Shown here: piece after piece, positions 1 to 33,446 of the stretch
Numbering within the stretch: the stretch's first letter is position 1
Layout of the letters: every line of letters starts with the position of its first letter
Assembly: GCA_003136315.1 (NCBI GenBank)
Contig: PLDW01000183.1
Span: 36,791-70,236, forward strand
Origin: Gemmataceae bacterium
GTDB taxonomy: Bacteria; Planctomycetota; Planctomycetia; Gemmatales; Gemmataceae
Direction: 5' to 3'
Length of the DNA stretch: 33,446 bases
Program-made: the position numbers and the translations under genes
The notes under the pieces: model-generated
The model's input: the letters and a program-made list of their open reading frames with translations, nothing else
What the model was told of the DNA's origin: nothing
Database searches by the model: none

Positions 1-127
1 GCGCAAACCGCGACGTGACCTCAGCTTCGACCAATCTGCCGGTTGACATTGCCCGTCGAGCCCGTTGTCGGGTATCAACACCTTCATTTCCTCACCAGCC
101 ACTCTTTCTGAAGCCGGAGCAAAGGAT

Positions 128-484
128 ATGGGGCAGCCCGTCGTACATTTCGAGATCGGTTGTAAGGACAAGGGTCGATCCGAACAGTTCTTCTCCGACC
201 TGTTCGGCTGGTCCATTCAGAGAACAGGGCCAGCGTCGATGATCGACACCGGCGCGGGTGCGGGGATCAACGGCCACATCACATCCCTTGGTCACGAACC
301 GCACCACTACGTTACTGTGTACGTTCAGGTCGATGACCTGCCCGCATACCTCGCCAAGGTCGAGTCGCTTGGTGGCAAAGTCATCGTGCGACCTGTGGAC
401 ATTCCGACCGGAACCTTCGCCTGGTTTGCCGATCCGGATGGCAACGTTCTCGGGCTGTGGAAACCAAAGGTCGCGGGAGCATGA
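128..484 (+). CDS. VOC (glyoxalase/bleomycin-resistance fold) family protein
   Basis: A 118-residue single-domain protein of the vicinal-oxygen-chelate superfamily. The N-terminus (PVVHFEIGCKD) is the first beta strand; SEQFFSDLFGW is the typical helix and turn; the C-terminal GTFAWFADPDGNVLGLW is the VOC signature that ends the second beta-alpha-beta-beta-beta module. I chose the ATG at 128 because a GGA lies just upstream and the fold starts there; the open frame reaches back to 65, but that extra stretch does not look like VOC sequence. Members bind a divalent metal and include lyases, dioxygenases and resistance proteins, so the substrate cannot be predicted. It is monocistronic: the next gene lies on the other strand. 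Confidence 0.85.
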   Translation: MGQPVVHFEIGCKDKGRSEQFFSDLFGWSIQRTGPASMIDTGAGAGINGHITSLGHEPHHYVTVYVQVDDLPAYLAKVESLGGKVIVRPVDIPTGTFAWFADPDGNVLGLWKPKVAGA

Positions 485-572
485 ATGGGTGGGGTGATAG
501 CGAAAGACATCGGCGTTGACGGAGGGTTCTCGAAGGTCGCAGGCCGGGCCTTCGAGGAACCACACAGCCGTT

Positions 573-1210
573 TCACTTCCTCCCCATCAGCAGGTCCACC
601 ACAAAGCATCCCCTCACATGCGGCCCCGGTCCCCGGCAGTGGTCGAGGACATCGGGATTCTCGCACCCGGCATCCTGGAGGGCATCAGCGAGGATCGGGA
701 GGCGGTCGAAGGCACGCTCGGCGTAGATACCTTCGGCGAGGGCAACGACGGTCGAGGTGAGCCAGGAGGGGTCGAGGGCGACGGGGCGGAAGGGGTTGCC
801 GAAGATATCTTGGCAGAAAGCACTGGGCCGTAAGCGGCCAGGGTATTCTGGTCCGTCGTAGGAATAGAAGCCGTTGAGCCACCTGGCGGCTTCTGCCGCT
901 GATTCAAATGCGTTGAGTCGGAGGGCCGCTTGAATCACACCGAAGGCATCCCCAACCGCATAGACCTGTCCGTAAGCCGCATATTCTGCTTTGTCAGCAG
1001 CGGTCTGAACTTCGATTGGTTTGGCTTGCCCGCCTCATACCGCTCGACGAGTTCCGATACGGATATGCGGCCCTCTCTGATGGTACAATATTCTATATTA
1101 CGTACACACGAACAAGCGAATAGCCGCAACTTCCGGTCGCTCGCCTTGCCTTGGAGAAACTCCAGCATTGGCTGCGGGTCGGGCGCCACCAGCCATTCCG
1201 TCTCGGTCAT
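573..1210 (-). pseudogene. Frameshifted Gemmataceae-type hypothetical protein
   Basis: Two leftward reading frames form one gene. The first starts at ATG 1208-1210 (MTETEWL, then GKASDRKLRLFAC). The second covers AADKAEYAAYGQVYAVGDAFG and continues through FRPVALDPSWLTSTVVALA to the stop at 573. The frame must change around 1020-1037, just after YEAGK, because the second frame has a stop at 1035-1037 and the first becomes low-quality sequence. From memory, the combination of TE.EWL, DRKLRLFAC and a C-terminal RPVALDPSWLT block is a recurrent paralogous family of unknown function in Gemmata relatives. The break could be a real mutation or a sequencing error. Confidence 0.7.
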
Positions 1211-1395
1211 TGCCCGTCCTCGGAGTCGCGTTGCCCCGATGATACCCGATCCTCGGCCCCCTGGAACCTTCACCCTGTCGACCCCCGGGGCACTTCCGTC
1301 TACTTTCTCCCCGCGACCCGCGCGGCGATCGGACTACCTTCACCTGGTGTTCTCAACAAAACTACCCACGTTTCCGGACGACCTTCTAACTTCGG

Positions 1396-1424
1396 CTCAG
1401 GTGGTGGGTCACCCACCACCTGAG
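1396..1424. repeat. Perfect 29-nt palindrome (14-bp arms, 1-nt centre)
   Basis: The arms begin CTCAGGTGGTGGGT and mirror exactly around a single C. It lies about 50 nt past the stop of the leftward gene ending at 1473. There is no T-run, so an intrinsic terminator is unlikely as drawn; it could be a protein-binding site or a processed hairpin. The 2440-2515 spacer holds similar GGTGGTG and CTCAGGTGGG words but no perfect palindrome. Confidence 0.7.
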
Positions 1425-1472
1425 CAATCGCTTGAACGTCGGGAGTCCAGACACCTCGAACTCGCTCGGCTC

Positions 1473-1877
1473 TCATGCGGCTCGGGACATCTCCCATCCG
1501 TGGACATCAGCGATGACAAGCCCCTCGCCGCGGTCGGCGAGCATCCCCCGCTCGGTAAGATCGGCCACGAGAATGTAGAGCTTGGACCGCTCAATACCGG
1601 TCGCGTCGATGAGAGCCTTGATGGCCACCGGAGCATGATCGGCGACCGCCTGGCAAATCCGGACACCTTCGGCCGAGAGAAGTCGAGTGAGAGTCGCACC
1701 ATCCGCCGGAGGCTGGTAAACGGCCAATGTGGAAGGCTGGCCCCGGCCGAGTTGCATGCAGTAGGTGCGCCCGTCGGCATAGATCAATTTGATCGCCGTG
1801 ATGACCGCCTGGGAAACCGTCAGGGCGTAACGAGCGCACGCATCGATCATCGCGCGCTCTGGGCTGAGCGAGGGCAT
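1473..1877 (-). CDS. Hypothetical protein, winged-helix-like, paralogue of the next gene upstream
   Basis: A 134-residue protein. An N-terminal half with a short hairpin (IKLIYADGRTY) is followed by a C-terminal segment that reads like a winged helix: VAIKALIDATGIERSKLYILVADL (helix-turn-helix), then TERGMLADRGEGLVI (wing). The gene ending at 2004 has the same order (LKYADGRRV; MEIERSRAYVLLSDLKERQLV), so the two are tandem paralogues. An AGGAGG at 1883-1888, five bases before the ATG, decides the start; the GTG two codons earlier overlaps that site. Similarity to MarR/ROK-type wings is inference. DNA binding is plausible, but no ligand or target can be named. Confidence 0.65.
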   Translation of the reverse strand: MPSLSPERAMIDACARYALTVSQAVITAIKLIYADGRTYCMQLGRGQPSTLAVYQPPADGATLTRLLSAEGVRICQAVADHAPVAIKALIDATGIERSKLYILVADLTERGMLADRGEGLVIADVHGWEMSRAA

Positions 1878-1882
1878 CGGCA

Positions 1883-1888
1883 CCTCCT
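1883..1888 (-). promoter_or_regulatory. Shine-Dalgarno AGGAGG
   Basis: A full AGGAGG on the minus strand, five bases before the ATG at 1875-1877. It selects that ATG over the upstream GTG at 1881-1883. Confidence 0.75.
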
Positions 1889-2003
1889 GGACAAGGACTC
1901 ACGGACAAAACCCTTGCCAACTCCAAGAATCGCTGGGGAAACGCAGGGCGTCAGGGGTTTTGTCCGTTAGTCCTAAGGCTTCCAACGCAGTCTCGTTCAG
2001 CTT

Positions 2004-2432
2004 TCAAGCCGCCTTGAGCCTCTCCCACAACTCGATGTCGTTCATCTCGTACCCTTCCGGGCCATCCCGGACCAGTTGCCGCTCCTTGAGGTCGCTGAGC
2101 AGCACATACGCCCGGCTGCGCTCGATCTCCATACTCTCGGCGAGCACCTTGCCTGCGATTGGCCCACGCTCGGCAATTGCCCGTAGGAGGGTTCGGGAAT
2201 CACGGGAGAGGAAGCGGGCCAGGAGGATGCTGCTTGCGGGCTGAGGTGTCCGATGGGAGTCGCCGGCCACCTCCGGCGGAAGAAACCCGTGCGGGTTGCC
2301 AAATCGCACCCGGCGGCCATCTGCGTACTTCAACGAAATGAACGTCAGAGCTGCCCCGCCGACAGCACGCGCGTGCTCGAAACAGGCAGCGATCAGTTCG
2401 CATTCTGGTGTGATCGGCGGAACAGGCTTCAT
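2004..2432 (-). CDS. Hypothetical protein, winged-helix-like paralogue
   Basis: A 142-residue paralogue of the gene at 1473-1877. Shared features are an N-terminal helix with an Ala-rich stretch, the LKYADGRRV strand turn, an acidic linker, and a C-terminal GKVLAESMEIERSRAYVLLSDLKERQLV segment followed by a small wing (GPEGYEMNDIE). The layout suits a small single-wHTH regulator, but no named family is evident. ATG 2430-2432 has only a weak GAAGTGAG upstream. It sits in a long leftward run of genes, 126 bases from its paralogue. A tandem duplication within an accessory region is the simplest reading. Confidence 0.65.
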   Translation of the reverse strand: MKPVPPITPECELIAACFEHARAVGGAALTFISLKYADGRRVRFGNPHGFLPPEVAGDSHRTPQPASSILLARFLSRDSRTLLRAIAERGPIAGKVLAESMEIERSRAYVLLSDLKERQLVRDGPEGYEMNDIELWERLKAA

Positions 2433-2509
2433 CTCACTTCACAGTGCCGGTGGTGAGTGGTGGGGAGCCCACCTGAGCGAGGGATTCCCCACCCGGGTGA
2501 GCCAGGTCG

Positions 2510-2851
2510 TTACGGGGCCGGAGGCATCTCGCCGACCGCACACCCCAGGTTCTCGGCGATCTGCTCGGCAATGCCCTCCAGGTTTTCGAGGGATGCCGTG
2601 AAGGTACCGCCCGCAAAATCGGCTACCCCTTTGGGACTTGCCACCCCGGCCGCGGCAAGGGCCTCGACTGCCGGGTCCGTGTCTTCTGGGTTGTCTGCCA
2701 GTAGCGCCAGGATACCCTCCCGCAGTTCCCGGGCGGCGGTGATCAATTGCCAGATGCGCAGGTTGATTGGCGAGCGCTGGAGGATCTCCCTCCGCTCGCT
2801 GAGGCTGGCCTTCCGCAGCGCTGGGGCCTCTGGCGTTGTGATGGTCGACAT
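2510..2851 (-). CDS. Hypothetical protein, 113 aa
   Basis: A small, mostly helical acidic protein: an N-terminal basic helix (LSERREILQRSPINLRIWQLITAA), an acidic middle (LLADNPEDTDPAVEALAAAG) and a C-terminal helix (LENLEGIAEQIAENLG). The start at ATG 2849-2851 is chosen because AAAGGAAAAGC precedes it; the open frame upstream to 2965 is low-complexity. No family recognised. It shares strand and general character (short, helical, Ala/Glu-rich) with the three upstream genes and is probably cotranscribed with them. Confidence 0.6.
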   Translation of the reverse strand: MSTITTPEAPALRKASLSERREILQRSPINLRIWQLITAARELREGILALLADNPEDTDPAVEALAAAGVASPKGVADFAGGTFTASLENLEGIAEQIAENLGCAVGEMPPAP

Positions 2852-2930
2852 GCTTTTCCTTTCACAAGGCAAGGTGAAGTTGGTAGGTGATGAGCCGCCC
2901 GGTGAACTCCCGGAGCGGGTCGTGTGGTGG

Positions 2931-3359
2931 TTACGCGGCGGCTTCCACTGCTGTTGGGGCAGCATCTTCGTCGACTGGCTCGGGTACCAGGTGGCGAACG
3001 GCGTCGTCGATCACCCAAAGAACCCACTGCAAGCCCTGGAAATCCTTGTCGAGATGCTTCATCGACGTACCCCACTCTTGGGTGTAGGGCGGGATGGCCA
3101 GGCCGGCGGCGATGAGCACATCCACCCCGGGATCGTCCGAGCTTCCGTAAGCCTTCTCCCGCTCCCGGAGTTTCTCCAGCAGTTCCCCCATCTGATTGCT
3201 GATCTCGCGAGCCAGGGCGGCCGCAGGACTGGCAACGATCGCTCCCCATGTCTCTGGCGTGTGGCCATACTCGATGCGACTGTGGATCTCGTAGTTCGAC
3301 TGCCGAGGCGGAAGCGTCGAGTTCGCGGCCGGCGTAGTGTCGGCGGCAGGTGCGGTCAT
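2931..3359 (-). CDS. Hypothetical protein, 142 aa, translationally coupled
   Basis: Begins at the ATG at 3357-3359, which overlaps the stop of the upstream gene by four bases (ATGA), so translation is probably coupled. Mature features: a Pro/Ala-rich N-terminus, then ALAREISNQMGELLEKLRERE (helix), GVDVLIAAGLAIPP, and a tryptophan-rich LQWVLWVIDDAVRHL segment near the C-terminus. No family recognised. The IAAGL motif followed by Pro recurs in the neighbouring genes (LTAAGLEEP in the upstream one, LAAAGVASP in the downstream one), hinting at distant paralogy within this operon. Confidence 0.65.
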   Translation of the reverse strand: MTAPAADTTPAANSTLPPRQSNYEIHSRIEYGHTPETWGAIVASPAAALAREISNQMGELLEKLREREKAYGSSDDPGVDVLIAAGLAIPPYTQEWGTSMKHLDKDFQGLQWVLWVIDDAVRHLVPEPVDEDAAPTAVEAAA

Positions 3360-3916
3360 GCGGCCCTCCGCTTGGGGGGTTGGGGGACGAGACTTAAGGT
3401 TGTGTCTTCCGTGAGATCGAGGAACTTGCCGAGCTTCTTGGCCAGCTTTTGGCACCGGGAACGGGCATCGGTGAACAACTCAGCGTCGCACGAAATGCCA
3501 TCACTGGGTTCTTCTAGCCCTGCGGCTGTGAGAATCCTCTCGACCTCAAGGGGGGCGTAATGGTCGACGATGCCCTGCATTGCTTCCTGAAGCTCACGGG
3601 TCATCGTCCTGACCCGATCAAGATCCCTGGGCATTGGGCTTGCGCGTAGGGCCAACATCCGGGCGAGCCTGGCTCGTTCCTCCGCTTGTTTCTCCGGGGT
3701 GTAGGACTCGAATACATCGCGACGGCCGGGGTAAGAGTCGAGTATCACCGCGAGTTTCTCGTCAGTCATCGGCCCCGAGACGAACGGGACGCCGGTCCAG
3801 TCGACGAGGGCCTCAGCCGGCTGCGATTCCACCACGGTGGATTCAACGAGTGAAGCTGGATCGTCGACTGGGGCGTGAACGACCAGATCGGGGGTCGTGC
3901 CGTTGAGGGTCGTCAT
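3356..3916 (-). CDS. Hypothetical protein, 186 aa, middle gene of an overlapping operon
   Basis: The ATG at 3914-3916 overlaps the stop of the preceding gene (ATGA), and its own stop overlaps the ATG of the following gene, giving a three-gene coupled string. The protein has an acidic N-terminal region, a charged helix (YTPEKQAEERARLARMLALR), a second helix (RVRTMTRELQEAMQGIV) and a C-terminal LFTDARSRCQKLAKKLGKFLDL helix. The open frame reaches further upstream in the same phase, but that part lies over another reading frame and is a composite artefact. No family recognised; not a membrane protein. Confidence 0.65.
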   Translation of the reverse strand: MTTLNGTTPDLVVHAPVDDPASLVESTVVESQPAEALVDWTGVPFVSGPMTDEKLAVILDSYPGRRDVFESYTPEKQAEERARLARMLALRASPMPRDLDRVRTMTRELQEAMQGIVDHYAPLEVERILTAAGLEEPSDGISCDAELFTDARSRCQKLAKKLGKFLDLTEDTTLSLVPQPPKRRAA

Positions 3917-4642
3917 GATCGCACCGCCTTTCTCCGACGGGCCGGGGTGGGCTCTTCCTGCTCCTCGGGTCGGCGGGCGAGGCCACATCGAACGAGGTTG
4001 ATGAACGTCCGGAGCGAGCACTCGAAGCCGGTCACATCGGCAAACAGGGGGTTGAAGAAGTCGGCCGAATATTCTCCCCCGAGCGAGCCGGGGAGGGGGG
4101 CGGCGTCCGGGTCGATGCCGGCCGTGCGAAACTCCCACCAAGTTACCCCACTGTGGGCCTCGATCTCGAACTCCTGGAGCATGTCCAGCAGGTTGCTGGC
4201 CGCGTCGTGAAGCTTCCAGCCGAGCCGATTGGCACTTGCGGTCCGCAGGACGTTGTAGCGTCGGCGTTTCTCGGCCTGGATCGCCTCGGGATCGGTGAGA
4301 GGGGTTGCGGCGGGCTTGGGGGGTGGCAGGCTTGCGACGGGGGATCTTGACCGGGATCCGCTCGACCTCGGCCCCCGTCTCGATCGCGATAACGATCACA
4401 ACTCCGCCACGGGCGAGCTTCGGGGCCACGATGCGGCCGACCAGCGCAGCGACTCTCTCCGCTCGTTTGTGGGCGGTGTCGAAGTCGCAGGGGCCGAGGT
4501 CGAGTTCCTTCGCCGAACCTGCACGGTTCACGACTCGCAGGATGCAGTCGGCTGAAGATGACCGGGGGGCCGGGATTCGACCTCGGCAGCGCGGACGGGC
4601 CGCCCCGCGATTGGCGCGGGCAGTGGATGTCGATACACTCAT
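3913..4642 (-). pseudogene. Frame-disrupted hypothetical protein, first gene of the operon
   Basis: The N-terminal part starts at ATG 4640-4642 and runs through ILRVVNRAGSAKELDLG, HKRAERVAALVGRIVAPKLA and GGVVIVIAIETGAEVERIPVKI. The C-terminal part is in another frame: LPPPKPAATPLTDPEAIQAE, RRRYNVLRTASANRLGWKLHD, EFEIEAHSGVTWWEF, ending at 3913. The switch is near 4330-4350, in a Pro/Lys-rich linker beside a run of Gs. The joined product would be about 240 residues. AAGGAG lies about 12 bases before the start. Neither half belongs to a family I recognise. A ribosomal frameshift is possible but there is no clear slippery site with a downstream structure; a deletion or sequencing error is simpler. 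Confidence 0.55.
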
Positions 4643-4760
4643 CTCGGGTTCTCACTCCTTCAAGGGGATGGGGGAGCCTACCGACCCGAGGGAGGTAACG
4701 ACTCCCTCGGGTCAACTTCTTTCCAGAAGTAGTATCGGCCGCATTGCGTCCGTAGTTAAG

Positions 4761-4853
4761 GACTAGTCTATAACCGCGGACGGGGTAGGGTTCAAGTGAA
4801 AACTCCTTACAACCGATATTTCCCTTGGACCCGTCCGAAGTGATAGACTAGAC
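4761..4853. promoter_or_regulatory. Divergent control region with inverted operator-like sites
   Basis: The 250-base spacer between the leftward operon and the rightward XRE gene contains GACTAGTCTAT at 4761-4771 and ATAGACTAGAC at 4843-4853. These are inverted copies matching at 10 of 11 positions, about 71 bases apart. The second lies 39 bases before the XRE start. Paired inverted sites flanking back-to-back genes next to a Cro/CI-type regulator are what an autoregulated divergent promoter would show. Binding is inference. Confidence 0.45.
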
Positions 4854-4892
4854 AAAAACTTTTCACTACGGCGCGACGGGAGGGCCGGAGTC

Positions 4893-5168
4893 GTGCTTGT
4901 GGCTGAGCCATCGAGTTTTGCAGCCCGCTTGAAGGAACTGCGGGAAGCCGCAGGTGTGAGCCAATATCGGCTCGCCCAACTGTCGGGTCTTGCCAAGCAG
5001 ACACTTTCTCAGTTGGAGAAGGGCTCTAACGATCCATCGTGGGAGACGGTTCTTAAACTCGCCAAAGCTTTGGGGGTATCAGTTGCTGAGTTCGCCCCAG
5101 TAGAACCCCAAACTCCCGACCCCACTCCTCCCCCGCCGGCCCCGAAGCGTCCCCGTGGGAAGAAGTGA
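4893..5168 (+). CDS. XRE-family (Cro/CI-type) transcriptional regulator
   Basis: A 91-residue protein. Residues 7-60 are a standard HTH_3 domain: FAARLKELREAAGVSQYRLAQLSGLAKQTLSQLEKG followed by PSWETVLKLAKALGVSVAEF. A basic Pro-rich tail follows. The start is GTG at 4893 with CCGGAG just upstream. Such proteins bind short palindromes as dimers; the inverted TAGACTAG sites in the spacer behind it are the natural candidates. The position, divergent from a small-gene operon and followed by excisionase-like genes, fits a control gene of an integrated element. Confidence 0.9.
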   Translation: MLVAEPSSFAARLKELREAAGVSQYRLAQLSGLAKQTLSQLEKGSNDPSWETVLKLAKALGVSVAEFAPVEPQTPDPTPPPPAPKRPRGKK

Positions 5169-5207
5169 CCGCCCCCATCGCCAGAGAATCCCGCGGGTAG
5201 GAAGCCA

Positions 5208-5534
5208 ATGAACGACAACGCACCCGCGCCAGCAAATCTCACGACCGAGGACGTGGCTACTCGCTGGGGGATCACGACAGCGGGTGTGCGGTTCTACTGC
5301 AACGTCGGGACCAGGATCAAGGGTCAACTCGTCAAGCTGAACTGCATCCGGCTCGGCCGGAAATATCGCTTCACGGAGAAGGATCTCGCCGACTTCACTG
5401 CGGCGTGTGAACGGGCCAACCAGGCGACCCAGACCGTGCCATTCGTACCCACCAGGCCAGCCCAACAGCGAGCGGCCGATGAGGAAACGCGAGAGTACTT
5501 GGCAAAAAAGGGTCGGAAGCCCGTGGGAGCCTGA
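5208..5534 (+). CDS. MerR/excisionase-like helix-turn-helix protein
   Basis: A 108-residue protein. LTTEDVATRWGITTAGVRFYCNVG (residues 11-34) is a winged HTH of the MerR/Xis type and CIRLGRKYRFTEKDLADF is the wing with the usual R-x-x-x-R-F-x-x-x-D-L pattern. A variable C-terminal tail with EETREYLAKKG follows. AGGAAGCCA precedes the ATG. These domains act as excisionases or small regulators. It has a damaged paralogue immediately downstream (5655-5957). The link with the integrase at 12.5 kb is inference. Confidence 0.8.
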   Translation: MNDNAPAPANLTTEDVATRWGITTAGVRFYCNVGTRIKGQLVKLNCIRLGRKYRFTEKDLADFTAACERANQATQTVPFVPTRPAQQRAADEETREYLAKKGRKPVGA

Positions 5535-5654
5535 CCACCCCAAACCAACGCAGCCAACCATTTCCCCCACCGGCAGGGACGTTATGAAAACGCCTCGCTC
5601 GCCGGCCCCCCTGCGGCAAGAAATCGCACCCGACCTCACCCAAGGAGAAAGGCT

Positions 5655-5957
5655 GTGCTGAGCGGGATTACTGGATACCTGAACACTCTTGGGGCTGCGA
5701 AAGAACTCAAGGTCGACACCCCCACGATCACCCTCTGGTGCAACAAGGGGCGCAAGGTCGCGGGCCAACGAATCCGGCTCCGATGTCGGTAGGTGGGGAC
5801 AAGTTACCAGATTCCGCGAGAAGCGATCAAGGAGTTCCACGACGCTTGCGAGGCCGCCCGAACGGCGGGTTCGCCGCCACCAACACCGCGGGCGCGGACA
5901 TCCGAAGAGATTGAGGCAGCTGTGGAACGGGCGAGACGGGCCATCAAGGAGATGTGA
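5655..5957 (+). pseudogene. Second MerR/excisionase-like protein, interrupted by an in-frame TAG
   Basis: From GTG 5655 (preceded by AAGGAG at 5642-5647) the frame encodes LNTLGAAKELKVDTPTITLWCNKGRKVAGQRIRLRCR, then TAG at 5790-5792. The same frame continues without any shift as VGTSYQIPREAIKEFHDACE and ends EEIEAAVERARRAIKEM at TGA 5955-5957. The two halves align with the neighbouring 108-aa protein (GITTAGVRFYCNVG; IRLGRKYRFTEKDLADF). Length would be 100 residues. A single nonsense change, a sequencing error or readthrough would all give this picture. The rest of the frame is undamaged, so the lesion must be recent if real. Confidence 0.7.
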
Positions 5958-6005
5958 CCCCCAACCACCCCGGACAACCAAGAAAAACCGTCCACGAGGG
6001 CTCCC

Positions 6006-6506
6006 ATGCGACTTCATCATGTCACTTCCCGGGAACGCTGCCCATCGATCGCTGAACACGGGTTTCGTGACTCCCACCGCATGGTAACTGGCGTCAACCT
6101 TGCTCCCCCGGGGAAGCTCTGGGTCGCCGGGGGAATGGATGAATTGGACTTCGACTTCCTCCTGCCCGATGAGGTTGCGTTTGCGTTCGAGGTGCCCGAC
6201 GAGGTCGCGGTACAGTACGAAGTTCGGGAGAAAGTTCCTACGCCCGACGATCTGGGTGACAATATCCCGGAGAATCTCGACGACGATCCGGCGGAGAACT
6301 GGGACTGTTCAACCTGGCCCATCTACGAATACGTGATCCCGGCCGAAGTCGTAAACCGCTACTGCCTCGGCCCCGTCCATTGGACCGGCGATCCTCCGTT
6401 GAGCGGGGATCAACTCGAACTCATCGTTGCTCGGCAGGAAAGGACACTGTTATCCGCCAATGATCCGCTTGACGTCCCTCAGCGAATCGCTGAAGAGACG
6501 GGGTGA
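6006..6506 (+). CDS. Hypothetical protein, 166 aa, possible ADP-ribosyl-fold type
   Basis: The N-terminus (MRLHHVTSRERCPSIAEHGFRDS, with WVAGGMDEL further on) follows an H-x-T, then I-x-x-x-GF, then W-x pattern. That pattern appears in small proteins related to RNA 2'-phosphotransferase/ADP-ribosyltransferase folds; I infer this from the motif only. The middle is very acidic (DNIPENLDDDPAENWD), and a strand IYEYVIPAEVVNRY follows. GAGGGCTCCC precedes the ATG. No catalytic residues can be confirmed. It lies among small genes of unknown role behind the regulators. Confidence 0.65.
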   Translation: MRLHHVTSRERCPSIAEHGFRDSHRMVTGVNLAPPGKLWVAGGMDELDFDFLLPDEVAFAFEVPDEVAVQYEVREKVPTPDDLGDNIPENLDDDPAENWDCSTWPIYEYVIPAEVVNRYCLGPVHWTGDPPLSGDQLELIVARQERTLLSANDPLDVPQRIAEETG

Positions 6507-6583
6507 TGTTGCGTCACTGCCCCGCTTGAGGCTCAGCCGTGGAAGCTCACCCGCTGGCCGAACCCTATCCCCAAAGGCGACCG

Positions 6584-6859
6584 ATGCAATACTTGGTTCA
6601 GATCCGCAAGAGCACTGACCTCACGGCCGAGGAGCAAGCGTGGGTGACCGCGCACCCCACTAGACGAGGGGTCTGGGTACATGCCGAGACGATCGAGGCG
6701 GACTGCGGCGCAGATGCCCGGAAGATCGCCCGGAAGCGGTACAAGGGGCAGTTGTGGCGGATCTATCGTGGTAGGGGGCGAGTAGCCGCCGTGGCCCCCG
6801 CTCCTGTCGCTCCACAACCCGAACTTGCACCGCGACCTCGGCGGAGTGGTAAGAAGTGA
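6584..6859 (+). CDS. Small basic hypothetical protein
   Basis: A 91-residue protein with AAAGGCGACCG before the ATG. It has an N-terminal strand (MQYLVQIRKS), a helix (TAEEQAWVTAHP), a central VHAETIEADCGADARKIARKRYKGQLWRIYRG block and a Pro/Ala-rich tail ending RPRRSGKK. The central block resembles domains that add short strands to RNA or protein surfaces, but no family is recognised. Same strand and spacing as its neighbours. Confidence 0.6.
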   Translation: MQYLVQIRKSTDLTAEEQAWVTAHPTRRGVWVHAETIEADCGADARKIARKRYKGQLWRIYRGRGRVAAVAPAPVAPQPELAPRPRRSGKK

Positions 6860-6909
6860 CGACCCGGTCAGCCAGTCAGCGCATCCAAACCCCAAAGGGT
6901 TCCCAATGT

Positions 6910-6915
6910 AGGAGG
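6910..6915 (+). promoter_or_regulatory. Shine-Dalgarno AGGAGG deciding a GTG start
   Basis: AGGAGG six bases before GTG 6922. It selects that codon over the ATG at 6856, which would add a stretch without coding character and place the ribosome site inside the gene. Confidence 0.75.
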
Positions 6916-6921
6916 TCAGCA

Positions 6922-7134
6922 GTGGATCACCAGAAAAGAGGGCGGCTGCTTCTCATATTCGTGATCGGGATCGCGATTATCTATCTGGTAGTCATCTTCT
7001 TGGTGTACTTTGATGGCGAGAAAATCACCCATCCAGTGGTTTACGTGGTGGCCATCAACATCGTGATCGCTGTGATCCTCCTTTTGAAGCAACTGCGGGG
7101 GAAAAAGGAACCTCCCCCACCCGACCCGAAGTGA
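6922..7134 (+). CDS. Small two-pass membrane protein
   Basis: A 70-residue protein starting at GTG 6922. After a short basic start (DHQKRGR), the first membrane segment is LLLIFVIGIAIIYLVVIFLVYF. A loop (DGEKITHP) leads to a second segment, VVYVVAINIVIAVILLL, and the tail is basic then Pro-rich (KQLRGKKEPPPPDPK). Both ends are predicted cytoplasmic from the positive charges. Function unknown; small two-pass proteins of this size can be regulators, holin-like or toxins, but nothing here selects among them. Confidence 0.7.
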   Translation: MDHQKRGRLLLIFVIGIAIIYLVVIFLVYFDGEKITHPVVYVVAINIVIAVILLLKQLRGKKEPPPPDPK

Positions 7135-7165
7135 CGGTCGCGGTGAGTCAGGGTCGGAGTTCTGG

Positions 7166-7369
7166 ATGTCCAATTCCGTCTACTTTTTCGCCCCGGTGGC
7201 GACCAGGCTCGCCGCGATCGTGGCCGAGCTGCTGACGGTGCGGTCTGTGAGGCGTGGCGGAAATGTTGGGTTACGGGTGGGTGAGATGCCTCCTGTGCTC
7301 GTTGAGGCTGGCAGCGGCAATCGCGGCATCTTTCTAATCCCCGCCAAACTCGAACATAGCATGTTGTGA
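7166..7369 (+). CDS. Doubtful short ORF, 67 aa
   Basis: An open frame with CGGAG six bases before its ATG, encoding a basic Val/Ala-rich peptide. No family, and the antisense frame is also open, so coding potential is weak. It ends just before the terminator of the leftward gene at 7483. The surrounding 7135-7482 spacer otherwise holds only that terminator. Confidence 0.25.
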   Translation: MSNSVYFFAPVATRLAAIVAELLTVRSVRRGGNVGLRVGEMPPVLVEAGSGNRGIFLIPAKLEHSML

Positions 7370-7373
7370 AAAC

Positions 7374-7409
7374 GAGCAGGCCCACAGGAACAATCCTGTG
7401 GGCCTGCTC
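7374..7409 (-). terminator. Strong hairpin, terminator of the leftward exported-protein gene
   Basis: Perfect 16-bp stem (7374-7389 with 7394-7409) and a 4-base loop. On the minus strand the stem is followed by CGTTTTC. It lies about 75 bases past the stop at 7483. Confidence 0.8.
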
Positions 7410-7482
7410 TTCTATCGGGGCAATCTACTTCTCGACCGGTACGCCCCCGGAACCACGTCCTGCGGGGTTGGTCCAGGCCGCC

Positions 7483-8985
7483 TCAGCTATGCTCCTCACT
7501 GACGGTGAAGCCATCGTTGTCGATCTGGCTGGTGAGCCCGCCAGCGAAAGACACCAGGATGTCTCCATCCGACTGATTGGTGAACTTACCAGCCGGCGCG
7601 TTGATGTTGATTTCACCCGTGGCCTGCAACGTGCGTTTGATCACGTCCAGGTCGAGGCCGCTCCTGGCATCCACATCGACGTTGACAGCAAAAAACTTGT
7701 CGGAATCGTCGTTGAGGTTGATTTGACTGCCAAAGCTGGCATTCAGGGAGGACGCCTCCACGGTGTACGTGTTTGCCAACTGACCGCCGGAGATGTTCAC
7801 AACGCCGACCCCACCGTAGTTGACGACGACGGAGCTGTTGCCGAAGAAGCCAGTACCGGAGATACTCTGCTGCGTCACTGTCACCTTCTCCTGCGTCGAA
7901 TCGTTGCCGTTGTTCGCTACGTCCAGGGTTTTCGCGTCGATTACCAAGACATTCGCCTGAATACCCGATGTCACGTCCGTATTGTTGCCCAGGGATTTTC
8001 CGATGACCACCGTCGTCGTTGGGTTCGTCGAGGAGTCGCCCTCGACATTCACTTGGGCCGCGTTGGATTGTACAAGCACTTCCGAACCACTGCCCTTGGT
8101 CACGACAGAGGTGACCACACCAGCCGCAGCGACGACGACATCGTCACCCACGCCACTCGTATTGACCGAAATACCTTCCTCAAGGATTGTCGCGAACGGG
8201 GCATTCACGGTGACCGTGACGCTCGGCGCGGATTCGTTCAACTTGATGAAGTTCTTGTTGGCATAGGTGAGGGTACTGCCGCCGCCCCCACCCAGGCCGC
8301 TGAGCGTCTGCGTATCGGCGAGGATCTGGGGGGTCAGGGTCACGTTCTGGCTGCCTGACGCATTCACGACGAGAACGCCTCCGCCCTGAAGTGGAATGGT
8401 GTCGGTCACCGCACTGATGGCGCTGGAGATCCTGAAATTGAGGCCGTCCACAGCGAGAGTGCTGGCAGCGGCTGACGTTGGACTTGCGGTGTACGTCTCC
8501 AGGATGCTGCTGGGAAGGGGAACATTCCCGTCCAGCGTGAACGAGTTATTTGTGCCGCCCGCCGCGCCTTGAGGGCTAATGAGTATGATGTTGCTTCCGT
8601 TGGCGAACGGCAGGGGGGCGGTCGGGAACCCTTGGCTGTCGTTGATGGTGACGTTGTCATTACCATTCACGGCGATCTCGTAGGTAGCGATCTGGTTGAT
8701 GGGGAACTGCCCGAGAACGCCCTGGACACTGTCGCTCACCTTGATCAGAGGGTTCTTACTGGCCGCGTTCAGTTCGGTGAGAGTGAGGGTGCGGATCTGC
8801 GCGGGACTTACGCCCGCCGAAACCCCGATGGACAGGATATTTCCGACCGTGGCGGCACTGGACAGAACCATGCGGTCCTCCAGTCCATGCAACTGGAGTC
8901 TCGCTCGGCGGGTCGAGTGGTTGCGCTCACTGGCTTTGCTGGTGGTGAGAATGGTTCGGAACAGGTTGTTCAAGAAGCGTCGCAT
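7483..8985 (-). CDS. Exported planctomycete LEDR-motif protein
   Basis: A 500-residue protein. The basic leader (MRRFLNNLFRTILTTSK, RRARLQLHGLEDRMVLSSA) carries the L-E-D-R-x-x-x-S motif that in planctomycetes marks large secreted or cell-surface proteins. The remainder is low in charge, rich in Val, Asn, Thr and Gly, and has recurring strand-like pieces (DNVTINDS, TVTVNAPFATILEEG, VVVNYGGVGVVNIS), consistent with a beta-solenoid or beta-repeat surface protein. No catalytic domain is visible. The start at 8985 is set by AAGGGAGATGCG before the ATG; the open frame upstream lacks a site. A strong terminator follows. It has the same leader type as the peroxidase-like protein at 19.5-22.4 kb. Confidence 0.8.
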   Translation of the reverse strand: MRRFLNNLFRTILTTSKASERNHSTRRARLQLHGLEDRMVLSSAATVGNILSIGVSAGVSPAQIRTLTLTELNAASKNPLIKVSDSVQGVLGQFPINQIATYEIAVNGNDNVTINDSQGFPTAPLPFANGSNIILISPQGAAGGTNNSFTLDGNVPLPSSILETYTASPTSAAASTLAVDGLNFRISSAISAVTDTIPLQGGGVLVVNASGSQNVTLTPQILADTQTLSGLGGGGGSTLTYANKNFIKLNESAPSVTVTVNAPFATILEEGISVNTSGVGDDVVVAAAGVVTSVVTKGSGSEVLVQSNAAQVNVEGDSSTNPTTTVVIGKSLGNNTDVTSGIQANVLVIDAKTLDVANNGNDSTQEKVTVTQQSISGTGFFGNSSVVVNYGGVGVVNISGGQLANTYTVEASSLNASFGSQINLNDDSDKFFAVNVDVDARSGLDLDVIKRTLQATGEININAPAGKFTNQSDGDILVSFAGGLTSQIDNDGFTVSEEHS

Positions 8986-9156
8986 CGCATCTCCCTTGGC
9001 TCGTGAGGTGAGGTGTTGTTTGGGTTGAGCGTTGTTGCTTGCCCCCAACGTACTCAGCGGGAATTCTCGCCGAGTGTTACTCGCCTTTTTCCTTTCGAGT
9101 GGAGAAGTCGCGGCGGGGAACTCTGCGTTCCCGATGCGGACGTCGGGCGTGCTGTG

Positions 9157-9411
9157 ATGGCGAGGTTGAGCAAACTACCGGGGTTCCCGAATCTGCGGTT
9201 TATCCCCGGGCCAGAGGGCGAAGACTCCCTGGGGATCGTCCGATGGGGTGAACCGGAACCGGCATACCCCCGGGGCTGGTTCTTGAGACGCAAACTCGCT
9301 CGATACGATATCGAGAGCGGACGATACTACGGGTATTCCGAGAAGGCCATTCGGCGGTTCATCGAGGAGCGGTACGGCCGGAGGATGGCCAGAGCGATTA
9401 TGGGCAGGTGA
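9157..9411 (+). CDS. Small basic hypothetical protein
   Basis: An 84-residue product rich in Arg and aromatic residues (PRGWFLRRKLARYDIESGRYYGYSEKAIRRFIEERYGRR). The open frame reaches back to 9013, but the upstream part overlaps a promoter-like spacer behind the leftward gene at 8985 and reads poorly, so I prefer the GTG-ATG pair near 9154-9157. No clear ribosome site. No family recognised. Confidence 0.45.
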   Translation: MARLSKLPGFPNLRFIPGPEGEDSLGIVRWGEPEPAYPRGWFLRRKLARYDIESGRYYGYSEKAIRRFIEERYGRRMARAIMGR

Positions 9412-9505
9412 GCCCAACCCGCCCGCCGTGCAACTTTTCAGGGCGACACCTCGATATTGGTTCTACAGTCGGTGAATATGCTTTGCGCGGGACCGAGTCG
9501 TTCAC

Positions 9506-9712
9506 ATGGCCAAATCGAATGACACACACCTCGTACCGATTGTTCCGCCTACCCTCGTGGCGGGCGTCCTCTGCCCCCGCTGCGGGTCAGTGCTCCTCAC
9601 TGACAGCAACATCATGTGGTGTACATTTCTCGGCCGACCTGGCGTCACGACCGCCCCGGCCTGCCACTTCGGGATCGACTCTCTTGTGCCGCTGAGCACG
9701 AAGGTAGTGTGA
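9506..9712 (+). CDS. Small hypothetical protein with one CxxC knuckle
   Basis: A 68-residue protein with LCPRCGSVLL (CxxC) near residue 23 and two later cysteines (MWC..., PACHFG) that could complete a zinc site. It looks like a small zinc ribbon with unusual spacing. No family recognised, and the ribosome site is weak. It lies between unrelated short genes. Confidence 0.45.
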   Translation: MAKSNDTHLVPIVPPTLVAGVLCPRCGSVLLTDSNIMWCTFLGRPGVTTAPACHFGIDSLVPLSTKVV

Positions 9713-9874
9713 GCCCCAAGTTCCTCGGCAATTCGCTTGACGGCGGTGCGGTCGTCCCATCACAATCAGCTACGCGGCTGATCTGCCGCCGCGAACCTCA
9801 GTCTCCAGCCCGTATCCGGTCGCGCCAGCCCGAGTCACATAGATTCTTTTGCGTTCGGCTGAGGGGACTTTGCG

Positions 9875-10252
9875 ATGCCTGGGAGCGGAAGCGAATGGCT
9901 TGAACTCACGCTGTTCTTTGCCTTTATCGGCAGCCTCCTGCTGGCGACATCTTGCCTAATCTACTCCGCTGTAGGTTGGCGGTGGCGCGTGCTGGTCGGC
10001 TGCTGTGCGATTGCATGCTTCGTGGGGCTCGTCTCGTTCGATCTTTGGGCAAACAGTGTCGATCGGTTCCCCAAGGGCGACTTCCCGCGCGGCCGGTGGT
10101 TCTACTTGGCTACTCCGGCCTTGGAGATTGCCTGTATTGCGCGCGGCGTCGTTGGCGCAGCCCGATCGCGGAACAAGTCGAGCACCTTGCGAGTTGAGGA
10201 TGGAAAAGTGGTCGGTGTAGATTCTCAGATCCAGGACAGTGAGGGACATTGA
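9875..10252 (+). CDS. Small integral membrane protein
   Basis: A 125-residue protein with three hydrophobic segments: LTLFFAFIGSLLLATSCLIYSA, VLVGCCAIACFVGLVSFDLWA and a weaker YLATPALEIACIARGVVGA. A polar C-terminal tail of about 35 residues follows. TTTGCG precedes the ATG; there is no strong ribosome site. No family recognised. Convergent with the secreted-protein gene at 10540. Confidence 0.6.
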   Translation: MPGSGSEWLELTLFFAFIGSLLLATSCLIYSAVGWRWRVLVGCCAIACFVGLVSFDLWANSVDRFPKGDFPRGRWFYLATPALEIACIARGVVGAARSRNKSSTLRVEDGKVVGVDSQIQDSEGH

Positions 10253-10287
10253 AGGTTGCTGGGTTCGGCCATGCCGCGCCCCTGGAT

Positions 10288-10320
10288 CCAGGTTGGTTGG
10301 AATTCCAACCGACCTCCTGG
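10288..10320. repeat. Inverted repeat between convergent genes
   Basis: A perfect 16-base palindrome (GGTTGGAATTCCAACC, 10295-10310) within a longer imperfect CCAGG...CCTGG hairpin. It lies between the rightward gene ending at 10252 and the leftward gene ending at 10540, where a bidirectional terminator would sit. No T-run, so it is only a candidate. Confidence 0.4.
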
Positions 10321-10539
10321 GACAGTCGGCCAGGATGAGAATGCAACACGCCCCAGACTCCCCGGATGTTGTCGTGCCGAGGGCCGTTCCTCACCCGCCC
10401 AACGCACAGCTTCGCGCCCAGGCCACGATCTCCGCTCAAGACGACTTCTGGACGGCCTGAGATGGAGGGCAGCCTGCAGCGCTTCCCGGGTCATTTCCCG
10501 TGGTTTCGAAGACTCAACTCCGGCCACACCACCGCTGAG

Positions 10540-11199
10540 TTACTCAGCCCATTTGCCCGCGGCACCAAGTTTGAACTCCATTGCTGGCTCAATCTGAGTG
10601 TCGACGGTCGTAGTCGTGAATCGGTAGACGTACTTCAGGTTCTTGAAGATCGCTCGGATCTCGACGTACTCCGGGGTCCGGTCGGTCTCCATCCACCGAA
10701 CAGTCGACCCATCCGGTCGAGTTTCCTCCCAAACTCCCTTCCCCACAAGCCGGAACCCCCAGTTGTCAGCCGTCCACACCCTGCGCGTCACACTGATGTC
10801 TTTCCACGCCTTGATGAGCCCCAGTTCCTTGTCGGCCTCGGCGGCGGCTTTGTCGTCTCCGGCTTTCGTCCAATCCTTTACCGCGGCAGCGTATGCTTTG
10901 ACCAGCTTGGCCTTGGCGTCTACGGGACGCTGTCGGAGGTCCGGTGGGGCGGCCGCAGGTAGGTCGCTCACCGTCCGGAACACCCGTTGCTCCTCGTGGA
11001 CACGGTCCACTGCCTTCTTGTCCCCCGATTTGCGGGCAGTCCCCTCGCGGGTCTCCAGCCAAGCGGTCCCCTTCTCTCGGTAGACCTTCATCTCGGCACG
11101 GTAGGCGTCCTGCGCGGTGTCGAGCCGGGTCTTCACGGGGTCGGGGTCCGCGGCGGTCGCCGGCAGAACGAGAGCAAACAAGAGGGCAGCACGAGACAT
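10540..11199 (-). CDS. Secreted hypothetical protein with helical N-terminal half
   Basis: A 219-residue protein. MSRAALLFALVLPATAADP is a short signal peptide with cleavage after ATA/A. Residues about 20-135 are charged and helical (RLDTAQDAYRAEMKVYREKG, AKLVKAYAAAVKDWTKAG), like a coiled coil. The C-terminal 80 residues are strand-rich with DNWGFRLVGKGVWEETRPDG and a final YVYRFTTTTVDTQIEP. This layout, a helical linker then a small beta domain, is common among planctomycete exported proteins of unknown role. ATG 11197-11199 is chosen for the signal peptide; the longer open frame upstream is not coding-like. Confidence 0.65.
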   Translation of the reverse strand: MSRAALLFALVLPATAADPDPVKTRLDTAQDAYRAEMKVYREKGTAWLETREGTARKSGDKKAVDRVHEEQRVFRTVSDLPAAAPPDLRQRPVDAKAKLVKAYAAAVKDWTKAGDDKAAAEADKELGLIKAWKDISVTRRVWTADNWGFRLVGKGVWEETRPDGSTVRWMETDRTPEYVEIRAIFKNLKYVYRFTTTTVDTQIEPAMEFKLGAAGKWAE

Positions 11200-11297
11200 T
11201 GGGTCACATCTGCGAAGCAAGGGCCGGCTGATGAGGTTCAGTGTACACCGGCCGCCACAGGCCCGGAAAGCCGCCCGGGAGGGGTGGGGCTGTGACC

Positions 11298-12039
11298 TTA
11301 CCCGCCCTCGTCTTCCCGAGGCCCGGGCCAGCGCTCCCCGGCCATCTGCTGAATCCGCTCGATCATGTCCGGGATCGCGTGGTTGGCGTCCGCAACCAGA
11401 TCGTCCCGGCTTTTGTACTCCCGCCCCCAACTCCATCGATCGGCCGGCCTCAATTGCTCGTACCCGTTGTCCACGCCAACAATTTGCGGCCGAACGCTCA
11501 ATGTGGTCTTCAGTTCCCAGTGATCTTCCCCGAGGAGAGCGACCTCGAAGACCAGCCCCGGAACGTCGAGAACTTCCACCTTCTCCAGCGGGCAGCGGGT
11601 GAGCGTCTTGGCGAAGAGGTCTAAGCACCAGCGCAGGGACGCCCGGACCTCCGAGAGCAGGCCACGACGGAGGATGATCCGCCGACTCTGCCTTCGGCTG
11701 GGTTGACCCTTGGGGATCACCTCTACGCCTGTGACCGCGTCATCCTTCGCATCCCAGATCCACCGCTCACCCTCGGCCCGAAGGCCAATCGCTCAGCTCA
11801 TCTGCTGAACGACCGTCAGGGCCGTCGCATCCAACTCGACCACCGCCCGGGTGTATTCAGGCTCGACGATCGGCAGCCGGATATCCCTGTAGCGGGCCAG
11901 CACGAGCGATGCAGCGATGAACCGGCCCCAGATCGGCGAACCGCCATCCTCCTGGAGCTAGTCAGCGCACCCCCAGCCGCGCGCCGTCATCGGCGGGGTT
12001 GTGGAGGATCGCGCTGAGGAAGGGGTTCAAGCTGCTCAT
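11298..12039 (-). pseudogene. Decayed TIGR02996-domain gene
   Basis: ATG 12037-12039 opens MSSLNPFLSAILHNPADDGARL, matching the start of the TIGR02996 repeat-family domain, whose usual continuation is a Y-A-D-W-L-E-E-x-G block. Here a single extra base follows the RL codons. In the shifted frame the text reads AD, then TAG where Trp (TGG) is expected, then LQEDGGSPIWGRFIAASLVLARY. A third lesion is a TGA after ALTVVQQMS. The rest (AEGERWIWDAKDDAV; RRGLLSEVRASLRWCLDLFAKT; PLEKVEVLDVPG) matches the C-terminal part usual for these proteins and ends at 11298. With three independent lesions it is a genuine pseudogene. Confidence 0.75.
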
Positions 12040-12552
12040 GTCGAACTACCGGAATCCGGGTCGCAACACTTTCAGGATACCCCTCCCTGCTCGCCTGTCG
12101 CGGGCTTATGTGATGCGATGGGAGAAGTCGACGATGCGTCCGCCGCATTTTCGCCGCGGCGACACGCCTGGGCCTTCCCAGGCGTTGTCGTTGGGGGCGA
12201 GGCCCGTCAATTCGTGATTCAGTCGGTCAACCTCGCGAACAGCTTCAGCAGGAGCGCGACCAGTTCCCGCCTCACTACCTCCTCGGCCAAGGCGAGGAGG
12301 AAACGCTTCGCTCTCTGCCGGAAACTGGCCTGGCCCGAATTGCTCGGTACCTTGTGGAACACCATCTGAACCCCCTCTAAGTATTGTTGCGGCGGGAGGG
12401 AAGTACCCCCGACTCACCGCCCGACGATACTCCCTGGGTGACGGCTGGGTCCAACGGCGGGAACCCTCGCTGAGTCAACACGACCATTGACCGGCCTGCC
12501 CGGGGTCCGACGATAGAAGCAGGCGCGTTCCTCTACACTGAGGATTTTCATC
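12040..12552. other. Spacer with one doubtful short gene
   Basis: 513 bases between the TIGR02996 pseudogene and the integrase. Apart from the 48-aa leftward frame at 12219-12365 I see no gene, RNA or clear attachment-site repeat. Confidence 0.5.
12219..12365 (-). CDS. Doubtful small helical protein, 48 aa
   Basis: GAGGGGG lies six bases before the ATG at 12363-12365. The product has a basic start and an amphipathic helix (RFLLALAEEVVRRELVALLLKLFARL). The ribosome site and regular helix argue for a gene; lack of homology and short length argue against. Confidence 0.35.
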   Translation of the reverse strand: MVFHKVPSNSGQASFRQRAKRFLLALAEEVVRRELVALLLKLFARLTD

Positions 12553-13808
12553 ATGGCGAAGGACAAGAAACGAAAGGGCCGCCGCGCCCGGGGAACCGGC
12601 GCGATCTTCTTCTCCAAGGCCCGCCAGGTGTGGATCGGCCGCCGAACTGTCGGCAAGAATGCGAAGGGCAAGCCGGTCAAGATCGAGGTGTGGGCTTCGA
12701 CTCAAGCCGAAGTGGTGAAGAAGCTGGCGGCCGCGGGTCCGCCCGGCCCGGACACCACGATAAGCCAGTGGGCCGATCGGTGGATGACATCGATCGACGT
12801 TCGCCCGGCGACCGTGAACAACTACGAAAAGAGTATCCGACTCTACATCAAGCCCACACTCGGTCCGCTCAAGATGAAGGATCTCACTATTGGCCGAGTC
12901 GAGTCGTTTGGGGTCGGCATGGTGAAAGGGGGACTTCAGGCGACGACCGCCCGGCTTGTCCTGACCCACCTCCGCACCATGTTGACCACCGCGGTCCGGG
13001 ATGGCCTGATTCCCTCGAACCCCTGCACATTGGCCAGGAAGCCACGGGGAGAGGCGAAGAAGATCGAACCCTATCCGATGTCGGATCTAGTGCGGATCAT
13101 CGCCCACGCTCACACCTACAGCGCTGGTGGAATCCTTGCGTTACTTGCGGCGTGTGGGTGTCGCGTGGGTGAGGCGATGGGGCTCGACGTCACCGATTTC
13201 GACCCAGCTACGGGCCTGCTGTCGATCACCAAAACTTGGTCGCACGCACACGGCCTTGGCCCGCCGAAGTCTCGCCACAGTATCCGGACAATTCGGGTTC
13301 CCTCATGTGTTGTTCCGATTCTCATTGCTGCGATCGGGGAGCGAACGACAGGGCCACTGTTCGCCACAGGGTCGGGAACCGCCACGCCAACCCGGCCGTT
13401 CGGCATACGTGGATTTTGACCTGTCGCGACCTCGCGATCGAGTTCCGGAATATTCACCAAATCCGCCACAGCGTGGCAACCTTTCTGATTTCGGAGAGCG
13501 TCCCGCTCGGCGATGTGGCCAAGTTCCTGGGCGACACGGTCGAGACGGTCGTCAAGACGTACCTCCATCCGGCCGGAACAGACCCGAGCGACACCCTGGA
13601 CCGGGCGTTAGGTGGGCAGAGTGTGGGCAAGGTGGGAATTAACTCCGTAAGTGTAGCTATTACAATCTCTTGCGTCGAGCTATTGCAGCTACGACCTGAA
13701 GCTTTAGCAGTAATCTTCTCCCCCTTCCTATTTAGGGAAGGGGGTTGGGGGGTTAGGTTCCGATTCTTCTCCCCCTTCCTATTTAGGGAAGGGGGTTGGG
13801 GGGGTTAG
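12553..13808 (+). pseudogene. Tyrosine-family integrase, frameshifted before the catalytic C-terminus
   Basis: The first frame (12553-13419) holds the arm and core-binding region (GTGAIFFSKARQVWIGRRTVG; TISQWADRWMTSIDVRPATVNNYE) and the first catalytic arginine (AACGCRVGEAMGLDVTDF). It breaks at RPFGIRGF-stop. The second frame continues as LAIEFRNIHQIRHSVATFLIS (His-x-x-Arg), VAKFLGDTVETVVKTYLHP (nucleophile Tyr) and DPSDTLDRALG. One frame change between about 13380 and 13440 rejoins them. The downstream frame then runs through two palindromic repeats to 13808, so the native end is probably lost. GAGGATTTTCATC precedes the ATG. The family catalyses site-specific DNA strand exchange through a covalent 3'-phosphotyrosine; this copy is presumably inactive. 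Confidence 0.8.
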
Positions 13809-13951
13809 GTTTCTGACACGGGTTATAGGGGTCACGATGTGACATCCGCGCGGATGGGTTCCGAGAGCCCGAGAGAACCTCAAGTCGTTCGATCCGTCGA
13901 TTCGATCCTTCTTTTCGACTCGATTATACTCCGGCATTCCATTGTCTTCGA
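13640..13951. other. Spacer of about 310 bases holding paired palindromic repeats
   Basis: Beyond the two repeats annotated separately, I see only an AT-rich stretch (13880-13950) before the SET-domain gene that may hold its promoter. Confidence 0.5.
13716..13811. repeat. Two direct copies of a GC-rich palindromic intergenic repeat
   Basis: Copies at 13716-13759 and 13767-13811 are identical over 44 bases except for one extra G in the second. Each has a CCCCCTTCC / GGAAGGGGG hairpin with a short AT loop, then a GTTGGGGGGTTAGG tail. From memory, this type is widely scattered in planctomycete intergenic regions. Confidence 0.8.
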
Positions 13952-14350
13952 ATGACTACTGCGAACCACTCACCGGCCCTTTACATCAAGAAGGTTCGCG
14001 GCATGGGCCGCGGCGTATTCGCAGGGCGGCAGTTCCTCGCGGGCGAGATCATTGAGATATGCCCGGTCATCGCGTTGCCCAAGGGGACAGACGAGAACAA
14101 TGTTGAAGGGAGTCTCGCGCATTACGTGTTTAAGTGGGGCAAAAACGACGATGCCCTCGCCGTTGCTCTCGGGTACGGATCACTCTACAACCACTCCGCG
14201 AACCCGAACGCGGCGTTCCAGCCGCGATTCTCCAAGGACGACATCGTCTTTCGGGCTCTCCGCGTGATCGAACCGGACGAGCAGATTTTCGTTGACTATC
14301 GATGGGACGAAGAAGATTATGCTTCCTTCCGTCGTTCGACGAAGAAGTAG
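13952..14350 (+). CDS. Stand-alone SET-domain protein (putative lysine methyltransferase)
   Basis: A 132-residue protein that is almost entirely a SET domain. GMGRGVFA (residues 17-24) is the G-x-G SAM-binding loop. SLYNHSANPNA (77-87) carries the conserved N-H-S. DEQIFVDYRW near residue 111 carries the catalytic tyrosine, and a short C-terminal tail lacks the usual cysteine-rich post-SET. SET proteins transfer methyl groups from S-adenosylmethionine to protein lysines. Bacterial stand-alone copies of this size exist; targets are unknown. No strong ribosome site at ATG 13952. Convergent with the PL11 gene. Confidence 0.85.
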   Translation: MTTANHSPALYIKKVRGMGRGVFAGRQFLAGEIIEICPVIALPKGTDENNVEGSLAHYVFKWGKNDDALAVALGYGSLYNHSANPNAAFQPRFSKDDIVFRALRVIEPDEQIFVDYRWDEEDYASFRRSTKK

Positions 14351-14434
14351 TCGTGCCGTTGATTGCCTCGGTGGGCCTGAAGGATCGAGCCGAACGTCGG
14401 AACATTTCCAGTCGAATGATTGCCACAAAACTCA

Positions 14435-16333
14435 TCACGGTCGAACCGATGTCGTTGTGATGCGGGGACGGGGCGGGGGCTTCATGCCGTCACCGAGGAA
14501 GAAGCTGGGGTGTGGGGGCTGGTTGTAGCCGACATTTTGCCAGGCAATCGCGACGCGGTATTGCGAGTCGTGCATCAGCGTCGGGAGCCGCCGGTCGGTT
14601 GGGATTGGCGTTGTGTAGATCCGCAATTCCTTGTTGTCTGCCGACCGCCACATCACCTCTTCGCGCCAGTCTCCCAGAATGTCCGCGGAGAGGGCCGGGG
14701 TCGCCTTCGTCCCGTTGTTTGAGGCACAGCCGGTCGCGCTGAGCAGAGTCGTCTCGGTCTCGTGATCCCAGTCCCACTTGGAAATCGTGGTGCGGTCGAG
14801 CAGTTCGCGCAGCGGGTCGCCATCCCACCACACGGCAAAGTTGCACGACCGTGGCTTGCGGGCCGAAACCTGCTCCCCCTTACAGTTCCACACCCCCGTC
14901 AACCCCGGACCCGACGCCCAGAACTCGTACCCCTTGTGCCGGGGGTCGATGTCGATGGCCACCCCGCGACCGACATCGGTCGATGGCTTGCTCCAGATGA
15001 TCTTACCTGTCTTCGCCTCGCGGAATGACACACCAACTGCCGGCTTCCTCTCATGGATGTTGAAGACTTCGAGCCCCGGGCGCTCGGGATCGAGATCCGA
15101 GACATGGAGTGCGTCACCGTGCCCGAGGCCGGTTGAGTACAACCCCTTGCCATCGGAGCCAACGCACATGGCCCCATAGATAATGTCGTCTTTCCCATTC
15201 CCGTCGACATCGGCGACGCTGAGGCTGTGGTCCCCTTGCCCGGCGTAGGCGCGGTTGCCCGGCGTTCCGTCGTGGCTATCGAATGTCCAGCGACGGGTGA
15301 GCTTGCCATCGCGCCAGTCCCACGCCACAAGAACGGTGCGTGTGTAGTAACCGCGGCAGAAGACGGCACTCGGGCGTTCCCCGTCGAGGTACGCGATGCC
15401 AGCCAGGAAGCGATCCACGCGGTTCCCGTAGGCGTCGCCCCAATCTGTCACTCTCCCACGCTCGGGGAGGTAATCGACGGTCGCCAGAGCCTTGCCCGTC
15501 ATCCCATCAAACACCGTCAGGAACTCCGGACCGGAGAGGACGTATCCGTCTGCGTTGCGATGGTCGGCGTCCTTGTCGCCAATAACCGTGCCCACCCCAT
15601 CCACAGTCCCGTCGGCGGTCTTGCAGATCACCTCGGCCTTGCCATCGCCATCGAGATCGTAAACGAGGAATTGCGTGTAGTGAGCCCCCTCACGGATGTT
15701 CTTGCCAAGGTTGATCCGCCAGAGGAAGGTGCCATCAAGCTTGTACGCTTCGAGTTTTGTCTCACCGGTTGTCCCTTTCTGCGAGTTGTCGCGTGGCCGC
15801 TGCTCCTGCTTGAGCACGATCTCGTACTCGCCGTCGCCGTCCAGGTCGCCGACGCTCGCATCGTTGGGGGTGTGGCCAGGGAGCGTCTTCAGGGGGATCG
15901 ACAGGTATGGTTGGGTCGGTGCGTTTGCGGGGAGTGTGAACGCTGCGCTCGGCTCCTGCTCCTTGCCATCAATCACCGGGCGGACGAAGTAGCGGACAGC
16001 TTTGGAGAAATCAACCCCCGTATCTGCGAAAAAGGTGGCTTTCGTGAGCGGCTCGGGGGTGAGTTTGACCGGCTGAGCCTCACCGGCAGCGCGGTAGAGA
16101 TTGAACCCGATCCCGTCCGGATCGGTGCCGAGCAAGCGCCAACTGACGGTCACTTTTCCCTCGCCTTGGTGGAGGGCGACCACTCCCCGCCCCAACTTCT
16201 CCATGTGGCGGACAGGGAATGGCGGGGCCGGTGTCTTCGGTTGGTCTGCTGGCTGGGCGGGCAACCCTCCGGCAGTGATCACAGCCAGGAAGGGGGGAAT
16301 TCCGACGATGATGAGCATCATGATCCTGACCAT
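14435..16333 (-). CDS. Exported PL11-type rhamnogalacturonan lyase
   Basis: A 632-residue protein. The N-terminus (MMLIIVGIPPFLAVITAGGLPAQ) is a signal peptide. Residues about 40-130 form a fibronectin-like beta domain (VTVSWRLLGTDPDGIGFNLYR). The rest is the eight-bladed propeller of family PL11: repeated Ca-binding blades (DLDGDGEYEIVLK, DLDGDGKAEVICK, DVDGNGKDDIIYG), GQGDHSLSVADVDG, and the family-typical C-terminus SQYRVAIAWQNVGYNQPPHPSFFLGDG. PL11 enzymes cleave the rhamnosyl-galacturonosyl backbone of pectic rhamnogalacturonan I by beta-elimination with calcium. Size matches the family (about 600 residues). GGGGAGGG precedes the ATG. Pectin use fits a planctomycete lifestyle. Confidence 0.9.
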   Translation of the reverse strand: MVRIMMLIIVGIPPFLAVITAGGLPAQPADQPKTPAPPFPVRHMEKLGRGVVALHQGEGKVTVSWRLLGTDPDGIGFNLYRAAGEAQPVKLTPEPLTKATFFADTGVDFSKAVRYFVRPVIDGKEQEPSAAFTLPANAPTQPYLSIPLKTLPGHTPNDASVGDLDGDGEYEIVLKQEQRPRDNSQKGTTGETKLEAYKLDGTFLWRINLGKNIREGAHYTQFLVYDLDGDGKAEVICKTADGTVDGVGTVIGDKDADHRNADGYVLSGPEFLTVFDGMTGKALATVDYLPERGRVTDWGDAYGNRVDRFLAGIAYLDGERPSAVFCRGYYTRTVLVAWDWRDGKLTRRWTFDSHDGTPGNRAYAGQGDHSLSVADVDGNGKDDIIYGAMCVGSDGKGLYSTGLGHGDALHVSDLDPERPGLEVFNIHERKPAVGVSFREAKTGKIIWSKPSTDVGRGVAIDIDPRHKGYEFWASGPGLTGVWNCKGEQVSARKPRSCNFAVWWDGDPLRELLDRTTISKWDWDHETETTLLSATGCASNNGTKATPALSADILGDWREEVMWRSADNKELRIYTTPIPTDRRLPTLMHDSQYRVAIAWQNVGYNQPPHPSFFLGDGMKPPPRPRITTTSVRP

Positions 16334-16689
16334 TGCAGCCCTCCCCTCTGGTTCCCACTCTGGTTGTCTAACCCGATCCTCCAGCCAGCGGATCGGTGAA
16401 AGTCGAGAATCCGCTCAGATTCCCCAATTTTAGCCGTTCACAGGCCGAAGTGACACAAGTGTAGCAACTTCGAAGCTAGGGTTGTGCCTTGCAACCGCCG
16501 AAGAATTGCCTGTTCTCGACACCTAGCCTTTGGTCGGATGGGGAAGACGCCGCAAGCGAACCGAAACCGAAAGGAAACGCGGTCGATCAGACCGACGCGA
16601 GCGAATGATCTGTACCTATGGGGAGAAAAAGTGTCAGGAACCTTTTCTCGGTTCCTTTCACTTCCCGGTTCCGCTGCATGTTTCATCGG
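16334..16689. other. Intergenic stretch without recognisable gene
   Basis: Upstream of the PL11 gene. I see no conserved protein, RNA or repeat before the peroxidase remnant starts at about 16690. Confidence 0.5.
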
Positions 16690-17042
16690 GATGATGTGTT
16701 GATACTCGGCGATGTTGAGTTTGTGGGGCTTTTGGAAGGCTGCTCGTCGGTCCACGTGGGGTTTTCCTGCATAGTCACCCCCCGATTTGTTTGAATGCTG
16801 AGCCAATTTTCGTCGACTCTCTTCGGCGTTTGCAGGGATTTCGGCTATTCCCTCGGCAGGCAAGTTTTCACAAGCCTGAAGCGCCAGCGAAGGAGAGCTT
16901 TCTCTTCGCTGGCGCTTCAGGCTTGTGTCCAGACTTCATCTCTTATTCCATTGCGGCTCTGCCGCGCTGTGCAGTTCACTCGCGATGTCATTGTGGTTGC
17001 GGATGAGCAGGGTTGTCAGGGCGGTCAGCTCGGTGTTTTCGT
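16690..17042 (-). pseudogene. Split remnant of the peroxidase-family gene
   Basis: 16690-16770 matches 21403-21484 of the intact peroxidase-type gene (both keep GGCGATGTTGAG and TGGGGTTTTCCTG), and 16967-17042 matches 21481-21561 (TTGTGGTTGCGGA; GGTGTTTTCG). Together they cover one continuous block of that gene, encoding NPTWTDQQLFEEARKLNIAEYQ and the preceding LTTLFVRNHNA, with many substitutions and indels. A 196-base insertion with a palindromic repeat separates the pieces. The remnant ends at the stop codon of the TPR-sulfotransferase. Confidence 0.7.
16870..16926. repeat. Perfect 23-bp inverted repeat element
   Basis: Arms 16870-16892 and 16904-16926 are exact reverse complements, beginning ACAAGCCTGAAGCGCCAGCG, with an 11-base loop. 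It resembles the dispersed palindromic units containing AAGCGCCAGCGA that I recall from planctomycete genomes. It sits inside the peroxidase remnant. Confidence 0.85.
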
Positions 17043-19061
17043 TTATTCCCCACCCGAGCCCGGCTCACCCTTGCGCATCGCTTCGAGCAACGGTTGCAGA
17101 TGGGCCTCGTAGCGTTTCCACCGGCCGACCGAGCTGCGGTACATCGGCTGCCGCACCTGTAGGACGCTGGACGTGTGTACCACCCGCTGGGTGTCGTGGA
17201 AACGCAGGCAGCGCTCGTCCCACTCCAGCCCGCAGAAGGCGAGCAGCCGCCGGCTGACTACTTCCGGGTCGGCCGTCAATTCCTCGTAGTGCAGGTCCAG
17301 GAGGGGCAAAGGTAAGACCTTCACCCAGTGGGCCATCAGCCGCTCGTACTCCCGGTAAAAGTGTCCCAGGTGCCTCAAATCCAGCGTGAACAGATGGGGG
17401 TGCGCAAAGTTCTGGAAATAGCACGACAGACAAACATCGACCGGGTCGCGCCGGCAGTGGATGACCCGTGCCCCGGGAAACAGCGTGGCGATGAGACCGA
17501 GCTGGAAAAAATTCATGGGCATCTTATCGACGACCCGGGTTGCCGTGCCTCCCAGTTGTCGCAGTTTTTGGAGGTATTCATTCGCCACAGCGCGCGCGGT
17601 CGCCGCATCTAGCCGCGCCAGGCATTCCGGATAGTCGTCCTCAGTTGCCCCGGACACTTGTGCGTCTCCAGGCGTCCCGAGGCGCCGGGGCAAGGTACGT
17701 GTCAGATCCCCAAGGTCATTCAGCTCTCCGGCGCCGTGAACCCGGGGATGGCTGGCCAGGATTTGCTCGGTCAGGGTGGTGCCGGATCGCATCATGCCGA
17801 CGATAAAGACCGGCACCTCACTGTCCACGCCAAAGCCGCGCACGCTCGCCCCGCCCGCTGAAGTCTTGGAGACTTCGCCAGTCTGCGTCAGCCGCTCGAA
17901 GTAGGCCGGCGTGAAGGCGGCGATCAGGCGGGTGACGTAGTGACTGTGCTTGGCAGGGTCGTATGCCGCGCCGGCCTGCCGGAAGGCTTCCTTGCGCATG
18001 TCCTTGGCGAGGCGCGCGTAAGCAAAGGCTTCGTCGGCGGCCCCGGACTTGTCGAGGTAGTGCGCCAGGGCATGGTGCAGCCCCAGGCGGGAATCGAATG
18101 AAAGGTCCGGACGCGCTGCCAGTGCCTGGACGTCCCGAACCTCGGCAGCGCTGAGCTGATGGCGGCCGACGGCGGCCAGGTTGATCAGGTGGCTCAGCGC
18201 CAGCGGGTCGTTGGGCTCATAGCGCAAAATTTCCCGATAGGCAGCGGCCGCCTCGTCCAGTCGGCCCTGGATCTCCAGGGCGTAACCCAGGGAGGTGCGC
18301 GCTGCGACGTAGCCGGGGTCCAGTCGAACCGCTTCCTGGAAGCAGCGCCTGGCTTCCTCGTCACGGTTCAGGCCCTCCAGAATCACGCCGGCCTGCATGA
18401 GCCGGTTGCTGAGCTTGATTGGTCGATGGCTCTCCTCGCCACGATTCAGGCGGATCGCTTCGCGCAGGTACACTTGTGCCCGGGCTTGCTCGCCCAGTGC
18501 AAGCAGCACGGCGCCCAGGTCGTTGTGGGCCCGGGCGGAGCCGGGAGCGCGGCGAACCGCGTCCTCCAGCAGAGGCAGGGCCTCGGACAGCCGCTCCTGC
18601 TGGTGGAGGGTGGCGCCCAGGTTGGTCAGGGCATCGATGTACCCGGGGTTTATGCGGAGGGCCGTCCGGAAACACTGCTCGGCCTCCTCGAGCTGCCCCT
18701 GCCGGCGCAAGGCGATCCCCAGGTTGTTGTGGGCGGCCGGCAATCTTGAGTCCAGACGCAGGGCTTCTCGTGCGTGCGCTGTGCCTTCCTCCAGTCGGTC
18801 GAGATCGAGGTACGCGGCGGCCAGGCTGCTGTGGTAAATGGCCTGAGGGCCGGGCGCGGTCAACGCCCGGCTGATCAGGTCGATCGCTTCCTGGTGCCGG
18901 CCTGCCTGGTGGGCAAGAACCCCCAGCAGGTGCAGGGCTTCGGGCTCCCGAGGAGACACCTCAAGGATGCAACGGTACAGAGCTTCGGCTTCCGTGAGGC
19001 GGCCCGCCTGATGATACCCGATGGCCTGGGCCAGGCGCTGCATGACCGTGGCCCTTGACAT
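17043..19061 (-). CDS. TPR-repeat sulfotransferase
   Basis: A 672-residue protein. Residues about 5-310 are tandem 34-residue TPRs (GYHQAGRLTEAEALYRCILEV; NNLGIALRRQGQLEEAEQCF; SLGYALEIQGRLDEAAAAYREI). After a helical linker, the sulfotransferase domain starts near residue 410: VPVFIVGMMRSGTTLTEQIL is the 5'-phosphosulfate loop and ARVIHCRRDPVDVCLSCYFQ the 3'-phosphate loop of PAPS-dependent sulfotransferases. Such enzymes move sulfate from PAPS to hydroxyls of glycans or other acceptors; the TPRs probably bind protein or a complex. TPR-sulfotransferase fusions are frequent in planctomycetes and proteobacteria. The start at 19061 has GGGAG nine bases upstream. Confidence 0.9.
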   Translation of the reverse strand: MSRATVMQRLAQAIGYHQAGRLTEAEALYRCILEVSPREPEALHLLGVLAHQAGRHQEAIDLISRALTAPGPQAIYHSSLAAAYLDLDRLEEGTAHAREALRLDSRLPAAHNNLGIALRRQGQLEEAEQCFRTALRINPGYIDALTNLGATLHQQERLSEALPLLEDAVRRAPGSARAHNDLGAVLLALGEQARAQVYLREAIRLNRGEESHRPIKLSNRLMQAGVILEGLNRDEEARRCFQEAVRLDPGYVAARTSLGYALEIQGRLDEAAAAYREILRYEPNDPLALSHLINLAAVGRHQLSAAEVRDVQALAARPDLSFDSRLGLHHALAHYLDKSGAADEAFAYARLAKDMRKEAFRQAGAAYDPAKHSHYVTRLIAAFTPAYFERLTQTGEVSKTSAGGASVRGFGVDSEVPVFIVGMMRSGTTLTEQILASHPRVHGAGELNDLGDLTRTLPRRLGTPGDAQVSGATEDDYPECLARLDAATARAVANEYLQKLRQLGGTATRVVDKMPMNFFQLGLIATLFPGARVIHCRRDPVDVCLSCYFQNFAHPHLFTLDLRHLGHFYREYERLMAHWVKVLPLPLLDLHYEELTADPEVVSRRLLAFCGLEWDERCLRFHDTQRVVHTSSVLQVRQPMYRSSVGRWKRYEAHLQPLLEAMRKGEPGSGGE

Positions 19062-19078
19062 GGAATAGACTCCCAGTG

Positions 19079-19113
19079 ATTGGGACGACCACTCGTTGCG
19101 TGGTCGTCCCAAT
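19079..19113. repeat. Perfect 14-bp hairpin before the TPR-sulfotransferase gene
   Basis: ATTGGGACGACCAC (19079-19092) and its exact complement (19100-19113) flank a 7-base loop. It starts 18 bases before the ATG and overlaps the region where GGGAG lies, so it could be an operator or hide the ribosome site in the mRNA. Confidence 0.7.
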
Positions 19114-19464
19114 GAGGTCCACGCGATTGATCATGCGGTCGAACGACCCAACTCACCTGCCGCACGCCGGAAAACGAAAAGCACGCTGGAACCGGCAGTC
19201 GGGTATCGCGCCTGGGCTGACGCATCCAATCGGCGTGCCTTGTGTCTGTCAGGGGCTGGACTCAAACAGGTGCTTGCTGACCACCAGGCTGCTCTTCGTG
19301 CTCCCTCATCCGCCGAGCAGCCAAAATGTTGAATGCAACGCGGGTGACCCGTTGAAACTTTCCACTCCACTTCCGGGCAATCGGGCATTCTCAATGCTGG
19401 GAACGCCCGGTGTCAAGACTCCACTGGTCACCCGCCGGAGATGCTCTACCAAGGATGGGGGGCG
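19114..19464. other. Intergenic, nothing recognised
   Basis: 351 bases between the 5' end of the TPR-sulfotransferase and the 3' end of the upstream peroxidase-family gene. No conserved open frame or strong hairpin with a T-run was found. Confidence 0.5.
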
Positions 19465-22443
19465 TCAGTTGAGCAAGTCGTCCGCGTTGTAGCTGGTGTG
19501 ATCCTGGGTATCGGTGTAGAAGAACCAGTCGAGGCCCGTGCCCGCGTACAGGTTGTTGGCGTACTTGGTGTTGTAGGTGATCGACATTTGCGACTGGATG
19601 GTGGCGGCATCCGCGGCGCCAAAGCTGATCCATTCGGTCAGCACCTGGCTCAGCGTAACGCCGGGGGTTAGCGTCACGCTGCCGTCGATCAGGATGTTGC
19701 TGCCGTTCCCGACGTATACGTTGTGCTGGCCGAGCCCAGCCACGATCAGGTTGTCCCCGTTGCCGGCGTTGATGTTGTCGCTGCCGTTGCCCGTCACGAC
19801 CACGTTGTTGCCGTTGCCGGCGTTGATGTTGTCGTTGCCGTTGCCCGTCGTGATCACGTTATTGCCATTGCCGATATTGACGTTATCGTTGCCGCTGCCC
19901 AGCGTCACGGTGGCGGTGCCGTTGCTGTCGTTGATGTTATCGTTGCCGTTGCCCAGCGTGATGGTGCTACTGCCGGCGCCGAGGTTCACGTTGATGTTGC
20001 CGTTGGCACCGCCACCGATGATGGTAGCGGTGCCGTTGCTATCGTTGATGTTGTCGTTACCTGTGCCACTGCCCAGCGTGATGGTACTACTCCCGGCACC
20101 GAGGTTGATGTTGTCGTTGCCGCTGCCCAGCGTGACAGTGGCAGTGCCGTTGCTGTCGTTGATGTTGTCGTTGCCGTTGCCAGCAGTGATAGTACTGCTG
20201 CCGGCACCTAGGTTAATGTTGTCGTTGCCGTTGCCCAGTGTGACGATGCTGCTGGCGCTGGCTGTGACATTGTCGTTTCCGTTGCCCAGCGTGATGGTAC
20301 TGCCCGCGCCAACATTGACGTTGTCGTTGCCATTCCCGGCGTTGACCGAGACGGGGATGGTCAGACTACTGGCCACGTTGATGTTGTCGTTGCCGCTGCC
20401 GCCAAAGAAGACGATGGAGGTGAAGGCTTGGCTGTAGGTGGTCGTGGTGTTGACGCCCCTGAGCGTGGCCACGACTTGTACGCCAGTGCTGCCGGTGTTG
20501 CTGGTCCCGATCGGGTTGATCTGGACATTGTCGTTGGTGCCGCTGCCGCCCACCACGTACAGCGTGTTATTCACGATGGTCTGGGGCTGGTAATAGAAGA
20601 CGTTGGCCTGCAGGTTCGTGACGCCAGTGTTGGTCGTGATGATCTGGGCCAGCGTGGTGCCCTGATTGAGGATCGCCAGGTCCTGGGTGGTGAACAGCTC
20701 GTTGCGGTAGAAGTACTGGTCGCCGTTCTCGAGATTCGAGAACTGCTTGGTGAGGATCGCCGTGAACAATGGACCCATGTCGGAGCCCGGCAGATGGTCC
20801 TCGGCCATGCCGCCCGCGAAGGCATCGATGTCGCCGGCAAAGCCGCCGGCGTCAATGGTCTTGGCGTAGGCTGTTTCGAGTTCTTGCTGGACCTGGACGT
20901 TGCTGGTGATCTGGTCGAAGCCGAAGGTCGCGTCGTCGGTGATGGCTGGCAAGCCGAGGGCGACGCGCACCTGGTTGTAGGTGCCGATGCCGTCGTCGCG
21001 GGCCCGCCAGATGTCGCGGGAGATCAGGTCTTCTCCCCCGCCGCCATTGCCGAACAGCAGGTCGCGGACTGAGGAGACGGCCATGGAATCGTCCGCCTGG
21101 GAGCTGCTGTCGGCGTCCCCCTTGAGAAAGGCCCCGATGTCCGTCCCCGCGAGACCAGTGAAGGGGTCGATCGCGCCACTCGGGTTGACGAGGTTCGCGT
21201 CGAAGAAGTCCACTGCCAGAGGAACATTGCCAACGGAGGTGCCGCTGTTCGCATCGCGCTCCACCGTGTTATTCAGCATGCTGTGACCGAACCGGTACGC
21301 GACTGTGGAGAACTCGGTGGCGATGGAGGCGTTGACGTTGGGGTTGTACCCGGTATACGCCGGGGCGTATGGCCCGAGCAGGGCAGGCAAATACTGGGTG
21401 TAGATGATGTTTTGGTATTCGGCGATGTTGAGCTTGCGGGCCTCCTCGAAGAGCTGCTGGTCGGTCCAGGTGGGGTTTTCCTGCTGCAGCTCAGCCGCGA
21501 TGGCGTTGTGGTTGCGGACGAACAGGGTCGTCAGGGAGGTCAGCTCAGTGTTTTCGTTAGCCCGCACGTCCCCCGCGGCGTAGAGCGAGCTCTCGGGCAG
21601 CGGACCGGAATCCGCCATGTTGAGGGCGTTGATCTGGGCCTGGGTGAAGTACGTGAGGTTGTCGTACGGCAGCATGTTGCCGGGGCTGGTCTTGAGCTGG
21701 CCGCCGGAGAAGGAGCGCAGGGCGTCGGACACCGCCAGGCTGGAGCCGTAGACCTGCGACAGGTCGAGGTAGGAGGTGATGACGTTGGTCTGCTGACGCG
21801 GGTTGCCGGCGCTGCTCCCGGTGGTCGGGTCGTACACGGAGCGGCTGAACGCCAGAGACCCGATCGGATCGCCCGGATTGGTGGTATCGGCGGGGATGGG
21901 GAAACCGTCGTTACCGTCTTTGTTTGCAGCCGGGTCACCGGGAGGAGCGGTTAGCCCGGTCTGGTCCGGAGTGAGGTCCATGTCGTGGTCCATGAACTGC
22001 CCGAAGGAGTATCCGAAGTCGGACAATCCGTTGCTGTCGACGGTATTGATGTCCGTGGCTGGGGATCCGAACAACGTGGGCGATTGGTTGAAGAGGTCGT
22101 TGCTGATGGTGCGGGGGCTGGGCATTGGGAAGCTGGTGACAACGTTGCCGCCGACCCCGGCGGTAGCGCCGCCGTACGGCAGTGAGGGTGTGCTGAACCC
22201 GTTCGCGTATTCCTGGGGAGAGAGCCGCAGCAACTGGATGGCCGCTCCGCCCGGCTGGTCGGCGGGGGCGGCGGCCCAATCCGGGTTGGCGACGTTGTTG
22301 CCAACTTCGTCGATCGGGCTGTAGACACCGACGGCAATGCTGGGCAGAGAGCGGTCTTCCAGCCGCTCCACCTTGAAGCAGCTATGTGGGCGCTGCGCGG
22401 TCGCGTGGCTCTTCGGGCTCGTGAGACGGTTCCTCGTAAACAT
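19465..22443 (-). CDS. Exported animal-type haem-peroxidase-family protein with RTX-like tail
   Basis: A 992-residue protein starting at ATG 22441-22443 (GGGAG 11 bases upstream). The leader has FKVERLEDRSLPSIAVG, the planctomycete exported-protein motif. The core of about 560 residues is of the An_peroxidase (peroxidasin-like) family: FGQFMDHDMDLTPD (distal-His region), SYLDLSQVYGSS, LPYDNL, LTTLFVRNHNAIAAELQ, WTDQQLFEEARKLNIAEYQNIIY, FSTVAYRFGHSML (proximal-His region), RDIWRARDDGIGTYNQVR. Such enzymes oxidise halides or phenols with H2O2. The C-terminal 330 residues are repeats of GNGNDNINxG type, RTX-like but poor in the canonical GGxGxD spacing, then a final globular piece. Likely secreted or cell-surface. 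Confidence 0.85.
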   Translation of the reverse strand: MFTRNRLTSPKSHATAQRPHSCFKVERLEDRSLPSIAVGVYSPIDEVGNNVANPDWAAAPADQPGGAAIQLLRLSPQEYANGFSTPSLPYGGATAGVGGNVVTSFPMPSPRTISNDLFNQSPTLFGSPATDINTVDSNGLSDFGYSFGQFMDHDMDLTPDQTGLTAPPGDPAANKDGNDGFPIPADTTNPGDPIGSLAFSRSVYDPTTGSSAGNPRQQTNVITSYLDLSQVYGSSLAVSDALRSFSGGQLKTSPGNMLPYDNLTYFTQAQINALNMADSGPLPESSLYAAGDVRANENTELTSLTTLFVRNHNAIAAELQQENPTWTDQQLFEEARKLNIAEYQNIIYTQYLPALLGPYAPAYTGYNPNVNASIATEFSTVAYRFGHSMLNNTVERDANSGTSVGNVPLAVDFFDANLVNPSGAIDPFTGLAGTDIGAFLKGDADSSSQADDSMAVSSVRDLLFGNGGGGEDLISRDIWRARDDGIGTYNQVRVALGLPAITDDATFGFDQITSNVQVQQELETAYAKTIDAGGFAGDIDAFAGGMAEDHLPGSDMGPLFTAILTKQFSNLENGDQYFYRNELFTTQDLAILNQGTTLAQIITTNTGVTNLQANVFYYQPQTIVNNTLYVVGGSGTNDNVQINPIGTSNTGSTGVQVVATLRGVNTTTTYSQAFTSIVFFGGSGNDNINVASSLTIPVSVNAGNGNDNVNVGAGSTITLGNGNDNVTASASSIVTLGNGNDNINLGAGSSTITAGNGNDNINDSNGTATVTLGSGNDNINLGAGSSTITLGSGTGNDNINDSNGTATIIGGGANGNINVNLGAGSSTITLGNGNDNINDSNGTATVTLGSGNDNVNIGNGNNVITTGNGNDNINAGNGNNVVVTGNGSDNINAGNGDNLIVAGLGQHNVYVGNGSNILIDGSVTLTPGVTLSQVLTEWISFGAADAATIQSQMSITYNTKYANNLYAGTGLDWFFYTDTQDHTSYNADDLLN
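19742..20400 (-). repeat. Degenerate RTX-like GNGNDN repeat block inside the peroxidase gene
   Basis: About 20 irregular 15-22-codon units built around G-N-G-N-D-N-I-N and A-G-S-S-T-I-T, with near-identical DNA in several (for example the DSNGTATVTLGSGNDN units). Only GGSGNDNINV is a good match to the calcium-binding GGxGxDxUx nonapeptide. The DNA repetition makes length variation by slippage or recombination likely. Confidence 0.8.
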
Positions 22444-22478
22444 GATGATCTGACTCCCTTGGTGTGAAGTGCTGAAAA

Positions 22479-22613
22479 GGGCGATGTGCTCCTGCAAATG
22501 GGCGATGTGCTCCTGCAAATGGGCGATGTGCTCCTGCAAATGGGCGACGTACTCCAACAAAAGGGCGACGTACTCCAACAAATGGGCGACGTACTCCAAC
22601 AAAAGGGCGACGT
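22479..22613. repeat. 21-bp tandem repeat, six full units, upstream of the peroxidase gene
   Basis: Six 21-base units starting GGGCGA. The three nearest the gene carry GATGTGCTCCTGCAAAT; the next three carry GACGTACTCCAACAAA followed by A or T. A partial seventh follows. They lie 36-170 bases before the start codon. Because 21 is a multiple of three, frames are open on both strands; on the minus strand the translation is a heptad string (VAHLLEY, IAHLQEH) in phase with the peroxidase start. Confidence 0.9.
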
Positions 22614-23246
22614 GAAGCCGCACAGTTGGTGGATGCACAGTAAGAAAGAGAAGTCGCGAGTAAGGGGATCGTACACCAGTAGATTTGGACTGCAAGAGAA
22701 AAAATGAGGAAAACCGACAATTCCTAGAAGACCTACGACTCGTGTCTTCAACTTGAACACTGGAGTGCGAGGTTCGCTCATAAGCTAATGAAAACAATCA
22801 ACCCTTAGCCATTTTCACCAGATCGACCTCATCGGATCAAAGGTTCTTGACTGATGGCTCGGCACTCAAGCCGTCCCGTCCAGGGGGGAAATCGAAACCC
22901 CAATTTGCGGAGTGTGGGTATCATCCATCGGCCGTACTGGGAGAATTTCTCTTCCACGTCAACGGTGTCCAGGATACCCTTGGATGTGTTGAAGGTGTTG
23001 TTCAGTTGTCCCTTTCGTATCCTCCAGGGGTTTTCCCTGATAACTGGGCTGGCCGAATCATGTTCGAAGCCATCGGTTTCAGGGTGTATCAGCCCATGAG
23101 TGAAAGCCACCTCGATATCTGTGGGAAAGCCGGCCCTGGGAGTTGCTGGACAATGAATCGCAAAGGAAGACGCACGGTTCGCAAATGGCCTCAGTGTTCG
23201 GTTGACTCATAAATAACTGATTCGCTTGTCTCATCAGGAAATTATT
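22614..23246. other. Intergenic, no gene recognised
   Basis: Between the divergent peroxidase and DUF1559 genes. Open frames on both strands (for example 22829-23110 minus) have no recognisable domains and overlap each other. Promoters for both neighbours must lie here. Confidence 0.45.
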
Positions 23247-24203
23247 ATGAAGAATTCCGTCCCGAAATCTTCTGGCTTCACACTGATCGAGTTACTCGTC
23301 GTGATCGCGATTATCGCGATCCTCATCGGGTTATTGCTGCCCGCGGTTCAAAAGGTCCGGGAGGCTGCTGCCCGGACCACCTGTCAGAATAATCTCAAGC
23401 AGATGGGCCTGGCTTTTCACAACCACCACGACACGCTCGGTGTTTTTCCGAGCGGGGGAGGCTACTGGTATTGGGACCGGACCTGGCTCGGGAGCGTGCC
23501 GGCGGATTACCACTCCCAGAACTGGGGGTGGGGTTACCAGATCCTGCCGTATATCGAGCAACAAAATCTGTGGATCATCCCCCCGGGTGGGCCGGACCCT
23601 GGGCCACCGGGCGACATCACCGTCGCATCCACCCCGGTGAAGATCTACAACTGCCCCTCCCTCCGTGGCCCGACGGTCTTTCCTTACACCCAAGCAGGTT
23701 GGCCAGCTGACGGGAAGAGAGCAGTGGGCGATTATCTCGGGAATGGAGGGACGTGGGGATCGTGGACAGGGTTAACCACAAGCAGCAACAGTCTTGATGG
23801 AGCAATCGTCCCGTCCGTCGTCTATTCCGGTCGGTCCGTGCAGTTTGCGAACATTACCAAGGGAACTTCGACCACACTCCTGATCGGGGAGAAATACCTC
23901 GACAAGACCATCGCCGCAACTCAATCCGACTGCAACGACGACCAGGGTTGGACTGACGGCTGGGACAACGATGTCATCGGCTTCGCCCAGGGTTCCTCGT
24001 CTTCGGGTCCGCCTACCCCCCCTCTGCCAGACGGTTCAGTTGGGACGTGTGGGTTGTACTTCGGCAGCGCCCATCCGGCTGGCATCCAGACAGTCCTCTG
24101 CGATGGTTCCGTACGATTAGTCAGCTATACAGTCAACCCGACTGCTTTCCTGATCTTCTGTCAGGCCCAGAGCGCGGGGGTGCTGGATTGGTCCACGTTC
24201 TGA
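23247..24203 (+). CDS. DUF1559 protein with prepilin-like N-terminus
   Basis: A 318-residue protein. [37 protein letters not shown] is a classic type IV prepilin/pseudopilin start with cleavage between G and [19 protein letters not shown] follows, as in all DUF1559 (SBP_bac_10) proteins. The C-terminus has the H-x9-DG signature ([21 protein letters not shown]). DUF1559 proteins are abundant in planctomycetes, are exported and assembled or anchored like pseudopilins, and have no known activity. ATG 23247 is chosen because AGGAAATTATT precedes it; an in-frame TTG lies upstream. Confidence 0.95.
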
Positions 24204-24304
24204 CTTCAAGTTTCTCGCCTGGACAGGTGCCTGTGCCTGTCCGGGCGGTACCCCCTTACCAACCGTGCTTGCAGCATGGCCGGTCGGCGGGGTACGTTAT
24301 CTCT

Positions 24305-26710
24305 ATGAAAACCCTCTCGCCTTCTGAGGCCCCGGAACTCCCGGCCATGACGGCCCCTCCCTCGCTATTTGATGCCGAGCCGGACCTCCCACCAGCCCGT
24401 CCGAATGGTCCGCCCCGGCTATTCGCTGACATTGTGTTCGATCGCCCGCTCGATCACGCCTTCACCTATGCTGTGCCGGACCTCCTGGCCGCTCGGATCG
24501 GGGCTGGCAAGCGAGTGCAAGCACCGCTCGGTGCAGGGGGTAAGATCACCCCCGGGTTCTGCGTCCGGGTCACGCCGCACCCACCGGCGTTTAATCTCGA
24601 CAAGGTCAAGGACTTGACCCGTGTACTCGACGAGGATGCCCTTGTCGACGACCACCTGATGAAACTCACCCGTTGGATGGCCGACTACTACCTCTGTGGG
24701 TGGGGGCAGGTGCTTCATGCGGTCGTCCCTGCTGGGGTCCGGGAGAACGCTGGCACCCGGCAGGCGGTGTTCGTCGAACCTGTCGGAAAGGACAACCTCC
24801 CGAACCCGCTCCCGACTGTCTCTCCGCCACAAAAGGCGGCCCTCGACCGGCTGAAGAAAGAGAACAGGCCGGTTGAACTCGGTCAGCTTGCACGGATGGC
24901 CAAGTGTGGCCCGGGGGTCATCGGCACGCTCGTCAAAAAAGGGCTGATCCGGAAGTTCACGGAGCGGGTGGAGAATCTGCGCGAGCCGGACGAGGATCTC
25001 GCCCCGGCGGCCCTCGCAGACATCGAACTGAACCCCGACCAGCTTCGTGTGTGGGAGCAACTCCGGACTGGGTTGGCGGGAGGCCGGTTTCATTCGTACC
25101 TGCTCCACGGTGTCACCGGGAGCGGGAAGACCGAGATCTATCTGCGTGCCATTGAAGAGGTGGTGAAGCAGGGGAAGGAAGCGATTGTCCTCGTCCCGGA
25201 GATCTCACTCACACCGCAGACCATCCACCGCTTCACCGGACGGTGCGGCACAGTGGCGGTGTTGCACAGCCATCTGACCGACGCCGAACGAGGCGGTTAC
25301 TGGCGGCGAGTCGCCTCTGGACACGTTCAGGTGGTAGTGGGTGCTCGCAGCGCGGTATTCGCTCCCACCCGCAAGCTCGGCCTGATCGTGATCGATGAGG
25401 AGCACGAGAACAGCTTCAAGCAGGAATCCACCCCCCGCTATCACGCCCGTGACGTGGCTGTGATGCGGGCCAGGCTCGAAGACATCCCGATCATCATGGG
25501 CTCGGCGACCCCGAGTTTGGAGAGCTGGGCAAACGCAGTCAAGGGGGCTTACACGCTCTTGAGTCTGCCGACGCGAGTCGAGAGCCGCCCGATGCCGGGG
25601 GTTCAGCTGATCGATCTGCGCCATGAACCGAAACCCCAGGGAAAGCACTTTGCGATCGGTTCGACCCTCGAACTCGCGATGAAGGAAGCACTCAAGGCCA
25701 AGGGGCAGGTCATCCTGCTTCTCAACCGCCGGGGGTTCAGTACGCACGTCCATTGCCCGGCTTGCGGGCATGTGGTCCAGTGTCAAAACTGCGACCTCGC
25801 CCTGACATTCCACCGCACCAAGGCTTCACTTTTGTGCCATTACTGCGGCTGGGAGACCGCCCCGTTCCAGAAGTGCCCGGCTTGCCAGCAGGCGATCCGC
25901 TACCAGGGACTCGGGACGGAGAAGCTGCACGCTGAGATCGAGGAGAAGTTCCCCGGCTACGTCTGCCAGCGAATGGATTCGGACACGATGGCCAAACCGG
26001 GGAGCCACCAGCGCGTATTGGATGCGTTTCGCGATGGGTTGATCCACATCCTCGTCGGCACCCAGATGATTGCCAAGGGACTCGACTTCCCGAACGTCAC
26101 ACTCGTGGGAGTGGTCAATGCGGATGTGGGTCTCCACCTGCCGGACTTCCGCAGCGCCGAGCGAACATTTCAGTTACTGGCCCAGGTGGCCGGTAGGGCA
26201 GGCCGAGGGGAGAAAGGCGGGCAAGTGCTCGTCCAAACATTCACCCCAGACCACCCCTGCATCACCCTCGCGGCCAAGCACGATTTCGTCACCTTTGCAG
26301 GGATGGAACTCGCCCACCGGAGGGAGCACAAGTACCCACCCTACGAACGGATGGCCCGTCTGATCGTCCGCAGCGAAAAGGAGGACGCAGCCAGTGCGTT
26401 CGCGGACCAACTCGCCGGAGCGTTCAAGGAGGCGGTCAAGCGTGTGACAACCGGCCGTCCAACGGGGTCCGGAGCGGAAGACGCGACCGCAGCCTCACGC
26501 TTGACACACGCTCAGACCTCGCCAGTGAGGCTGCTCGGCCCGGCCGAGTGCCCGGTGTTCCGGCTGAACAACTTCTACCGGTTCCACTTCCAGGTCCAGT
26601 CGGAGAACAGTGCGTTGCTCCACGAGGTGCTGCGCACCGTGCTGGCCGTCGCCCGCCCACCAAGCGGGGTCGAGTTTCAGGTGGATGTGGACCCGTATAG
26701 CATGTTGTAA
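24305..26710 (+). CDS. priA: Primosomal protein N' (replication-restart helicase PriA)
   Basis: An 801-residue protein. The N-terminal 3'-DNA-binding domain (FADIVFDRPLDHAFTYAVPDLL, GAGKRVQAPLG) is followed by SF2 helicase motifs: Walker A GVTGSGKTEIYL at about 269, DEEH at about 364, GSATPSLESW, a zinc-binding insertion with eight cysteines from about 484 (CPACGHVVQCQNC ... CHYCG ... CPAC), GTQMIAKGLDFPNVTLVGVVNAD near 585 and QVAGRAGRG. PriA recognises abandoned forks and D-loops and reloads the replicative helicase. The start at 24305 is conservative; the ATG at MTAPPSL further in is an alternative. Length is slightly longer than the usual 730 residues because of an N-terminal extension. 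Confidence 0.95.
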   Translation: MKTLSPSEAPELPAMTAPPSLFDAEPDLPPARPNGPPRLFADIVFDRPLDHAFTYAVPDLLAARIGAGKRVQAPLGAGGKITPGFCVRVTPHPPAFNLDKVKDLTRVLDEDALVDDHLMKLTRWMADYYLCGWGQVLHAVVPAGVRENAGTRQAVFVEPVGKDNLPNPLPTVSPPQKAALDRLKKENRPVELGQLARMAKCGPGVIGTLVKKGLIRKFTERVENLREPDEDLAPAALADIELNPDQLRVWEQLRTGLAGGRFHSYLLHGVTGSGKTEIYLRAIEEVVKQGKEAIVLVPEISLTPQTIHRFTGRCGTVAVLHSHLTDAERGGYWRRVASGHVQVVVGARSAVFAPTRKLGLIVIDEEHENSFKQESTPRYHARDVAVMRARLEDIPIIMGSATPSLESWANAVKGAYTLLSLPTRVESRPMPGVQLIDLRHEPKPQGKHFAIGSTLELAMKEALKAKGQVILLLNRRGFSTHVHCPACGHVVQCQNCDLALTFHRTKASLLCHYCGWETAPFQKCPACQQAIRYQGLGTEKLHAEIEEKFPGYVCQRMDSDTMAKPGSHQRVLDAFRDGLIHILVGTQMIAKGLDFPNVTLVGVVNADVGLHLPDFRSAERTFQLLAQVAGRAGRGEKGGQVLVQTFTPDHPCITLAAKHDFVTFAGMELAHRREHKYPPYERMARLIVRSEKEDAASAFADQLAGAFKEAVKRVTTGRPTGSGAEDATAASRLTHAQTSPVRLLGPAECPVFRLNNFYRFHFQVQSENSALLHEVLRTVLAVARPPSGVEFQVDVDPYSML

Positions 26711-26804
26711 TGAATGGATAGAGTAGAATATAAAAAGATTAACTCAAAAATAAACATTCACAAGCATCATGAGGATGATTGAGAGGAAAGCCTCTGATCA
26801 ACGG

Positions 26805-27686
26805 TTAGGGGATCTCGACGACTTCTCCCCCATCTCGGGTCGCCAAAGCAGGAAGAATCGTACTGGCGGGATACCCCAAGAATCGGGCGGATCCATCCGT
26901 AAATGCGAAGTTTGCCCCGCCAGGGTGGAGGCTCCAGAGGTGGTAGCGGTCGCAAGGGTTGTCCGTGCGTCCATACGAAAACACGTAGAACGGGCCAATA
27001 CATTGGGGATCGCTCGCCCAGGCGGCGGTGATGACAAACATCGCCCCGTCTGGACCCCGGTCGGTGCCCCAGCGATACTCGCCACTGCCGGTATACCAAC
27101 GCCCCGCCTGGAGCGAATCGGGAGGGGGCCGTTCCCCGAGCATCACGGTCTGGCTCATTCCATCCGTCACGGCCGCAAAGCGGATCCCCGGTTCCGGCCC
27201 GAGAACCCCGTCCGGCGATCTCGCTCCAAAAATCCCCACATACGAGCCGTAGGCCGCCGTCACACCAAACTGATCCGTGAGAGGAACGAGCAACCGGCCA
27301 TCGGCCGGGCAGGTGTAGAGTTTTACCACCGTCGCATACCCGATGTGCGGGGGGTTGTGGAAGGCGATCGGGTCGATGCGGAATGCCTGGACAGTCGCGG
27401 TCCAAAGTGCCTCCTGCTCCACATAGGGGAGGAGAAACCCCAGCCATCTCAAACTCGTGTTCGGACTCCCCGGACCGGTTTGTGGAGGGAGCCCGCCTTG
27501 CTGATCGTGGTAGGCGTGCAGGGCCAGTGCGATTTGTTTCAGGTTGTTCTGACAGGCCGCCCGACTGGCCGAGGCACGAACGCTCTGGACGGCGGGGAGT
27601 ACCAACGAGATGAGTACCCCCGTCACTCCCAGGACGACGAGGAGTTCGACGATTGTGACGGCCAGGCGTTTTTGTGGGGCGACCAT
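26805..27686 (-). CDS. DUF1559 protein, last gene of module A
   Basis: A 293-residue protein. RLAVTIVELLVVLGVTGVLISLVLPAVQSVRASASRAACQ is the prepilin-like helix; the residue before the hydrophobic core is Ala rather than the usual Gly, so processing by prepilin peptidase is questionable. ACQNNLKQIALALHAYHD and the C-terminal HPGGANFAFTDGSARFL (H-x9-DG) are diagnostic. The start ATG at 27686 lies four bases past the stop of the DUF1573 gene, so the two are coupled in one transcript. Convergent with priA, with only a 94-base AT-rich spacer. Confidence 0.9.
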   Translation of the reverse strand: MVAPQKRLAVTIVELLVVLGVTGVLISLVLPAVQSVRASASRAACQNNLKQIALALHAYHDQQGGLPPQTGPGSPNTSLRWLGFLLPYVEQEALWTATVQAFRIDPIAFHNPPHIGYATVVKLYTCPADGRLLVPLTDQFGVTAAYGSYVGIFGARSPDGVLGPEPGIRFAAVTDGMSQTVMLGERPPPDSLQAGRWYTGSGEYRWGTDRGPDGAMFVITAAWASDPQCIGPFYVFSYGRTDNPCDRYHLWSLHPGGANFAFTDGSARFLGYPASTILPALATRDGGEVVEIP

Positions 27687-27690
27687 TGGG

Positions 27691-28776
27691 CTAATCTCGC
27701 CGACAGGTCACTGCGATCTCGATTGTTTCCAGTGTGCCGTCGGTCGTGGCCCGGAGTCGGACCCTCTTCGTGCTCACCCCGGGTTTGTCGTCAGGGGCCG
27801 GCGACCAGGTGATCCGCACGGTTCGGGTGGGTCCGTCCGCGGGGTTGGCGAACTCGACTGACAAACCGGGGGAAGCCGATGCGACCTCCAATCGGAACGA
27901 TCCACTGGCCGGGCCGCGAATCTGGCAGGTGCCGGTGAACAGTGGGCCAGCTCCGCTCGCCAGCGGGAGAACCAGCGATGCCGGCAAGACCTCGACATTG
28001 GGGACCACGGTCCCAGACACGGCAAGCGACAAGGGCGGGATTCGATCGTCGTCCAGTTCAATCGAAACACGAGTGTCGAGTCGCCCGGGCTGGGAGGTGT
28101 CTGCCGTCACTTCGATACGGCCGAGCAAGGTGCCGTTCGAGTTGAGGTCGGCATCCCCCGCAAGCTGCCAGCGAGCGGTGATACGAGCGTCGGAGCTGAC
28201 CACCTGCCGGACAGCGCGGGGCGTGGCCCCCGGATCGCGCAGTTCCACAACCTGTTGGGCAGACTGCCCGACAGGAACAGCCCCGAACACGACGGAACTC
28301 GGGGTGATCCGCACCTCACCTACCAAGATGCGGAACACCAATGACAGTTGACCCTCGGGCTGCGTGGGGTCGTTTGTCCGGAACCGCACTGTTTGTCGAG
28401 CCGTCTGGCCCGACTCCCCCATCGTCGTGGCCCGCATGACCAACTCGGCCTGTTCACCAGCCGACAAACGGAGTCGCTCGACCCGCTCAAGGCCGCCTTC
28501 CCGCTCCCGCTCCAGGGCTCCGCACGAGCAGGACGTGCGGATTTGATCGATGACCAACTCCACCCCACCCCGGTTCGTGATGGTGAATCGAGCCGCGACC
28601 GGCTCCCCGGATTTTCGCTCACCCAGGTCGATCTCGGCAGGCCCATCGAAAACCGGTTCGACCCCTGTCACCACCGCCCACTCCCGTCGGATCGTGCCGT
28701 CTCGCCAATAGAACAAGACTGCCCCGACCACAAGTGCCAGGACCACCATCCACCCGAATCGTCGAAGGAATCTCAT
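27691..28776 (-). CDS. Membrane-anchored DUF1573-type protein (module A)
   Basis: A 361-residue protein. The ATG at 28774-28776 overlaps the upstream stop (ATGA). An N-terminal anchor (MRFLRRFGWMVVLALVVGAVLFYW) leads to an external region starting with FDGPAEIDLGERKSGEPVAARFTITNRGG and TSCSCGALE, the DUF1573 pattern. DUF1573 is an Ig-like ASH/MSP-type beta domain. A second domain (VRITPSSVVFGAVPVGQSAQQVVELRDPG) and a third (NVEVLPASLVLPLASGAGPL; VRITWSPAPDDKPGVSTKRV) repeat the same fold. Ends at 27691. Likely a periplasmic structural or adhesion protein. Confidence 0.85.
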   Translation of the reverse strand: MRFLRRFGWMVVLALVVGAVLFYWRDGTIRREWAVVTGVEPVFDGPAEIDLGERKSGEPVAARFTITNRGGVELVIDQIRTSCSCGALEREREGGLERVERLRLSAGEQAELVMRATTMGESGQTARQTVRFRTNDPTQPEGQLSLVFRILVGEVRITPSSVVFGAVPVGQSAQQVVELRDPGATPRAVRQVVSSDARITARWQLAGDADLNSNGTLLGRIEVTADTSQPGRLDTRVSIELDDDRIPPLSLAVSGTVVPNVEVLPASLVLPLASGAGPLFTGTCQIRGPASGSFRLEVASASPGLSVEFANPADGPTRTVRITWSPAPDDKPGVSTKRVRLRATTDGTLETIEIAVTCRRD

Positions 28777-28908
28777 CGCGTCACCTGGGGCATCCTGACG
28801 GGAGATTCGTCGTGGCGTCCCCGCCGACGAGCGATCACCCAGGCCGCGATCAGGAGCACAACCGAGCCGCCCAGGACATACCACCACCACGGGGTCGGCG
28901 GCCGACTT
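28667..28908 (-). repeat. 242-bp near-identical repeat, module A copy (pair with 30618-30859)
   Basis: Colinear with 30618-30859 at an offset of 1951 bases without indels; I counted only a handful of substitutions. It covers the end of the membrane-protein gene, the ATGA overlap and the first 36 or so codons of the DUF1573-type gene. Confidence 0.9.
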
Positions 28909-29873
28909 GGGACACGTGGCCCGTCCGGGATCTTGGAGTCAGTTAGGGTTACAATGGGAGCATGAATGCTCGCGGGGGTGTCTGGGCCACTCTGCTTCCC
29001 ATCCGCATCAACCGTGTACTTCACCCGCCTGATAAAGTCCACACATTCGATCCCGGCGATGTTTGGGATGCGGAATGTGTCCGCCCCAAGCGGAATATTG
29101 ACCCGAACATCTGTCAAGGTTGTCCGCACGATTGCCCTGATCTCCCCGTTAACGGAACAGCGATGCTCGATAGTGGTCGGTATGAAGACTCCCGGGGTGG
29201 GTTCGGTGAAGATCAGCACTTCGTCCTCCCACCGGACGTGTTTCGCTTGGACGGGAGTGACCACACGATGGCGGACAAGGTAGTTGACAGTGGGATCGAA
29301 CCGGAGTTCGAGCCGGCACCACTCGTGGGAGGAGTCGACCAGAATTTCCCCTGGCTTCACACCACGCCCAGCGGGAACCAGACGAACAACATTCAGCGTG
29401 TGGGGCTGAGACAGGAGCTCGTCGAACGGACGTGCGCGCGGATATTCCCGACCCTGGTGGCGAAACACAAGGTACTCCCAAATCGCCTGCCCAGCTGCAC
29501 GGTCCACCGCGTTGCGGCCAAGTGTCGGCCCCATGAGGTTTGGCCTTCGTCCCCAGGTCAAGCCTTTCCCTCCACGGACAATAGAGTCACGCTCATGATT
29601 GTTGTCTCGCTCTTGCAATCGAAAAGTCTCAGGTGTGTACCAGTATTGACCCGAGGAGATGGAAAAATACGATTGCGCGTCTTCGGGTGGCGGGGTCTGG
29701 ACCCAATCACGTTCAAATCGCAATGACAGTGAAGAGATGGCCCCCAACGCTGCATTGTTTCCATCCCTGGCAAGCCGCAGGAGAGCCTCATCTACCTCGG
29801 CTCCAACAGCCAGTGGGCCAGCCAAAAAAAGTAACAGAAATGTCAAACACCAGCGGAACCAATCGGGTGTCAT
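28773..29873 (-). CDS. Exported single-pass membrane protein (module A)
   Basis: A 366-residue protein with AGGAGG six bases before its ATG. WFRWCLTFLLLFLAGPLAVGAEVDE is a signal peptide. The outside region begins with EALLRLARDGNNAALGAISSLSLRFERDW and later has RFDPTVNYLVRHRVV, WEDEVLIFTEPTPGVFIPTTIEHR and VRVNIPLGADTFRIPNIAGIECVDFIR. The alternating strands look like LolA-type half-barrels; I infer that fold only. A C-terminal TM (PWWWYVLGGSVVLLIAAWVIARRRGRHDE) anchors it. Its stop overlaps the DUF1573 start. Paralogues lie at 30724-31815 and 32737-33312. Confidence 0.8.
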   Translation of the reverse strand: MTPDWFRWCLTFLLLFLAGPLAVGAEVDEALLRLARDGNNAALGAISSLSLRFERDWVQTPPPEDAQSYFSISSGQYWYTPETFRLQERDNNHERDSIVRGGKGLTWGRRPNLMGPTLGRNAVDRAAGQAIWEYLVFRHQGREYPRARPFDELLSQPHTLNVVRLVPAGRGVKPGEILVDSSHEWCRLELRFDPTVNYLVRHRVVTPVQAKHVRWEDEVLIFTEPTPGVFIPTTIEHRCSVNGEIRAIVRTTLTDVRVNIPLGADTFRIPNIAGIECVDFIRRVKYTVDADGKQSGPDTPASIHAPIVTLTDSKIPDGPRVPSRPPTPWWWYVLGGSVVLLIAAWVIARRRGRHDESPVRMPQVTR

Positions 29874-29972
29874 CGCGACCTCCTGCTGTAGATCAGGACA
29901 ATGAATCGGGACGTTGCGAGACCCAGGCTCGAACGAGTGACGTTGAAGTAACCCAGCACTTTGCATCAATGC

Positions 29973-30308
29973 TTATGGGCACTGCATATTGGTCACGCAA
30001 CCCTTGACTGTCCAACCGCACTGGAATCCGTTATCGCTTCTCGTTCCGGGCGGGCACGCCTGCTGGGAGGAGGGTGGCATCCAGCACGAGTACGATCCGT
30101 CGCCGGTATTGTCGCAACCCGGGAGAGGCGCCTCAAGCTGTCCGATCCCTGTGCAATAGACGTTGGGACTGATCAGATAACTTGAGGGGCAGTTGATGCT
30201 TCCGGTGCAGACGGCACCGACGAGACAGTCGCCTGATCGCCCATATCCGGCCATACCAACAACGATGAAAAGAATCAGCCATACGGTCGGATTTCGATAC
30301 AGAGACAT
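29973..30308 (-). CDS. Small Cys-rich secreted protein, first gene of module A
   Basis: A 111-residue protein with AAGGAGGAGCTC before its ATG. PTVWLILFIVVGMAGYG is a signal peptide. The mature region has ten cysteines, starting SGDCLVGAVC and ending GCVTNMQCP. Its paralogue at 31929 keeps SGDCLVGAAC, a conserved CW pair (SCWMP versus TCWLP) and the GCVxNxxCP end but otherwise diverges. Even cysteine number suggests disulfide bonds outside the membrane. Not a lipobox protein. Function unknown; could be a secreted peptide-like or wall-associated protein. Confidence 0.75.
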   Translation of the reverse strand: MSLYRNPTVWLILFIVVGMAGYGRSGDCLVGAVCTGSINCPSSYLISPNVYCTGIGQLEAPLPGCDNTGDGSYSCWMPPSSQQACPPGTRSDNGFQCGWTVKGCVTNMQCP

Positions 30309-30378
30309 GAGCTCCTCCTTGGGTCCGTGTTGTGCAGTGGCTTGCGATGACAGTTTGGTGCCAACTTGAGTGATGTTA

Positions 30379-30408
30379 AACGTACCACGGCTTGGATTCG
30401 CCTGTCAA
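30379..30408 (-). promoter_or_regulatory. Sigma70-like promoter of module A
   Basis: TTGACA at 30403-30408 and TACGTT at 30379-30384 with an 18-base spacer, 70 bases before the Cys-rich start codon. Conserved in the second copy at 32365-32394. Confidence 0.5.
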
Positions 30409-30410
30409 CG

Positions 30411-30429
30411 ATGATTTTTGAAAAAAATC
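30411..30429 (-). terminator. Weak AT hairpin between modules
   Basis: On the minus strand, GATTTTT-TTC-AAAAATC lies eight bases past the module B stop (30437) and just before the promoter of module A. AT-rich with T-runs, but no good tail, so termination would be partial. Confidence 0.3.
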
Positions 30430-30436
30430 GGATTCG

Positions 30437-30727
30437 TTAGTAATGAGAGAGATTACCAACGGCGTTAATTCCCAACGGCTCAGGTGCCGGAACGTCAGAA
30501 ACGAGTTTCAGGTCAGGAGATGCGATCGGTTCGACGATCTCTGTAACCCCGGGCAGTATCAACGGAGTCAGCTCACGGGAGAGAAGGATTACTGCGCTCG
30601 CGGGGCGGGTTCGGCCGGTCATCACCGCCCACTCCCGTCGGATCGTGCCGTCTCGCCAATAGAACAAGACTGCCCCGACCACAAGTGCCAGGACCACCAT
30701 CCACCCGAATCGTCGAAGGAATCTCAT
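30437..30727 (-). CDS. DUF1573 gene reduced to its anchor with a new tail (module B)
   Basis: The ATG at 30725-30727 overlaps the upstream stop (ATGA). The first 36 or so residues (MRFLRRFGWMVVLALVVGAVLFYW, TIRREWAVMTG) match the module A DUF1573 protein at the DNA level, but right after TG the sequence switches to RTRPASAVILLSREL and TEIVEPIASPDLKLVSDVPAPEPLG, ending at residue 96. No DUF1573 domain remains. The join at about 30617 is the edge of a 242-bp repeat, so a recombination event is the likely origin. A short anchored peptide may still be made. Confidence 0.65.
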   Translation of the reverse strand: MRFLRRFGWMVVLALVVGAVLFYWRDGTIRREWAVMTGRTRPASAVILLSRELTPLILPGVTEIVEPIASPDLKLVSDVPAPEPLGINAVGNLSHY

Positions 30728-30859
30728 CGCGTCACCTGGGGCATTCTGACGGGAGATTCGTCGTGGCGTCCCCGCCGACGAGCGATCACCCAGGCCGTGA
30801 TCAGGAGCACGACCGACCCGCCCAGCACGTACCACCACCACGGGGTCGAGGGCCGACTC
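30618..30859 (-). repeat. 242-bp near-identical repeat, module B copy (pair with 28667-28908)
   Basis: See its partner. The left edge at about 30617 is the exact join where the DUF1573-derived gene changes tail. Confidence 0.9.
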
Positions 30860-31815
30860 GGGGTAAACTGCTCGAATGCGATCGCACTGCTTATGGGATT
30901 CCCAGGCACGATGTTCGCGGGCACCTCCGGCCCGGCGGCGTTGCCATCTGCGTCGGCCTTATACTTCACCCTGCGGATCGTGTCCACACACTCCATCCCG
31001 GCGATGTTCGGGATGCGAAACGCATCCGCCCCGAGCGGGATGTTGACCCGAACCTCGGTCAGGGTCGTCCGGACGGTCGCCCGAGGCACTCCTTTCACGA
31101 TGTGTCGGTGTTCAATTTGAGTGGGGAGGAACACGCCGGGTGCCGTTTCGGAGAAGGCGAGAACCTCATCCTCCCATCGAACATGATTGGCCTGGGATGG
31201 AACGAATGATTTCTGGCGGATCAGGTAGTTCGCGCGGGGGTCGAAGCGGAATTCAAAGCGACCCCCGCTGTGAGTCAGGTCAATCAGGATGTCTCCAGGT
31301 CCGCCCCCGTTCACGGGGGGAACCCGGCGAACGGCGTTCAGAGTCGGGGGTAAGGACAGGATCTCGTGAAACAGGAGTTGCGCTGGTACTTCTCGACCTG
31401 GATGGCGGAATAGCAGGTATTGCGACATCTCCCCACCGGCCGGTGCCCTGTCCGGGAGGATGCCCAGCCCGGGCTTGGGCCAGCCTGGCCCATACCCCCA
31501 GATCAGCGTCTTCCCCCCGCGGATGATCATATCGCGAACGCCAGTCTCTTGTTGATCCTGCACTCGATAGGTCGTCGTGTTGGACCAATAGCGACCCGAA
31601 GGAGTGAAGTAAGACCCAGGCCCGCCATCAACTGGAGGTTTCAGAAGCCACGTCCGGTCGTAACGGCAGGACAGGGACGTGATGGATTCGATGGCTGCCC
31701 TGTTTCCGTCCCGAGCGATCCCGACGAGAACCTCATCGGCTTCTGCCGCGGCCGCTCGTTGACTCATGAGGCCAGTGAGCACTGCCAGACACCACATCGC
31801 CCGATGGATCATCAT
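30724..31815 (-). CDS. Exported single-pass membrane protein (module B)
   Basis: A 363-residue paralogue of 28773-29873: signal peptide (MWCLAVLTGLMSQRAAAAEADE), EVLVGIARDGNRAAIESITSLSCRYDRTW, FRFDPRANYLIRQKSFVP, WEDEVLAFSETAPGVFLPTQIEHR, NIPLGADAFRIPNIAGMECVDTIR and the C-terminal PWWWYVLGGSVVLLITAWVIARRRGRHDE anchor. The last 40 or so residues are nearly identical to module A, while the signal-peptide half is clearly diverged, so the copies have exchanged their 3' ends. The MM start at 31815 has no good ribosome site; the frame is open to GTG 31938, inside the upstream gene. Confidence 0.8.
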   Translation of the reverse strand: MMIHRAMWCLAVLTGLMSQRAAAAEADEVLVGIARDGNRAAIESITSLSCRYDRTWLLKPPVDGGPGSYFTPSGRYWSNTTTYRVQDQQETGVRDMIIRGGKTLIWGYGPGWPKPGLGILPDRAPAGGEMSQYLLFRHPGREVPAQLLFHEILSLPPTLNAVRRVPPVNGGGPGDILIDLTHSGGRFEFRFDPRANYLIRQKSFVPSQANHVRWEDEVLAFSETAPGVFLPTQIEHRHIVKGVPRATVRTTLTEVRVNIPLGADAFRIPNIAGMECVDTIRRVKYKADADGNAAGPEVPANIVPGNPISSAIAFEQFTPSRPSTPWWWYVLGGSVVLLITAWVIARRRGRHDESPVRMPQVTR

Positions 31816-31928
31816 GGCACCATGAAATAATTGTATATATAATAGACCAATTACTCGTATGCCCAAGCTCCTGGCAAAATCAGCCGCGATGGTCAACAAA
31901 CCGCGAATGAACTCTGGACTTTTCTCGT

Positions 31929-32294
31929 TTATGGGCACGGTGTGTTGAGAACGCAGCCACGGTAGGAGAAGGTACAGGTGCCTGAAAAGTCACTGTATTG
32001 ACCCTGACAAGTCATGATCGTGACATTATCACCGCCAGTGGGTAACCAACAGGTGTCTGGTGGATTATTATTCGAGGTCGAGTCACATGCGGAACAAGCA
32101 GGCGATGTTGCTACTGCATTAAGACAGTAGAGAGGTTGGCCTTGATTGTTAAGTCCAACATAGTAACTTGATGCACAGGCTGCAGTACTGTTACAGGCAG
32201 CGCCAACGAGACAGTCGCCCGAAAGCCCGTAGCCGACATACCCGGCCACAATGCAGAGAACCAGAGAGAGAGTCAGATTTCCACGCAGAGACAT
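31929..32294 (-). CDS. Small Cys-rich secreted protein (module B)
   Basis: A 121-residue paralogue of 29973-30308. Signal peptide LTLSLVLCIVAGYVGYG; 11 cysteines in the mature part (SGDCLVGAACNSTAACAS, PACSACDS, DTCWLP, MTCQGQ, RGCVLNTPCP). The first and last blocks match the module A copy while the centre differs in length and sequence, the pattern expected of a variable surface or secreted peptide. Same AAGGAGGAGCTC ribosome site, lying in a 242-bp repeat shared with module A. Stop at 31929, 114 bases before the membrane-protein start. Confidence 0.75.
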   Translation of the reverse strand: MSLRGNLTLSLVLCIVAGYVGYGLSGDCLVGAACNSTAACASSYYVGLNNQGQPLYCLNAVATSPACSACDSTSNNNPPDTCWLPTGGDNVTIMTCQGQYSDFSGTCTFSYRGCVLNTPCP

Positions 32295-32528
32295 GAGCTC
32301 CTCCTTGGGCCAGTGTTGTGTAGTGGCTTGCGATGACAGTTTGGTGACAACTTGAGTAGTGTTAAACGTACCACAGCTTGGATTCGCCTGTCAACGATGA
32401 TTTTTGAAAAAAATCGGATTCGTTAGTAATGAGAGAGATTACCAACGGCGTTAATTCCCAACGGCTCAGGTGCCGGAACGTCAGAAACGAGTTTCAGGTC
32501 AGGAGATGCGATCGGTTCGACGATCTCG
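32287..32528 (-). repeat. 242-bp near-identical repeat, second copy (pair with 30301-30542)
   Basis: See its partner. Contains the promoter and start of the module B Cys-rich gene and the 3' end of the module C remnant. Confidence 0.9.
32365..32394 (-). promoter_or_regulatory. Sigma70-like promoter of module B
   Basis: TTGACA (32389-32394), 18-base spacer, TACGTT (32365-32370); identical in both boxes to the module A promoter. Confidence 0.5.
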
Positions 32529-32756
32529 GTGAGGGAGACGAAAGCCGGAAGCCTAACAGCTCAAAGAACAAGAGAGGGCGGAATTGCGGAGAGGGGAGAG
32601 AGTGGATTCGGTCACGATGGCCACTCTCGACGTATCATGCTGTCCTGCCACAGGATCGGAATCGCCCTGGCCGCGAAAGCCGGGCTCGCCACTCACCCAG
32701 GTCATTGGAAGAACGATATCGGAGCGACTGGGGTGCTCAGGAGGGTTGTTTCTCAT
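32423..32756 (-). pseudogene. Decayed DUF1573-anchor-type gene (module C)
   Basis: The 3' part encodes the same tail as module B (LTEIVEPIASPDLKLVSDVPAPEPLG, ending NLSHY at 32423). Upstream, a frame with stops shows AFAARAIPILWQDSMIRREWPS, recognisably equal to VVGAVLFYWRDGTIRREWAV of the intact anchors. At least two stops separate this from the tail. So the module C copy has lost its frame, although the tail is kept. Confidence 0.6.
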
Positions 32757-33312
32757 TGCGCCCCCGGCGACGGAGGATCAACCAGGCGGGGATGCCGAAC
32801 ACAATTGAAAGGCCGAGTATATCCCACCACTGGGTGGGCGGTCGTTCTGGATGGGGTCGCTCGCCAGGCGCCATCGGAGGTGGGAAAAAATCCGGGGCTG
32901 GCACCGCTGCCCAAGGGATTTCCGGCTCGATTGGGTTTCCGTCGCTATCGACCTTGTATCTCACCTGGCGGATCATGTCCGCGCATTCCATCCCGGCGAT
33001 GTTCGGGATGCGGAACGCATCCGGCCCAAGTGGAGCATTCACCTGAACCTCGGTCAGGGTTGTCCGCACGACTGCCCGAACCTCTCCGTTTACGGAACTA
33101 CGGTGCTCAATCGTGGTTGGGAGGAACACACCAGGAGTCGGCTCGGCGAACGTCAGCACCTCGTCTTCCATGAAGTACTCTTTGGCTCTGGCCGGGACAA
33201 CAGACTTGTACCGAATGAGGTAGTTCGCGCGGGGGTCGAACTGGAACTCGAACCGACACCAATCGTGCGTCAAGTCGACCAGGATACCCCCGGACCCAGC
33301 CCCGCTCGCGCA
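32737..33312 (-). pseudogene. 5'-truncated exported membrane protein (module C)
   Basis: Homologous to the last 190 or so residues of the module A and B membrane proteins: GILVDLTHDWCRFEFQFDPRANYLIRYKSVVPA, EDEVLTFAEPTPGVFLPTTIEHRSS, VNAPLGPDAFRIPNIAGMECADMIR, and a C-terminal anchor WDILGLSIVFGIPAWLILRRRGRNE. The signal peptide and first half are missing. The frame is open back to a TGA at 33382-33384 and includes FAAVRKVL, faintly like LNAVRRVP of module B, so the copy may instead be frameshifted at about 33360. A TTG at 33273 could start translation, but without a signal peptide. Confidence 0.6.
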
Positions 33313-33326
33313 TTGGTCTCTACAGC

Positions 33327-33446
33327 TTATGTTGTTTGTTTTGAGTACTTTGCGAACAGCGGCAAATGTCGTTTGATCATTTCATTTGCACTGTCCGGCC
33401 CATCGCGACTGAGCCATGTCGCGGCTTGTTGGAGAACCCACAATCC
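33327..33446 (-). CDS. 3' end of a gene cut by the window edge
   Basis: An open frame of 39 codons from the edge: GLWVLQQAATWLSRDG, then ANEMIKRHLPLFAKYSKQ, stop TAA at 33327. The composition looks coding and helical. It could be the end of an unrelated gene inserted into module C, or the out-of-frame continuation of the module C membrane protein. No family recognised. Confidence 0.4.
   Translation of the reverse strand, partial: GLWVLQQAATWLSRDGPDSANEMIKRHLPLFAKYSKQTT

Follow-up and report, generated by a model that had tools for sequence, protein, structure and literature searches.

The window, by which we mean the whole stretch of 33,446 nucleotides analysed here, carries on its minus strand a tandem array of a gene module, and the right end of the window is also the end of the contig. 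Unit A of this array is complete and consists of the genes for a Cys-rich secreted protein (CYS), a membrane protein (MEM), a DUF1573 protein and a DUF1559 protein, all on the minus strand. The features are:

26805..27686, minus strand: unit A DUF1559 (SBP_bac_10) prepilin-like protein, 293 aa (PF07596, TIGR04294, N-terminal motif)
27691..28776, minus strand: unit A DUF1573 protein, 361 aa, with hydrophobic N-terminus, CxC motif TSCSC and a further Ig-like stretch (PF07610, choice_anch_D, CxC)
28773..29873, minus strand: unit A MEM, 366 aa, with signal peptide, LolA-like domain, linker and C-terminal membrane anchor (translation, structure model, Foldseek)
29973..30308, minus strand: unit A CYS, 111 aa, secreted, 8 of its 10 Cys aligned across the family (translation, family alignment)
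30309..30544, minus strand: unit A conserved leader (97% identity over 236 bp to the unit B leader; sliding identity)
30437..30727, minus strand: unit B DUF1573 remnant, a 96-aa frame with 39 native codons followed by leader read-through (sequence comparison)
30724..31815, minus strand: unit B MEM, 363 aa, intact (translation; 58% identity with unit A MEM)
31929..32294, minus strand: unit B CYS, 121 aa, 12 Cys, intact (translation; 41% identity with unit A CYS)
32295..32530, minus strand: unit B conserved leader (match to the unit A leader, sliding identity)
32737..33310, minus strand: 3' portion of the unit C MEM, reaching the insertion point (its 5' portion lies at the C342 contig end, match 17-547, minus)
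33311..33446, no strand assigned: insertion sequence end with terminal repeat CATTGGTCTCTACAG and adjoining 9-bp duplication CGCGAGCGG, running off the contig (repeat count, duplicated flanks)

The tandem array is genuine, as the original prediction of a repeated module had it: repeats of 255, 300 and 248 nt show 68–96% identity and recur with a period of 1945–1995 nt. Chance similarity was ruled out as its source, the repetition being well above chance. The coordinates likewise confirm the predicted completeness of unit A with its DUF1559 gene and ATGA coupling, the DUF1573 gene overlapping MEM by ATGA and DUF1559 starting four bases beyond DUF1573. Two other claims have to be corrected. Unit B was said to be generally degraded, but its CYS and MEM are intact (dN/dS of about 0.30 for MEM against unit A, with synonymous sites near saturation) and DUF1573 alone is disrupted: 39 of its codons are native (95% identity), and leader-derived sequence follows them. 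Unit C, predicted to follow the same gene order, keeps MEM alone: CYS is absent, the upstream neighbour on contig C342 being a permease-like gene, no DUF1573 was detected by sequence comparison, and at 33310/33311 an insertion sequence interrupts MEM, whose other half ends contig C342. The element end CATTGGTCTCTACAG has 15 copies in the genome compared to 0 for the reversed control, and the 9-bp duplication CGCGAGCGG is common to both MEM flanks, forming one of four exact pairs among the 15 ends. Inverted terminal repeats, target duplication and multiple copies, all typical of an insertion sequence, are thus present; of the interior, where a transposase gene would be expected, 19–136 bases inside the end are assembled. 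Mere decay of unit C was ruled out, since this element interrupts MEM and also contains the contig break. In both arrays of this genome, intact DUF1573 and DUF1559 genes are found in the last copy only. The loss of DUF1573 from the inner copies is equally explicable as decay after duplication.

Between units A and B the leader core is 98–100% identical and most of the mature CYS 25–33% (DNA, sliding identity), while residues 30–170 of MEM show 44% amino acid identity; the centre is variable, the leader and the module tail conserved. By eye, TTGACA is seen near 30408 in the unit A leader and AAGGAGG before the start; a scan called no standard sigma-70 promoter in the leader, so that TTGACA stands as a by-eye reading. 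The leader as a genome-wide repeat was ruled out, since besides one 23-bp match it is present before the CYS genes of units A and B (cysA and cysB) only.

MEM had been predicted as an exported single-pass membrane protein, a description that can be made more specific, as it possesses a signal peptide, a LolA-like domain and a C-terminal anchor. Searched individually, the window's MEM and CYS proteins gave nothing useful against Pfam and NCBIfam, and the MEM profile against PDB sequences reached LolA at best with an E of 0.42. The MEM structure model (pLDDT 71.6) gave in Foldseek a best LolA match at E 2.1e-7 with a TM-score of 0.59 by target, and 23 of the 25 PDB matches at E<=1e-3 are LolA, LolB, LprG, LppX or RseB, with TM-scores of the LolA/LolB superfamily matches of 0.23–0.37 by query and 0.32–0.60 by target. 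The periplasmic domain of MEM is thus predicted to have a LolA-type fold, a helix with an incomplete beta barrel. Among 33 MEM members, PF17131 (LolA_like) was found in three (best E 1.4e-4) and LolA (PF03548) in one at 0.27. The C-terminal hydrophobic stretch is present in 70 of 74 MEM proteins, and the tail behind the helix appears short and basic by eye. Across the phylum MEM was detected in at least 7 of 294 genomes including its own (best other E 4.5e-21), with misses outside the order being likely because just 7 candidates were scored per genome. Since the structural matches at E<=1e-3 include RseB and the hydrophobic helix is so regularly kept, MEM might also be an RseB-like receptor whose anchored LolA-type domain senses periplasmic CYS or lipid, making the cassette a signalling or stress unit. 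We consider this improbable: the RseB matches (two chains of the 25) are weaker than those to LolA, the tail is short and basic, and no regulator was noticed in the conserved order, sigma and anti-sigma genes lying outside the search.

The two remaining genes belong to described families. The unit A DUF1573 protein matches PF07610 with 48.4 bits (cut-off 26.1) and choice_anch_D with 45.6 (cut-off 45), and stays below the cut-off of the NCBIfam model OS_HP2_seleno (49 of 100 bits). A CxC is visible in all 35 DUF1573 proteins of modules, in 32 of them by a strict pattern. It is possibly general to DUF1573 and not specific to the module. Selenoprotein-family tables excerpted from PMC9312934 and PMC13188914 list DUF1573 with the motif UGC, which suggests a redox thiol in DUF1573. 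The unit A DUF1559 protein matches PF07596 with 119.1 bits (cut-off 23.3) and the H-X9-DG domain TIGR04294 with 36.7 (cut-off 19); its N-terminal motif A-VTIVE has the glutamate at +5, with Pfam N_methyl below cut-off (12.6 of 21.2). The strict prepilin pattern was found in 43 of 53 DUF1559 proteins, being internal by eye in two of them (L143, L148). None of the four cassette genes encodes a type II secretion part (ATPase, platform, secretin). In Planctopirus limnophila, DUF1559 is the largest paralogue group, counting 68 members whose function is unknown and of which two are essential, according to an excerpt of PMC10632474.

In order to follow the gene order into other genomes we used 85 MEM frames, from which 11 shorter than 300 aa were left out to give 74 loci, and a further 17 had no room for the flanks, leaving 57; the weak MEM matches G033:C17 and G067:C270 were left out and four loci repeating contigs already counted were not added. 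For calling CYS we relied either on a profile derived from these loci or on a criterion of Cys content. The four families occur in the same order and strand at 26 of the 74 loci, in 13 of 31 genomes, so that the predicted co-occurrence of all four is real though not found at most loci. The full order has two further copies in the genome of the window (three in total) and is found in 12 other genomes. All four genes are present at 20 of the 57 loci with enough flanking sequence. A same-strand DUF1559 lies downstream of MEM at 44 of these 57 compared to 3, 0 and 1 in the three control directions, DUF1573 just downstream at 31 against 4 just upstream, and CYS just upstream at 27 against 2 just downstream.

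The array might have arisen simply by tandem duplication of an operon whose genes have stayed together through descent, with no joint action of their four products. The DUF1559 family is huge, with 81 matches in this genome of which 3 are module genes, DUF1559-type genes are often neighboured by signal-peptide genes according to an excerpt of PMC8567305, and the copies on contig C188 are 93–94% identical to each other, pointing to a recent duplication. Against this, the full order is kept in 13 of 31 genomes and in two bacterial families at mostly 14–31% identity to the window proteins, and the direction bias of DUF1559 is strong, so that we regard common descent alone as rather unlikely.

The partners are not equally tied to each other. 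DUF1573 is present at 22 of the 27 loci with CYS and at 9 of the 30 without (Fisher p 1.5e-4), or per genome in 14/14 versus 6/13 (p 0.002), while the association of CYS with DUF1559 is weak (24/27 versus 20/30, p 0.06); these Fisher values are optimistic because loci sharing a genome or clade do not count as independent. Eleven loci in the 74-row table have DUF1573 and no called CYS; by eye, L064, L069, L140 and L141 contain a Cys-rich frame and L054 and L134 a fragment, and at the second MEM of L076 the CYS sits before the first MEM, a search that is one-sided because it was restricted to DUF1573 loci. At 10 of the 57 loci MEM has none of the three partners, and at 11 its sole partner is DUF1559, which means that it is not tied to the module and has a role without CYS.

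In CYS, eight cysteines align in 30 of 30 proteins; the family members compared have 79–186 aa and 8 to 15 cysteines. By eye they show a signal peptide and no lipobox, and because of the missing lipobox a lipoprotein-type LolA carrier is no obvious fit. The fold was not predictable (pLDDT 42.9). Pfam contains a YTV model, and when Pfam and NCBIfam models, wall-protein models included, were compared with the 30 CYS proteins no family matched, the sole Pfam match at E<=0.1 being DUF4796_N in one member (0.078). With a CYS profile, 23 of 23 matches in 28 genomes lie directly before MEM, as do 21 of 21 among the matches listed for 102 genomes of the order, where CYS was matched in at least 10 (45 candidates scored per genome). 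This constant position is limited evidence because the matches are nearly all training members, and in the 28-genome search 8 of 30 training members were missed though their genomes were searched: of the matches in both searches all but G076:C975, the one new member, belonged to the training alignment. The order-wide search also gave nothing in G004 and G031, both positive in the 28-genome search, and in the leave-one-genome-out test the training rows came from an alignment including the left-out members, a slight leak. The original expectation that the Cys-rich and membrane genes keep to their partners is therefore borne out in part: CYS was never found without MEM among these matches, whereas MEM often stands outside the full module.

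Two further explanations concern the nature of CYS. It might be a disulfide-cross-linked structural protein of a proteinaceous wall or outer layer with MEM, DUF1573 and DUF1559 as assembly helpers, without display or secretion. YTV-motif Cys-rich proteins are among the top-scoring Gemmataceae cell-wall proteins in an excerpt of PMC8567305, and the cysteine content and signal peptide of CYS would agree with such a role, which we nevertheless consider unlikely, as CYS matches no wall-protein model, is short and differs strongly from one neighbouring copy to the next, unlike a structural protein, and was matched in few genomes of the order, known members being missed. CYS might instead be a diversifying antagonistic or signalling peptide with MEM as matched immunity or release partner, the arrays giving several specificities. 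The position of CYS beside MEM and the divergence of both between neighbours under nearly identical leader cores point in this direction; however, MEM lacks a called CYS at 30 of the 57 loci, DUF1573 and DUF1559 have no role in such a model, and positive selection on CYS is not demonstrable because synonymous sites in the mature part are saturated, making this explanation quite improbable.

The explanation we prefer, with a confidence somewhat short of even, is that the array is a tandemly expanded Gemmatales envelope cassette, CYS–MEM–DUF1573–DUF1559, that folds, carries and displays a variable Cys-rich exoprotein. In its favour are the kept order and strand, the three full copies in this genome, the CYS matches beside MEM, the association of CYS with DUF1573, the CxC, the LolA-type fold, the prepilin motif, the variable centre and the confinement of intact DUF1573 and DUF1559 to the last copies; the MEM loci lacking partners, the weak association of CYS with DUF1559 and the missing lipobox count against it. 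The cassette and its parts are present as described, and the route that we infer for it would begin with CYS leaving the cytoplasm by Sec. Its disulfides would form in the periplasm, aided by the CxC of the membrane-anchored DUF1573 protein, and the LolA-like domain of MEM at the inner membrane might carry or chaperone CYS or an accompanying hydrophobic ligand. The pseudopilin DUF1559, assembled by the general type IV pilus or type II machinery, could then move CYS to the surface or display it there. Extra CYS–MEM pairs would share the single downstream DUF1573–DUF1559, providing several cargo versions for one constant apparatus.

It is possible, though doubtful, that this represents an undescribed Gemmatales delivery or display system in which a hypervariable eight-Cys cargo, an anchored LolA-fold carrier and a CxC DUF1573 partner are served by a dedicated DUF1559 pseudopilin for export or display, the arrays offering several cargo–carrier pairs to one apparatus. 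That the system is undescribed, as originally proposed, fits our literature search, in which no paper with both DUF1573 and DUF1559 was found; the surface role proposed with it is a conjecture. If the cassette is such a display system, part of the large DUF1559 family would be cargo-specific pseudopilins. One DUF1559 branch is tied to a defined set of partners and a candidate cargo, so that deletion of the genes and localisation can be used to test what it does, and the cassette offers a concrete handle on the purpose of one of the largest unexplained planctomycete protein families. CYS is moreover a family without a model in the Pfam and NCBIfam versions searched, and Pfam hardly covers the anchored LolA-fold MEM family.

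Compared to known systems, the predicted fold of the MEM domain is common to the LolA/LolB superfamily (LolA, LolB, LprG, LppX, RseB). LolA/LolB proteins are soluble or lipid-anchored without a transmembrane helix, whereas MEM has a C-terminal membrane anchor and fixed neighbours, and at least 29 of 33 MEM members are without a LolA-type Pfam match. CYS resembles the YTV-type wall proteins of Gemmataceae, as excerpted from PMC8567305, in being exported, Cys-rich and planctomycetal, and differs in its small size, its own 8-Cys framework and the absence of any Pfam or NCBIfam match. The unit A DUF1573 protein is like the selenoprotein-listed DUF1573 (PF07610) in passing the Pfam cut-off, and its CxC could correspond to UGC; it differs in its greater length, in carrying an additional Ig-like stretch and a hydrophobic N-terminus, and in its place directly after MEM. 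The unit A DUF1559 protein, in passing both the PF07596 and TIGR04294 cut-offs, is like the planctomycete DUF1559/SBP_bac_10 prepilin-like proteins, but in contrast to the others its branch forms the last gene of a defined cassette.

The array at 26805–33381, on the minus strand and read leftward, consists of three tandem copies (units A, B and C) of a cassette with the order CYS (Cys-rich secreted protein), MEM (LolA-like membrane protein), DUF1573 and DUF1559. Its genes in unit A are:

Unit A, minus strand: CYS, 111 aa
Unit A, minus strand: MEM, 366 aa
Unit A, minus strand: DUF1573, 361 aa
Unit A, minus strand: DUF1559, 293 aa

An ATGA overlap joins MEM and DUF1573 in unit A, and a 4-base gap lies between DUF1573 and DUF1559. 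In unit B both CYS and MEM are intact and 39 codons of DUF1573 are left (95% identical), followed by sequence of the leader, a conserved stretch found upstream of CYS in units A and B. Unit C is a MEM only and is split, with the 3' part inside the window and the 5' part at the end of contig C342 of the same genome, where a permease-like gene (named by eye) precedes it and no CYS gene is present. A second DUF1559 gene is located less than 4 kb from the array on the opposite strand (23226–24203, plus), and 19465–22797 (minus) encodes a long protein that by eye is heme peroxidase-like and then carries GNDN repeats.

The break in the unit C MEM bears the mark of transposition. In this genome of 11.6 Mb and 524 contigs, in which the window occupies 36791–70236 of contig C303 and its right end is also the end of that contig, the terminal sequence CATTGGTCTCTACAG has 15 copies versus 0 for the reversed control. 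Of these copies 14 are at most 23 bases away from where a contig ends, and the copy in the window is at most 136 bases away. Four pairs of ends, including the two MEM flanks of unit C, each share an exact 9-bp duplication. A multi-copy insertion sequence with the terminal repeat CATTGGTCTCTACAG and 9-bp duplications interrupts the assembly at many places; the stretches examined cover its ends:

Window 33311–33446: insertion sequence end
Contigs C71, C153, C156, C212, C231, C240, C291, C324, C329, C342, C348, C378, C407 and C420: insertion sequence ends

We regard the cassette as a unit with high confidence. Its full order was found at two further sites of the same genome (contigs C295 and C188), and among 74 full-length MEM loci from 31 genomes an upstream CYS is present in 34, DUF1573 in 39, DUF1559 in 57, all four genes in 26 and no partner in 14. 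For the 57 loci with enough flank (27 genomes) these numbers are 27, 31, 44, 20 and 10. In both sets the CYS calls are not independent because the profiles were derived from first-round loci. As controls at the same 57 loci, DUF1559 was found upstream on the same strand in 3, downstream on the other strand in 0 and upstream on the other strand in 1, DUF1573 just upstream in 4 and CYS just downstream in 2. DUF1573 goes with CYS (22/27 loci with CYS versus 9/30 without), DUF1559 less so (24/27 versus 20/30, p 0.06). In the 74-locus table 11 loci have DUF1573 but no called CYS, and a visual check confined to loci with DUF1573 revealed a Cys-rich frame in four of them (L064, L069, L140 and L141) and a fragment in two (L054 and L134). 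MEM occurs in at least 20 of 81 family genomes (first profile) and at least 33 of 102 order genomes (better profile), both being lower bounds because 24 and 20 candidates, respectively, were scored per genome.

Permease-like genes are located directly upstream of MEM at L009 (C342, 913–3015, minus) and L153 (genome G053, contig C262, 2256–4367, plus) in two genera and share 45% identity over 676 aa, with no such match at the other 67 MEM loci compared; the sequences suggest a conserved chromosomal site. At L052 and L168, both from a genome of the host's genus, a second small DUF1573-like frame with CxC was seen by eye about 460 bp upstream of MEM, ahead of the cassette.

The 30 CYS members matched only three Pfam or NCBIfam families at E ≤ 0.1, with one member each (E 0.044–0.08), and all 30 share eight aligned cysteines. 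Because aligners favour cysteines this alignment was put to a shuffle test, in which a C-x6-C tail was found in 25/30 members versus a shuffled mean of 9.2 and a maximum of 18; with the own genome left out 24/30 members scored above all 40 of their own shuffles and 6 did not. The CYS profile gave 23 matches in a search of 28 genomes and 21 in one of 102, all directly upstream of MEM and all except one (G076:C975) belonging to the training alignment. That CYS occurs only with MEM is thus supported by these searches, not proven, and similarly diverged stray copies were possibly missed because 8/30 training members escaped the 28-genome search despite their genomes being covered. Short frames with a VCVCVCV-like stretch lie upstream of MEM at L145 and L141 and are recurrent near CYS in family f2.

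Units A and B, compared in 80-column steps with gaps scored as differences, show a leader core 98–100% identical and 88–93% identity nearer the CYS start. Identity drops across the signal peptide to 25–33% in most of mature CYS (25–45% over the whole mature part), is about 46–65% in most of MEM, with 70–80% close to the LolA domain end and 45–51% in the linker, and reaches 91–100% at the MEM anchor and DUF1573 start. The MEM dN/dS is about 0.30 overall and 0.10 at residues 170–300, with synonymous sites near saturation. The dN/dS and this identity pattern suggest that the MEM of unit B has been maintained and that the unit ends were shared or converted recently. The two copies of the array on C188 are 93–94% identical, and as in unit B the first of their DUF1573 genes is defective, with a large internal deletion.

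Each of the 35 module DUF1573 proteins examined shows a CxC, which fits the strict pattern in 32, and the strict prepilin motif was seen in 43/53 DUF1559 proteins, two of them internal by eye, with near variants in several others. DUF1573 is entered with UGC in two selenoprotein tables (PMC9312934, PMC13188914), which hints at a reactive thiol, and on this basis we infer a folding role for DUF1573. Genes of the DUF1559 family are reported to be spread evenly, often with flanking signal-peptide genes (PMC8567305), and in Planctopirus limnophila they form the largest group of paralogues (PMC10632474). In the open-licence literature searched we found no paper combining DUF1573 and DUF1559 and, among the search results, no description of the cassette.

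Leader, anchor, DUF1573 and DUF1559 are constant and mature CYS and the MEM domain are variable, suggesting a cargo and a carrier with shared apparatus: a variable CYS and its MEM carrier would be served by the constant parts. That the cassette folds, exports and displays CYS is a tentative proposal which we rate somewhat below even, and our confidence in each transport step of CYS is low. The predicted structure of MEM (mean pLDDT 71.6, pTM 0.62, from six sequences) matches LolA, LolB, LprG, LppX and RseB in 23 of 25 PDB matches at E ≤ 1e-3, so that by this model MEM is a LolA-fold protein, and 70/74 MEM proteins have a C-terminal hydrophobic stretch. By topology MEM is not a LolA itself, and by sequence match it does not appear to be one.
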